Source of the DNA: a virus
Direction: 5' to 3' (one strand)
DNA length: 39,886 nucleotides
Virus record (IMG/VR): IMGVR_UViG_3300045119_000451
Coordinates: 1 to 39,886 of that record
Numbering within the stretch: position 1 is the stretch's first letter; each line of letters opens with the position of its first letter. Of the stretch, positions 1 to 39,886 are shown one piece after another. A program made the translations under genes and the position numbers. The notes under the pieces are model-generated. The model saw nothing but the letters and a program-made list of their open reading frames with translations. It was not told where the DNA came from and ran no database searches.

Positions 1-142
1 GGCGGGAAGATACATGCTGGGTGTCACACGAATGGTGGATGGTCCTGACAGGCAGGTCCGTGCGGCAGTTATCCGCGGTCGATACTTCGCTCCCCGCTGC
101 TCGGTGAGCAGCGGGGAGCCGAAGATATGTGCCGCTGGTCAT
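1..142. repeat. Direct repeat A, copy 1 (window left edge)
   Basis: Positions 1-142 match 37272-37413 with one mismatch (A at 122, G at 37393). The first 121 bases are identical. The copies diverge at 143, directly next to the start codon of the minus-strand micro-ORF inside the repeat. The repeat holds a perfect 13-bp hairpin (89-119) and a micro-ORF starting with the MTSGTYLR peptide. Because the window begins inside the repeat, this edge is probably where an assembler entered an alternative path of a circular genome. Confidence 0.95.
1..142 (-). CDS. MTSGTYLR micro-ORF, cut by the window edge
   Basis: A minus-strand reading frame starts at 142 and runs off the left edge. The complete copy at 37261-37413 shows it would be 50 residues. 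Its ATG overlaps the TGA of the VWA gene in an ATGA arrangement. The first eight codons encode MTSGTYLR, the peptide signature of the linkers in the small-gene array at 37.4-38.9 kb. Much of the rest reads through a hairpin, so the product may matter less than the act of translating it. Function unknown. Confidence 0.45.
   Translation of the reverse strand, partial: MTSGTYLRLPAAHRAAGSEVSTADNCRTDLPVRTIHHSCDTQHVSSR
89..119. terminator. Perfect 13-bp hairpin in repeat A, copy 1
   Basis: Thirteen-base arms, GCTCCCCGCTGCT and its complement, surround a five-base loop CGGTG. No T-run follows on either strand, so intrinsic termination is possible but not proven. It lies at the end of the small-gene array and just upstream of the second recombinase gene in the circular order. 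It could instead be an attenuator or a structured recombination site. Confidence 0.6.
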
Positions 143-753
143 CGCTTCTTGGTGACGTCGCTTTGCACCTTGATCGACTGCCCACCTGGCTTGCCGCGAA
201 GGTTGCTCACCGATGCCGACGTGACGTAGTAGACGTCTTGGGTCGAGCCCGCGTCGTACTGCGTTGTGTTGCGGTTGCCGAGCAGGGCGCCCGTCTTGGC
301 GGCGTCGATGTTGCTGGCGAGGAACACGAACTGCCAGCGGTAGTCGCTCTCTTGCTTCTCCACCATCGCCTTGATCTGGGGATGGGTGTACTCGCGGCTG
401 GCGTTCTCCTGGCCGTCCGTGACGGTCACGAATACGACGTGCTCGGGGCGATCTTCCTCGGGCAGCGCCTTGAGGAACTCGCCAGTGGCGACGATGGCTT
501 TGCCCATCGCGTCGTAGAGCGCCGTCGAGCCGCGAGGCACGAGCGAATAGGCAGGCAGGTTGGCGATCTTGTCGGGACCGAACCGAGACTCGACGGTGTC
601 ATCGAAGTCGAACAGGGTGAACGAGCACTCGCCAGGTTGAGCCTTCTGCTCGTCCACGAAGGTCTTGATGCCGCCCTCGGCATCGGTGCGCGTGTGATGC
701 ATCGAGCCCGAACGGTCGACGACGAGCGTGATGTGGGTGTAACCGAATTTCAT
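139..753 (-). CDS. von Willebrand factor A domain protein (x cassette)
   Basis: This 204-residue protein is a nearly bare VWA domain. The MIDAS metal site is complete: D13-x-S15-x-S17 in the DRSGS motif, T77 in GSTALYD and D113 in VTDGQE. VWA domains bind divalent metal and mediate protein contacts, often as partners of AAA ATPases or as toxin and defence components. No such partner is nearby. The start at 753 has a good AAAGGAG ribosome site seven bases upstream, and its ATG overlaps the preceding gene's TGA. The gene exists only in the x version of the variable segment. Cytoplasmic, since no signal peptide or membrane segment is visible. Its role in the phage is unknown. Confidence 0.85.
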   Translation of the reverse strand: MKFGYTHITLVVDRSGSMHHTRTDAEGGIKTFVDEQKAQPGECSFTLFDFDDTVESRFGPDKIANLPAYSLVPRGSTALYDAMGKAIVATGEFLKALPEEDRPEHVVFVTVTDGQENASREYTHPQIKAMVEKQESDYRWQFVFLASNIDAAKTGALLGNRNTTQYDAGSTQDVYYVTSASVSNLRGKPGGQSIKVQSDVTKKR

Positions 754-992
754 TTGTAGCTCCTTTTGTGAGGGAGATCGACCGGCGAGACAAGAGGATC
801 GGAGAGCCACAGACCGGCCACCGTGTGGGCGGTTGCCAGGCAGCCACCGAAACTGGTGATCGTCGTAATGAGCCAATCCGCCGCGGCTTGTTGGCAGCGG
901 ACTGGCTCACCGGCACAGTGCGAGATACAGACATCACAGTGGTCACCACGCAGGATCATGGGGCGGCGCATACTCCGAAGTTCCCTCGTCAT
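750..992 (-). CDS. Small Cys-rich hypothetical protein (x cassette)
   Basis: An 80-residue protein beginning MTRELRSMRR. Its ATG at 992 overlaps the stop of the upstream gene (ATGA), and its TGA overlaps the ATG of the VWA gene. This two-sided coupling is the main evidence that it is real. The segment HCDVCISHC followed by a further C about seven residues later could bind zinc. The first seven codons lie in direct repeat B. In the y version the same bases begin an 11-residue micro-ORF instead, so this gene may be a fusion of the linker with a new body. An alternative start at codon 8 is possible. No family recognised. Confidence 0.65.
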   Translation of the reverse strand: MTRELRSMRRPMILRGDHCDVCISHCAGEPVRCQQAAADWLITTITSFGGCLATAHTVAGLWLSDPLVSPVDLPHKRSYK

Positions 993-1029
993 TTCCGTGC
1001 GTCCTCGAAGTCCTTGTCGACCGCCAAAC
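971..1029. repeat. Direct repeat B, copy 1
   Basis: Fifty-nine bases identical to 39828-39886, the right window edge. On the minus strand the repeat covers the last codons of the 989-1486 gene, its TGA, and the overlapping ATG of the MTRELRS leader. The copies diverge directly after GGAGTA: x continues TGCGCC and y continues AGGAGC. It marks the second boundary of the interchangeable segment. Confidence 0.95.
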
Positions 1030-1486
1030 CACGCGCCTTCCGCCACCGGTAATACTGCGCATAGTGCCGCACACACAGCCCCATCTTCCCGCCACGCCCC
1101 TCGTTGCCGAGCGCCGGGCAACGCAGATCATCGGACCACAACGACGCATCCTTCCCCAACTGCCCCTCACGACAACGCAGAGCGTCGGCGGCGGCCGGCG
1201 CATACTGATCCGCCCGACCGATAACCAACCGGGCCAACACATCCACGGCGGCCTCGATGGCGCCCAGCGCGGTGCGGATCCGGCCACGCTCGAGCTCGAT
1301 CTGCCCGGCCGACACCGCAGCACCCTCCGTGCTCGAGGTGCCGCTGCCACCGCGACCGTCACCACGTTGCGCCCAGCCGTCGGTGACGAGTGTCTCGCCG
1401 TCGAGGAACTCGTAGCGGGCGGTGACGGCGGGGGCGACGAAGGTGGCGAGGCGGTCTGCGATCGCGAGGGTGCGACGGTCGCTCAC
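989..1486 (-). CDS. Hypothetical early protein with C-terminal Cys/His cluster
   Basis: A 165-residue protein of unknown family. The N-terminal half is mostly helical and polar. The C-terminal third has C-R-E, then RCPALGN, then LCVRHYAQYYRWRK, a Cys/Cys/Cys-His arrangement that may bind zinc, ending in a basic segment. The chosen GTG start at 1486 has GGAG upstream. A longer in-frame start near 1552 would run through the dyad sites at 1518-1568 and is less likely. Its TGA overlaps the next start. It is the last gene shared by the x and y versions before they diverge. Confidence 0.65.
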   Translation of the reverse strand: MSDRRTLAIADRLATFVAPAVTARYEFLDGETLVTDGWAQRGDGRGGSGTSSTEGAAVSAGQIELERGRIRTALGAIEAAVDVLARLVIGRADQYAPAAADALRCREGQLGKDASLWSDDLRCPALGNEGRGGKMGLCVRHYAQYYRWRKARGLAVDKDFEDARK

Positions 1487-1512
1487 AGGTCGGTGCTCCG
1501 GGCGTGGTCGTG

Positions 1513-1571
1513 TGACAACTCTTGAACCGAAGAGTTTTGAGAATCTGAGCACTCTTGATGTGAAGAGTTGT
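1513..1571. promoter_or_regulatory. Two ACTCTT-N6-AAGAGT dyads, candidate operators
   Basis: Two 18-bp dyads, 1518-1535 (spacer GAACCG) and 1551-1568 (spacer GATGTG), sit 33 bp centre to centre, about three helical turns. The outermost bases also pair: GACAACTCTT at the left and its complement at the right. They lie just upstream of the minus-strand gene starting at 1486. A third copy of the dyad is at 3630-3647, and 13 bases around it match the second dyad in inverted orientation. This looks like a regulator's binding site. A transcript hairpin is an alternative. Confidence 0.55.
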
Positions 1572-1626
1572 CAGAGGCCTCGCGGCCGCGACGGGCGAAC
1601 CGGCACATATTGGTCACGGAGGGTGG

Positions 1627-1645
1627 CTGGCAACTGAGTTGCCAG
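1627..1645. promoter_or_regulatory. 19-bp perfect palindrome upstream of the plus-strand gene
   Basis: CTGGCAACTGAGTTGCCAG is a 9-1-9 perfect dyad in a stretch that appears non-coding on both strands. It lies about 35 bp upstream of the -35-like hexamer of the 1714 gene. It may be an operator or activator site. Confidence 0.45.
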
Positions 1646-1678
1646 GTCAGAGCGGGTGTCAAGATGTCGGCGGCAGGC

Positions 1679-1707
1679 TTGACAGGCGTGAACGGCCATC
1701 CCATTTT
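1679..1707 (+). promoter_or_regulatory. Candidate promoter for a leaderless mRNA
   Basis: A perfect TTGACA (1679-1684), a 17-base spacer and CATTTT (1702-1707) predict a transcript start about seven bases later, at 1714. That is the first base of the GTG codon of the plus-strand gene. Leaderless mRNAs are common in actinobacteria. There is no separate Shine-Dalgarno site, which fits. The -10 is weak apart from its conserved A2 and T6 positions. Confidence 0.45.
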
Positions 1708-1713
1708 GCGGGA

Positions 1714-1848
1714 GTGGACACGACGAACGAACCCCAACCGGCCGTCACCGAGGCGTGCACGATCACCGTCAACGGCGTGACCTACGCGGTGCTCGTGATC
1801 GTCGACGACGCAGCGCTCTGGCCGACAGGGAAGCACGAGGTGCGGTGA
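1714..1848 (+). CDS. Small plus-strand hypothetical protein
   Basis: A 44-residue protein with a central hydrophobic strand-like stretch, TVNGVTYAVLVIVDD. It is the only plus-strand gene in the early region and converges on the minus-strand gene ending at 1854. By hand count about 89% of third codon positions are G or C, against about 66% for the competing minus-strand frame, so the plus frame is the more coding-like. The GTG start coincides with the predicted transcript start. No family recognised. It may be expressed separately from the early operon, for example in lysogens, but that is inference. Confidence 0.5.
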   Translation: MDTTNEPQPAVTEACTITVNGVTYAVLVIVDDAALWPTGKHEVR

Positions 1849-1853
1849 CCGGC

Positions 1854-2018
1854 TCACGCCGCCACCTTCGCCTTGTCGCGGGCCCGACGCCGGCGCCGCG
1901 GCATCTCAGCCTCGTGCCACCGCTCGGCGGCGTACGCCGCCTCGTAGTCGTCGGGAAGACCGACCCGCAGTAGCAGCTCGCCGCCTTCGAAATTTCGAAG
2001 ATTTCGAAGGCCCGTCAT
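1854..2018 (-). CDS. Small basic hypothetical protein
   Basis: A 54-residue protein whose ATG overlaps the upstream TGA (ATGA at 2015-2018). It has an acidic and aromatic middle (LPDDYEAAYAAERWHEAEM) and a very basic tail, PRRRRRARDKAKVAA, suggesting nucleic-acid contact. Codons 3-12 contain a nested TTCGAA palindrome. No family recognised. Confidence 0.6.
   Translation of the reverse strand: MTGLRNLRNFEGGELLLRVGLPDDYEAAYAAERWHEAEMPRRRRRARDKAKVAA
1983..2011. repeat. Nested TTCGAA palindrome inside a coding region
   Basis: Three overlapping TTCGAA units build an 11-bp inverted repeat with a seven-base spacer. Inside it is a perfect 16-bp palindrome, CTTCGAAATTTCGAAG (1985-2000). It occupies the first codons of the 54-residue gene and encodes LRNLRNFE. 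It could be an internal operator, an mRNA hairpin limiting translation, or simply repetitive coding sequence. Confidence 0.55.
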
Positions 2019-2599
2019 CCGTCGTGCTCCGCCAGGCGGTCGAGCAGATCCTTGTACTTGACCATGTTGCGCCGCAGCCGATCCATGAACTCGGGCGTGC
2101 GGGCCTTGTCGATCAGCGCTTCCAGCGTTACGTTCGCCCCCAGCTGCGGGGCGCGCAAGCGCGTCGGGGAGGCGTGCACGCTGAGCCGGCTAGAGCGGCG
2201 AAGGACTCGGTCGATTCTGCCGTCGTGGTGGCCACCGCGGCGGCCTGGCGACTGCGGAGCTCGTCGCTCGGCCCCGTTGGCTGCCGCGAGGGCGGCGGCG
2301 CGGTTCACGGCCTCGCAGATGAGGAGGCCGACCGGCTGCCAGATCTCCCCGGCGATCGACCAGTAGGTGTGCATGGTGCCGTCGGGGCGGCGACCGTTCG
2401 GCGTGGAGATGCCGCCGACCTCGAGGCGCCGGTTGTCGTCGCCGACGTAGGCCTGCCACTTCCATGGGAAGAAGTCGTCGTGGTCTTCCCCGGAGAGTGC
2501 GTCCTGCACGAGCTCGTACAAGTTCGGCATCGTCATGCGCGCCTCGAACTCGGCGCCGGACATGCCGGCCGGGATACGTCGCCAGCGTCGGAAGGTCAT
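2015..2599 (-). CDS. Hypothetical early protein
   Basis: A 194-residue protein starting MTFRRW at 2599, where ATG overlaps the TGA of the upstream 57-residue gene. Residues 20-60 contain MPNLYELVQDALSGEDHDDFFPWKWQAYVGDD. A middle Arg-rich stretch precedes a helical C-terminus, ALIDKARTPEFMDRLRRNM. The N-terminal part resembles actinophage proteins of unknown role, but no domain can be named. Cytoplasmic. Confidence 0.65.
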   Translation of the reverse strand: MTFRRWRRIPAGMSGAEFEARMTMPNLYELVQDALSGEDHDDFFPWKWQAYVGDDNRRLEVGGISTPNGRRPDGTMHTYWSIAGEIWQPVGLLICEAVNRAAALAAANGAERRAPQSPGRRGGHHDGRIDRVLRRSSRLSVHASPTRLRAPQLGANVTLEALIDKARTPEFMDRLRRNMVKYKDLLDRLAEHDG

Positions 2600-2769
2600 G
2601 AGCGCGTTGATGCTTCCTCGAGGATGCGGCGCAACAGGTCGAGACCTTCGGGCCACTCCATGAGCGCGTTGGCGGCGTAGCCAGCGGCGTCCAGAGGGTC
2701 GGCCGCGCCGTCGATCGACTTTGCGATCCGGGCGCGCAGCTCGTTCCAGAGTTCGTTGTGCAAGGTCAC
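2596..2769 (-). CDS. Small helical hypothetical protein
   Basis: A 57-residue, probably all-helical protein. The GTG start overlaps the preceding TGA (GTGA), and the stop overlaps the next ATG (ATGA). Codon use is strongly GC3-biased, as in neighbours. No motif recognised. Confidence 0.65.
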   Translation of the reverse strand: MTLHNELWNELRARIAKSIDGAADPLDAAGYAANALMEWPEGLDLLRRILEEASTRS

Positions 2770-2966
2770 GTCGTGTCTCCCTCGACCATCGCCATCAGTG
2801 CACCGACGGCCGTGTTCAGCCCGAAGATGAGATCCCGAACGGGACCGATCAGGTCGATGCGAGCGCCCTCGTGCTCGCCCGCTGCACCATGAGCCCGACT
2901 GAGCGCCGCTTGCGCGTCACGGAGGTGGTAGAGCACGGCGTCTGTACTATCGAGGCTGATGGTCAT
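2766..2966 (-). CDS. Small helical hypothetical protein
   Basis: A 66-residue protein starting MTISLDSTDAVLYHL. It is predicted helical with heptad-like spacing (LRDAQAALSRAHGAAGEH; DLIFGLNTAVGALMAMV). Both ends overlap neighbours by four bases. No family recognised. Its tight coupling to the HAD phosphatase gene suggests coordinated expression only. Confidence 0.65.
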   Translation of the reverse strand: MTISLDSTDAVLYHLRDAQAALSRAHGAAGEHEGARIDLIGPVRDLIFGLNTAVGALMAMVEGDTT

Positions 2967-3478
2967 GCCGGCGCCGTCGCTCGCCACAGGTGCGCCCACA
3001 TGAAGTCGAACCCGGCGCCCTCAGCGCAGAGCCGATCCTCCGCACGGTCACCGACGAAGAGCCCCATGTACGGCGGGTAGTACTCGCTGTACCGGCCAGC
3101 CAGCTCGAGCGCCGTCTCGACGATGAGCCCGGCCGCCGGCTTGCGACACCAACACCGAGCCATCTCGGGGTGCGACGCGTTCGGGTGGTGGACGCAGAAC
3201 GCGATCTTGTCGAACAGCCGATCGGCCTGGCGGTGCGTTTCCGCCATGGCGGCGGCCACGTCTTCGATCCGCACGATGCCGAGAGCGACGCCGCCCTGAT
3301 TGGAAACACCGATGATCCGACCACCGGCTTCTTTCCAGCGGCGCATCAGGATCACGGCCTCCGGGAAGACGCGCACGTCGTCAGGGCCGTTGACGAAGCG
3401 GCCGAGCTCGTCGTCCTTGCCTTGGCGGACGGTGCCGTCGAGGTCGAGGCACAGCAGCCGGGTCGCTCGCTCGGTCAT
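2963..3478 (-). CDS. HAD-superfamily phosphatase, GmhB/HisB-like
   Basis: A 171-residue protein with the full set of HAD motifs: DLDGT with nucleophile D12 and D14, S59 in VSNQGG, K113 in CRKP, and GDRAED with D144 and D148. A zinc-binding C95-x-H97 with C109-x-C111 is typical of the GmhB/HisB subfamily, which removes phosphate from heptose bisphosphate or histidinol phosphate and is related to polynucleotide 3'-phosphatases. Substrate cannot be assigned. In an early phage operon a role in DNA-end or nucleotide repair, or in sugar supply for the glycosyltransferases, is possible. Start at 3478 chosen for the ATGA overlap. A longer start at 3529 exists. Confidence 0.85.
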   Translation of the reverse strand: MTERATRLLCLDLDGTVRQGKDDELGRFVNGPDDVRVFPEAVILMRRWKEAGGRIIGVSNQGGVALGIVRIEDVAAAMAETHRQADRLFDKIAFCVHHPNASHPEMARCWCRKPAAGLIVETALELAGRYSEYYPPYMGLFVGDRAEDRLCAEGAGFDFMWAHLWRATAPA

Positions 3479-3792
3479 GGCATCCGACCTGTGCCGAGGC
3501 GAGATCTTGACGATTGCGACGAGCGGCATGTATTTCGTCCGCTATGTTCACTGTCGGTGGCGAAAACACCGGCTGTATTCCCAAAAATGGGATCGACCGG
3601 CGGAACGCATCCGCCCTGGTCACGTAGGAACTCTTGAACCGAAGAGTGCTCAGAGGGATGACGCCCGGACACCTTGTGGCCTCTCGCCGCGAGCCCGGCA
3701 CGAATGGCCGCGATGTGCACGGCGGCCTGCTCCTTGGTCGCCGGGTCGTCACGACCGTCGTGATCGAGAGGCTGCTGCCACTGGCGGCTCAT
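3475..3792 (-). CDS. Hypothetical protein, coding signal weak in the C-terminal half
   Basis: An open frame of 105 residues with ATGA overlaps at both ends. The first ~43 residues (MSRQWQQP ... AAIRAGLAARGHK) have normal GC3-rich codons. The rest, by hand count, has only about half G/C in third positions, is AT-richer, and contains two dyads (3579-3592, 3630-3647). Either the tail is poorly constrained or an ancestral gene was cut short and the second half now acts as a control region for the HAD gene. No family recognised. Confidence 0.5.
   Translation of the reverse strand: MSRQWQQPLDHDGRDDPATKEQAAVHIAAIRAGLAARGHKVSGRHPSEHSSVQEFLRDQGGCVPPVDPIFGNTAGVFATDSEHSGRNTCRSSQSSRSRLGTGRMP
3579..3647. 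promoter_or_regulatory. Dyad pair: third ACTCTT-N6-AAGAGT site and TCCCA-N4-TGGGA
   Basis: The dyad at 3630-3647 is identical to the one at 1518-1535, including its GAACCG spacer. A TCCCAAAAATGGGA dyad lies at 3579-3592. The surrounding ~150 bases are AT-richer than the genome and upstream of the HAD gene, so a control region within the operon is plausible. No clear -10/-35 pair was identified. Confidence 0.4.
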
Positions 3793-4322
3793 GGCAACTC
3801 AAGTCGGGCAGCGAGGCCGTCGATGACGACGCGCACGTCGGGGGCCATGACCTGTTCACGCTGCGCCCGGCGGACGTAGGTGGCGTACACGTCGCGGAAG
3901 TGGGCGAACATCACACCGTTGTCGGCATCGGAGTGACACAGCGCCTGCCATCCGATCGAACGCACCGCGGCGGCGATGACGGGATGCGTCCACGACGGCG
4001 TGCCGACGTAACCGACACGGGCGATGCGGTCCTGCACTTCGGCCCAGGCGTCGGGCCCGCTCGGCACGTTCGTCCCGCCAGCGTCGGCGAGCATCTCGAT
4101 GGTACGCGCCCGGATCGCGCCGACGGTCGGGGCGAACGCGCGACGGTCGGGCTCGTCGCGCAGGAGCTCGACCGCAGTCAGCGCTGCGGAGAGGCTGAGG
4201 TCGCGCAGAGCTCGGAGCCACATCTCGACGGCGAGGTCGGCGTGACCGGGCGGGTAGAGCACGACGTTGGGCCAATAGACCGCGACGGCGGCCATGACCT
4301 TGCGAACGTCATCGCTGTCCAT
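3789..4322 (-). CDS. Putative helicase loader / G39P-like replication protein
   Basis: A 177-residue protein directly downstream of the replication initiator. Residues 5-70 (VMAAVAVYWPN ... AVEMWLRALRDLSLSAALTAVELLRDE) follow the helical pattern seen in actinophage proteins related to the N-terminal domain of SPP1 G39P, which loads or inhibits the replicative helicase. The rest is not recognised. The start overlaps the initiator's 3' end by 14 bases. The assignment rests on pattern and position, not on a catalytic motif. Confidence 0.45.
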   Translation of the reverse strand: MDSDDVRKVMAAVAVYWPNVVLYPPGHADLAVEMWLRALRDLSLSAALTAVELLRDEPDRRAFAPTVGAIRARTIEMLADAGGTNVPSGPDAWAEVQDRIARVGYVGTPSWTHPVIAAAVRSIGWQALCHSDADNGVMFAHFRDVYATYVRRAQREQVMAPDVRVVIDGLAARLELP

Positions 4323-5271
4323 TGGTGCCTCCTCCCATGATCTCGTCGAACTGTTTTGCGGCGCGATCGGCGACGGAAACTCGGCGCGAACCGACGTTCA
4401 AGATCACGCGTTCGAGCGCGGAAACCGTGGGCCGGCTGCCGCCGACTTCGCGGAACGCCGCGGCGATGACTCCGGGTTCGTGACCTGCTCGCAGCAGCGC
4501 CTTGGCGGTGTTGACGCTGGCGAGGAACCCTGCGGCCGGCTTCTTGCCGTGAGCGGTCTCGAACCAGGTCCACCACCGCTCGATGATCTCTCGGGCCTGG
4601 TCATCGTGGGGATCGGCGGCCGTCGATGGACCTCCGCGCCGTTTCGCTGTTTTCGGCGAAACGGTGTTTTGATCTTGGTTTTGATCTTGATCTTGGTTTT
4701 GAACTTCACCGCGCGCGCGCTTTCCAACAGGCGCGCCCGATGGGAACGTCGCCCCGACCTGGGGTTTCTCCGGTTGGGTCACGCGCGCGTCACGCGTGAC
4801 GCGCGCGTGACCGAGCTGTGACGTCACAGGCATGTCACGCGTGACACGCCCGCGCAGCGCTCGAGACTTTCGCTGTCTCGCGCGGGTCCGTTCGAGCTCG
4901 GCTTCCCGTGCGGCCGCGGTGGTGTTGTAGTCACCGAAGTCGTGCACGAGGTAGCCGCCAGCGCCGTCCTCGTCAATGAGGGCTCCGTACGGCGGGTGGC
5001 ACTCGAGGAGCTCGGGTAGGAGCTTTCGTAGCGACCCTCGCACGCGGGACAGGACCCGTACCGAGCGCATCTCGGTCGATGTGAGCCGTCCGTCGGTTTT
5101 GGTGGCGTAGGTGATGCAGTGGAGCCACAGCCATCCGGCCTCGACCGACACGGCGAGGACCTTCGGATGTGTCGACCAGCCGTCATCCAGGTTCACCGTA
5201 TGTATCGCCTCTCTGTTGAAAAGGAGTGGCGGGGTCAGCGGGGTCCGGGCCGGCGCCGTCGTAGTGGTCAT
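4309..5271 (-). CDS. Replication initiator / replisome organiser-like protein
   Basis: A 320-residue protein. Residues ~10-120 (NLDDGWSTHPKVLAVSVEAGWLWLHCITYA ... SLRKLLPELLE ... DFGDYNTT) resemble the winged-helix DNA-binding domain of phage replisome organisers. A low-complexity linker follows with an Arg/Val/Thr-rich part and QNQDQDQNQDQN. The C-terminal ~100 residues are helical (EIIERWWTWFETAHGKKPAAG) and may contact the helicase. Palindromes and AT-rich repeats in the linker DNA form a candidate origin, as in lambda O. The ATG overlaps the upstream stop. The next gene is a candidate helicase loader. Acts in the cytoplasm. Confidence 0.65.
   Translation of the reverse strand: MTTTTAPARTPLTPPLLFNREAIHTVNLDDGWSTHPKVLAVSVEAGWLWLHCITYATKTDGRLTSTEMRSVRVLSRVRGSLRKLLPELLECHPPYGALIDEDGAGGYLVHDFGDYNTTAAAREAELERTRARQRKSRALRGRVTRDMPVTSQLGHARVTRDARVTQPEKPQVGATFPSGAPVGKRARGEVQNQDQDQNQDQNTVSPKTAKRRGGPSTAADPHDDQAREIIERWWTWFETAHGKKPAAGFLASVNTAKALLRAGHEPGVIAAAFREVGGSRPTVSALERVILNVGSRRVSVADRAAKQFDEIMGGGTNGQR
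4639..4846. other. Candidate replication origin inside the initiator gene
   Basis: A perfect 36-bp palindrome (4777-4812) is centred on TCACGCGTGA. Two 14-bp perfect palindromes follow: CTGTGACGTCACAG (4816-4829) and TGTCACGCGTGACA (4833-4846). To the left, 4671-4702 carries AT-rich direct repeats of GATCTTGGTTTT, and 4639-4664 is a 9-bp-stem hairpin. Binding-site palindromes beside AT-rich direct repeats, inside the gene for the DNA-binding initiator, match the lambda ori layout. Functional assignment is inference. Confidence 0.55.
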
Positions 5272-5453
5272 GCCGTTTCGTTGGCCCAGGCCATCGAGAT
5301 GTCGTCTTCTTCGGGGAGTGGTTCGGTTGCTTCGATAGGGATGACGAGGCCGCCGCGTACGATGACGGCGGCGGCGTGGCGGCCGCAGAGTGGTGCGCTC
5401 ATGGCGCTGACGTATTCGGCGGCCCGGTCGCAGCGGCGGCAGCACCCGGTCAT
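5268..5453 (-). CDS. Small zinc-ribbon-like protein
   Basis: A 61-residue protein with GCCRRCDR near the N-terminus and LCGRH about 15 residues later, a Cys/Cys...Cys/His set that could bind zinc. The C-terminus is acidic (EPLPEEDDIS). ATGA overlaps link it to both neighbours, the initiator downstream and an 88-residue protein upstream. Function unknown. Confidence 0.65.
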   Translation of the reverse strand: MTGCCRRCDRAAEYVSAMSAPLCGRHAAAVIVRGGLVIPIEATEPLPEEDDISMAWANETA

Positions 5454-5716
5454 CGTTCGACGGTTCCTTCGATGACGTCGACGACCCACGCGCCACTGAC
5501 GCGGCCGTTCCATTGGCAGGTCTCGCAGTAGAAGCAGTCGAGGTCGGGAGACACGTCGGCGAGCTGGTCGCAGTCGGGATGGATGATGCCGATCTTCGGA
5601 TCGTCGCCACTCGGAAAGATGCGGCCATCCGGCGGGGCGACGAGGGTGCAGACGCGCCTGCTGATGGGGTCGATGAAGGAGAGGTCGTCGCCCTCGCCGT
5701 GCCCGTAGCCGCTCAT
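5450..5716 (-). CDS. Small Cys-containing hypothetical protein
   Basis: An 88-residue protein starting MSGYGHGEGDD at 5716 (ATGA overlap). Residues 49-68 contain DCDQ ... DCFYCETC, a cluster of four cysteines compatible with a zinc site. It ends VVDVIEGTVER. No family recognised. Lies in the run of small cysteine-containing genes between RecT and the initiator. Confidence 0.65.
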   Translation of the reverse strand: MSGYGHGEGDDLSFIDPISRRVCTLVAPPDGRIFPSGDDPKIGIIHPDCDQLADVSPDLDCFYCETCQWNGRVSGAWVVDVIEGTVER

Positions 5717-5919
5717 CGTTCGTCCTCGTCGACGACTGGCCAGCTCGTCCAAACGTCCCTGCGAATGACGAAGGGATCGTCGAGCGAGTTGGCTTCGATG
5801 TACCAGTAGGAGACATGGGTGTCGGAGGCGGCGACGCATTCGGCGTGGGTGCCGTCGGGCATGCGGCGTGTCTCGCCGGTGACGACGTCGCGCTGGCCGA
5901 GGCGGCGTGCGGTGCTCAT
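5713..5919 (-). CDS. Hypothetical protein
   Basis: A 68-residue protein starting MSTARRLGQRDVVTGE at 5919. It looks like a small beta-rich domain (ECVAASDTHVSYWYIEAN) with an acidic end (VVDEDER). Both ends overlap neighbours by four bases. No motif recognised. Confidence 0.6.
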   Translation of the reverse strand: MSTARRLGQRDVVTGETRRMPDGTHAECVAASDTHVSYWYIEANSLDDPFVIRRDVWTSWPVVDEDER

Positions 5920-6155
5920 GCCGATCGCTTCCAGCTCTTGCCTTGCGGACAGGTGGCGTGGTGCGAGAGGTAGAGCCCGCTGACGTTGGCTCGGTCGGCG
6001 GCGCTGACGAAGAGGGCGTACTGGTCATCGCCGTAGGGCATCGGTGCGAGTCGGAAGGTGCCCTTGTCGGACGGTTCGGCGTCAAGGGGGATTCGTGCGC
6101 CTTTGACCGTGACCGCCCAGCGGACGGGAGCGCCGCACGATCGACAGGTACTCAT
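5916..6155 (-). CDS. Zinc-ribbon hypothetical protein
   Basis: A 79-residue protein. Residues 4-7 are CRSC in an N-terminal knuckle, CRSCGAPVRWAVTVKG, and residues 65-69 are HHATC, making a probable zinc ribbon around a short beta-sheet. The CxxCGAPxxW start is common in actinophage proteins of unknown role. ATGA overlaps at both ends. Confidence 0.7.
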   Translation of the reverse strand: MSTCRSCGAPVRWAVTVKGARIPLDAEPSDKGTFRLAPMPYGDDQYALFVSAADRANVSGLYLSHHATCPQGKSWKRSA

Positions 6156-6319
6156 CGGGCGCTCGAATACAGCGTGCGGTGGAATCGGTCGTGTGCTTCG
6201 CGGTCGACGATGGCGCCGCCGCAGCGTGTGCATTCCCACATGACTTCGGTGTCGTCGGTCCAGCCGCAGGCCTCGTAGCCGTCGTGCTCGACGTGGACGA
6301 TGACGGGCTCGTCGTTCAT
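6152..6319 (-). CDS. Small zinc-finger-like protein
   Basis: A 55-residue protein with WECTRCGGAIVD followed by EAHDRFH, a plausible C-x2-C...H-x3-H zinc site. The N-terminus is acidic. The start at 6319 overlaps the upstream TGA. Possibly DNA- or protein-binding. Function unknown. Confidence 0.65.
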   Translation of the reverse strand: MNDEPVIVHVEHDGYEACGWTDDTEVMWECTRCGGAIVDREAHDRFHRTLYSSAR

Positions 6320-6480
6320 GGCGTGCTCGTGTAGGCGATGAACGTGCCGGGCGCCCGGCTCTTGGCCTTCTGGGTGCGGTGTTCGGTGCAGATCGGGTAG
6401 CGGATCGGGAAGTTGCCGTCGCGGGACCAGATCCATTCGCCGACGGCATCGGCCGTGCAGAAAGGAACGCCGCAGATCAT
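6316..6480 (-). CDS. Small Cys/His protein
   Basis: A 54-residue protein starting MICGVPFC, with a second Cys/His pair in YPICTEH about 20 residues later, so it probably binds one zinc. It directly follows recT with a four-base overlap. This start codon pattern repeats through the operon. Function unknown. Confidence 0.65.
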   Translation of the reverse strand: MICGVPFCTADAVGEWIWSRDGNFPIRYPICTEHRTQKAKSRAPGTFIAYTSTP

Positions 6481-7373
6481 GCCGCTGGCTCCGGAACGGG
6501 CTCGGCCTCCGACACGTCGGCGGTGTCGGTGTCGGAGGTCTCGATGGCGGCGAGCGGTTCGGGTGGTTCACCGGTCACCGCGTCGGCCGGCACTTGGAAC
6601 GACGTGCCGTAGTCGATCATGCCGATGTCGGTGGCCATGGCGTCGATCACGTCGCGGTGCATCGCTTCGCGCAGCTCGACGGACACGGGCATGTAGTTGA
6701 GCCGTGCCCGGATGACGGTCTTGCGGGCCATGGCGTCGAAGTGCTCGACCCACGGACCGGTGATCTCCTTTGTCTTGAAGTCCCGCTGCGAGGCGAACTT
6801 GTCGCGGTGCTCCTCGATCTCGTACACCGACATGATCGTGAACGAGGTGCGGCCGTCGGCGAGTTCTGCGGTGGCGTAGTAGGCCAGTACGTTGCCACGG
6901 GGCCCGAGCGTCTGTTTGTGGCGGAGGAAGCGGTTGGTGCCGAGGGAGTAGTCGTAGTCGTCGTTTTCGTGGAGCTCTTCGGCGTCGACGATGATCCCGG
7001 AACGCGCCGCCAGGTCGATCATGCCCCGATAGCCGAGCTGGAAGGTCGCCTCGAGGACTCCCTTCTTCCGGTTCTCGCGGGGGATCAGGTAGCACTGGCC
7101 GCGCACGTCGGCGACTTCGAGGCCGAGCTGCGCCGCCTGCATCAACCCGGCGAGCACGGACTGCTGGGTGCAGTCGGCGAGTTTCGGCACTACCTGGATC
7201 GCGGTGAACGAGGCACGCAGGAACCGCTCGACTTTGACGTGCTCCGGAAGCGCCATCCGGAAGCCCTCCGTCGATGCGCGGATGGCTTCTCGCAGGGTCA
7301 GCGCAGCGGTCTTGGCAACGTCGCGTTCGACCGCTTTCGCCTCGGCCGCTTTCTGCACGGTACCGGTGGGCAT
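6477..7373 (-). CDS. recT: RecT-family single-strand annealing protein
   Basis: A 298-residue protein matching the RecT family in length and sequence: an N-terminal helical segment (TLREAIRASTEGFRMALPEH), the core with LADCTQQSVLAGLMQAAQLGLE, LIPRENRKKGV, QLGYRGMIDLAARSG, and ITGPWVEHFDAMARKTVIRA, then an acidic disordered tail. It binds single-stranded DNA and anneals complementary strands together with the 5'-3' exonuclease encoded next to it. The start at 7373 overlaps the exonuclease stop by one base (TGATG). Such recombinases also drive mosaic exchange at short homologies, relevant to the linker array at 37-39 kb. Confidence 0.93.
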   Translation of the reverse strand: MPTGTVQKAAEAKAVERDVAKTAALTLREAIRASTEGFRMALPEHVKVERFLRASFTAIQVVPKLADCTQQSVLAGLMQAAQLGLEVADVRGQCYLIPRENRKKGVLEATFQLGYRGMIDLAARSGIIVDAEELHENDDYDYSLGTNRFLRHKQTLGPRGNVLAYYATAELADGRTSFTIMSVYEIEEHRDKFASQRDFKTKEITGPWVEHFDAMARKTVIRARLNYMPVSVELREAMHRDVIDAMATDIGMIDYGTSFQVPADAVTGEPPEPLAAIETSDTDTADVSEAEPVPEPAA

Positions 7374-8341
7374 CAGTCCTCCTTCGGCTTGGACACGCGC
7401 AGCACACGTGTCGTCGTGGTCGTGGTGCACTTCTCGACGAGCGCCAGGTCGGCGGCGCGCAGGGCCTCGAGGTCGACACGGTGTGATTCCTGCTCGCGCC
7501 AGGACGCGATGACGTTCGGGACGGTCGTTCCCTTGCGGCGCCCGGGCTTCCACCCGTCGATCAAGTCGGTGTGATCGCCGAGGAGCGCTCGCAACTCGTT
7601 CGACAGCCGGCCCTCTTCGGCCTCGGCGGCCTTCGTGTACCGCTTGGCGTGCTGGAGCTCGGCGACGAGGCGCAGAGCGCGCTGGTCGGCCTCGAGCTCG
7701 CCGTCGGGGTTGCGGTACACCTCGGTTAGCGCGGTGGTGGTGGCCTCGTGGTCGTCGACGGCCGGCGGTGTGCGGGTGAGCACGTGGTCGCACCAGAAGC
7801 GGCCAGCGGTGGCGAGCATGAAGAGCCAGTCCGACTCGCACTCGGCGTCCCAGTCGACCTCGAACACCTCGACGCGGAAGCCGGCGAACATCACCACGAG
7901 CCAGCAGTGCTGCAGCGTGGTGACACCCATCTCCCAAATGCACTGGGCGCGGATGTTCGCCGGGACGCCATCGGGCCAACCGAAGCGGCCGTCGGTCTTG
8001 AACTGCACCGTGCCGGCCACCTCCTCGGCCGAGCCCCAGCCCTCGTGGTCACTGGCGAAGCCGTCGACCGTGCAGCGCGCCCACGGGTGTTCGGGGTGGC
8101 GCATCCATGCCTGCTCGCCGGAGACGTAGAGCCCTGTCTCGTCGTGGAACTCGAGCGCGAGCACGAGTTCCATGCGCTTGCCGATGCGCTGGCGCTGCGA
8201 TTCGGGTGTCGGTTCGATGAGACCCATGCGCTCGTAGAAGATCGACGTCGGCGATGAGTACTTGCTCAGCCCGATGAGTCCGGCGATGTCGGAGCCGCCG
8301 ATGCCTGTGGCGCGTTCGTCGTGCCAGGCGACGTCGGTCAT
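7373..8341 (-). CDS. YqaJ-type (lambda Exo-like) recombination exonuclease
   Basis: A 322-residue protein with the YqaJ/lambda exonuclease fold: GIGGSDIAGLIGLS near the N-terminus, R/E-rich helix (GKRMELVLALEF), D93 in CTVDGF, then VQFKT, QCIWEM and a long helical C-terminus. Family members degrade one strand of duplex ends, feeding RecT. The usual catalytic E-x-K is Q113-F-K115 here, so the position of the second acidic ligand should be checked before activity is assumed. Overlaps: TGATG with both neighbours. Start at 8341 gives a full N-terminal motif. Confidence 0.85.
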   Translation of the reverse strand: MTDVAWHDERATGIGGSDIAGLIGLSKYSSPTSIFYERMGLIEPTPESQRQRIGKRMELVLALEFHDETGLYVSGEQAWMRHPEHPWARCTVDGFASDHEGWGSAEEVAGTVQFKTDGRFGWPDGVPANIRAQCIWEMGVTTLQHCWLVVMFAGFRVEVFEVDWDAECESDWLFMLATAGRFWCDHVLTRTPPAVDDHEATTTALTEVYRNPDGELEADQRALRLVAELQHAKRYTKAAEAEEGRLSNELRALLGDHTDLIDGWKPGRRKGTTVPNVIASWREQESHRVDLEALRAADLALVEKCTTTTTTRVLRVSKPKED

Positions 8342-8529
8342 CACGCGACCCGTGCCCGTGCTCGATCGATACGATGCCGAACCAGGGGGCAGCGCGCCGC
8401 ATGCCAGAGCGCGATGGCACGTGCGTCGCTGGCCGCCCGGGCGAAGCCGCACGCGCAGTGCGCCCACTCGGGGAACGCGCCATCCGTCCACACGCATCGT
8501 GAACGCCGCTCGGGTGCCGGCCAGTTCAC
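8341..8529 (-). CDS. Small Cys/His protein
   Basis: A 62-residue protein starting with GTG that overlaps the rusA stop (GTGA). CVWTDG, HCACG and LWHAARC provide four Cys and His residues, probably one zinc site. The pattern resembles small actinophage zinc fingers encoded beside recombination genes. Function unknown. Confidence 0.6.
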   Translation of the reverse strand: MNWPAPERRSRCVWTDGAFPEWAHCACGFARAASDARAIALWHAARCPLVRHRIDRARARVA

Positions 8530-9005
8530 AGCAGCGCCGCCTGGCTCGGCCGTGGCACCGTTGCGGCGGCCGACTCGCCGACACGCACGTGCGCGCCGGT
8601 CCACTCGTCGAGCACCTCGAGCTTGCGGGCTCGCAAGTCATGGATGCGGGCGTCGTCGGCGATCAGACGAACGGCCTGGAGGCCGTCTTCGAGGGAACGG
8701 ACGAGCTTCGACAGATCAGGTGTGGTGGTCTTCGCGACAATCCCCGCGAGGCGTATCGCTTTCGTGCGTGAGCGAGGCATGCGGAATCGGAAGATGACGT
8801 CGAGGTAGAGCGCCCCGTCGAGGGGCCGTCCAATGCGTCCCCTTTCGACGAGCGCGGCCTGGGCGACAGCGTCACGCCAGTTCGCCCCGGCCTTACCGGC
8901 GTCTTCGACCATGCGCGCCTTGCCGTTGACGACGAACGCCTTCTTCGAGCCCTGCGGCTGTGGGTCGCCGAACACGTCGAAGGTCACCTCGCAGCCGGCA
9001 CTCAC
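8526..9005 (-). CDS. rusA: RusA-family Holliday junction resolvase
   Basis: A 159-residue protein. The central TTTPDLSKLVRSLEDGLQ and IADDARI give the acidic residues expected for RusA nucleases (D97, D107, D117/D118), and the N-terminus has GDPQPQGSKKAFV as in RusA relatives. It cuts four-way or branched DNA, resolving replication and recombination intermediates before packaging. Its place in the RecT/exonuclease block supports this. GTG start at 9005 overlaps the preceding stop. Confidence 0.85.
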   Translation of the reverse strand: MSAGCEVTFDVFGDPQPQGSKKAFVVNGKARMVEDAGKAGANWRDAVAQAALVERGRIGRPLDGALYLDVIFRFRMPRSRTKAIRLAGIVAKTTTPDLSKLVRSLEDGLQAVRLIADDARIHDLRARKLEVLDEWTGAHVRVGESAAATVPRPSQAALL

Positions 9006-9379
9006 TCGGGATCTTCCGGTCCGTCGCCGTTGTCGTCGATGAGTGATTGCTGCCCGGCGAGCTCCTTAGCGGCAGCGACCGCCTTGAGGTGTGCGCCGAT
9101 GATCTTGCTCACCGTCGCGTTCTCGACGACGGTCAGGGCCGAGGCAGCGAGGATCTGCACGCGGACGAGACCGTCGGGGTCGTCTCGTTCCTTGTCCGTG
9201 TCAGGGTCGTGACGGATCTTGACCACACTGGCGCGCACAACGAGGTCGACGACTTGGCCGTGGTGCAGCACGAGCGGTGCGATCTTCATCGCCTGGGACA
9301 GACCGTCGCCGGTCTTCGTCAGGATGATCGAGGTGGCGACGACGTCGCGACCTTCGAACGGCTCGAGCTCGACGGTCAT
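9002..9379 (-). CDS. Conserved actinophage early protein
   Basis: A 125-residue protein beginning MTVELEPFEGRDVVATSI. The pattern (EPFEGR, then GDGLSQAMKIAPLVLHHGQVVDLVVRASV) resembles a small beta-rich protein often encoded beside recombination genes in actinophages, whose role is not established. A short helical segment and acidic tail end it. ATGA and GTGA overlaps on either side. Possibly a DNA-binding partner of the recombination proteins (inference). Confidence 0.6.
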   Translation of the reverse strand: MTVELEPFEGRDVVATSIILTKTGDGLSQAMKIAPLVLHHGQVVDLVVRASVVKIRHDPDTDKERDDPDGLVRVQILAASALTVVENATVSKIIGAHLKAVAAAKELAGQQSLIDDNGDGPEDPE

Positions 9380-9570
9380 CGCGCTCCTTTCGATCGATCG
9401 TGGTTGCCCGGCCGAGGCACACGCGGAGGAGGCAGGCGCCTCGACCGGACCTCACGTGGCGGCGGGACACGTACGTCGCCACGCGACTCAGGGTGTTCGA
9501 GGACGATTGCCATCGCGACGGCCAAGATGATGAGGACGACGATCACTCCGAGTAGTAGCGCCCGGGTCAT
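9376..9570 (-). CDS. Small single-pass membrane protein
   Basis: A 64-residue protein. Residues ~4-24 are a strong transmembrane helix (LLLGVIVVLIILAVAMAIVL) and the rest is a Pro/Arg-rich tail. Topology is probably N-out or short N-in. It is coupled by ATGA to the 24-residue membrane peptide upstream, and together with the secreted protein at 9638 they form a membrane sub-cluster in the early operon. Function unknown. Superinfection exclusion is one possibility. Confidence 0.6.
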   Translation of the reverse strand: MTRALLLGVIVVLIILAVAMAIVLEHPESRGDVRVPPPREVRSRRLPPPRVPRPGNHDRSKGAR

Positions 9571-9641
9571 CGGTTCACCAGCCACCACGCCAGGCCGACG
9601 ATTGCTGCTATCAAGATGAGGCCGTCGCGTGCCGCCTTCAT
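9567..9641 (-). CDS. 24-residue membrane peptide
   Basis: A micro-gene of 24 codons plus stop. After MKAARDG the peptide is a hydrophobic helix (LILIAAIVGLAWWLV) ending NR. Both ends overlap neighbours as ATGA, exactly as all surrounding genes do, which is strong evidence for translation. Likely inserted in the inner membrane. Function unknown. Confidence 0.55.
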   Translation of the reverse strand: MKAARDGLILIAAIVGLAWWLVNR

Positions 9642-10108
9642 CGCCGCCGCCGTACGGTCTGCCGCCACGGTGCCAGCCCGCGGATGTCGTAGAGACCCTT
9701 CGCCACGCACAGCTGCTTCTGTTTGGCGAGCGGGTCGTCGCCGTAGTAGTCGTCGACGGTCGCCACTTCGCATCGGGCGTAGATGGCACGGCCTTGCCGG
9801 TCGGCCATGTGGACCCGGTAGAACTCGGAGAGGTAGCCCCAGCAGCACGAGTTGTGGACGTCGTTGCGGCACTTCGATTCGCGCCACACGATCCTGTCGA
9901 ACACGACGGGGAGACCGGCCTGGTCGCGGTAGAAGTCGAACTCGTCGCAGCGGTCCATGCCTTCGGGCGCGAACGGCATCCCGTCGAGCCCGAACTGCTC
10001 GACGGCTAGGTGCTCGACGTCGATGCGTGAGACGAGTTGGGCCGGGACGGTCGCGGTCGGTGGCAGCGGGGTGAGCAGGCCGGCGGCAACGAGGAGAGCG
10101 GCGATCAT
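9638..10108 (-). CDS. Secreted protein, transglycosylase-like
   Basis: A 156-residue protein with an N-terminal signal-like hydrophobic segment (IAALLVAAGLLTPLP ... TVPAQ). The mature part has IVWRESKCRNDVHNSCCWGYLSEFYRVH, resembling the catalytic ES..C...N...G.. segment of lytic transglycosylases (candidate catalytic Glu in WRESKC), and several cysteines that could pair outside the membrane. If so it would act on peptidoglycan, which is unusual in an early operon. Weak family support, so an uncharacterised secreted protein is equally acceptable. Neighbouring membrane peptides point to envelope function. Confidence 0.5.
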   Translation of the reverse strand: MIAALLVAAGLLTPLPPTATVPAQLVSRIDVEHLAVEQFGLDGMPFAPEGMDRCDEFDFYRDQAGLPVVFDRIVWRESKCRNDVHNSCCWGYLSEFYRVHMADRQGRAIYARCEVATVDDYYGDDPLAKQKQLCVAKGLYDIRGLAPWRQTVRRRR

Positions 10109-10803
10109 GAGACGGCCGTGCGGGGTCGATGTTCGAACGGTTTGGCGGCCCGGTTGTGGACGTCCCACATGTGCCGGTCGAAATCGTCGAGCTGGTCGAC
10201 GGGATAGGTCTCACCGCAGGACGCGCAACGCAGGATGCTCTCGTCGGCGTGCGGCGGGACTGCGGTCAGGATCGGCGCGGGGGCGGCGGGCTGTGTAACT
10301 GCGCTTTCATTCGCGGCCGCCAAATTCAAGTCTTCGCTCGAAGTGTTTAGAGTGCGGGTCGCCTGGATCGGCTCGGCCTTGCACGTCTTCTCGTGGATCG
10401 TGCAGCCGTTCTTCTTGGCGAACGTCTTGCCGCAGCGTGAGCACTTGAACTCGACTGGCGTGGTGAAGTCGGGCCGGTTCGAGCAGACGGCGCGGTGCTT
10501 GTACATGCTCGAGCGGCGGTACTGCTTGCCACATCCGAACGGGCAATCGAGCTTCACTCCTCGAGGCGGCGACGGTTCGGCGCGGGTCCCCTTCGTGGCG
10601 GGCGTCGCGTTGAGCACGAGCTCGGCGACGGCCCGGGCGGCGTGCTGATGCTCGGTCTCGACGCCGGCGGCCATGGCGCGCGCATCGAGAACAAAGGCGT
10701 GGACACGGCTGATGACGGCAGGGTCGGCGTCGAAGAAGCTGCCCTCGTAGGACACGGTGACCTTGCAGTTGCCGATCTCGATGACGACCGTTTCGACGCT
10801 CAT
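10105..10803 (-). CDS. Protein with three C2H2/C2HC-type zinc fingers
   Basis: A 232-residue protein. Finger 1 has C87, C91, H103, C107; finger 2 has C121, C124, H137, C141 with the classical CSRCGKTFAKKNGC...H spacing; finger 3 has C193, C196, H211, H216. The N-terminal ~75 residues are a small beta domain followed by a helix. Eukaryote-like C2H2 fingers are infrequent in phages. Here they probably bind DNA or protein. The gene is third after the early promoter region's HTH genes, a place typical of regulators. Start at 10803 chosen for ATGA overlap. Confidence 0.75.
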   Translation of the reverse strand: MSVETVVIEIGNCKVTVSYEGSFFDADPAVISRVHAFVLDARAMAAGVETEHQHAARAVAELVLNATPATKGTRAEPSPPRGVKLDCPFGCGKQYRRSSMYKHRAVCSNRPDFTTPVEFKCSRCGKTFAKKNGCTIHEKTCKAEPIQATRTLNTSSEDLNLAAANESAVTQPAAPAPILTAVPPHADESILRCASCGETYPVDQLDDFDRHMWDVHNRAAKPFEHRPRTAVS

Positions 10804-11138
10804 CGCAGCCCGCTCGGTTGGCCGCCCGGGCGGCGTACACCGCCGACCGATTCCCACCGTTCACGCGCCGACTGTCGGGTCATCCCGGTGGCGGCGCCGA
10901 TCTCCGCCCACGACGCTGCATGCGGTTCGGCACGGCAATCGGAGACGCCTTGGTCGATGACGGCGTCGGCGATGGCGCGCACGGCGATCAGGTCGGCGAG
11001 CACCTCGGGGCCACCGGCACGGATCCGTTTGCCGTAGGCGAGGAGGAGGCGGTGGAGCAGAGCGCGGTAGTCGTCGTCGGCCGTCGCGCGACGTTCGACA
11101 CTGGTGTCAGGAGCACCGGACGCCATACCGCCGGTCAT
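10800..11138 (-). CDS. HTH-containing hypothetical protein
   Basis: A 112-residue protein. Residues ~80-105, SWAEIGAATGMTRQSARERW, form a clear helix-turn-helix with the W-A-E-I-G-A-x-x-G-x-(S/T)-R-Q-x-A pattern of sigma-region-4-like or resolvase-like HTHs. The N-terminal half is helical (DDDYRALLHRLLLAYGKRIRAG). Probably a DNA-binding regulator or sigma-like accessory. ATGA overlap at both ends. Confidence 0.65.
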   Translation of the reverse strand: MTGGMASGAPDTSVERRATADDDYRALLHRLLLAYGKRIRAGGPEVLADLIAVRAIADAVIDQGVSDCRAEPHAASWAEIGAATGMTRQSARERWESVGGVRRPGGQPSGLR

Positions 11139-11482
11139 GGAGCACCGTGAGCGGTCGGCCCTGATGTGCCTGCCGCCGCCGTTTCGTCGCTCTGACGCGT
11201 GACGCCGAGGCGCTCCTGCCATTTCTCGGCGCCACGCCAGATGCCGCGTGCGTCCTGACGGAACACGGCGTCACGTTTGGCGTCGACGAGGCCGGCCGGG
11301 TTGTGCATCCGATCGCCACGCCAGCAACGGTCGGCCATCGCGTTCGACGGGAACGTCGCATGCGCTCGACCGTCAGGATGCGACGACCACGGCACTCGGG
11401 CGACGGAGTGGCACATCTTGCCGGAGTACGTCTGGCCGCAGCCGACGAGGCCGAGGCGAGGGTTGTCGGTGCAGACGGTCAT
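11135..11482 (-). CDS. Cys-containing hypothetical protein
   Basis: A 115-residue protein starting MTVCTDNPRLGLVGCGQ at 11482. Four N-terminal to central cysteines (C4, C15, C24 and RCWRG) may bind zinc. The C-terminal part RGAEKWQERLGVTRQSD is helical. It resembles small actinophage early proteins but no family can be named. Confidence 0.55.
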   Translation of the reverse strand: MTVCTDNPRLGLVGCGQTYSGKMCHSVARVPWSSHPDGRAHATFPSNAMADRCWRGDRMHNPAGLVDAKRDAVFRQDARGIWRGAEKWQERLGVTRQSDETAAAGTSGPTAHGAP

Positions 11483-11631
11483 CACGACGCCTCGGTGATG
11501 CAGTCCTCGCACATTGCGTCGGTGCGCCAGGTCCGCCGTTGGTGTGTGGCGCACATGGCGGGCCGTTCGCGTGGCTGGTGCCGGTCGCCGGGCTCCGGGG
11601 GTGTGATGTGGGCGGCGATGGTGGTGCTCAT
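11482..11631 (-). CDS. Small Cys/His hypothetical protein
   Basis: A 49-residue protein. MCATHQRRTW and MCEDC supply a C-x2-H ... C-x2-C zinc-finger-like set in the second half, and the first half is a disordered Pro-rich segment. Its stop overlaps the next start as TGATG, and its ATG overlaps the excisionase-like gene's stop. Function unknown. Confidence 0.6.
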   Translation of the reverse strand: MSTTIAAHITPPEPGDRHQPRERPAMCATHQRRTWRTDAMCEDCITEAS

Positions 11632-11786
11632 GCCGCTGTCTCGAGGTCGGAGCGTCGGATGAGCCAGATCGCACCGACTCGCTCGGCCGGGAGTTCGCCT
11701 CGGTAGATGCGGCGCTTCACGGTGGCCGGGTCGACATCGAGCACTCGGGCCGCCTCTGTCACGCCTACGAACTCACTGGCTTCCAT
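11628..11786 (-). CDS. Excisionase-like MerR-type HTH protein
   Basis: A 52-residue protein that is almost entirely one winged-helix domain: VTEAARVLDVDPATVKRRIYRGELPAERVGAIWLIRRSDLE, the excisionase/DNA-binding-domain pattern with an E-A-A helix, second recognition helix and a wing. As first gene of the early operon, divergent from the repressor and integrase, it may be the Xis controlling prophage excision or a Cro-like switch protein. Two in-frame ATGs lie just upstream (11795, 11798) and could extend it by three or four residues. Confidence 0.75.
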   Translation of the reverse strand: MEASEFVGVTEAARVLDVDPATVKRRIYRGELPAERVGAIWLIRRSDLETAA

Positions 11787-11807
11787 GCTGCACATCATCG
11801 TGCTTAC

Positions 11808-11893
11808 GCACAGTAATGTGCAAGTTAAGTATCAGTGAAGAGGCGCACACGATTGTGCAAAGGTCCGGTCCGGCGCCTTGCACGCTTTAGTGC
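11808..11893. promoter_or_regulatory. Three GCAC-N6-GTGC operators of the lysogeny switch
   Basis: Perfect dyads occur at 11808-11821 (spacer AGTAAT), 11845-11858 (ACGATT) and 11880-11893 (GCTTTA). Centres are 37 and 35 bp apart. They fill the gap between the divergent excisionase-like gene and the repressor, like the triple operators of lambda. The third overlaps the repressor's own -35 hexamer, implying self-regulation. The first two would cover the early leftward promoter, for which no clear hexamer pair could be fixed. Confidence 0.7.
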
Positions 11894-11907
11894 ATCCGTG
11901 GTATCTG
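11878..11907 (+). promoter_or_regulatory. Repressor promoter, predicted leaderless transcript
   Basis: TTGCAC (11878-11883), an 18-base spacer and TATCTG (11902-11907) place the transcript start near 11914, the A of the repressor ATG. No ribosome site precedes the ATG. A leaderless repressor mRNA is known for lambda cI from PRM. Confidence 0.5.
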
Positions 11908-11913
11908 GTGCGT

Positions 11914-12282
11914 ATGACCACACACCCCACCACGACTCTGGGGGACCGGCTAAGACGAACTCGCCTGGACGCGGACCTCGAGTCGACCGAAATGTCCGAC
12001 CTCCTCTACCTGCATCGCAACACGGTCTCGCAGTGGGAGAACGGCAAGTCCCGACCGTCGATCAAGAAGCTTCGCCACTGGGCACAGATCATCGCCGAGC
12101 GCACCGATTACGACTCGGACGCCGTCCTGACGTTCCTCGGCGTGGATCCGGTCACGGACATCGCCGAACGTCGCCGTCAGGAGCGCCGCGTGGCCTGGCG
12201 CCAGCCATCGAAGGAGCCCATGTGGATTTCTGCGGCATGCGCTATGGGTGACGAAAGCCTCAGGATCTTGCCCGCGGCATGA
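11914..12282 (+). CDS. XRE-family HTH repressor (immunity repressor)
   Basis: A 122-residue protein. The N-terminal half is an XRE/lambda-repressor HTH: LGDRLRRTRLDADLESTEMSDLLYLHRNTVSQWENGKSRP, with the typical T-V-S-Q-W-E-N-G-K recognition stretch. The C-terminus is a short helical tail without a LexA-like protease domain, so induction would not use RecA-stimulated self-cleavage. It overlaps the integrase by ATGA and is divergent from the early operon. The three dyads upstream are its likely operators. Represses early genes in lysogens (inference from family and position). Confidence 0.85.
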   Translation: MTTHPTTTLGDRLRRTRLDADLESTEMSDLLYLHRNTVSQWENGKSRPSIKKLRHWAQIIAERTDYDSDAVLTFLGVDPVTDIAERRRQERRVAWRQPSKEPMWISAACAMGDESLRILPAA

Positions 12283-13175
12283 CAGCACTCGCGCTCTCCG
12301 TGGCCGATCTAACGCTGGTGGGCACGGCGGATGAGCTGGTGAACGAGTGGATCAACCATCGACGACGCGCGGGTCTGATCACGGTGGACAGCGCCAAGAA
12401 CCATCACGTCCAGCTGGGTTACTTCGTCCGGGCTCATTCCTCATCAGGGGTGTTGAGGGTGGATCGGCGAAGCATCCGACGCTGGCTCGAATCGATCGGC
12501 CATCTGTCCGCCGGTTCCCGACGCTCGCACGTGTCGACGACCAAGAACTTCCTTCGCTGGGCGGCCGCCGAGGGTCACCTGTCCGCCAAGGTCGTCGAGC
12601 TGCTCCCGAAGGTGCGCCAGCCACGTTCGGTGCCACGGGCGCTCACCGCCGGCCAGGTCCACCAGCTCCTCACCGGCCTCGAGGACGAACGGATGACGAT
12701 GATCGTCGCGCTCATGTTGTGGGCCGGACTGCGTTGCGGTGAGGTCGCCACACTGCGGGTCGAGGACGTCGACGAGCGCGACCAGACGATGCTGGTGACG
12801 GGCAAGGGCGGCAATCAGCGGGTCGTGTGCGTCCCACCCGAGTTGGCGCCGTTCGTGAGCCGCTGGCTTGACGGTCGGACCCGTGTGCCGGGCCCGTTCA
12901 TCACCGGCCGCTGGGGCGGGTTGCAAGCGTCGACGATCTCGACGATGGTGTCGCGCGCGATGGGTGAGGCCGGGGTGAAGGTGTCCGCCCGCGACGGCAG
13001 AAGTGCTCACAGCTTGCGGCACACGGCGGCGTCGGACGTGTTGGATCGGGGTGCGTCGATCACGACGGTTCAGGCGATGCTCGGCCACTCGAACATCTCG
13101 ACGACCGCCGTGTACCTGAGACGGGCACGGCTCGAGGATCTGCGCGCCGCGATGGGCGGGCGGGACTACTCGTGA
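12279..13175 (+). CDS. int: Tyrosine integrase 1 (lysogeny module)
   Basis: A 298-residue tyrosine recombinase with an N-terminal core-binding SAM-like domain (~11-110) and a catalytic domain. Catalytic residues are R152 (AGLRCGE), K176 (GKGGNQR), H244-x-x-R247 (HSLRH), H270 (LGHSN) and Y279 (AVYL). Family members cut and rejoin attP and attB through a Tyr-DNA bond. Translationally coupled to the repressor by ATGA, so integration and immunity are expressed together. No arm-type domain is obvious. attP was not located with confidence. It should lie near this gene, perhaps in 13565-13704. Confidence 0.93.
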   Translation: MTALALSVADLTLVGTADELVNEWINHRRRAGLITVDSAKNHHVQLGYFVRAHSSSGVLRVDRRSIRRWLESIGHLSAGSRRSHVSTTKNFLRWAAAEGHLSAKVVELLPKVRQPRSVPRALTAGQVHQLLTGLEDERMTMIVALMLWAGLRCGEVATLRVEDVDERDQTMLVTGKGGNQRVVCVPPELAPFVSRWLDGRTRVPGPFITGRWGGLQASTISTMVSRAMGEAGVKVSARDGRSAHSLRHTAASDVLDRGASITTVQAMLGHSNISTTAVYLRRARLEDLRAAMGGRDYS

Positions 13176-13564
13176 CGATCGGCTCATACGGTGACGGCAT
13201 GAACCTTCCGCCGCCCGATCCGAACTCCGGTTGGACTCCGTTGGCCGCGCCGTCCGTCCCCGGCACGATGACACCGGCCGAACGGGTCAAGCGACACAAC
13301 CGCAGGGTCGTCGCTGTGATCGCGGCGGTCTTCGCGGTGCTCGCCGTTTCCGCGATCGTCAAGAACAACACCAAGGCGTCGGACACCCCGCAACGGCCGA
13401 TGACGCTCGTCGAGGCGGCGTGCTCATATCTTCGCAGCGGCGACAGTGCCGATGCCGCCTACGGCTACACGAAGAGTCTGGCAGCTGAGCATCCGTTCAC
13501 GTTCCCTGACGCAGGTGTGGCTGCTCATGAAGCAGTGGCACAAGCGCAGGCCCAAGGCTGCTGA
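13172..13564 (+). CDS. Lysogeny-module membrane protein
   Basis: A 130-residue protein with one transmembrane helix (VVAVIAAVFAVLAVSAIV) after a Pro-rich, basic cytoplasmic N-terminus. The C-terminal ~65 residues (MTLVEAACSYLRSG ... AAHEAVAQAQAQGC) would be outside. The fold of the outer part resembles Ltp-type host-like helical domains only loosely. The GTG start overlaps the integrase stop. A second start at 13199 is possible. Being expressed with the repressor, it is a good superinfection-exclusion candidate (inference). Confidence 0.65.
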   Translation: MTIGSYGDGMNLPPPDPNSGWTPLAAPSVPGTMTPAERVKRHNRRVVAVIAAVFAVLAVSAIVKNNTKASDTPQRPMTLVEAACSYLRSGDSADAAYGYTKSLAAEHPFTFPDAGVAAHEAVAQAQAQGC

Positions 13565-13570
13565 GAACGC

Positions 13571-13624
13571 GAAAAAGCCCGCCACCGGAGCCAGGGGACA
13601 GCCTGGTCGGTGGCGGGCTCTTGG
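13571..13624. terminator. Bidirectional intrinsic terminator
   Basis: A 12-bp stem, AGCCCGCCACCG (13576-13587) with its complement at 13608-13619, contains an inner CCAGG/CCTGG stem. AAAAA precedes it, so the minus strand sees a T-run, and CTCTT follows on the plus strand. It separates the end of the plus-strand lysogeny operon from the end of the minus-strand late operon. Confidence 0.85.
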
Positions 13625-13704
13625 CGGCTTCTGTCGATCCGTCTGCCCCATAGCGGCCGGCGCTGAGCGTCGGACCTGGCGCAGGGTCGTGACGTACGGG
13701 CCGC

Positions 13705-14016
13705 CTATCTGAGGGTTTCTTCGAGGAGTGCTCGGATGGCTCGTTCGATGTTCGGGTATGCGCCGATCGGCCGGTTCCGTAGGAGCGGGCGGGCGTACCA
13801 GTGCTGCGGTGCGTCGGCGTCGGTTTCGGTGCCGTCTTCGGTGTCGTCGGCGACTCGGTAGACGGTGCCGAGGACGGTCGACACGGTGTAGGTGGGTGTG
13901 CGGGTCGAGATGTGGGTGCCGTCGTCGGTGCGGGTTTTCGTGTCGATGGTGACGGTGCGGTCGCCCATGTTGATGACGGCGGGTTGGCGTCGCCGTCGTT
14001 GCGGGTGGGTCGTCAC
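13705..14016 (-). CDS. Hypothetical protein, last gene of the late operon
   Basis: A 103-residue protein starting with GTG that overlaps the preceding stop (GTGA), ending in TAG. A basic N-terminus (PQRRRRQPA) precedes a Thr-rich beta region (TVTIDTKTRTDDGTHISTRTPTYTVSTV) and a helical end (NIERAIRALLEETL). No family recognised. Follows the holin-like membrane genes. Confidence 0.6.
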   Translation of the reverse strand: MTTHPQRRRRQPAVINMGDRTVTIDTKTRTDDGTHISTRTPTYTVSTVLGTVYRVADDTEDGTETDADAPQHWYARPLLRNRPIGAYPNIERAIRALLEETLR

Positions 14017-14087
14017 AACACCCGGACCGCGACGAACACGACGAGGAGAACGAGTAGGGCGATCACCAGCGCGCGTTCGATGGTCAA
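14013..14087 (-). CDS. 24-residue membrane peptide near the lysis genes
   Basis: A micro-gene starting with TTG that overlaps the upstream TGA (TTGA). The peptide is MTIERALVIALL followed by more hydrophobic residues, essentially one membrane helix. Its stop overlaps the next GTG. Two-sided overlap and position beside the endolysin support expression. It might be a small holin partner or antiholin (inference). Confidence 0.5.
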   Translation of the reverse strand: MTIERALVIALLVLLVVFVAVRVL

Positions 14088-14767
14088 CTGTGAGGCTCCT
14101 TCGGTGGGGACGTGTCGGTCAGGTTGGCGATGGCGGCCTGCAACGCGTGGGTGCGGGCGTCGATGTCGCCGCGCAGTGCCACGGCCTGCACTTCGTCGGC
14201 GGCTATGGAAGCCAGGGTGGCCGCCGTTGCGCCGCCGCCTTTCTCCTCGCGCATGGCCACCAGCGCCCGCTGGGCGTTGATCCCTGCTTCGACCGCGGCG
14301 AGGGTGGCGCGCATCGAGGCGGTCAGCGCGCCGTCGGTGGAGACCATGATCTGCGCGGCTTGTTTGGTGATCTCGGTGGTCACGAGCGTGACGGCATTGA
14401 GTCGTTCGTTCGTCTCTTCCTGGCGGAGTTGCACACGGTGGTTCGACTCGACGAGGAGTGCGGCGGCTTCGGCGGCGGTGACCGCGACCTGCTGGACCTG
14501 TACTGCTGCTTCGGCGGCGATGCGGGCGGCTTCGGCGACCTGTTCGGCGACGGCGTCGGCGCGGGCGTTGTCGCGTTGCTCCTTGGCGATGCGGGCCTGT
14601 TCGTCTTCGTGTTTCTCGATCAGGCGGGCTTTCTCGTCCTCGAGCTTCTGTTGTCTGGCGACTCGGTCGTCGCGGCGTTTGGCGGCGCGGGTCAGTCCGG
14701 TGGTGATGAAGGCGAACGCGGCGACGACGACGATCGGATTCTGGTACCAGATCTCGCCGAGGATCAT
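14084..14767 (-). CDS. Membrane-anchored coiled-coil protein
   Basis: A 227-residue protein. Residues ~10-28 form a membrane helix (NPIVVVAAFAFITTGLT), followed by a basic stop-transfer (RAAKRRDDR) and a long Glu/Arg/Ala-rich coiled coil (~35-200). It starts 10 bases after the endolysin stop. Position suggests a lysis role (holin-associated or spanin-like), but Gram-positive hosts need no spanin, so a structural or regulatory role at the membrane remains possible. Confidence 0.6.
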   Translation of the reverse strand: MILGEIWYQNPIVVVAAFAFITTGLTRAAKRRDDRVARQQKLEDEKARLIEKHEDEQARIAKEQRDNARADAVAEQVAEAARIAAEAAVQVQQVAVTAAEAAALLVESNHRVQLRQEETNERLNAVTLVTTEITKQAAQIMVSTDGALTASMRATLAAVEAGINAQRALVAMREEKGGGATAATLASIAADEVQAVALRGDIDARTHALQAAIANLTDTSPPKEPHS

Positions 14768-14777
14768 GATGCGCCGG

Positions 14778-15692
14778 TCACGTCGGGATCACCTGGCCTT
14801 GCGGGACCGGCGGGACGGTGCAGGCGCCTACGAGCGCGAGGAACGTGGCCGGGTCGCCCTCCTCGACGGCGATCGGGTATTTGGCGGCTTCGGCGTGGGA
14901 GCACCAGCCGAGCGCCCCGGACGGCCAGCGGAGCAGCTGTGTCTGGTACTGCGGGCTCGTGATGCGGTACGGGTCCGCCATGGCGGTCTCCTCGGTGTAG
15001 AGCGGCACACGGCCGACAGGCTGGGTCTGCGGGACGACCGGCGACGGTTGCGCCGGTGTCGGGACGATGACGGGGGTGAGGATGGCGGCGGCACGTTCGA
15101 TGAGCTCGCCCATCGGGTATCCGGCGCCGGGATCGGTGTGCGAACCGGCCTTGTAGCCGAGCGATCGCATCATGGTCGTCTGGCTGGCGAGGGTGATCTG
15201 GTAGTGGGTCGTCACGCCGGACACGAACTGCCAGGTACGGGCGAGCTCGGCGGCGAGGACGTAGCGCAGCGGAATCCCCCATCGCACCGACCAGGCGGCC
15301 ACGATCTGGGCGACGAGCTCAAGCTGTGGTGCGCCCAGAGCGTCGCGCCACTCGGCGACGGTCTGGGCGGCACGGCCGGCCTGTTCGATCGACAGGGCCA
15401 TGTCGTTCCACGGTGTCGACTGTGTGAACGCGACCGCTTCGTCGGAGACGCAGCGCCACGCTCTGCTCGAGTCGACGGCGAAGTGGGACGAAACCTGCTC
15501 ACCGGCGTAACCGCCGACGTCGCGTTGCCACAGCGCGTTGGCGGCGGCGACGCCGGCGCCTCGACCGGATTCCATGTCGTGGATGACGATGAGGCGGGGA
15601 ACGTCGGCTTTGGTGCCTTTCGAGCCGCCGATGCGGCGTTGGGCGCGCTGGTAGCGGGCGACGATCGTCGGGATGGAGTCGAGGTCGATCAT
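14778..15692 (-). CDS. N-acetylmuramoyl-L-alanine amidase endolysin
   Basis: A 304-residue protein. Residues ~30-190 are an Amidase_2/PGRP domain: LIVIHDMES (first zinc His), SSHFAVD, ALSIEQAG and SHTDPGAGYPM (second His and D-x-x). It cuts the amide bond between N-acetylmuramic acid and the stem peptide. A Pro-rich linker (TPAQPSPVVPQTQP) leads to a ~75-residue C-terminal segment (YQTQLLRWPSGALGWCSHAEA) of no recognised family, probably the wall-binding part. GGAGG lies five bases before the ATG. No LysB-type esterase is present anywhere in the window. Confidence 0.88.
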   Translation of the reverse strand: MIDLDSIPTIVARYQRAQRRIGGSKGTKADVPRLIVIHDMESGRGAGVAAANALWQRDVGGYAGEQVSSHFAVDSSRAWRCVSDEAVAFTQSTPWNDMALSIEQAGRAAQTVAEWRDALGAPQLELVAQIVAAWSVRWGIPLRYVLAAELARTWQFVSGVTTHYQITLASQTTMMRSLGYKAGSHTDPGAGYPMGELIERAAAILTPVIVPTPAQPSPVVPQTQPVGRVPLYTEETAMADPYRITSPQYQTQLLRWPSGALGWCSHAEAAKYPIAVEEGDPATFLALVGACTVPPVPQGQVIPT

Positions 15693-15711
15693 CGGACCTC
15701 CGATCAGTCGT

Positions 15712-15804
15712 TCAGTCGTCGTTCGGGCCCTGCCACGTCTTGATGGCCAGCCACAGCGCGCCGCCGAGGATGTACGCCACCAGCGCGATCTCGAAGACGA
15801 ACAT
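15712..15804 (-). CDS. 30-residue membrane peptide upstream of the endolysin
   Basis: A 30-codon gene encoding a hydrophobic helix (FEIALVAYILGGALWLAI) with a short polar tail KTWQGPNDD. Its ATG overlaps the stop of a 13-codon ORF (TGATG). Position directly before the endolysin suggests a very small holin or holin partner (inference). Confidence 0.5.
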   Translation of the reverse strand: MFVFEIALVAYILGGALWLAIKTWQGPNDD

Positions 15805-15845
15805 CAGCGGGTGTCGTCGAGCATTCTCCGCGGTATGCGCCGCAT
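15804..15845 (-). CDS. 13-codon coupling ORF
   Basis: A 13-codon ORF (MRRIPRRMLDDTR) whose ATG overlaps the tail-fibre stop and whose TGA overlaps the next ATG, both as TGATG. It probably serves to carry ribosomes from the fibre gene to the membrane peptide gene rather than to make a functional product. Confidence 0.35.
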   Translation of the reverse strand: MRRIPRRMLDDTR

Positions 15846-18166
15846 CAGATCGTCAACCAGTTCGCGCCGTCGGACGTGACGACGAGCTTCGCCCATTGTG
15901 CGACGGTCCCTGGCGCGGCACCGTCGATCGTCTGCGCGGCGGTCGTGGCGATGGTGAGTGCCGACGCGTTGGTGTTCTTGATCCGATACGTGTGACCCGT
16001 CGCTCCCACGGCGGTCGGCAGGGTCGCGGTGAGCGATGCGCCAGTGAACACGACGAAGTCGTCGGCGGGGAGCAGCGAGTAGCTGATCGCCTTCGAGAGC
16101 AGGGTGTGCTGGGACGGTGGGGCATAGGCGACCCATCCGGTATTGGTGTTGGAACCGGACTCCTTGACGTACAGGGAGGTTCCCGCGCCGCCATCGGAGC
16201 GGGAGTAGTAACACCCAGGTCTTCCGAACTTGACGCCCTCGGGCGCACCTGTCCCCGCCTGCCACGACGGCAGGCCGACACCATTGAACAGGAACTCACG
16301 TCCGGCCAGGTCGACCTTGGTCGCCGTGACCTGGAACGCCACGACCCCGCCGAACAGGAACGCGATGACTGATGTCGCCCCGTCGTAGAGCATGACCTCG
16401 GGCATGGGGGACGCCTGGCTGTTGCGGAGCGACACCCGATTGGCGTTGTTCATCGTCAATATCTGGTACGCGGTGCCGTTGGTGCCTCGTGCGTCGATGC
16501 AGACGTTGTTCTGTAGCACCATGTCGGCGGGGAACGCCGACGACGTGTGCGCCATCGGCGGGGCCTCTCCCACCGAGTACGGCACCGCGGCGACCGACAT
16601 GGGCAGGCCCGCTGTGGACAGGTTGATCCAACTACGGCCTTTCTGGTCGGGGTTGGTGTAGGGGTAGCCAGGCAACAGGGACCGTTGACCGAGCAGAGCG
16701 TTGGTGGTCGCCGAGGAGGTGGCGTGCGACAGGCCACCCGAGACGAGCGCGCCGTCGGCGGAGACGAGGAACGTTTGCGTGGCGTACGACCCGGCGCCTG
16801 CGGGGGCGCCGTCGATCGCTTCGGTCGCCGCCGTGACCAGCCACGTGTCGGGGCGGATCGGGAACGTCTCGTAGAACTCCATGTCGTCGAGTTGTGCGAC
16901 GAGTTCGGGGGCGCCCCAGGTGCCCGCGTAGAAGTCGGCGCGTGGCAGTCGGTAGATGCGGCCGCCGCCTTCGTTGTCGACTCCCCAGGCGATGTGGTTG
17001 GCGAAGAACATCGGTGACACGAAGTTCGGGTGGAACACTTGGGTGGACGTGCCGACGAGCTGCCAGGTGGCGCCTTCGTCCGCACTCGAATAGACCTTCG
17101 GTGTGACGAAGTCCATGATCGTGACGTACTTGGCGGCCACCGCGTCGTAGGTGATCGAGTGCCAGTGCCCCTCGCCGCCGACACCAGACGACGAGATCAC
17201 CGCTCCCCACGTCACCCCGTCGTTCGTCGAACGCATGATGCGGTAGACGGTGTCGGCGGTGTTGGCGTACTCGGCGATCATCACGGCTCCCGACGGGGTG
17301 GAGATGATGCCTTGGTCACCGAGCGGAGCGAAGTTCAACGTCGTCGGCGTCGTCCACGTCGCCCCGTCGTCGGTCGAACGTTTCACGGTGGCGGTCGGGT
17401 TCTTGGCGACCGCGATCAACGTGCCCGTCCCTACGATCTGGTGCATCGCCTGGCAGTCGAAACCGAGTGTTCCCGCCAGCGTCGTCCATGTCGCCCCGTT
17501 GTCGGTCGACTTGTAGACGTTGCCCGTGGCGTTCTGACTGGTCGCGTACAGCGTCGATCCGCTTTGGAACTGGACCCGTTTGAACGGTTCGGCCTTCGCC
17601 TCGTAGAGCGTCATCGACGGCCCGATCGGCGACGTGTATCGGGAGGTAAACGCGGGGTCGACGGCCATGACCGCCGCCGACGCGATGCCACCAGCCGGAC
17701 CTGGGATGCCTTGGATGCCCTGCGGGCCCGACGGTGGGGTGAGATGCACCGTGCCGCCCGTGTAGGAGCGGGGGCCGCCGTTCGTGGCGAGCGGTGTGTC
17801 GAACACGTCGATACCGACGAGCATCCGCAACGCATTCGTGGCGCCCTCGACGTAGAGGACCGCGGCGCGCCACGTCTCCCCCGCGGCGACCGTTGGCCAC
17901 GTCGGGGCGTTCCAGGCGAGGACCGCTTCGTCGTTGGTGTCGTCCTGCGTGAGCGCCAGACCGGAGAGATCGGCGCGCGAGTAGCCGGCCGCCGCTGCTT
18001 CGACGACACCGGGAACGGCGAGGAGATCGGCGAGGGTGTTCAGGTCCGGGTCGAGCGCACCGGCCGGTACGACGGCGCCGGCGAGGACGGCGAGACGCAG
18101 ATCGGCGGCCGCCATGTTCGACTGGGCGAAGGTGAACAGACCTTCGTTGTAGATCGTCCAGGGCAT
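15845..18166 (-). CDS. Tail fibre / receptor-binding protein with Asp-box propeller
   Basis: A 773-residue protein. Residues 1-140 are the attachment part. Residues 147-159, GPQGIQGIPGPAG, are collagen-like. Residues ~200-480 hold four Asp boxes (STDNGATW 220-227, STDDGATW 264-271, STNDGVTW 313-320, SADEGATW 361-368), the signature of sialidase-type or BNR beta-propellers that often bind glycans. The C-terminal ~150 residues form a different, beta-rich end region. It is the last structural gene and so a likely distal host-recognition protein. No catalytic sialidase residues were identified, so binding is more likely than hydrolysis. Start at 18166 chosen for the TGATG overlap. Confidence 0.75.
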   Translation of the reverse strand: MPWTIYNEGLFTFAQSNMAAADLRLAVLAGAVVPAGALDPDLNTLADLLAVPGVVEAAAAGYSRADLSGLALTQDDTNDEAVLAWNAPTWPTVAAGETWRAAVLYVEGATNALRMLVGIDVFDTPLATNGGPRSYTGGTVHLTPPSGPQGIQGIPGPAGGIASAAVMAVDPAFTSRYTSPIGPSMTLYEAKAEPFKRVQFQSGSTLYATSQNATGNVYKSTDNGATWTTLAGTLGFDCQAMHQIVGTGTLIAVAKNPTATVKRSTDDGATWTTPTTLNFAPLGDQGIISTPSGAVMIAEYANTADTVYRIMRSTNDGVTWGAVISSSGVGGEGHWHSITYDAVAAKYVTIMDFVTPKVYSSADEGATWQLVGTSTQVFHPNFVSPMFFANHIAWGVDNEGGGRIYRLPRADFYAGTWGAPELVAQLDDMEFYETFPIRPDTWLVTAATEAIDGAPAGAGSYATQTFLVSADGALVSGGLSHATSSATTNALLGQRSLLPGYPYTNPDQKGRSWINLSTAGLPMSVAAVPYSVGEAPPMAHTSSAFPADMVLQNNVCIDARGTNGTAYQILTMNNANRVSLRNSQASPMPEVMLYDGATSVIAFLFGGVVAFQVTATKVDLAGREFLFNGVGLPSWQAGTGAPEGVKFGRPGCYYSRSDGGAGTSLYVKESGSNTNTGWVAYAPPSQHTLLSKAISYSLLPADDFVVFTGASLTATLPTAVGATGHTYRIKNTNASALTIATTAAQTIDGAAPGTVAQWAKLVVTSDGANWLTI

Positions 18167-18192
18167 CAGGTCTCCAAACTCGTGGGGGTCAT
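18166..18192 (-). CDS. 8-codon coupling ORF
   Basis: MTPTSLET is encoded between the 39-residue coiled-coil gene and the fibre gene. Its ATG overlaps the preceding TGA (ATGA) and its TGA overlaps the fibre ATG (TGATG). Likely a translational relay only. Confidence 0.35.
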   Translation of the reverse strand: MTPTSLET

Positions 18193-18308
18193 GGCGGTAT
18201 CGGCCGGGCGAGGGCACGCTCGAGGTCGGCGATGCGGCGTTCGAGCTCGGCGATCTTCCGGAGGAACCGGTCGACGTCGCTGGTGGGTGCCGTCTGTTGG
18301 ATGGCCAT
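18189..18308 (-). CDS. Short coiled-coil protein
   Basis: A 39-residue protein. After a Thr/Gln-rich start, residues 12-37 form a leucine-heptad coiled coil (VDRFLRKIAELERRIADLER). Coupled to the tail-tip gene by TGATG. It may trimerise or bridge the tail tip and fibre (inference). Confidence 0.55.
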   Translation of the reverse strand: MAIQQTAPTSDVDRFLRKIAELERRIADLERALARPIPP

Positions 18309-19339
18309 CACGCCTCGACTGCGGCGGCGGCGAGGAGGCCGAACGTGACGGTGTCGTCGCCGTCGTCGCCTGGTTGCACGCCAACTTCGACGACGCGGTG
18401 CCGGGCGGCGACGTTCAGCCGGCCGGAACGCACGACGAGGACGACGGTGTCGCCGAGCCAGACGTGTGACGGGCCACCCCAGCGGCCGGGGCGCATCGTC
18501 GCCGACCATGTGGGGCGCAGCACGGCGGCCTGGTCGGCGAGCCACGGCCCGCGGGCGTCGAGAGTGGACTGGTTGAGGATCGACGGGTAGCCGGCGGAGG
18601 TCTCCCACCGGCCCCGCGGATCGGTGGCGATGTCGGCGGTGGTCGCGGTGACCGGTGTGAGCCCGCTCGAGCCGGTGACGAGGGCAGAGTTGGCGAAGTC
18701 GTTCGGGTCGAGTTGGCGACGCGCGGAGGAGATGAGCCCGCCGTAGTCGAGCACGACGGCGTTGTCCGCACCGCGCATCGGGTGCCACAGGTTGAGGTGC
18801 AAGTCGGCGTCGATCTCCCACTCGTAGCCGCCGTCCAATCGGCCCATCTCGTCGATCGATTCGACGACCGGTTTGCCGGGGTCGATGGTGCGGTCGCGGA
18901 GTGCGCCGGTGGTGGTGCCGACACCGGCGGCGATCGTCCAGTCGCCGCCGGGTAGCGCCTGGGAGGTGGCGATCAGGTCCATGGCGATCACCCCGGCGAC
19001 GGTCGCCGTGTAGGCGGCGCCGCCGGCGCCGGTCTGACGGCGGGCGAGCATCCCGCGGTAGCCGGTCGCGGTGAACTGGCAGGCGTGCGAGCTCGGGCCG
19101 ATGTCGTCGGATTCGGGACCGATCCGACCGCGGAACACCTTCGCCCCGTCGTCGAACACGGTGAGGTCGGTGGCGAGCGCGACGATGCCGGCGGCTTCGT
19201 CGACGCGTCCGTCGATCGAGAACTGTGCCGTCGGTGTGCCATCGAGACGCCAGGTGATCGTGCGGCCGTGCGCCTTCGTCAGTTCACGTTCGAGGACACC
19301 CGACGGTGGGGGGCCGCCGAGGACGAAGGTGTAGGTCAC
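18308..19339 (-). CDS. Minor tail protein / tail-tip hub-like
   Basis: A 343-residue beta-rich protein. The opening TYTFVLGGPPPSGV, the strand pattern around VFDDGAKVFRGRIGPESDDIG and CQFTATGYRGMLARR, and the C-terminal VWLGDTVVLVVRSGRLNV match the actinophage minor tail proteins related to baseplate hubs. Builds the tail tip below the distal tail protein. Starts with GTG overlapping the upstream stop. Confidence 0.7.
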   Translation of the reverse strand: MTYTFVLGGPPPSGVLERELTKAHGRTITWRLDGTPTAQFSIDGRVDEAAGIVALATDLTVFDDGAKVFRGRIGPESDDIGPSSHACQFTATGYRGMLARRQTGAGGAAYTATVAGVIAMDLIATSQALPGGDWTIAAGVGTTTGALRDRTIDPGKPVVESIDEMGRLDGGYEWEIDADLHLNLWHPMRGADNAVVLDYGGLISSARRQLDPNDFANSALVTGSSGLTPVTATTADIATDPRGRWETSAGYPSILNQSTLDARGPWLADQAAVLRPTWSATMRPGRWGGPSHVWLGDTVVLVVRSGRLNVAARHRVVEVGVQPGDDGDDTVTFGLLAAAAVEA

Positions 19340-20385
19340 GTGCGGATGATGCGGTTGACGAGGATCGACGGCTGGACGATGTTGTGCGCCGCGCCGTTGG
19401 CCCCGTCGGCGACGGTGAAATTGTGACCGTGATCAGGGGAGTCCGGGCCGGTGACGCCGAGGGCGCTGTAGTTGGCGGTTCCGGTGGTGCCGGTGGTCGT
19501 GTTGGCGTAGGTACCTGTGGGCGAAGAGTGGGTGTGCCGTGCGTTGGCCCCGCCGGTCGTACCGCTGTGGCCTTTGACTGCCGTCTCGGCGGCGGTCAGT
19601 ACGTGCGACGCTTCGCCGACGTGGGCGCCGAGCGCTCCGGCCACGACACCGACACCGCCGACGGTGACACCGACACGACCGCGCGAGTCGGGCACGTTGA
19701 ACGTCGACGCGCCGTCCCCGGCGCCATGGCGCGTGCCGAGCTCCTCGAACAGTCGGGCGTACGTCGCACGGCTCACCGCTTGGCCGTTCTCCATCAGCCA
19801 ACCGTTCGGTGCGACGGCGGCGTGCGTCTCTTTCGACGTGCCCGGCGTGTCACGGAACCCGGCGAGGAGACGGACGGCGGCGGCACCGGCCGGGCCGGTA
19901 CCGGTGTGGGCGTCGTGGATCATCGCGGTCGTGATCGTCGTCGTCAACGGGACGATCGGACCGATCACGGCGAGAACGAGGAACGAAGCCGGTATCGCCG
20001 GTATCACGGGAGATGCCGCCGGGGTGCCCGCGACACGAACCGGGACCGCGTTCGCGCCGGCGGCGCCGCCGGCGTTCGGGTCGTTCAGCTGGACCCCGAC
20101 GAGGTCGTAACGCGAGTTCGAGCCGGGAGCGGCGAAGCCGGTGAGGTTGAACACGGCGTCGTTGCGGACGGTGTAGTTGCCTTGCAGCACTTGGTCGTCG
20201 CCGGTGACGATGGCGTCGCCGGCGGCGATGTCGACCGACAGGTTCGCCCCGGCGGCGCGTTGGGTCACTTTCAACGCCAGGCGGTCAGCGACGCCTTCGT
20301 CCCAGTCGGCGGCGCGGCTGTTCAACCGGTCGTGTTGGGCGGTGTATTCCCCGTCCTGCATCCACCCCGGCGTCCAGAAAGTCAT
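19336..20385 (-). CDS. Minor tail protein with tail-collar domain
   Basis: A 349-residue protein. The first ~170 residues start MTFWTPGWMQDGEYTAQHDR and are a baseplate-like beta domain. Residues ~190-245 contain the phage tail collar motif: NGWLMENGQAVSRATYARLF ... TFNVPDSRGRV. The C-terminus is Gly/Thr/His-rich (HSGTTGGANARHTHSSPTG), typical of fibre tips. It is preceded by AAGGAG after a 10-base gap. Probably part of the tail tip or a side fibre. Confidence 0.75.
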   Translation of the reverse strand: MTFWTPGWMQDGEYTAQHDRLNSRAADWDEGVADRLALKVTQRAAGANLSVDIAAGDAIVTGDDQVLQGNYTVRNDAVFNLTGFAAPGSNSRYDLVGVQLNDPNAGGAAGANAVPVRVAGTPAASPVIPAIPASFLVLAVIGPIVPLTTTITTAMIHDAHTGTGPAGAAAVRLLAGFRDTPGTSKETHAAVAPNGWLMENGQAVSRATYARLFEELGTRHGAGDGASTFNVPDSRGRVGVTVGGVGVVAGALGAHVGEASHVLTAAETAVKGHSGTTGGANARHTHSSPTGTYANTTTGTTGTANYSALGVTGPDSPDHGHNFTVADGANGAAHNIVQPSILVNRIIRT

Positions 20386-20395
20386 CAGGTCTCCT

Positions 20396-21460
20396 TCACG
20401 ATGCGTCTCGCCAGGTGAACACCGCGGCGGTCACGGACTCGGTGAACGTCGCCGGGTGGAAGCGGATCTCGTTCGCTCCGGACGACAGGGTGAACCACCG
20501 CGACACCCCGAAGTCGGCTTTGTCGTAGCGGGAGTTGGTCGGGTCGCCGTTGAGCAGGATCGTGTGGGCTCGTGTGTCGATCTCGAGGTACTCGTCGGCG
20601 GCCAAGGTGAGGTCGACGAAGATGAGCGAACGACCCTGGGTGTTGTTGTCGAGCACCGGTTCGGTCACCGGCCCGTAGATGCGGATGATCGGGTAGGCGT
20701 CGGCGACGCCGGCGTTGACGAGGGTGGCCGAGCCGAGCACCGGTGAAGCGGGGTAGATGCGGTCGAACGTGAGCGGATAGGTACGTCCGACGACGACACC
20801 GTCGGCGACGGCGTACACGGTCGCGGTGTGTTCGACGGCCGACTCGAGGGTCCCGAGCGGTGCGACCCATTGCACGGTGACGACGGCTGCTTCGATGCCG
20901 GTGCCTTCGTCGTAGAGCCCGTCGCCGATGACGTCGGAGAGGCTCGAGCGGCGCAGCATGATCCGCTGTTCCGGGGCGTCCGCCGCGGTCTGCACGTACA
21001 TGTACGGGCGCAGCTTGGGTGCTCGGAACGCGTTCAACGCCTGCCGGAGCGCCCACGGGGAGCCGGTGTCGGGGGACAGGACGACCGACAGGGTCACGTT
21101 GCGGGCGCCGGTGTAGGCGGTCGTGTCGTCGGTGCCGTCGGCGTCGGGCGCGTCGGCGGCGACGGCCCGGGTGATCGGATCGCCGAGGTCGAGTTTCTGG
21201 CCCCAGTAGCCGGCGGCCCGATCGATGACGAGCGGGTCGAGCCCGGGCGCCTCCAACCGGATCGTCGGGTAGACGGTGGGACGCCCGACGATCGGGGGTG
21301 GGACGTCGATCGGTGCCGGCGGTTCGGTCAGCGCACCGGAGTGGCCGCCCGCGACCAGTCGGGCGCCGCGGCCAACGATGTCGGGGGGTGGCGGTTCGGT
21401 GAGGGTGCCGGTGTGGCCGCCGGCGACGAGTCGGGCGCCGGGCCCGTCGATGTCGCTCAT
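20396..21460 (-). CDS. Distal tail protein (Dit / Sipho_tail-like) with repeated N-terminal tag
   Basis: A 354-residue protein directly after the tape measure, where Dit is expected. The body (YPTIRLEAPGLDPLVIDR ... GARNVTLSVVLSPDTGSPWALRQALNAFRAPKLRPYMY ... TVQWVAPLG) has the N-terminal sheet pattern of Sipho_tail proteins. The first ~48 residues are unusual: the 13-residue motif GARLVAGGHTGTL is repeated as GARLVAGGHSGAL 24 residues later, separated by Pro/Glu-rich linkers. The same motif opens the tail-terminator-like protein at 25502-25948. ATGA overlap with the tape measure. Confidence 0.75.
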   Translation of the reverse strand: MSDIDGPGARLVAGGHTGTLTEPPPPDIVGRGARLVAGGHSGALTEPPAPIDVPPPIVGRPTVYPTIRLEAPGLDPLVIDRAAGYWGQKLDLGDPITRAVAADAPDADGTDDTTAYTGARNVTLSVVLSPDTGSPWALRQALNAFRAPKLRPYMYVQTAADAPEQRIMLRRSSLSDVIGDGLYDEGTGIEAAVVTVQWVAPLGTLESAVEHTATVYAVADGVVVGRTYPLTFDRIYPASPVLGSATLVNAGVADAYPIIRIYGPVTEPVLDNNTQGRSLIFVDLTLAADEYLEIDTRAHTILLNGDPTNSRYDKADFGVSRWFTLSSGANEIRFHPATFTESVTAAVFTWRDAS

Positions 21461-23907
21461 ACGCCGGCGAGGTGGAAGTTGGCGAGGCGGAAGAACCCGT
21501 CGGCATCGACGTCGTTGTGGACCTCGAGATGCTCGACGTTGAGCCCGGTACGGGTCGCACCGGTCGCGCCACTGCCACCGGCCGACATGAGCGACGCCGA
21601 CGACGCTCGGATCGCCCGCGTGTCGGACGCGTTGTGCACGACCGACCCGCGGGGCAAATCGACGAGCTCCGGTCCTTCCTCGGCGAGCCAGGTGAGCCCG
21701 CCGCGCCAGAACGACGTGCCCGCGGCGGTCTTGGGGACCCTCGGGAAGTCCGTCGGATGGGTGATGACGGTGCCCGACGGCAGGGGTCCCTGCCAGTTGT
21801 TCGGTACGACGACCCGCAATGTCGCCGTGTACGGGCCGGCGGCCAGACCGTCGAGCGCCGTCTGGGCGGCGGCGGTGAGAGCGACGGCTTTCACGTCGGC
21901 CTGGCGTGCCGACCCGCTCGGCGCGGTGAGTTCGTTCAACGTGGTCGCCGACTGCTCGAACGACGCGTCGTCGGTGTGCGCCAGGATGTCGGTCACCTTG
22001 GAGACCGGGATGTTGTTCGCCTCGGCGATGAACCCCGCGATGGAGGCTCGCTGGGCCGGGGTCGCCTTCTCCGCGGCGAACAGCATTTCCCGGTTCCAGT
22101 CGGTTTGCTGTTGCGTCGCGTTGTACGTGGCGCCGGTCGCTGTCGCGTGGTCGACGCTCAGCTTCACGACGGCGTCGGCGACCGAGGCCGCGTTCAGGGT
22201 GCCCTCCCGGTACAGCGCGTTGATGTCGGTCTGGTCGCCCTTCGCCTCTTTGACCTTCGTGGCGAGTTCGGCTTCGAACTTCGCGTAGGTGTCGGTGGCG
22301 TCGGCGAGCGCGAACGTGTCGTCGGCGGCGCCGCGCATCGCCGATGCCTTCGCCAGGAGCGCGTCCGCTTCGGCGTGCATCGCGTCGACCGTCGCCTGAA
22401 CTTTCTTCTCGAGTTCGGCCTGTGCGGCCGCGCTCAGATCAGTCGCGGCCGTGCCGTTGTCGGTTTCGGCGGTCAAGGTTTTCTGGGCGGCGGTTTGCGA
22501 GTTGAAGCTAGAGACGATGTCGTCGACCGCCGCCGCGCCGCCCACTTCGGTGTCGAGCAGTTTCGTTGCTGCTTCGTTGCCGCCTATGGCTTGCTTGCGG
22601 AGTTCGGCCAGCGCGCCGGCAACCAGGTTCGCCTGGTCGGGAGACAGTTTGTCGAAGACCTCCCGGAAGTCGTCGGCGTTGATCGCCACCTCGTGGAAGC
22701 CGTTCTTGAACCCGTCGAAGAACTTCGACGACGTACCTTTCGACGCCTCCATCTGGTGCGACATCTCGGCCACCTTCTCGATGATGACCTGCGGTCCCGC
22801 CTCGCTCTTGCCCATCGAACCGAGGGACACGGTGAGATCGTCGAACGCCTTGCTCGCCCGATGGGTGTCCTCCGTGACCTTGTCGAGAATTTCGAGTCCG
22901 GCGACGGCGATACCGATGAGACCGAGGGCCTTCCCGGCGATCCCGGCCGCTTTCCCCATGTTGTTGAGCGCGCCGGTCGAATCGACGAACCGGGACTTCA
23001 TCTTCATCGCCTGCCCGGCCACGACCGACAGGGTGCCGACCAAACCGACACCGGCGGTGGCGAAGGTGAGGAACGTCCCTGCCGCCCCGCCGGTCACCGC
23101 GTTGGCCTTGCCGACGAGATCGACGACGGTACCGATGCCGTCGGCGAGATGGCCGATCATCGGCGCCGCGCTCTGACCGATGGAGAGGCCGAGTTCCTCG
23201 ATCGAGTCGGTGAGATGGTCGAGATCGCCGCGGTAGTCCTTCGCTTTCTGCACTTCGCCGGGGTTGATCACCTTGGCGTCGGCGACATCGGCGAGCGACG
23301 CCTTCAGCTTGCCCGACCCTTCGCCGATCAGCTCGGCCATCCCCTGCCAGCCCTTGCCCAACAGCGCGGCCGCCGCGGTCTGCCGGGCGGCCGGGTCGGT
23401 CATCGCGTTGAGCGCGTCGACCGTCGACAGGAACGTCGCGTTCACGTTGACCGCGCCGTCTTTGGTGCGGATCACTTCGGCGCCGATCGCCGCGAACTTG
23501 TCGGGCGTCAGATCGGCGGCCTTGTTCAACTTGCCGAGCGAGGACTGCACCGTGTCAGCTTCGACACCGAGATCGCCTGACACCTCGATCCACCGTGACG
23601 CCGCGTCGACGGTGAGCCCGGTCGCCAACGACATCTTGTTCGCGTGGAGGGCGAGGTCCTCGAAGTTGCCGGCCAGCTTGATTAGCCCGGTGCCCGCCGC
23701 CGCCGCCATCCCCGTGGCGATACCGCCGAACTTGGTGAGACCGCCACCGACCTTGTCGAACGACGACGTCAACGACTTGCCGGCGTCGTCGCCGGCTTTC
23801 TTCGCGGCCGCCGCGACCGGCGCGCCGAGCTCCTTTTCGAGGCCCGCCGCGATGCCCTTGGTGGTCGGGATGATGCTGACGTACGCGGATGCGAGTTCTA
23901 CCGCCAT
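21457..23907 (-). CDS. Tape measure protein
   Basis: An 816-residue protein with the N-terminal start typical of tape measures (ASAYVSIIPTTKGIAAGLEKELG), Ala/Gly/Lys-rich helical repeats, hydrophobic segments around ~40-70 and ~285-345 (VGLVGTLSVVAGQAM; KALGLIGIAVAGLEIL), and a C-terminal FWRGGLTWLAEEGPELVDLPRGSVV motif seen in many actinophage tape measures. It sets tail length, and by the usual ~0.15 nm per residue this predicts a tail near 120 nm. Lies between the frameshifted chaperones and Dit. Confidence 0.92.
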   Translation of the reverse strand: MAVELASAYVSIIPTTKGIAAGLEKELGAPVAAAAKKAGDDAGKSLTSSFDKVGGGLTKFGGIATGMAAAAGTGLIKLAGNFEDLALHANKMSLATGLTVDAASRWIEVSGDLGVEADTVQSSLGKLNKAADLTPDKFAAIGAEVIRTKDGAVNVNATFLSTVDALNAMTDPAARQTAAAALLGKGWQGMAELIGEGSGKLKASLADVADAKVINPGEVQKAKDYRGDLDHLTDSIEELGLSIGQSAAPMIGHLADGIGTVVDLVGKANAVTGGAAGTFLTFATAGVGLVGTLSVVAGQAMKMKSRFVDSTGALNNMGKAAGIAGKALGLIGIAVAGLEILDKVTEDTHRASKAFDDLTVSLGSMGKSEAGPQVIIEKVAEMSHQMEASKGTSSKFFDGFKNGFHEVAINADDFREVFDKLSPDQANLVAGALAELRKQAIGGNEAATKLLDTEVGGAAAVDDIVSSFNSQTAAQKTLTAETDNGTAATDLSAAAQAELEKKVQATVDAMHAEADALLAKASAMRGAADDTFALADATDTYAKFEAELATKVKEAKGDQTDINALYREGTLNAASVADAVVKLSVDHATATGATYNATQQQTDWNREMLFAAEKATPAQRASIAGFIAEANNIPVSKVTDILAHTDDASFEQSATTLNELTAPSGSARQADVKAVALTAAAQTALDGLAAGPYTATLRVVVPNNWQGPLPSGTVITHPTDFPRVPKTAAGTSFWRGGLTWLAEEGPELVDLPRGSVVHNASDTRAIRASSASLMSAGGSGATGATRTGLNVEHLEVHNDVDADGFFRLANFHLAGV

Positions 23908-23911
23908 GCCG

Positions 23912-24609
23912 TCACCGTCCCTTCCGCCATTTGTCGAGGATCACCCGCATCTGCTCGGGCGTGTACGAACGGTTGCCGATCCGCCCGCCGTCACGCTTCG
24001 CCTTGTCGCCGGGCCGGCGCACAGGTTTCGAAGCTTTCGGTTTGTTGTTCTTCAGCTGCTGCCCGCTGGCCATGACCTCGGCGTAGAAGTTGCCGACCTG
24101 CACGGCGTCAAACAGGTTGGCGAGGAGGTGTTCGATGTCGCCCCATAGCGCCCGCTCACCGATCGCGGCTCCCACGTAGGCCGATTCGCGGGGCAGATGG
24201 CGCAGGAGTACACCGAGGCGTCGCCAGGTGAGCCGGTCGGTGCCGAGATCGGCGAGCAGATCGAGGTGGTGGAAGCGCGACAGGTCGGATTCGATGGCCT
24301 CCCCGTGTTCGCTCAGGACGTCGAGGAGGCCTCGGATTCCCCCGCGTCGAGACCCTGCTGCTCGCGCATGATGCCGTTCAAGATTCGCCAGTTGCCACCG
24401 GCAGAGGTGAAAGCGGCGTGCTGCTCGACACCGAGGATCAGTTCGAGGGCGTCGTCCGATTTGCTTTCCGCGAGAGCCGCCCAGGCCGTCTCGGGCCACA
24501 GCTCGGCAGGTGGCATGGTGATCTCTTTACCGTCGGGAAGATCGACCAGGATCCCTTCGGCGGCGTTCTTGCGTTCGATGTACTCCGCGAGGTTGACTCG
24601 TTTGGTCAT
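23912..24609 (-). CDS. Tail assembly chaperone fusion (gpGT-like, by -1 frameshift)
   Basis: The second chaperone frame (23912 to about 24340) has no good start of its own but reads as ... GLLDVLSEHGEAIESDLSRFHHLDLLADLG ... GERALWGDIEHLLANLFDAVQVGNFYAEVMASG, ending in a Lys/Arg-rich tail. A -1 shift at GGGGGAA (24337-24343) joins it to the upstream gpG-like frame, giving about 232 residues. Such pairs, made in a fixed ratio, assemble the tail around the tape measure and are absent from the virion. Position before the tape measure supports the call. Confidence 0.8.
24313..24609 (-). CDS. Tail assembly chaperone (gpG-like)
   Basis: A 98-residue protein made without the frameshift. It starts MTKRVNLAEYIERKNAAEG, and has PPAELWPETAWAALAESKSDDALELILG and an acidic end. 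It is the shorter, major product of the overlapping pair. Lies downstream of the tail tube gene, with a plus-strand gene in between. A ribosome site GGAGA lies ahead of the ATG. Confidence 0.82.
   Translation of the reverse strand: MTKRVNLAEYIERKNAAEGILVDLPDGKEITMPPAELWPETAWAALAESKSDDALELILGVEQHAAFTSAGGNWRILNGIMREQQGLDAGESEASSTS
24337..24343 (-). other. Programmed -1 frameshift site GGGGGAA
   Basis: On the minus strand the zero frame reads GCG GGG GAA. Slipping one base back lets the P-site tRNA re-pair with GGG and moves the A site to GGA, entering the downstream frame, which then stays open for about 140 codons. Conserved phage tail-chaperone frameshift sites are of this G-run/A type. Confidence 0.75.
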
Positions 24610-24656
24610 CAGACCGGGTCTCCTTCCGACGCCGACGTGTCGGTGGCGCTCATAGG

Positions 24657-24926
24657 GTGCAGTCATGGTTTCATGCGAAGGGACACCGCGCCCCGATAGC
24701 GGATCTGTCGACGCAGTTGGACCTCGACGACGCTCTGGCAGCGATGGGCCGACGTTCGGTAGCTCACCGAGTCGCCGCGGCGGTCGCCACGGTGATCGTC
24801 GCCGGCCTCGCCGTCATCGGCGCCCTGTGGGTGGTCGACAAGGTGACCGCTCATCCCGAAGACGGCAGGAAGGCACTTCGCGAGTTCATCTGTCCGAGAG
24901 AGCCGACGAACCCGATCTGCTCCTGA
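24657..24926 (+). CDS. Plus-strand membrane protein inside the tail operon (moron-like)
   Basis: An 89-residue protein on the opposite strand to every neighbour. Residues ~37-60 form a membrane helix (RVAAAVATVIVAGLAVIGALWVV), followed by a ~27-residue extracellular tail with two cysteines, FICPREPTNPICS. Codon third positions are strongly G/C in this frame. It lies between the tail tube gene (convergent, four bases away) and the chaperones. Lone reverse-strand genes in late operons are typical morons expressed from prophages, so a surface-change or exclusion function is plausible. GTG start. An internal start at residue 30 is possible. Confidence 0.65.
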   Translation: MQSWFHAKGHRAPIADLSTQLDLDDALAAMGRRSVAHRVAAAVATVIVAGLAVIGALWVVDKVTAHPEDGRKALREFICPREPTNPICS

Positions 24927-24930
24927 GAAC

Positions 24931-25461
24931 TCAGGCGGTGCCGGCGGTCTCGTAGTACTTGTGGATCTTCACGCCGTCGGCACCGGGGAAACATTCGAGG
25001 GTGACCGGATAGCTGACCGCGTTGCCGTTCACGTAGGACACGTCACCACGTTCGGAAAGCTGACCGTCCTCGGCGACGAGCCGCACGTGATCGTCGCCGT
25101 CCATCACCTCGACGACGATGACGTGGTGCTCGCGTGCACCACCCGAGATCTCGACGACACCGGCCGCGTAGTTGCCGTAGAACAGCTCGAGCGAGTTCGC
25201 GTTCGATTCCTGCATCGTGAACTTGAGCGTCGCCGAATGCTCGGTCTCCAAGATCCGAACCACCGCCCCGTTCTGCCACGCCTTCAGTTTCGTGGTCGAC
25301 GACGACTGGCCTTCGACGACACCGGACTCCTCGAGATAGCCGACCTCCTTGTACGCGGCGACCAGCGCAGCAGAGGCGTCGGCGGGGAGTGCGGTTCCGA
25401 GTACTGCGAAGTACACGCCGCCGGTGAGACCGACGACAACTTTTGACGCGTCAAGAGTCAT
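24931..25461 (-). CDS. Major tail protein (tail tube subunit)
   Basis: A 176-residue beta-rich protein: TLDASKVVVGLTGGVYFAVLGTALP, then KEVGYLEESGVVEGQSSSTTKLKAWQNGAVVRILETEHSATLKFTMQESN, typical of siphophage tail tube subunits, and HHVIVVEVMDGDDHVRLVAEDGQ. AAAGGAG lies eight bases before the ATG. Position between terminator-like and chaperone genes agrees. Assembled in many copies around the tape measure. Confidence 0.88.
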   Translation of the reverse strand: MTLDASKVVVGLTGGVYFAVLGTALPADASAALVAAYKEVGYLEESGVVEGQSSSTTKLKAWQNGAVVRILETEHSATLKFTMQESNANSLELFYGNYAAGVVEISGGAREHHVIVVEVMDGDDHVRLVAEDGQLSERGDVSYVNGNAVSYPVTLECFPGADGVKIHKYYETAGTA

Positions 25462-25501
25462 GACGGTCTCCTTTGGGTAATCGCCGGGATTGGCGGGTGG
25501 G

Positions 25502-25948
25502 TCAGTTACCGCGGATGTGGACGACTGCGGTCCACGTGAAACGGCGCGACGAGCTCACGGGGTCCGGGAGCTCGGCCGGTCCGGACATCTCCTCGACGAG
25601 GTAGATCGCCGGGGTGACGCCGAACTGGTATTGCAAGGCGTTGAGGTGGGCGCGGACGAGCTCGGCGTTGGTGGCCGCCAGGTCGCCGCCCGGCGCCCAC
25701 GACTCGACGGTGAGATGGGCGGCATCGACGACGAGGTTCGCTCGCGGGCCGCCGGTGCGGAAGATACGGGCGAACACCGACGGACGCGGGCTGGGGACGT
25801 CGTGCACGATCACGAGAGTCGGGATAGCGACGCGAAGCCGGGCAATCACGACGGCCGCCGCGTTGGGGAACGTAACGACGGCCGAGCGAGGGGCGACAAG
25901 CGCCCCCGAGTGGCCGCCGGCGACGAGCCGGGCGCCGAGGTCGCTCAT
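25502..25948 (-). CDS. Tail terminator / tail completion-like protein with repeated N-terminal tag
   Basis: A 148-residue protein, fourth in the connector set, where tail terminators lie. Residues ~27-148 (FPNAAAVVIARLRVAIP ... LVVDAAHLTVESWAPGGDLAATNAELVRAHLNAL ... RRFTWTAVVHIR) match the mixed fold of these proteins. Residues 5-17, GARLVAGGHSGAL, are the same tag as the two copies in the distal tail protein at 20396-21460. ATGA overlap upstream. A 40-base gap precedes the tail tube gene. Confidence 0.7.
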   Translation of the reverse strand: MSDLGARLVAGGHSGALVAPRSAVVTFPNAAAVVIARLRVAIPTLVIVHDVPSPRPSVFARIFRTGGPRANLVVDAAHLTVESWAPGGDLAATNAELVRAHLNALQYQFGVTPAIYLVEEMSGPAELPDPVSSSRRFTWTAVVHIRGN

Positions 25949-26208
25949 GTCCGGCCGGCGTCGATCGCTTTGGTGAGAACCCGGTTCTTCGCCTCGAGTT
26001 CCATGGCGGCGAAGTCCTCGGTCCACACCATCGCCCGGGCCCGGGTCTTGCCGACCTGTACGTCGTGGCCGAACTCTCCGCCCGACGCGCCGGCGGCCGC
26101 AGCGATCTTGGCAGCGATCGCTCCGACCAGCGCGACCGTCGCCGCACCTTTGAGTAGCTGTCGTTCGATCTCGGGAGGGATGAGTTCGATCTTGACGGTG
26201 CCGGCCAT
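25945..26208 (-). CDS. HK97 gp10-like neck / head-tail connector protein
   Basis: An 87-residue protein starting MAGTVKIELIPPEIERQLLKGA, with a helical middle and VWTEDFAAMELEAKNRVL end, like short gp10-type neck proteins. Its ATG overlaps the preceding stop (TGATG). Joins head and tail. The call rests on position and size more than on motif. Confidence 0.6.
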   Translation of the reverse strand: MAGTVKIELIPPEIERQLLKGAATVALVGAIAAKIAAAAGASGGEFGHDVQVGKTRARAMVWTEDFAAMELEAKNRVLTKAIDAGRT

Positions 26209-26543
26209 CAGCCGACCACGATCCGAAGCGCGGTTTCGATGTGGTGTTCGCCGCGTGGTGTCCACGCCGAGTTGGGTTCACCGTCGAGCTCGTACAGCCG
26301 ACCGTCGATACGGACCCGGTCGCGCGCCGTCACCGGAGTACCGGCGGGCAAGGTGAGCGTCAGCGTGCTCGAGGTGGCGTCACGGCCGTCGAGGACCTCG
26401 ATGCTCGAGGCTTGTGCGAGCCAGCCGACCGTCGAGATCTCGGTCGCGGTCGTCCAGTCGGGCTGCGGGTCGCCGTAGACGTCGGTAACCGTTCCGGCCG
26501 TGATGACGTCGACGTCGCGGACGAGGAGAGTGGCGAGGCTCAT
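26208..26543 (-). CDS. Head closure / head-tail joining protein
   Basis: A 111-residue beta-rich protein: VDVITAGTVTDVYGDPQPDW, then WLAQASSIEVLDGRDATSSTLTLTLPAGTPV and RVRIDGRLYELDGEPNSAWTPRGEHH. This matches SPP1 gp16-like stoppers, which close the portal after packaging. Follows the gp6/gp15-like adaptor with an ATGA overlap. Confidence 0.78.
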   Translation of the reverse strand: MSLATLLVRDVDVITAGTVTDVYGDPQPDWTTATEISTVGWLAQASSIEVLDGRDATSSTLTLTLPAGTPVTARDRVRIDGRLYELDGEPNSAWTPRGEHHIETALRIVVG

Positions 26544-27196
26544 ATGATCACCTGCGGCATCATGTTCGCCGGGGTGCTGGCGACCCGGCGGTAGGCGTCG
26601 AGGATGTCCCGTTCGGCCTGGAGCATGCCGAACCCGCCGGCGGCGGCAGCGGATCCGAGCGTGTAGCTGTACCCCTGGATCGATTCGGTGGTGATGCCGG
26701 CATCGACGGGTTCACGGCCGATCGCGCGCATGACGATGGAGCAGACGACACCGACGATGTCGTCAGGGACGGGGTCGTAGCCGTGGGTGTATGTGACGTC
26801 CACGGCCATGATCCCGGTTCTCCACGGTTCCCACGCCCAGGTATCGGGGACGTTCGGTGAGGTCCACAGGTCGTCGAACCCGAACCACTGATAGAGCACC
26901 GGGTCGCCGTTCATGTTGGTGACCGAGGTGACGGCGGTGACGGGCCGTTGCGGGAGTCGGACCTTGCCGCCGCGGACGCGGAGCCGATCGGTAGTTGTTT
27001 CCTCGGTGATGGTCTGGCGGGTGTAGTTCCGTACCGACGCGGAGGCGTCGGTGAGGAGCGCGTCGATGCGAGCCGCCTCGACCGTCGTGAGCGCGCGGCC
27101 GAGTCGGGCGACGACATCGGCGGAGGTTGCGAGTTCGGGTAGGGGCGAACCGGAAGCCGACGGTGAACTGCCTTCTTCGATCAGGAATCGCGTCAC
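26540..27196 (-). CDS. Head-tail adaptor (gp6/gp15-like)
   Basis: A 218-residue protein. Residues ~25-60 are a helical segment, LATSADVVARLGRALTTVEAARIDALLTDASASVRNYTRQ, characteristic of phage gp6-like connectors, followed by a central beta region and a C-terminal helix. Its GTG overlaps the methyltransferase stop, so the adaptor is separated from the capsid only by the sugar-transferase cassette. Attaches to the portal ring. Confidence 0.82.
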   Translation of the reverse strand: MTRFLIEEGSSPSASGSPLPELATSADVVARLGRALTTVEAARIDALLTDASASVRNYTRQTITEETTTDRLRVRGGKVRLPQRPVTAVTSVTNMNGDPVLYQWFGFDDLWTSPNVPDTWAWEPWRTGIMAVDVTYTHGYDPVPDDIVGVVCSIVMRAIGREPVDAGITTESIQGYSYTLGSAAAAGGFGMLQAERDILDAYRRVASTPANMMPQVII

Positions 27197-27732
27197 GATG
27201 CCTCCCATTCGCCGACGAACACAGACTCGGCCCATTTCGTGCTGGTGCCGTACGGCAGGAACGTCAACTCGGCGGTCTGCACCCATGTGCCACCGGAGCG
27301 GACGAGGGTGCAGCAGCGTTCGGTGCCGGCGCCGGTCGCCAGGTACTCGTCGAGTGCCTGGTGTTGACCGGAGCCGATGGTGATGAGCATGCGGCCCGAC
27401 GGCATGAGGAGATCTCGGAGATGGTCGAGGGCTTTCACCGCGTCGGCGATGTGTTCGAGTGTCGACACGGACAGGATCCATTCGTAGCGGCCGCCGATGT
27501 CGAACACGTCGATGTTGTCGACACCGTCACCTTGCTCGTACAGGTCGACGACCCGGTGGCCGTGATAGCCGTAGTGGCCCATGACGTTGCCGACCTCGAG
27601 CCCACCGATATGACCGGACGGTGGGAGCCAGTCGAACGCGATCGGGATTTCCACCGCCCGTTCGTTCAGTGCGGTGGTGTTGTATTCGTGGTCGAAGGCT
27701 TCGAGCTCGACACCGAAGTAACGGAACCTCAC
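27193..27732 (-). CDS. SAM-dependent methyltransferase of the glycosylation cassette
   Basis: A 179-residue protein. It reads GGLEVGNVMGHYGYHGHRVVDLYEQGDGVDNIDVFDI, then YEWILSVSTLEHI, the class I SAM-methyltransferase order in which the acid after a glycine-containing first strand binds SAM and S-x-x-x-x-E-H-I follows strand 4. Motif I is not the canonical GxGxG. Proteins of this kind often sit beside sugar-transferases and may methylate the transferred sugar. GTG start, overlapping the preceding stop. Confidence 0.7.
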   Translation of the reverse strand: MRFRYFGVELEAFDHEYNTTALNERAVEIPIAFDWLPPSGHIGGLEVGNVMGHYGYHGHRVVDLYEQGDGVDNIDVFDIGGRYEWILSVSTLEHIADAVKALDHLRDLLMPSGRMLITIGSGQHQALDEYLATGAGTERCCTLVRSGGTWVQTAELTFLPYGTSTKWAESVFVGEWEAS

Positions 27733-28340
27733 AGCCAGCTCCCGCACCAATGGTGCACGGCGTAGGTGTTGGGGTTGCCGGTGAAATCCTCGTGGCGCCG
27801 GTCCTTCTCCGAGTAGTGGTACGGATAGAACGCTTCGGGGGCGAAGAGGGTGACATCGCGGCGGCACGGCAGGATCGTGGTGGTGACACCGGGACCGGTC
27901 GCCCAGGCGCCGTCACCGGTGCGCCAGTCGGTCGAGCCGGACTGGATCCGTTCGAGCGCCAGTTCGATACAGGCGTGGATGGCGGGGTGGACCGCTTCGG
28001 CGCCGAGGACGGCGTCGGGGATGATGTGGGCGTCTTCGTAGGCGGCGAACATGCGGAGCCGGAGGAGCTCGTCGAACGGGCGTAGCACTTCGACGTCAGA
28101 GTCGAGGTACACGCCGCCGTTCGCCCACAGCGCTTCCAGACGGACGAGTCCGGCCAGTTGTGCCCCGGAACGGCATTTCGGCCACACAGGGGCGGTGAGC
28201 GGGAACTGTGCCGGGTCGATCGGGTCGCGCAGGGTGACGTGATCCCAGGACGGGTGGAGTTCGATCGCGGTCACCCACCATGCTTCGACTTCGTCGGTGG
28301 TGGTGGCCGGTACGCAGCGGATGAGACGGGCCGGGATCAC
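27729..28340 (-). CDS. GT32-like glycosyltransferase (DXD)
   Basis: A 203-residue protein beginning IPARLIRCVPATTTDEVEAWW. LVRLEALWANGGVYLDSDVEVLRPFD holds the DXD motif (D-S-D) of the GT32/capsular-polysaccharide-type transferase superfamily, which uses nucleotide sugars. Short for a whole GT32 domain but contains the key region, followed by HHWCGSWL. GTG start overlapping the previous gene. Probably transfers a sugar to a virion protein or to another sugar. Confidence 0.78.
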   Translation of the reverse strand: MIPARLIRCVPATTTDEVEAWWVTAIELHPSWDHVTLRDPIDPAQFPLTAPVWPKCRSGAQLAGLVRLEALWANGGVYLDSDVEVLRPFDELLRLRMFAAYEDAHIIPDAVLGAEAVHPAIHACIELALERIQSGSTDWRTGDGAWATGPGVTTTILPCRRDVTLFAPEAFYPYHYSEKDRRHEDFTGNPNTYAVHHWCGSWL

Positions 28341-29014
28341 GGCTTCGCTTTGCGTTCGTCGAGAAGTGCTCGCATCTGCTCGACGTTGTAGGAGGCTTGG
28401 CCGTAGCGCTCCATGAGCGGCATGTTGGCTTCGTTGTTGTCGTGCACGGCCGGGGCGTGCCACAGATGCCACACGTCGCCGGTGATGCGTTTGAGTCCAC
28501 CGCCGAAGGTCTGCGCCGCGTGGGAGAACGCGACGTCCTCGCCGCCCCACGATTCGAACCGTTCGTCGAACCCGCCGGTGTCCGTCCACAGTGCTCGGGT
28601 TACGACGACCATCGAGGAACATGTGCCCGGCATCGTCCATTCAACGCCGGCCCACCAGTTCCCCGTGAAGCCGGCCATCACCGCGTCGGACATCGCTCGG
28701 GACAGGTAGCAGTAGCGGTCGTAGGCGAGCGTCATCTGCCCGGTCGCGCCGGCTTTCTCGACGGCGAGTTCGATCTGGTCCTTCGATACGAAGCTGTCGG
28801 CGTCGGCGATGATGCCGATGTCCCAACTGCCCACCTTCCTGTTGCGAGCCGCGGTGTTGATCGCGGCGGATCGGTTGAACGGGCCGGACTTGTGGAAGCC
28901 CTCGACGACAGGCCAGTCCGGATGCTCGGTCTGCCAGCGGGCTTTCACCCACGCCCAGATCTCGTCGCGGCGACCGTTGTCGGCGCGTCGGGGTACGAGG
29001 ACTACGACGCGCAC
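28337..29014 (-). CDS. GT-A glycosyltransferase with Glyco_transf_7C-type C-terminus
   Basis: A 225-residue protein. GSWDIGIIADADSFV contains the DXD-like motif (D-A-D), followed by NWWAGVEWTMPGTCSSMVVVTRALWTDTGGFDERFESWGGEDVAFS, where GGFDE-x-F-x-x-W-G-G-E-D is the signature of galactosyltransferase-type C-termini. GTG start overlaps the upstream gene by 13 bases. Nucleotide-sugar dependent transferase. Acceptor unknown. Confidence 0.85.
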   Translation of the reverse strand: MRVVVLVPRRADNGRRDEIWAWVKARWQTEHPDWPVVEGFHKSGPFNRSAAINTAARNRKVGSWDIGIIADADSFVSKDQIELAVEKAGATGQMTLAYDRYCYLSRAMSDAVMAGFTGNWWAGVEWTMPGTCSSMVVVTRALWTDTGGFDERFESWGGEDVAFSHAAQTFGGGLKRITGDVWHLWHAPAVHDNNEANMPLMERYGQASYNVEQMRALLDERKAKP

Positions 29015-29949
29015 AGGGCCACCACTCCTTCCACGGCGTTCGCGAACCGTTCCAGATCGGCGGCTGGGTCGAGCTCGGTCGAGCGGGCCGACGCCTGTGC
29101 CGAGGCGGCAGCCCATTCGACCGGGTCGTGGAGACGTTCGATCTGTTCGAGCCAGGCGGCGCCGTCGGCCCGGTCGACGTAGACGCCGGCGTCGCCGAGT
29201 GACTCGACGAGCCCGGCGGTCGGGTGGGCGATGGTGGGGATCCCGGAGGCGGCCGCCTCGATGGCGGTCATGCCCCACGTCTCCCGTTCCGATGGCATGA
29301 GCAATACGCGCGTACGCGCGTAAACGTCGTCGCGGATGTTGCCGGTGTTGGCGATGACGGTGGCGTTGGGGGCGGTGTCGAGGTACTGGTTGCCGTAGGC
29401 GCCGTGCACTCCGAGGAACCGGCGATGTGGTGCGCAGCGCACGAGCCGCCAGAACAGCTCGCCACCTTTCGCCTCGGACAGGTTGACGAGGGTGACGTGG
29501 TCGCCGGGTGTCGTGCGGTAGAGGCCGGCGACGACGGGAGGGTGGCAAACGATCGAGGGGGCGGGGCAGTCGACGGAGGCGGCGAGGTTGTGCGAGTTGA
29601 ACACGACGAGCGCCGCGCCCTCGAGCACTGCTGGATCGACGACGAAACCGTGAGCCATGCGTACGTTCGGTTTCCCCCACCGGGCGGCGAGAGTGGCGGC
29701 CCGGGCGGTGTCACCGCAGTGAGAGACGACGATGTCGGCGAGTGCGATCGCGGTGTCGACGGCGACGGGATTGGTGCCCGGCCCGACCGTGACGCCGTCG
29801 AGGATGTCGACGGGGCCGTGGTCTCGTTGGGTGAACACGTCGACGTGATGGCCACGTTCGACGAGGTGGGCGAGATAGGAGTGTGTCGCCGCCCACGCCC
29901 CGACCCGACTGCGGGGCGGATAGGCCGGAACGAGAGCGACAACACGCAC
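29002..29949 (-). CDS. GT4-family glycosyltransferase
   Basis: A 315-residue GT-B protein starting RVVALVPAYPPRSRVGAWAATHSYLAHLVERGH. The C-terminal half has PSERETWGMTAIEAAASGIPTIAHPTAGLVE, the GT4 donor-binding signature with E-x7-E. Uses an activated sugar such as GDP- or UDP-sugar. Begins three bases after the capsid stop, the first of four cassette genes. Glycosylated virions have been reported for some mycobacteriophages, so capsid or tail proteins are plausible acceptors here (inference). Confidence 0.88.
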   Translation of the reverse strand: MRVVALVPAYPPRSRVGAWAATHSYLAHLVERGHHVDVFTQRDHGPVDILDGVTVGPGTNPVAVDTAIALADIVVSHCGDTARAATLAARWGKPNVRMAHGFVVDPAVLEGAALVVFNSHNLAASVDCPAPSIVCHPPVVAGLYRTTPGDHVTLVNLSEAKGGELFWRLVRCAPHRRFLGVHGAYGNQYLDTAPNATVIANTGNIRDDVYARTRVLLMPSERETWGMTAIEAAASGIPTIAHPTAGLVESLGDAGVYVDRADGAAWLEQIERLHDPVEWAAASAQASARSTELDPAADLERFANAVEGVVALCAS

Positions 29950-29952
29950 AGG

Positions 29953-30921
29953 TCAGCTCGAGGTGATCGGGACGTTGCCGACGTTGGTGAGCTTGTCGAT
30001 GGCGTCGGGGTCGGCGAGAACGAAGCCGTACTCGGCTTCGGCTCGGATCGCCATCAGGTTGTTCTCCCACAACGAGGTGAGCGTTCCGTTGATCGTCACC
30101 GTCGCCTGGGTCGACACGTCGTAGGTGATCCCACCGACGACACCCCACGCCGCCTGTGACCAGTCACCGGCATAGCCGACGATCGAGGTCTGGTTGATCG
30201 AGGCGACACCTTCACCGGTGAACGACGGGCGACCGAGCAGACGGCCCGGGCTGTTGAACGCGGGAGCGTTGGCGTCGACCGGCAAGTCGGTGAAGATCGG
30301 CCGGCCGGTTGTGTCGACCGCGCCCCATAGGGCGGGTTCGAGGACACTGTCGAGCGCCCAGCCGGTGAGTCGGTAACGGCGGCCGGAAGCGTCGGTGTCG
30401 GAGACGAGTTTGCGCATCGCTTCGACGAGGTCGACGAAGATGCCACCGTTGGCGACGGTGGTGGCGCCGATCTCGGTCGTCTTCGTCGACTGGTCGAGGA
30501 AGGTGGCGAACGGGCCGAGCCCGGCTTCACCGGCGGGGCCTTCGTCGTGGGCGACGGCACGATCGAAGCTGACGGCGAACGACTCGGCGAGTGCGTTGCG
30601 CATCGTCTCGATGTAGCCGCCTGGGTTGGCCCGTACGACCTCTGCCGACACGACGAGGATGGCGGCGAGTTTCTTCGGGGCCATCGCCTTGAGCGACAGC
30701 GCCCCGGCGCTCGCCGGCTTGGCGGTGCCTTCCGACGTCCACCCGGCCGAGGGCCGACCGGACACGTAAGGGATGCTCTCGCCGTTGGCACCGAGAGGGA
30801 TCTGTTGGATCAACGACTGGAAGACCGACGTGCGGGCTGCCCGTTCGAAGATCGGAGCGGCGATGTGCGCCGGGAGGAACCCGGCGAAATCGGTGGTCTT
30901 GGTTGCGGCGGTTATCGCCAT
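29953..30921 (-). CDS. Major capsid protein (HK97 fold)
   Basis: A 322-residue protein with the order typical of HK97-fold capsids without a long delta domain: an N-terminal arm, a spine helix (PGGYIETMRNALAESFAVSFDRAVAHDEG) and the P- and A-domain strands, ending VLADPDAIDKLTNVGNVPI. AGGAGA lies before the ATG. It follows the scaffold gene and forms the icosahedral shell. Possible target of the glycosylation cassette just downstream. Confidence 0.92.
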   Translation of the reverse strand: MAITAATKTTDFAGFLPAHIAAPIFERAARTSVFQSLIQQIPLGANGESIPYVSGRPSAGWTSEGTAKPASAGALSLKAMAPKKLAAILVVSAEVVRANPGGYIETMRNALAESFAVSFDRAVAHDEGPAGEAGLGPFATFLDQSTKTTEIGATTVANGGIFVDLVEAMRKLVSDTDASGRRYRLTGWALDSVLEPALWGAVDTTGRPIFTDLPVDANAPAFNSPGRLLGRPSFTGEGVASINQTSIVGYAGDWSQAAWGVVGGITYDVSTQATVTINGTLTSLWENNLMAIRAEAEYGFVLADPDAIDKLTNVGNVPITSS

Positions 30922-30948
30922 GGGGTTCTCCTAGGAAGGTGGTTGGGC

Positions 30949-31506
30949 TCAGCGCATGCCGAGTGCAGTTCTGAAAGCCGTCTCCAACTCGTTCGAGTTG
31001 AGGGCCGGGTCCTGCTGACCACGTACGCCCATGCCGAGATCCCGCCTCGTTGGCGGGGTCGTCGCCGGATCGATGGCGGGCGCGACACGATCCACCCAGG
31101 CGGCGATCGCCTTGGTGTCCGGTTCGCCGTTGACGTCGAGGAACTTCGACGCGTCGACACCTTCGAGGAGCGCTTCGACGTCGACGGGACGGCCGGCGGC
31201 GGCGGCACGGATCTCGGCTTGCGCGATGCGCCCGCCTGCTTCCCGCAGCGCCTCGGCTCTCGCTTCGGCGCGTGCCTCGGCGACCGCCTTTTCCTGGTCG
31301 GTCATCGAGGACCGCTTGAGCGCTTCGAGTTCTTTCGCCGCTGCGGCGTTGACCTTGGCGGTGTCCTCGAGGCGTTTGGCGCGCTTGTCGGTGGTGTCGG
31401 CGAGGCCCTTCCATTTCTCCGCCTCCGCTTTCCAGTCCGTCACGTCCGTGTCGGTCGTGTCGGTGGTGGCTTCGGTGGTATCAGTGGTGGCTTCGGTCGT
31501 GGTCAT
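30949..31506 (-). CDS. Scaffolding protein
   Basis: A 185-residue, highly charged, helical protein. The N-terminus is Thr/Asp/Glu-rich (TTTEATTDTTEATTDTTDTD). Residues ~25-110 form a Lys/Glu/Ala coiled coil (AKELEALKRSSMTDQEKAVAEARAEARAEALREAG), and the C-terminus is conserved-looking (NELETAFRTALGMR). This layout and place directly before the capsid gene are diagnostic. GGGAGG lies before the ATG. Guides shell assembly and leaves before packaging. Confidence 0.85.
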   Translation of the reverse strand: MTTTEATTDTTEATTDTTDTDVTDWKAEAEKWKGLADTTDKRAKRLEDTAKVNAAAAKELEALKRSSMTDQEKAVAEARAEARAEALREAGGRIAQAEIRAAAAGRPVDVEALLEGVDASKFLDVNGEPDTKAIAAWVDRVAPAIDPATTPPTRRDLGMGVRGQQDPALNSNELETAFRTALGMR

Positions 31507-31551
31507 GTTCCCTCCCGGGACGGTGTTGCGGTTTTCCCCTCGCGGGGCGGA

Positions 31552-32133
31552 TCAGAACGCCGGTGCTGCCGTGCATTGGCAGCGGTCATGGCCGAAGTCG
31601 GCGGCCTCTGCGCTCGAGTAGGTGTCGGCCGCGACTTCTTCGCACCAGGCGCACGCACCGGAGTCGGGGATGCGTTCCCAGCCGGCAACGTGCAGGCCGG
31701 CTTTCTCGACGAACACATCACCGGTCTGCCGTGCACTCGAGACGGCGAAGTCAGAGACGACTGCCTCGATGCGGGAACGTCCGGCGGCGAGGGCGTCGGT
31801 GTAGGAGTTGCCGGAGGCGAGTGCCTGCCACACGGAGATGAACGGGGCCCGCAGGTTCGGGACGGTAGACACGTCGCCGATGGCGACGCGTGGTGGGCGT
31901 ACGCCGGCCAACACGGTGTAATAGCCGAGCGCTGAACGCACCGCGGTGGTCTTGATCGCGGTGATCGCCGGTGCCGCCCTGCGGGTGAGGATGGCGACGG
32001 CGTCCTCGTTGTAGTCGTCGAGATCGTCGAATGCCCTCTGCAATCCGGGGGTGGTTCGGCCGACGGCGGTGGCGATCGCGGTCTGGAAGCGGCGGGTGGC
32101 GGGGAGGCGAAGGTGGTCAGGGAGCCGGGGCAT
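31552..32133 (-). CDS. MuF-like minor capsid protein
   Basis: A 193-residue protein. The C-terminus has SGACAWCEEVAADTYSS ... FGHDRCQC, the Cys/Cys/His/Cys/Cys cluster of phage Mu F-like head proteins. The N-terminus is helical (TPGLQRAFDDLDDYNEDAVAILTRRAAPAI). Lies between portal and scaffold, overlapping the portal end by 17 bases. Thought to help head assembly or DNA ejection. Shorter than many MuF proteins. Confidence 0.82.
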   Translation of the reverse strand: MPRLPDHLRLPATRRFQTAIATAVGRTTPGLQRAFDDLDDYNEDAVAILTRRAAPAITAIKTTAVRSALGYYTVLAGVRPPRVAIGDVSTVPNLRAPFISVWQALASGNSYTDALAAGRSRIEAVVSDFAVSSARQTGDVFVEKAGLHVAGWERIPDSGACAWCEEVAADTYSSAEAADFGHDRCQCTAAPAF

Positions 32134-33502
32134 TGGCCGGCATGCGGGTCGGCATCTGCGTGAACAACTCGGGTAGCGCCGGGGCGAGGAGGGCGTCGGC
32201 GGCACGTTCGGCTTCCATACGTTCGATGTCCTGCGGTGAGAACTGCAACACCTGTTCCATCGTCGTGCGCCACGGCACCCCAGCAGCCTGCGCCTTCGAT
32301 GCAGCGTCATACCGTTCGGCGAGAGTGAACCGTTCGGGTGGTGACCACAGGACTTCCATGTCGGCACGCGACGCGCGCACCGTGTCCCCGGCCAACAGGA
32401 ACGCCATCGACATCCACTGCTCGACCGACTCGCCGAGCTGTGCGAGACGGTCCTTCGCTTTGAAGATCAGACCCTCACGGGCGAGTGACGCACCCTCGGC
32501 GGAACCGTTCGCGGCGTCGGGTGACAGGTAGAACAGTGGGGTACGGGTGACCGCGGCGAGATCCTGGACGTCGTCGCGGATGGCCTGACGGATCGGGCCG
32601 AGATCGACCTGACCGGATTCCCACATCTCAGCCGTCGCCGGTAGGAGCCACAACGCACCGGGGTCGGCGGAGAACATGTCGTCATAGTCGATGTCCTCGC
32701 CTTTCTCGTCCTTCGGTGGGATCCCTTTGATCGCTCGCTGTTTGAACGCCTGCAAGGTGGCGATCTCCAGCCGAGACAGGACCGTGTAGTTGATCCGGTC
32801 GAGGATCCCGAGGTGCGGTTCGAACTCGCCGCGGGCGTTGCCGTACATGTCGGGACGGCAGGCGAACCGCACGATAGGAACGATCGGTGCCACCAGGGTC
32901 ATCACGTCGTCGAGCTCGAACGCGGCCACATCGGTCTCGGTCGCGTGCTTCATGAAACGGTAGACGACACCCGGCAGGTACAGGTAGGCGACGTCCTCGC
33001 CGTCCTCACACCACATCTTCAGCCCGGCAACCGCTTTGCGGCGCCGCACCGGATCCGACTCGGTCACCACTTGACGGGGATCTTCCGGGGTCATCACCGG
33101 GACACCGAGGTCTTCGTCGACGTCGCCGACCATGGCGTAGCTGACACCCATCGAGAAACACGCCGAGGTGATCAGAGCGAAGTCGGCGTCGAGCGAGTTC
33201 GCCTGCCACATCCCCCACGCCGTACGGTCATCGACCGCGTCGCCTTCGGCGCCGGTGCGGAACCCGGCCGGAGCCACACGCTCCCGCAAGGCCTCGACGA
33301 TCAACTCGGCGAAGTTCGTGCGCGACATGCGCATCAGTCGGCCGTACGCCTGACGCACCGCCCGGGCTGCGATCGCCGGCACCGGCGCCTCGCCGGTGTA
33401 GTAGTCGTCGAGACGTTGATAGTGGGGACGGTTCGCAGCGAGCTCGGAGGACAAACGGGACAACCACCAGCCGAGCGAATCGGGAGTCTTCACGTCGAGC
33501 AT
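32117..33502 (-). CDS. Portal protein (SPP1 gp6-like)
   Basis: A 461-residue protein of normal portal length. LSSELAANRPHYQRLDDYYTGEAPVP is the actinophage portal start. The long helical stem includes VLSRLEIATLQAFKQRAIKG, then LAAVTRTPLFYLSPDAANGSAEGASLAREGL, a conserved portal element. AGGAG lies before the ATG. Forms the dodecameric ring through which DNA passes. Confidence 0.93.
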   Translation of the reverse strand: MLDVKTPDSLGWWLSRLSSELAANRPHYQRLDDYYTGEAPVPAIAARAVRQAYGRLMRMSRTNFAELIVEALRERVAPAGFRTGAEGDAVDDRTAWGMWQANSLDADFALITSACFSMGVSYAMVGDVDEDLGVPVMTPEDPRQVVTESDPVRRRKAVAGLKMWCEDGEDVAYLYLPGVVYRFMKHATETDVAAFELDDVMTLVAPIVPIVRFACRPDMYGNARGEFEPHLGILDRINYTVLSRLEIATLQAFKQRAIKGIPPKDEKGEDIDYDDMFSADPGALWLLPATAEMWESGQVDLGPIRQAIRDDVQDLAAVTRTPLFYLSPDAANGSAEGASLAREGLIFKAKDRLAQLGESVEQWMSMAFLLAGDTVRASRADMEVLWSPPERFTLAERYDAASKAQAAGVPWRTTMEQVLQFSPQDIERMEAERAADALLAPALPELFTQMPTRMPANAPAP

Positions 33503-33513
33503 TCAGACTCCTC

Positions 33514-35190
33514 TCAGCGGACACGGACCGGGGCACTCATCGGTGGCGGCGCCGGTTGGGCGAGCACCAGGCGGCGCACCATGCGAGCACCGATCATGCA
33601 GACCGCGGCGTCGATCTTCAACGGCGACGACGGTGACGCCTTGCCCACCGACACACCCCAACGATTCGGGCGGCGACGGCAGTTCGCCACATGCCGAGCC
33701 AAGCGAGGATCGTCGTCATGGGTGAAACCACCCTCAGTGATCTCCGCCTCGGCCAACTCGGCGGCCCGGGTGAAATCGACGACATGGTTACGCATGTCCC
33801 ACGCGATCGACTGCGGATCATTCCCCGACTTCGACGGCCACACACGCAACCGGTCGGCGAACCGTTTGGGCCAGTCGATCTTCGTGAAGGACTCCCACTC
33901 GTGCACGTCGGAGAAGAACGCCGCCACATTCAAATTGTCGAACGCGTGCTGCACGGCGGCGTCGACCTGGTCGACAGGGACGACATCGTCGGTGTCGTGT
34001 TTCGGGTCCGGTTCCCATACCGCGACGGTGAACACATGCCCGTCGGAGACACAGCAACCGACGAGCGCGGTGGCATCCCGTGACTTCGAACCGTCGAAGA
34101 ACAGCACGACTTCCTCGGTGGCCGACACGATCCGGGTCCGATCGGCGAGCATCGCCCACGCCTGCGGTGTCGTCCACGATTCCTCGTGGACCGTCGGCTG
34201 ATTCAGATACTTGCGGCGCGACTCCGACGGCTTCGACATCGGCGACCAGACACGTTCGATCAACGCCTTCACGTCGATCTCGCCGTCACGGCCACGCTTC
34301 CAATCGCAGTCGCCGTACACCCACCGCAACGCACGCTCGAGCGACGCGTAGTCGGCGAGCTCCACATCCGGTGGGGCGACGCGGGCGTCGTACAGGATCT
34401 TCGTGTCGCCTCGCAGCCGGCCTTCCTCCTGCGCCACCCACGCATTCCAAGTGCCCTCGGCCACACACTCGATGCCGGGCACCCAGGCGTTCGCCGTCTC
34501 CAACATCCGAGACCCCGACTTGGCCAAGTTGTCAGCCAAGGTGGCAGCGAGCTCGGGCCCAGAGTTCGACGGCTTCCAATGCTCGGTCTCATCGGCAACG
34601 ATGCACGACGCCTCCGCGCCCTCCGACGCCGTCACCGACGACGTGATGATCTCAAGCGTTCCTTCCGGAAGTTTGTAGTAGCGGGTCTTCCCCGGATCGA
34701 GACCGTGTTCCTTGACGACCGCCGAACCCTTCGGCGCGAACGCCCGCACCATTCGCATCGTGTTCGCCGTCTGCGACTCCGCCGTCGCCGCGATCTGCAC
34801 CAGCGGCATATCGACGGCCCGGCCCTTGCACCCGCCCGGCAGACGGCCGTCCTTTCGGGCCAGACGCACCGGAGCGCAGAACTCGATCAGAGCGAGCACC
34901 GCCGCATACGGCGACTTCCCACTCCCCTTAGCCAGACGACGCGCGCCGTGGTGGAACAACCAGCGGCCGTCGGGATCCATCGCATACCACCACAACGTGA
35001 AACGCAGCTGATCGGTCGTCATCCGAAACGGCTTGCCCGCACGCGGACCGTTCGGCTGGATCAACCGCGACTCCGCCCAACGGATCGCTTCCCAACCGAG
35101 GGTGAACTCGGGCTCACCCTCAGGCAAAGTCGACAGACGATTAGCCGGCGCCTCGGAGACGCTTGCGAGCATCAGCGAACCACTCGACAT
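33514..35190 (-). CDS. terL: Terminase large subunit
   Basis: A 558-residue packaging motor. The ATPase domain has Walker A AKGSGKS (about 87-93), and Walker B CIVADETEHW (about 196-205) with the catalytic E after D. The nuclease part has VVLFFDGSKSRDATALVGC with its first acidic residue near 370. The start at 35190 has GGAGGGAG eight bases upstream and overlaps the small-subunit gene by 50 bases. An in-frame ATG at residue 7 is an alternative. Packages and cuts concatemeric DNA. The adjacent HNH suggests cos cutting. Confidence 0.93.
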   Translation of the reverse strand: MSSGSLMLASVSEAPANRLSTLPEGEPEFTLGWEAIRWAESRLIQPNGPRAGKPFRMTTDQLRFTLWWYAMDPDGRWLFHHGARRLAKGSGKSPYAAVLALIEFCAPVRLARKDGRLPGGCKGRAVDMPLVQIAATAESQTANTMRMVRAFAPKGSAVVKEHGLDPGKTRYYKLPEGTLEIITSSVTASEGAEASCIVADETEHWKPSNSGPELAATLADNLAKSGSRMLETANAWVPGIECVAEGTWNAWVAQEEGRLRGDTKILYDARVAPPDVELADYASLERALRWVYGDCDWKRGRDGEIDVKALIERVWSPMSKPSESRRKYLNQPTVHEESWTTPQAWAMLADRTRIVSATEEVVLFFDGSKSRDATALVGCCVSDGHVFTVAVWEPDPKHDTDDVVPVDQVDAAVQHAFDNLNVAAFFSDVHEWESFTKIDWPKRFADRLRVWPSKSGNDPQSIAWDMRNHVVDFTRAAELAEAEITEGGFTHDDDPRLARHVANCRRRPNRWGVSVGKASPSSPLKIDAAVCMIGARMVRRLVLAQPAPPPMSAPVRVR

Positions 35191-35611
35191 CGCCGTCTCC
35201 CTCCGCCGGCGCCAACGGCTTCTGCAACTCGAGCGCCGCCCGACGCCTGTCGCCCTCAGTGGCGAGCAACGCCGTCATGCCCTTCAACCACGCCGCCACC
35301 GACGCCGCCTTCGGAGGGAGCTCGACCATCACGATCTCATCGTCGACCACCATCGGCTGCGCCTTGAACTCCCGCGACATCGACTCCGCCAACACGTACG
35401 CCGTCGCCCAGTCCGACTCAACGTAGTACAGGCTCTGACCCGACCGGGCCAACGAATCGAACCACCTCTTCGCCACCGGATGCCACTTGGCGTTCGACCG
35501 CATCGGCGCACCCGACGCCGAACGAGCCGGCGCCTTCGACACCTCGACGGCGGGCTTGTTCACCCGGCGCCGCTGCTCCGAACGCTTCGGCAGAGGACCC
35601 TTCAGAGCCAC
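35141..35611 (-). CDS. terS: Terminase small subunit
   Basis: A 156-residue, basic then acidic protein. The ALKGPLPKRSEQRRRVNKP start is of the P27-family type, followed by helical ATAYVLAESMSREFKAQ and AAWLKGMTALLATEGDRRRAALELQ. It recognises the packaging site and recruits the large subunit. Positioned between HNH and the large subunit, as in cos-type actinophages. Confidence 0.82.
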   Translation of the reverse strand: MALKGPLPKRSEQRRRVNKPAVEVSKAPARSASGAPMRSNAKWHPVAKRWFDSLARSGQSLYYVESDWATAYVLAESMSREFKAQPMVVDDEIVMVELPPKAASVAAWLKGMTALLATEGDRRRAALELQKPLAPAEGDGDVEWFADARKRLRGAG

Positions 35612-35704
35612 AGCGCCCTCCAGAGTGTTGTACCCGTAGCCACAGGCCGGCGCAGACCTCGCAGGAAGTTCAAAACTCGCGGGGGGAGGAGGTCGTCCCC
35701 CAGG
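35612..35704. other. Gap between HNH and small terminase: candidate cos region
   Basis: The 93 bases between the HNH stop and the small-subunit start carry a G-run (GCGGGGGGAGGAGG, near 35678-35692). Phages with an HNH next to terminase usually cut cos near here. No symmetry or known overhang was identified, so this is only a place to look. Confidence 0.25.
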
Positions 35705-36034
35705 TCAGCGCGCAGGTGGTCGGAGACCAGGATGTACTTCGACCGGGCGGCGCCTCTCCCCCTCGATCAGACGTCGAGCGAGGTGACCGGCCGCCGACGT
35801 GCGTTTACCGTGACAGTTGCGGGGTGAGCGGACGCCGCAGCGTGTGGCCAGGTGTTCGATGCGATGGTCGTTGGCTGCGCCGAGGTGGTCGCATTCGAGG
35901 GTGGCGCCGGTCGGGTCGCGCCAGCCGCAGTCGACGCAGGTCCAGTCGTCACGTTCGAACACGGCGCGGCGACGGCGTTGCCAGTCGGGTGGGTTGGGTG
36001 CTTTCCGGCCGGAGTGTGCACCCCATTCGGCCAT
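35705..36034 (-). CDS. HNH endonuclease next to terminase
   Basis: A 109-residue protein. AVFERDDWTCVDCGWRDPTGATLECDHLG is the first zinc knuckle and the DH of the HNH motif, followed by HRIEHLATRCGVRSPRNCHGKRTSAAGH with the second cysteine pair and the catalytic His/Asn region. Such proteins sit beside terminase and are required for cos cleavage in several phage groups. Starts four bases after the stop of the acidic micro-gene upstream. Confidence 0.85.
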   Translation of the reverse strand: MAEWGAHSGRKAPNPPDWQRRRRAVFERDDWTCVDCGWRDPTGATLECDHLGAANDHRIEHLATRCGVRSPRNCHGKRTSAAGHLARRLIEGERRRPVEVHPGLRPPAR

Positions 36035-36038
36035 GGGG

Positions 36039-36125
36039 TCAGGCCGTGTCGTCGGCGGTTTCCTCGGCTGCGGGCTCGGCGGGTTCGTCAGGATCGGGGA
36101 CGACAGGATCTGGTGCGTCAGACAT
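36039..36125 (-). CDS. 28-residue acidic peptide
   Basis: A 28-codon gene upstream of the HNH gene. Its product is almost entirely Asp, Glu, Pro, Ala (MSDAPDPVVPDPDEPAEP ...). GGAG lies six bases before the ATG, with a four-base gap to the HNH start. DNA-mimic or regulatory roles are possible but unsupported. Located at the head of the late operon. Confidence 0.5.
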   Translation of the reverse strand: MSDAPDPVVPDPDEPAEPAAEETADDTA

Positions 36126-36276
36126 CGAAGGCTCCATTCGTTTGATTCGGGGGTTCGCCTCGCCGCTTTGTGCGTGGGCGCAACCCTCATCAACTATCGA
36201 GGGACTGTACCGTCACGCAGGGTGTTTGCGAGGGATACCAGGTCAGAGGCCGGTAGCAGCGGTAGCAGGTGAGGCC
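36126..36276. promoter_or_regulatory. Gap between recombinase 2 and the late operon
   Basis: This 151-base gap is the only sizeable non-coding stretch upstream of the head genes, so a late promoter is expected here. Candidate -10 elements on the minus strand (TACAGT, GATAGT) lack a convincing -35. At 36247-36279 are GGTAGCA direct repeats and a TGAGGCCTCA palindrome overlapping the recombinase stop, which could be recombinase arm sites. Confidence 0.35.
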
Positions 36277-37251
36277 TCAGTTGGCGGCACCGATGAACGC
36301 GGCGACCGCGTGCGTCGCGTTGCGTTCGATCCCGCCGCGGTTGCGGTCGTAGAACCGGATCATCGACGAGTCGGCGTGACCGGTCGAGTCGATGATGTCG
36401 CGCTCTGGTACACCGGCATCGAGGGCCATGGTCACGAACGAGTGCCTCAAGCTATGCGGCGTGATGCGCTTGGTCACGCCGATCTTGCGGCACAACCTGC
36501 GCACCGTGCGCCTGGCCGAGCCGACCTTCAGCCGTGTGGTGCCGTCACGGCCGAGCAGCAACGGGCCGCTGGTGCGTCCGTCCATCGAACGTTCGAGCGC
36601 CCACGCGGTACGCACAGCGAGAGCGAGCGTGCCGACCTTGCCACCTTTCCTGTGAGGCAAGTGCAACGTCCGGTAGCCGCGTTCGAAGCCGAGCTCCTCG
36701 ACGTTGGAAGCGAGGCACTCGCCGATGCGCAGACCGTTCAACGCGAGGAGACAGATCAGCGAGTACGTCATCGGCGACTCGGCCTCGGCGGCCTTGAGCA
36801 TGTCGGCGAGCTGCGGACGCGACAGGCCGTTCGAGGTCGACACGAACTCGATCTTCGGCCGGCGTACGTGGGCGGCCGGGTTGACGATCAGGTAGCCGTC
36901 CATCGCAGCGAACTTGTACATGCCACATACTGCGTTCAACTTGGCGGCGACCGAGGCCTTGGCGAGACAGCGTTCCTCGCCGAGGTGTCGGGCCCACGCT
37001 TCGATGTGCGCGCGCTGGGCGTTCAGCACGTCGACACGGTGAAGGATGCACCAGTCGCACCATTGGCGGATCGAGATGGCGTACCCGGCGCGGGTGCCTT
37101 TCGGGTAGCGGGCGAGGAAGCCGCCGATGATGAACTGCAGGGGGTTGGCGGCGACTGCCACCGGGAGCGTACTTTGCTGAGTCACGGGCCTGACCTTCCA
37201 AGGAGGTTGGTGCTCGAGGTGCCCGTTGACGTTCGTAGCGTCGGCGGGCAC
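36277..37251 (-). CDS. Tyrosine recombinase 2, beside the variable small-gene array
   Basis: A complete 324-residue tyrosine recombinase, clearly different from the lysogeny integrase. Core-binding domain ~35-130. Catalytic residues R175 (NGLRIGE), K202 and/or K205 (HRKGGK), H266-x-x-R269 (HSLRH), H292 (TGHAD) and Y301 (FYDR). The GTG start at 37251 is nine bases after the stop of the 50-residue micro-ORF. A downstream GTG would remove 22 residues. It faces away from repeat A and the small-gene array. Possible roles: a second integrase, dimer resolution, or exchange of cassettes in the array. Confidence 0.9.
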   Translation of the reverse strand: MPADATNVNGHLEHQPPWKVRPVTQQSTLPVAVAANPLQFIIGGFLARYPKGTRAGYAISIRQWCDWCILHRVDVLNAQRAHIEAWARHLGEERCLAKASVAAKLNAVCGMYKFAAMDGYLIVNPAAHVRRPKIEFVSTSNGLSRPQLADMLKAAEAESPMTYSLICLLALNGLRIGECLASNVEELGFERGYRTLHLPHRKGGKVGTLALAVRTAWALERSMDGRTSGPLLLGRDGTTRLKVGSARRTVRRLCRKIGVTKRITPHSLRHSFVTMALDAGVPERDIIDSTGHADSSMIRFYDRNRGGIERNATHAVAAFIGAAN

Positions 37252-37253
37252 CG

Positions 37254-37270
37254 CTCTCAGTTATTGAGAG
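37254..37270. repeat. Dyad CTCTCA-N5-TGAGAG at the array/recombinase border
   Basis: CTCTCAGTTATTGAGAG has perfect 6-bp arms around a five-base spacer, like a small recombinase core site. It lies between the recombinase 2 start and the outer edge of repeat A. It could also be an operator. Its presence on the other side of repeat A copy 1 cannot be seen because the window starts there. Confidence 0.4.
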
Positions 37271-37413
37271 TGGCGGGAAGATACATGCTGGGTGTCACAC
37301 GAATGGTGGATGGTCCTGACAGGCAGGTCCGTGCGGCAGTTATCCGCGGTCGATACTTCGCTCCCCGCTGCTCGGTGAGCAGCGGGGAGCCGGAGATATG
37401 TGCCGCTGGTCAT
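37261..37413 (-). CDS. 50-residue MTSGTYLR micro-ORF in repeat A
   Basis: Starts MTSGTYLRLPAAHRAAGSEV. Its ATG overlaps the preceding TGA (ATGA). It ends TAA nine bases before recombinase 2. The reading frame passes through the hairpin. Apart from the conserved linker start the sequence is low in recognisable structure. It is the last element of the array and may deliver ribosomes to the recombinase gene. Confidence 0.4.
   Translation of the reverse strand: MTSGTYLRLPAAHRAAGSEVSTADNCRTDLPVRTIHHSCDTQHVSSRHSQ
37272..37413. repeat. Direct repeat A, copy 2
   Basis: Matches 1-142 with a single difference. It contains the 50-residue micro-ORF and the hairpin (37360-37390), and ends exactly at the micro-ORF start codon, where the x and y versions part. 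Lies directly upstream of recombinase 2. Confidence 0.95.
37360..37390. terminator. Perfect 13-bp hairpin in repeat A, copy 2
   Basis: Same 13-5-13 hairpin as at 89-119, without a T-run. It could attenuate transcription from the small-gene array into recombinase 2, or be part of a structured recombination site. Confidence 0.6.
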
Positions 37414-37571
37414 GGCTCGGCCTGAGTGGTCACGGCGAGGTGAGCGAGGAACGACGCCGTTGCCTCGTCCTCGGTGTCGACCAACGGCCCCATCCAGTCG
37501 CAAGAGCACTCGGCGTGGACACGGCTCCCGTGGATGAACGCTCGACAGATGTACTGCGTGTGCCTCGTCAC
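37410..37571 (-). CDS. Small Cys-containing protein (y cassette)
   Basis: A 53-residue protein starting GTG. It contains YICRAF, VHAECSCDWMGPLVDTEDEA and SFLAHL, with three cysteines plus His as a possible zinc site, and resembles small actinophage proteins with HxxCxCxW. Its GTG overlaps the stop of the micro-ORF upstream (GTGA). Function unknown. Confidence 0.6.
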   Translation of the reverse strand: MTRHTQYICRAFIHGSRVHAECSCDWMGPLVDTEDEATASFLAHLAVTTQAEP

Positions 37572-37600
37572 GGCTGGTCCCGAAGATATGCGCCGCTCAC
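37568..37600 (-). CDS. SGAYLR relay micro-ORF
   Basis: Ten codons, MSGAYLRDQP, starting GTG. The start overlaps the upstream stop (GTGA) and its TGA overlaps the next GTG (GTGA). A member of the conserved linker family, with TATCTTCGG in place of TATCTCCGG. Confidence 0.5.
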   Translation of the reverse strand: MSGAYLRDQP

Positions 37601-38010
37601 TCGAACTCCAGCGGCTCGTCCAGTTCGTACGCCGAGCGGAGGCCGTTGATGAACCGCTCGGTCGTTGTCGCCCAGTTGCGGATGTGCCCTGTCCCATCGC
37701 CCATCTCGACCAACTTCGGGAGCAGCGTCTCCAAGCGGAGGGCGAGCCAGTGGCAATCCTTCGGCTCGATCTCACCGTCGCAGTCGGAGTGCACGAGCAG
37801 AATGAGCAACGGATCTTCGGGCGGGCGGCCGCCCCAGTGCCCCTGGTAGTTGTCGGGCGACCAGTTGCCGTTGATCACAGGACTGGCGAACCTCGCACCG
37901 CTCTCGGTCTCCACCAGGTCGTAGCCAGCGATCTCGGCCAGCGTGGTGCGCCAGCGATGGAAGGCGGAGTACGCACCGCTCCACGCGTCGTGTGAGCAAT
38001 CGAGGCCCAT
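37597..38010 (-). CDS. Conserved hypothetical phage protein (MGLDxSH)
   Basis: A 137-residue protein beginning MGLDCSHDAWSGAYSAFHRWR, with PPEDPLLILLVHSDCDGEIEPKDCHWLALRLETLLPKL. The pattern MGLD-x-S-H-D-x-W-x-G-A-Y-S-x-F and HSDCDG recurs in uncharacterised proteins of phages and bacteria as far as I recall. Role unknown. AGGAGG lies seven bases before the ATG, within the preceding micro-ORF, which itself stops on this ATG (TGATG). Confidence 0.75.
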   Translation of the reverse strand: MGLDCSHDAWSGAYSAFHRWRTTLAEIAGYDLVETESGARFASPVINGNWSPDNYQGHWGGRPPEDPLLILLVHSDCDGEIEPKDCHWLALRLETLLPKLVEMGDGTGHIRNWATTTERFINGLRSAYELDEPLEFE

Positions 38011-38048
38011 CAGCCCTCCTGGTCCCGGAGATATGTGCCGCTGGTCAT
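38010..38048 (-). CDS. MTSGTYLRDQEG relay micro-ORF
   Basis: Twelve codons. The ATG overlaps the upstream TGA (ATGA) and its own TGA overlaps the next ATG (TGATG). It contains an exact copy of AGCGGCACATATCTCCGGGA, the array consensus, followed by the AGGAGG ribosome site of the next gene. Confidence 0.5.
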   Translation of the reverse strand: MTSGTYLRDQEG

Positions 38049-38128
38049 GTCCGCTCTCCTGGCGCCCACCAAGCGAGCAGAGCGAGCGCGAAGGCGACGG
38101 CACCGACCACGACGTAGTAACCGATCAT
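38045..38128 (-). CDS. 27-residue membrane peptide (y cassette)
   Basis: A micro-gene starting MIGYYVVVGAVAFALALLAW, essentially one membrane helix with a short tail (WAPGERT). Both ends overlap relay micro-ORFs by four bases. Function unknown. Confidence 0.55.
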   Translation of the reverse strand: MIGYYVVVGAVAFALALLAWWAPGERT

Positions 38129-38160
38129 GGACGCGCCCGGAGATATGCAGCGCCGGTCAT
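38125..38160 (-). CDS. MTGAAYLRARP relay micro-ORF
   Basis: Eleven codons. Start and stop overlap the flanking genes, both as ATGA. The variant nucleotide word GGCGCTGCATATCTCCGGG retains the AYLR codons. Confidence 0.5.
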   Translation of the reverse strand: MTGAAYLRARP

Positions 38161-38312
38161 TGCCCTTCCTCAAGCAGGAACACGCGGTCCTCGTCGGACA
38201 GCATCGGGTCGGCCAACAGCGCTCGTTCCTCGTCCTCCTCGGTGCTGTCCTCATTGCCGAGGGCACTCATGAGCAGCGCGTGTTGCGGGTCCGCGTCGGC
38301 CCAGTCAGTCAT
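38157..38312 (-). CDS. Small acidic protein (y cassette)
   Basis: A 51-residue, strongly acidic protein starting MTDWADADPQHALLMSALG, with EDSTEEDEER and SDEDRVFLLEEGQ. It has no cysteines or membrane segment. Could be a protein-binding inhibitor or DNA mimic (speculative). Linked to micro-ORFs at both ends. GGAG precedes the start. Confidence 0.55.
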   Translation of the reverse strand: MTDWADADPQHALLMSALGNEDSTEEDEERALLADPMLSDEDRVFLLEEGQ

Positions 38313-38374
38313 CCGAACCGCTCCTTACTCCGAAGGTTGGCCGGGCGCGGTGCCCGGAGATAACTACCGGCCAC
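38309..38374 (-). CDS. GSYLR / LRSKER relay micro-ORF
   Basis: Twenty-one codons starting GTG inside the end of the upstream gene. It reads MAGSYLRAPRP then ANLRSKERFG, so it joins both linker words: the GSYLR start and the LRSKER end also found at 39814-39849. The LRSKER codons contain the AAGGAG ribosome site of the next gene. It stops on the next ATG (ATGA). A CCGGGC-N5-GCCCGG hairpin lies within (38341-38357). Confidence 0.5.
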   Translation of the reverse strand: MAGSYLRAPRPANLRSKERFG

Positions 38375-38840
38375 GCGGCACCGTCACGCCTAGACCGAAG
38401 TCGATGACGACGTTCTCGCCAGGGCCGACAGGAAAGCCGTCGATGTCGATCGTGATGTGGTCGCCGTGATCGGCGGCCTCGGCGCCCTCATCGTCGGGTT
38501 CGCAGTCGAGGAACTCCGAGATCCCTTCGGGCATCGGCACGTCGTCGAGGTGTGCTTCCCACTCCGGGTTCGTCTTGAACCACTCGACACGCTTGAGTGT
38601 CGCTTTCGTCTTGTCGACGGTGGCGTGCACGCTTTCGACGATCCAGGTCGTCTTCATGCTGGTCTCCTTGGATGGGGCTAGGGCTTCGAGCCGGTCGGCT
38701 GCTTCGCCGAGCAACGCGGCGATCTGGTCGGCCTCTGCTACTTCACCGGACGTGGGACCGGCGGCAACGGCGTCAGGGATCAACTCCCGCAGCTCGGCGA
38801 CGATCTCGGCCACGTCCCGGAGATAACTACCGCTCGACAT
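38364..38840 (-). CDS. Acidic protein with MSSGSYLRD linker fused to its N-terminus (y cassette)
   Basis: A 158-residue protein. It starts MSSGSYLRD, the array linker, and continues without stop into a helical domain (VAEIVAELRELIPDAVAAG ... AEADQIAALLGEAADRLEAL). Then comes SMKTTWIVESVHATVDKTKATLKRVEWFKTNPEWEAHL and an acidic C-terminus (EFLDCEPDDEGAEAAD). A strong AAGGAG before the internal MKTTW methionine (near 38655) suggests a second, ~97-residue product. The fusion shows the linker can become part of a protein. Function unknown. Confidence 0.65.
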   Translation of the reverse strand: MSSGSYLRDVAEIVAELRELIPDAVAAGPTSGEVAEADQIAALLGEAADRLEALAPSKETSMKTTWIVESVHATVDKTKATLKRVEWFKTNPEWEAHLDDVPMPEGISEFLDCEPDDEGAEAADHGDHITIDIDGFPVGPGENVVIDFGLGVTVPRGR

Positions 38841-38979
38841 CGAGGCTCCTGAAGTAGTGCGGCGGCAGGTTGTCGCGGCCGACCGACTCGTGCGAGACGC
38901 AGAGCGGGCGCCATTCGTGGGCCGGTTCGAACCAGTATTCGCAGGTCGCCACATCGTCACCGAACCAGCACAGCGTCAT
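38827..38979 (-). CDS. Small Cys/His protein (y cassette)
   Basis: A 50-residue protein starting MTLCWFGDDVATCEYWF, with LCVSHE downstream. C4, C13 and C27 with a following His may bind zinc. ATG overlaps the methyltransferase stop. The TAG is 14 bases inside the next gene's linker start. Function unknown. Confidence 0.6.
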   Translation of the reverse strand: MTLCWFGDDVATCEYWFEPAHEWRPLCVSHESVGRDNLPPHYFRSLDVER

Positions 38980-39626
38980 GCCGCGGCCCTCAGGTGGTCG
39001 GCGAGCTGCCGACCGAGCCACTCGGTGTAGGCGGGCGGGATGGCCTGCGAACGTTCCGCCCGAGTCATCCAATCGATCCCCATCGCGGCGCGCTCGTCGG
39101 CGGCGCAGGGAGGATGGCCGACGACCGCGGCGAACTTGGCGCGCTGGCCGTTGCCGGCACCGGCCCCGTTCCCGGTGATCGAGATGGCCGGCCCCGTGTG
39201 AGCGCACGGCGCCATCAGGGCGAAGCCGAACCACGAGGTCTCGAACCACCGCTCACGGCGCAGATACGGCAGGTCGAACATGCACCCGCACAGCTTGAAG
39301 TCGGCTCGCATCGGCGCGCCGGGCACGTTCTCGATCACCCACGGCGTCGACTGCTCGCGCAGTCGCGCCCGGGTCGGTGCCAACAGGTCGGGATAGACCT
39401 TGCCCCGAGCCCGCAACGCGTTCGTCGCCGAGCTGTAGGCCTGGCACGGCGGGGACGCATGGATGGCGTCGTACCCGTCGAGCGGCCACGTCATCGCGTC
39501 GCCCTGGTGCAACTCGAAGGGGTAGTTCGGCTGCGGTTCGATGTCCACGCCCACGACCTCGAAGCCGGCGCGGTGGTAGCCCATCGCCGCGCCGCCCGCG
39601 CCGCAGAAGAGGTCGAGCAGTCTCAT
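38976..39626 (-). CDS. C5 cytosine DNA methyltransferase
   Basis: A 216-residue compact enzyme. Motif I DLFCGAGGAAMGYHRAGF (5-22), motif IV ASPPCQAYS with catalytic C61, motif VI ENV (99-101), motif VIII-like RRER (123-126), and a motif X-like end AIPPAYTEWLGRQL. It transfers methyl from SAM to C5 of cytosine. The short target-recognition part (~127-190) is smaller than in bacterial enzymes. No paired restriction gene is seen, so defence against host restriction is the likely use. Present only in the y version. Confidence 0.92.
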   Translation of the reverse strand: MRLLDLFCGAGGAAMGYHRAGFEVVGVDIEPQPNYPFELHQGDAMTWPLDGYDAIHASPPCQAYSSATNALRARGKVYPDLLAPTRARLREQSTPWVIENVPGAPMRADFKLCGCMFDLPYLRRERWFETSWFGFALMAPCAHTGPAISITGNGAGAGNGQRAKFAAVVGHPPCAADERAAMGIDWMTRAERSQAIPPAYTEWLGRQLADHLRAAA

Positions 39627-39817
39627 GGCCGCGCCATCCGTCGTTCGCGGCGCTGCCGTTTGCGTCTCGCGCTGGTCAGACCGAGGTCGTCCCACCATCC
39701 GTTGCACTTAGGACAGACCACCACGACGTGACGGCGCAGCCCGATCCAGACGGAGACGAGCACGTTGCCGTGCGTGCCGTCCTTCCAGTACGGGCAGACC
39801 TCGGGCGCTCGCTTCAC
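39623..39817 (-). CDS. Small zinc-ribbon-like protein (y cassette)
   Basis: A 64-residue protein starting GTG that overlaps the micro-ORF stop. CPYWKD near the N-terminus and VVVVCPKCNGWWDD give three cysteines, with a very basic tail (RRKRQRRERRMARP) suggesting DNA or RNA binding. AAGGAG lies seven bases upstream. Overlaps the methyltransferase start by four bases. Confidence 0.65.
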   Translation of the reverse strand: MKRAPEVCPYWKDGTHGNVLVSVWIGLRRHVVVVCPKCNGWWDDLGLTSARRKRQRRERRMARP

Positions 39818-39849
39818 GACCGCTCCTTACTCCGAAGTTCCCTCGTCAT
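39814..39849 (-). CDS. MTRELRSKERS relay micro-ORF
   Basis: Eleven codons. The ATG overlaps the shared upstream gene's TGA and the stop overlaps the next GTG (GTGA). It spans the ribosome site AAGGAG of the next gene. In the x version the first seven codons are the same but continue into an 80-residue protein. Confidence 0.5.
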   Translation of the reverse strand: MTRELRSKERS

Positions 39850-39886
39850 TTCCGTGCGTCCTCGAAGTCCTTGTCGACCGCCAAAC
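39828..39886. repeat. Direct repeat B, copy 2 (window right edge)
   Basis: Fifty-nine bases identical to 971-1029. It is the point where the y path rejoins the shared core, supporting a circular molecule of 38,857 bp for the y version. Confidence 0.95.
39846..39886 (-). CDS. 3' end of the 989-1486 gene, cut by the window edge
   Basis: The last codons (... GLAVDKDFEDARK and TGA) of the hypothetical gene fully present at 989-1486. The rest lies beyond the right edge, which is equivalent to position 1030 on the circle. Confidence 0.85.
   Translation of the reverse strand, partial: LAVDKDFEDARK

What the first reader, a model, noticed from the sequence alone, without database searches (positions are those of the whole stretch)
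37568..38840. Repeated SG(T/A/S)YLR relay micro-ORFs link the genes of a small-gene array
Seven copies of a sequence close to AGCGGCACATATCTCCGGGA occur on the minus strand (near 122-142, 37393-37413, 37578-37600, 38026-38048, 38138-38160, 38351-38374, 38817-38840) and not elsewhere in the window by eye. Each encodes M-(T/S)-(S)-G-x-Y-L-R at the start of a micro-ORF. In all seven the start overlaps or lies just inside the stop of the gene before, and in four the micro-ORF stop also overlaps the start of the next gene. A second word, CTTCGGAGTAAGGAGCGG (LRSKER), is shared by two linkers and holds a ribosome site. One copy is fused in frame to a real protein. The start-associated sequences of cluster K mycobacteriophages are the nearest known analogy, but those are not peptide-coding linkers between genes.
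Basis: seen in the sequence. Interest (0 to 1): 0.85.

Follow-up and report, generated by a model that had tools for sequence, protein, structure and literature searches.

The report
Repeated mini-gene linkers in phage array
In an environmental phage of actinobacteria, a row of small genes is joined by copies of one short sequence that also reads as a tiny gene overlapping its neighbours, and the whole row exists in two swapped versions, as if the copies were standard connectors for exchanging genes.

Summary
The core TATCT(C/T)CGG occurs seven times in the window, always at gene 3' ends on the minus strand and nowhere else. In every copy it lies in a start-bearing frame reading (S/A/G)(G/A)(T/A/S)YLR. 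Four copies between genes, plus the LRSKER linker, form micro-ORFs interlocked with both neighbours. Only 1 of 29 comparable gaps in four annotated actinophages is bridged this way.

The simplest reading is a circular genome carrying two alleles of the array, a multi-gene version and a two-gene version with a vWA protein. The alleles diverge inside the LRSKER linker on one side and at the YLR linker on the other.

Best explanation: the words are short boundary sequences at which cassettes are exchanged, probably by the phage RecE/RecT system. Their ORF design keeps translation of neighbouring genes coupled. The exchange step and translation itself are inferred. The core codons are rare ones, so nucleotide identity is also kept or recently copied. 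No relative with the word was found, so peptide against DNA conservation remains open. This is a new variant of a known kind.

The parts
39814..39849 (-). Lk0: linker micro-ORF MTRELRSKERS*, start 4 nt over the stop of the flank gene, stop 4 nt over the start of g2; holds CTTCGGAGTAAGGAGCGG
   Evidence: alleles diverge right after CTTCGGAGTA
39623..39817 (-). g2, 64-aa small Cys-containing protein (GTG start)
38976..39626 (-). cytosine DNA methyltransferase, 216 aa
   Evidence: PHROG 363, E 2.6e-40
38827..38979 (-). g4, 50 aa
38364..38840 (-). Lk7 (YLR copy 7) fused in frame to g5, 158 aa, MSSGSYLRDVAEIV...
   Evidence: SD -6.6
38309..38374 (-). Lk6: micro-ORF VAGSYLRAPRPANLRSKERFG*, carries both the YLR and the LRSKER word, bridges g5 and g6
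38157..38312 (-). g6, 51-aa acidic protein
38125..38160 (-). Lk5: micro-ORF MTGAAYLRARP*, ATGA overlaps at both ends
38045..38128 (-). g7, 27-aa hydrophobic (membrane-like) peptide, no own SD (-2.3)
38010..38048 (-). Lk4: micro-ORF MTSGTYLRDQEG*, ATGA then TGATG
37597..38010 (-). g8, 137 aa, PHROG 11026; homologues end at the same residue, so the linker is outside the native gene
37568..37600 (-). Lk3: micro-ORF VSGAYLRDQP*, bridges g8 and g9
37410..37571 (-). g9, 53 aa (GTG start)
37390..37413 (-). Lk2: last YLR copy of allele A, no gene in phase after it
37360..37390 (.). GC-rich hairpin closing the array (candidate terminator without U-tract)
   Evidence: -41.2 kcal/mol, z -5.0
119..142 (-). 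Lk1: same last YLR copy in allele B (one C/T difference in the core)
139..753 (-). allele B: vWA-domain protein, 204 aa, PHROG 7371
750..992 (-). allele B: Lk0 frame (MTRELRSM...) fused to gene B1 (80 aa; internal ATG at 959)
1..146 (.). repeat of 37272-37417: shared right flank of the two array alleles
   Evidence: 99%
971..1029 (.). repeat of 39828-39886: shared left flank of the two array alleles
   Evidence: 100%
36277..37251 (-). tyrosine integrase directly beyond the array
6477..7373 (-). RecT-family annealing protein, proposed agent of exchange
   Evidence: (TIGR00616, 180.6 bits over cut-off 52.65)
7373..8641 (-). RecE-like exonuclease
   Evidence: PHROG 434, 1.1e-66

Best explanation
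The YLR word, and the second word LRSKER, are short repeated junction sequences of a variable small-gene array in an actinobacterial siphophage genome. Each YLR copy sits at the 3' end of a gene. Recombination between copies, most likely by single-strand annealing with the phage's own RecE/RecT, lets genes be inserted, lost or swapped as cassettes; the contig catches two such versions. Each junction is also a minimal ORF whose start overlaps the previous stop and, between genes, whose stop overlaps the next start. A junction can therefore sit between two genes without breaking stop-start translational coupling, which is the usual gene spacing in this genome's early region. Shown: repeat, positions, interlocking frames, ribosome sites, two alternative contents between identical flanks. 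Inferred: that the two versions are alleles of one population, that annealing at the words made them, and that the micro-ORFs are translated.
For: Seven cores, all at gene ends of the array and nowhere else. Alternative contents between shared flanks: 1-146 = 37272-37417 (99%) and 971-1029 = 39828-39886 (100%), with divergence starting inside Lk0 and at the 5' end of the last YLR copy. The g8 homologues in other phages end at the same residue and carry no linker, so the linker was added at the native gene end. 5 of 5 linker gaps are bridged against 1 of 29 control gaps; a random-spacer model gives about 9e-4 for the four YLR bridges. Good ribosome sites precede Lk0, Lk3, Lk4, Lk5 and Lk7 (-5.9 to -7.4, background median -2.0), but not the two terminal copies, which lead to no gene. 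RecE, RecT and RusA are present. Stop-start overlap dominates early-gene spacing. Red/Rad52-like phage recombinases recombine diverged sequences (abstracts of PMC2327257, PMC3945230), and ATGA/TGATG overlaps can give coupling (abstract of PMC6728339).
Against: No second genome with the word was found, so exchange at the words is seen only through one contig whose ends could be an assembly artefact. The word is only about 20-24 nt, short for efficient annealing. The junctions g2/methyltransferase and methyltransferase/g4 have no linker. Translation of the micro-ORFs is untested. Copies share descent, so their frames are not independent observations.
Confidence: 0.5

Rival explanations
1. Neutral scars: the words are copies of the 5' end of one gene (for example g5, MSSGSYLRDVAEIV) left behind by repeated insertion and deletion. 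The interlocking is a by-product of ATGA junctions and nothing is selected now.
For: Copy 7 is the start of a real-looking gene with a good ribosome site. Copies are close to identical, up to 24 nt, as recent duplicates would be. Core codons are rare, unlike a tuned coding sequence.
Against: All seven keep a start codon in frame; length differences between copies are whole codons; all four YLR linkers between genes close exactly on the next start, against 1 of 29 controls. g5 has no homologue in the phage collection to show it is the source.
Confidence: 0.2
2. The word is a DNA or RNA site for a regulator, like the stoperators of cluster A mycobacteriophages (asymmetric, one orientation, overlapping gene ends), and the frames are incidental.
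For: Asymmetric core, single orientation relative to transcription, at gene ends; nucleotides conserved at wobble positions. Cluster A stoperators are described as in intergenic regions or overlapping gene ends in one orientation (PMC3029335).
Against: All copies lie within one 1.5-kb array and its alternative version, none elsewhere in the genome, whereas 23-36 sites per genome are reported for cluster A. No promoter-like match at the copies. Does not explain the frame closure.
Confidence: 0.13
3. The octapeptide itself acts, for example as a nascent-chain signal that times or links translation of neighbouring genes, and the word is conserved for the peptide.
For: SG(T/A/S)YLR is kept while third positions change in some codons (CTC/CTT, GGC/GGT) and residue 3 varies only among small residues. 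Two rare codons in a row (ACA/GCA/AGT-TAT) could slow the ribosome.
Against: TAT is used in 7 of 7 although it is 13% of Tyr codons, so nucleotides are conserved too. The two terminal copies have no gene after them. No similar peptide recurs in 2.0 Mb of other phage and fetched DNA.
Confidence: 0.1
4. Integron-like array: the tyrosine integrase next to the array uses the words as recombination sites to collect gene cassettes.
For: Single orientation, site at the 3' end of each gene, integrase adjacent; an imperfect inverted match (GCGGCAGTTATC) lies between hairpin and integrase at 37331.
Against: The integrase scores 56.7 bits against the integron-integrase model, whose cut-off is 265, and looks like a general phage/Xer-type enzyme. 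The word has no evident paired arms like attC; the inverted match is within the null range for the window. The second array boundary (LRSKER) is a different sequence.
Confidence: 0.04

Closest known systems
Start-Associated Sequences (SAS/ESAS) of cluster K mycobacteriophages and similar repeats in Microbacterium phage clusters EC, EF, EG, EI (PMC3203893, PMC7302621)
   Same: Short repeated asymmetric words at boundaries of many unrelated small genes in one actinophage genome, mostly one orientation.
   Different: Those sit at a fixed place before a start codon (SAS in the ribosome site; EC/EG repeats 14-30 bp upstream). Here the word sits on the upstream gene's stop, 8-41 nt from the next start, is in an open frame, and two copies precede no gene.
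Short conserved boundary sequences proposed for phage mosaicism, and the 29-bp direct repeat flanking a 1.35-kb cassette in mycobacteriophage LRRHood (PMC3029335)
   Same: Short repeat at a gene's 3' end marks the exact edge of exchanged DNA.
   Different: LRRHood has two copies of one repeat around one cassette; here up to six copies per genome punctuate an array, and the repeat doubles as a coupled micro-ORF.
Stop-start translational coupling (ATGA/TGATG), for example PMC6728339
   Same: Same overlap types at both ends of the linkers.
   Different: Known cases couple two real genes; here a repeated 10-21 codon ORF is interposed.
Integron gene cassettes
   Same: Gene plus 3' site units in one orientation beside a tyrosine recombinase.
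   Different: No attC-like structure seen and no integron-type integrase.

Membership tests
Cluster K-type Start-Associated Sequence | 13-bp word GGGATAGGAGCCC (or local equivalent) immediately upstream of a start codon, in the ribosome-site position | tested here: not met
   Word is different; it lies on the upstream stop, 8, 14, 8 and 41 nt before the next start in Lk3, Lk4, Lk5 and Lk6, and no gene follows in Lk1/Lk2
Cluster A stoperator | Many copies through the whole genome | tested here: not met
   Copies only in the array and its allele
Cluster A stoperator | Bound by the phage repressor | not testable with these tools
   Needs a binding assay
Phage boundary sequence / cassette-flanking repeat | Repeat marks the edge between shared and exchanged DNA | tested here: met
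   Divergence of the two array versions begins within Lk0 and at Lk1/Lk2; rests on one contig
Phage boundary sequence / cassette-flanking repeat | Same sequence at the same junction in independent related phages | tested here: inconclusive
   No relative with the word or the array in IMG/VR, phages or terminase/RecT relatives
Integron | IntI-type integrase | tested here: not met
   TIGR02249 56.7 bits against cut-off 265
Integron | attC sites with paired inverted core sites | tested here: not met
   By inspection the aligned copies show no conserved inverted arms; only the final hairpin is palindromic
Translationally coupled gene | Start overlaps upstream stop by 1 or 4 nt, with ribosome site | tested here: met
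   Lk0, Lk3, Lk4, Lk5; Lk6 and Lk7 start 11-14 nt inside, Lk6 without SD
Translationally coupled gene | Translation of the second ORF depends on the first | not testable with these tools
   Needs reporter or ribosome profiling

The most novel reading that the evidence does not exclude
A phage uses a standard, self-translating adaptor: one repeated 24-nt connector that is at once a recombination handle and a coupled micro-ORF, so that any gene dropped into the array is automatically joined to a translation relay. It would be a plug-in gene array that works without a site-specific recombinase.
Probability: 0.3. Interest if true: 0.75.

Novelty: new variant of a known kind. Interest (0 to 1): 0.52.

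Why it matters
How unrelated small genes are joined so cleanly in phage genomes, often with stop and start overlapping, is an old question, because conserved boundary sequences are missing at most mosaic joints. A repeat that marks exchange edges and also keeps stop-start coupling would be a concrete answer that can be tested with a reporter construct.

Tried and rejected
Word elsewhere: 49 IMG/VR contigs with GCGGCNCATATCTYCGG were each single, unrelated matches; CGGTAGTTATCTCCGGG gave none; LRSKER gave 29 single matches, not examined further; phage blastn gave only weak Rhizobium matches at E about 3. Relatives: 80 viral and 10 genome loci by terminase (up to 77% identity) and 7 by RecT lack the word, and the array is not found beside them, apart from a 47% identical methyltransferase near RecT in L185-L187; the one core match in the RecT set, in L191, is a single one. 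The integrase and the left flank gene had no relatives. Promoter reading of the word: no match. Prophage att-site reading of the duplicated ends: rejected because the identical stretches (146 and 59 bp) run to the contig ends on opposite sides, as overlapping flanks of a circular genome do. Microbacterium EC repeats as the same thing: fetched Quhwah; its ACTATAGGTGTAAGC repeats lie in longer gaps that no micro-ORF bridges. Synonymous/non-synonymous test among copies: too few changes to decide.

Full report
What the window is. The window is one IMG/VR virus record of 39,886 bases with a siphophage gene set on the minus strand: terminase, portal, capsid, tape measure, RecE, RecT, RusA, replication initiator and a tyrosine integrase. 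Terminase relatives lie mostly in actinobacterial genomes and reach 66% identity there, 77% in viral contigs. GC is 67%.

The observation. The core TATCTYCGG has exactly seven matches, all on the minus strand and all at gene ends of the small-gene array or its alternative version. A weight matrix leaves a gap from 24.6 to 15.7 before the next, chance-level site. The array in reading order is Lk0 39849, g2, methyltransferase, g4, Lk7 fused to g5, Lk6, g6, Lk5, g7, Lk4, g8, Lk3, g9, Lk2, hairpin, integrase. Every gene from g4 to g9 is followed by a copy; g2 and the methyltransferase are not.

The interlock. Lk3, Lk5 and Lk6 close on the next gene with a 4-nt overlap and Lk4 with TGATG. The LRSKER linker Lk0 does the same with GTGA. 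So all five linker-filled gaps are bridged, against 1 of 29 gaps of 16-77 nt in Quhwah, MementoMori, Fruitloop and Sibs6 (Fisher about 2e-5 by my arithmetic, with the reservation that the linkers share descent). With random spacers of similar length the four YLR bridges have a joint probability near 9e-4. Ribosome-site strength is good before Lk0, Lk3, Lk4, Lk5 and Lk7 and weak before the terminal copies and Lk6. Genes g7 and g9, behind Lk5 and Lk3, have weaker sites of their own (-2.3 and -4.0) than g6 and g8, behind Lk6 and Lk4. A scan of 2.04 Mb of fetched DNA found no other strand with a non-arginine peptide recurring in three or more bridging micro-ORFs.

Two versions of the array. Window 1-146 repeats 37272-37417 with 99% identity, and 971-1029 repeats 39828-39886 with 100%. 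Placed on a circle, the same left flank (the gene ending ...DFEDARK) leads either into the multi-gene array or into two genes, B1 and a vWA protein. Both versions then enter the same last YLR copy, hairpin and integrase. The versions part after CTTCGGAGTA within Lk0, and at the 5' edge of the last YLR copy apart from one C/T difference in its core. In the short version the Lk0 frame is fused to B1. I read this as two alleles of one phage population joined into one contig. I cannot see reads, so this remains an inference.

Where the linkers came from. Homologues of g8 in mycobacteriophages, Bacillus phages and seven IMG/VR contigs align to its last residues, and the seven IMG/VR contigs read here have no such sequence behind them. 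The linker is therefore a feature of this genome added at native gene ends. The word was not found elsewhere as a repeat.

Peptide or nucleotides. In the peptide's favour, starts are kept in frame, length differences between copies are whole codons, and the third residue is always small. In favour of the nucleotides, the core uses codons this genome avoids: TAT 13% of Tyr, ACA 6.5% of Thr, GCA 6.4% of Ala, AGT 3.6% of Ser, CTT 1.6% of Leu. With seven related copies and no relatives this cannot be settled; recent copying explains both.

Mechanism. I favour junction sequences for cassette exchange, kept as open frames so that a junction does not interrupt coupling. Exchange by RecE/RecT annealing fits the genes present and published work on Red/Rad52-like recombinases (abstracts of PMC2327257, PMC3945230) but was not tested. 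Coupling by termination-reinitiation at ATGA/TGATG is established in general (abstract of PMC6728339).

Comparison. Repeated words at small-gene boundaries are a known kind in actinophages (PMC3203893; PMC7302621), and so are cassette-flanking repeats (LRRHood in PMC3029335). The new points are the position on the upstream stop, the double interlock and the association with two array versions. Hence a new variant of a known kind.

Noticed in passing
1-146 / 37272-37417 and 971-1029 / 39828-39886: Contig ends repeat inner sequence on both sides of two different gene contents; most simply a circular genome with two array alleles.
   Followed up: yes
1505-1575 and 3617-3654: Three copies of an inverted-repeat motif (clearest as AACTCTTGAACCGAAGAGTT) near the downstream end of the early genes; looks like a regulator's operator.
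   Followed up: no
4778-4867: Dense palindromic GTCACGCGTGAC-type repeats at the replication initiator gene; candidate origin iterons.
   Followed up: no
37360-37390 and 89-119: GC-rich hairpin (-41 kcal/mol with flanks, z -5.0) without a T-run between array and integrase; candidate terminator of a type without U-tract.
   Followed up: partly
37331-37350 (+ strand): Imperfect inverted match to the YLR word (GTGCGGCAGTTATCCGCGGT) between hairpin and integrase; chance level for the whole window but notable for its place, possibly part of attP.
   Followed up: partly
35141-35563: ORF just upstream of the terminase matches PHROG 226 (minor tail protein, 5e-17), an odd place for a tail gene.
   Followed up: no
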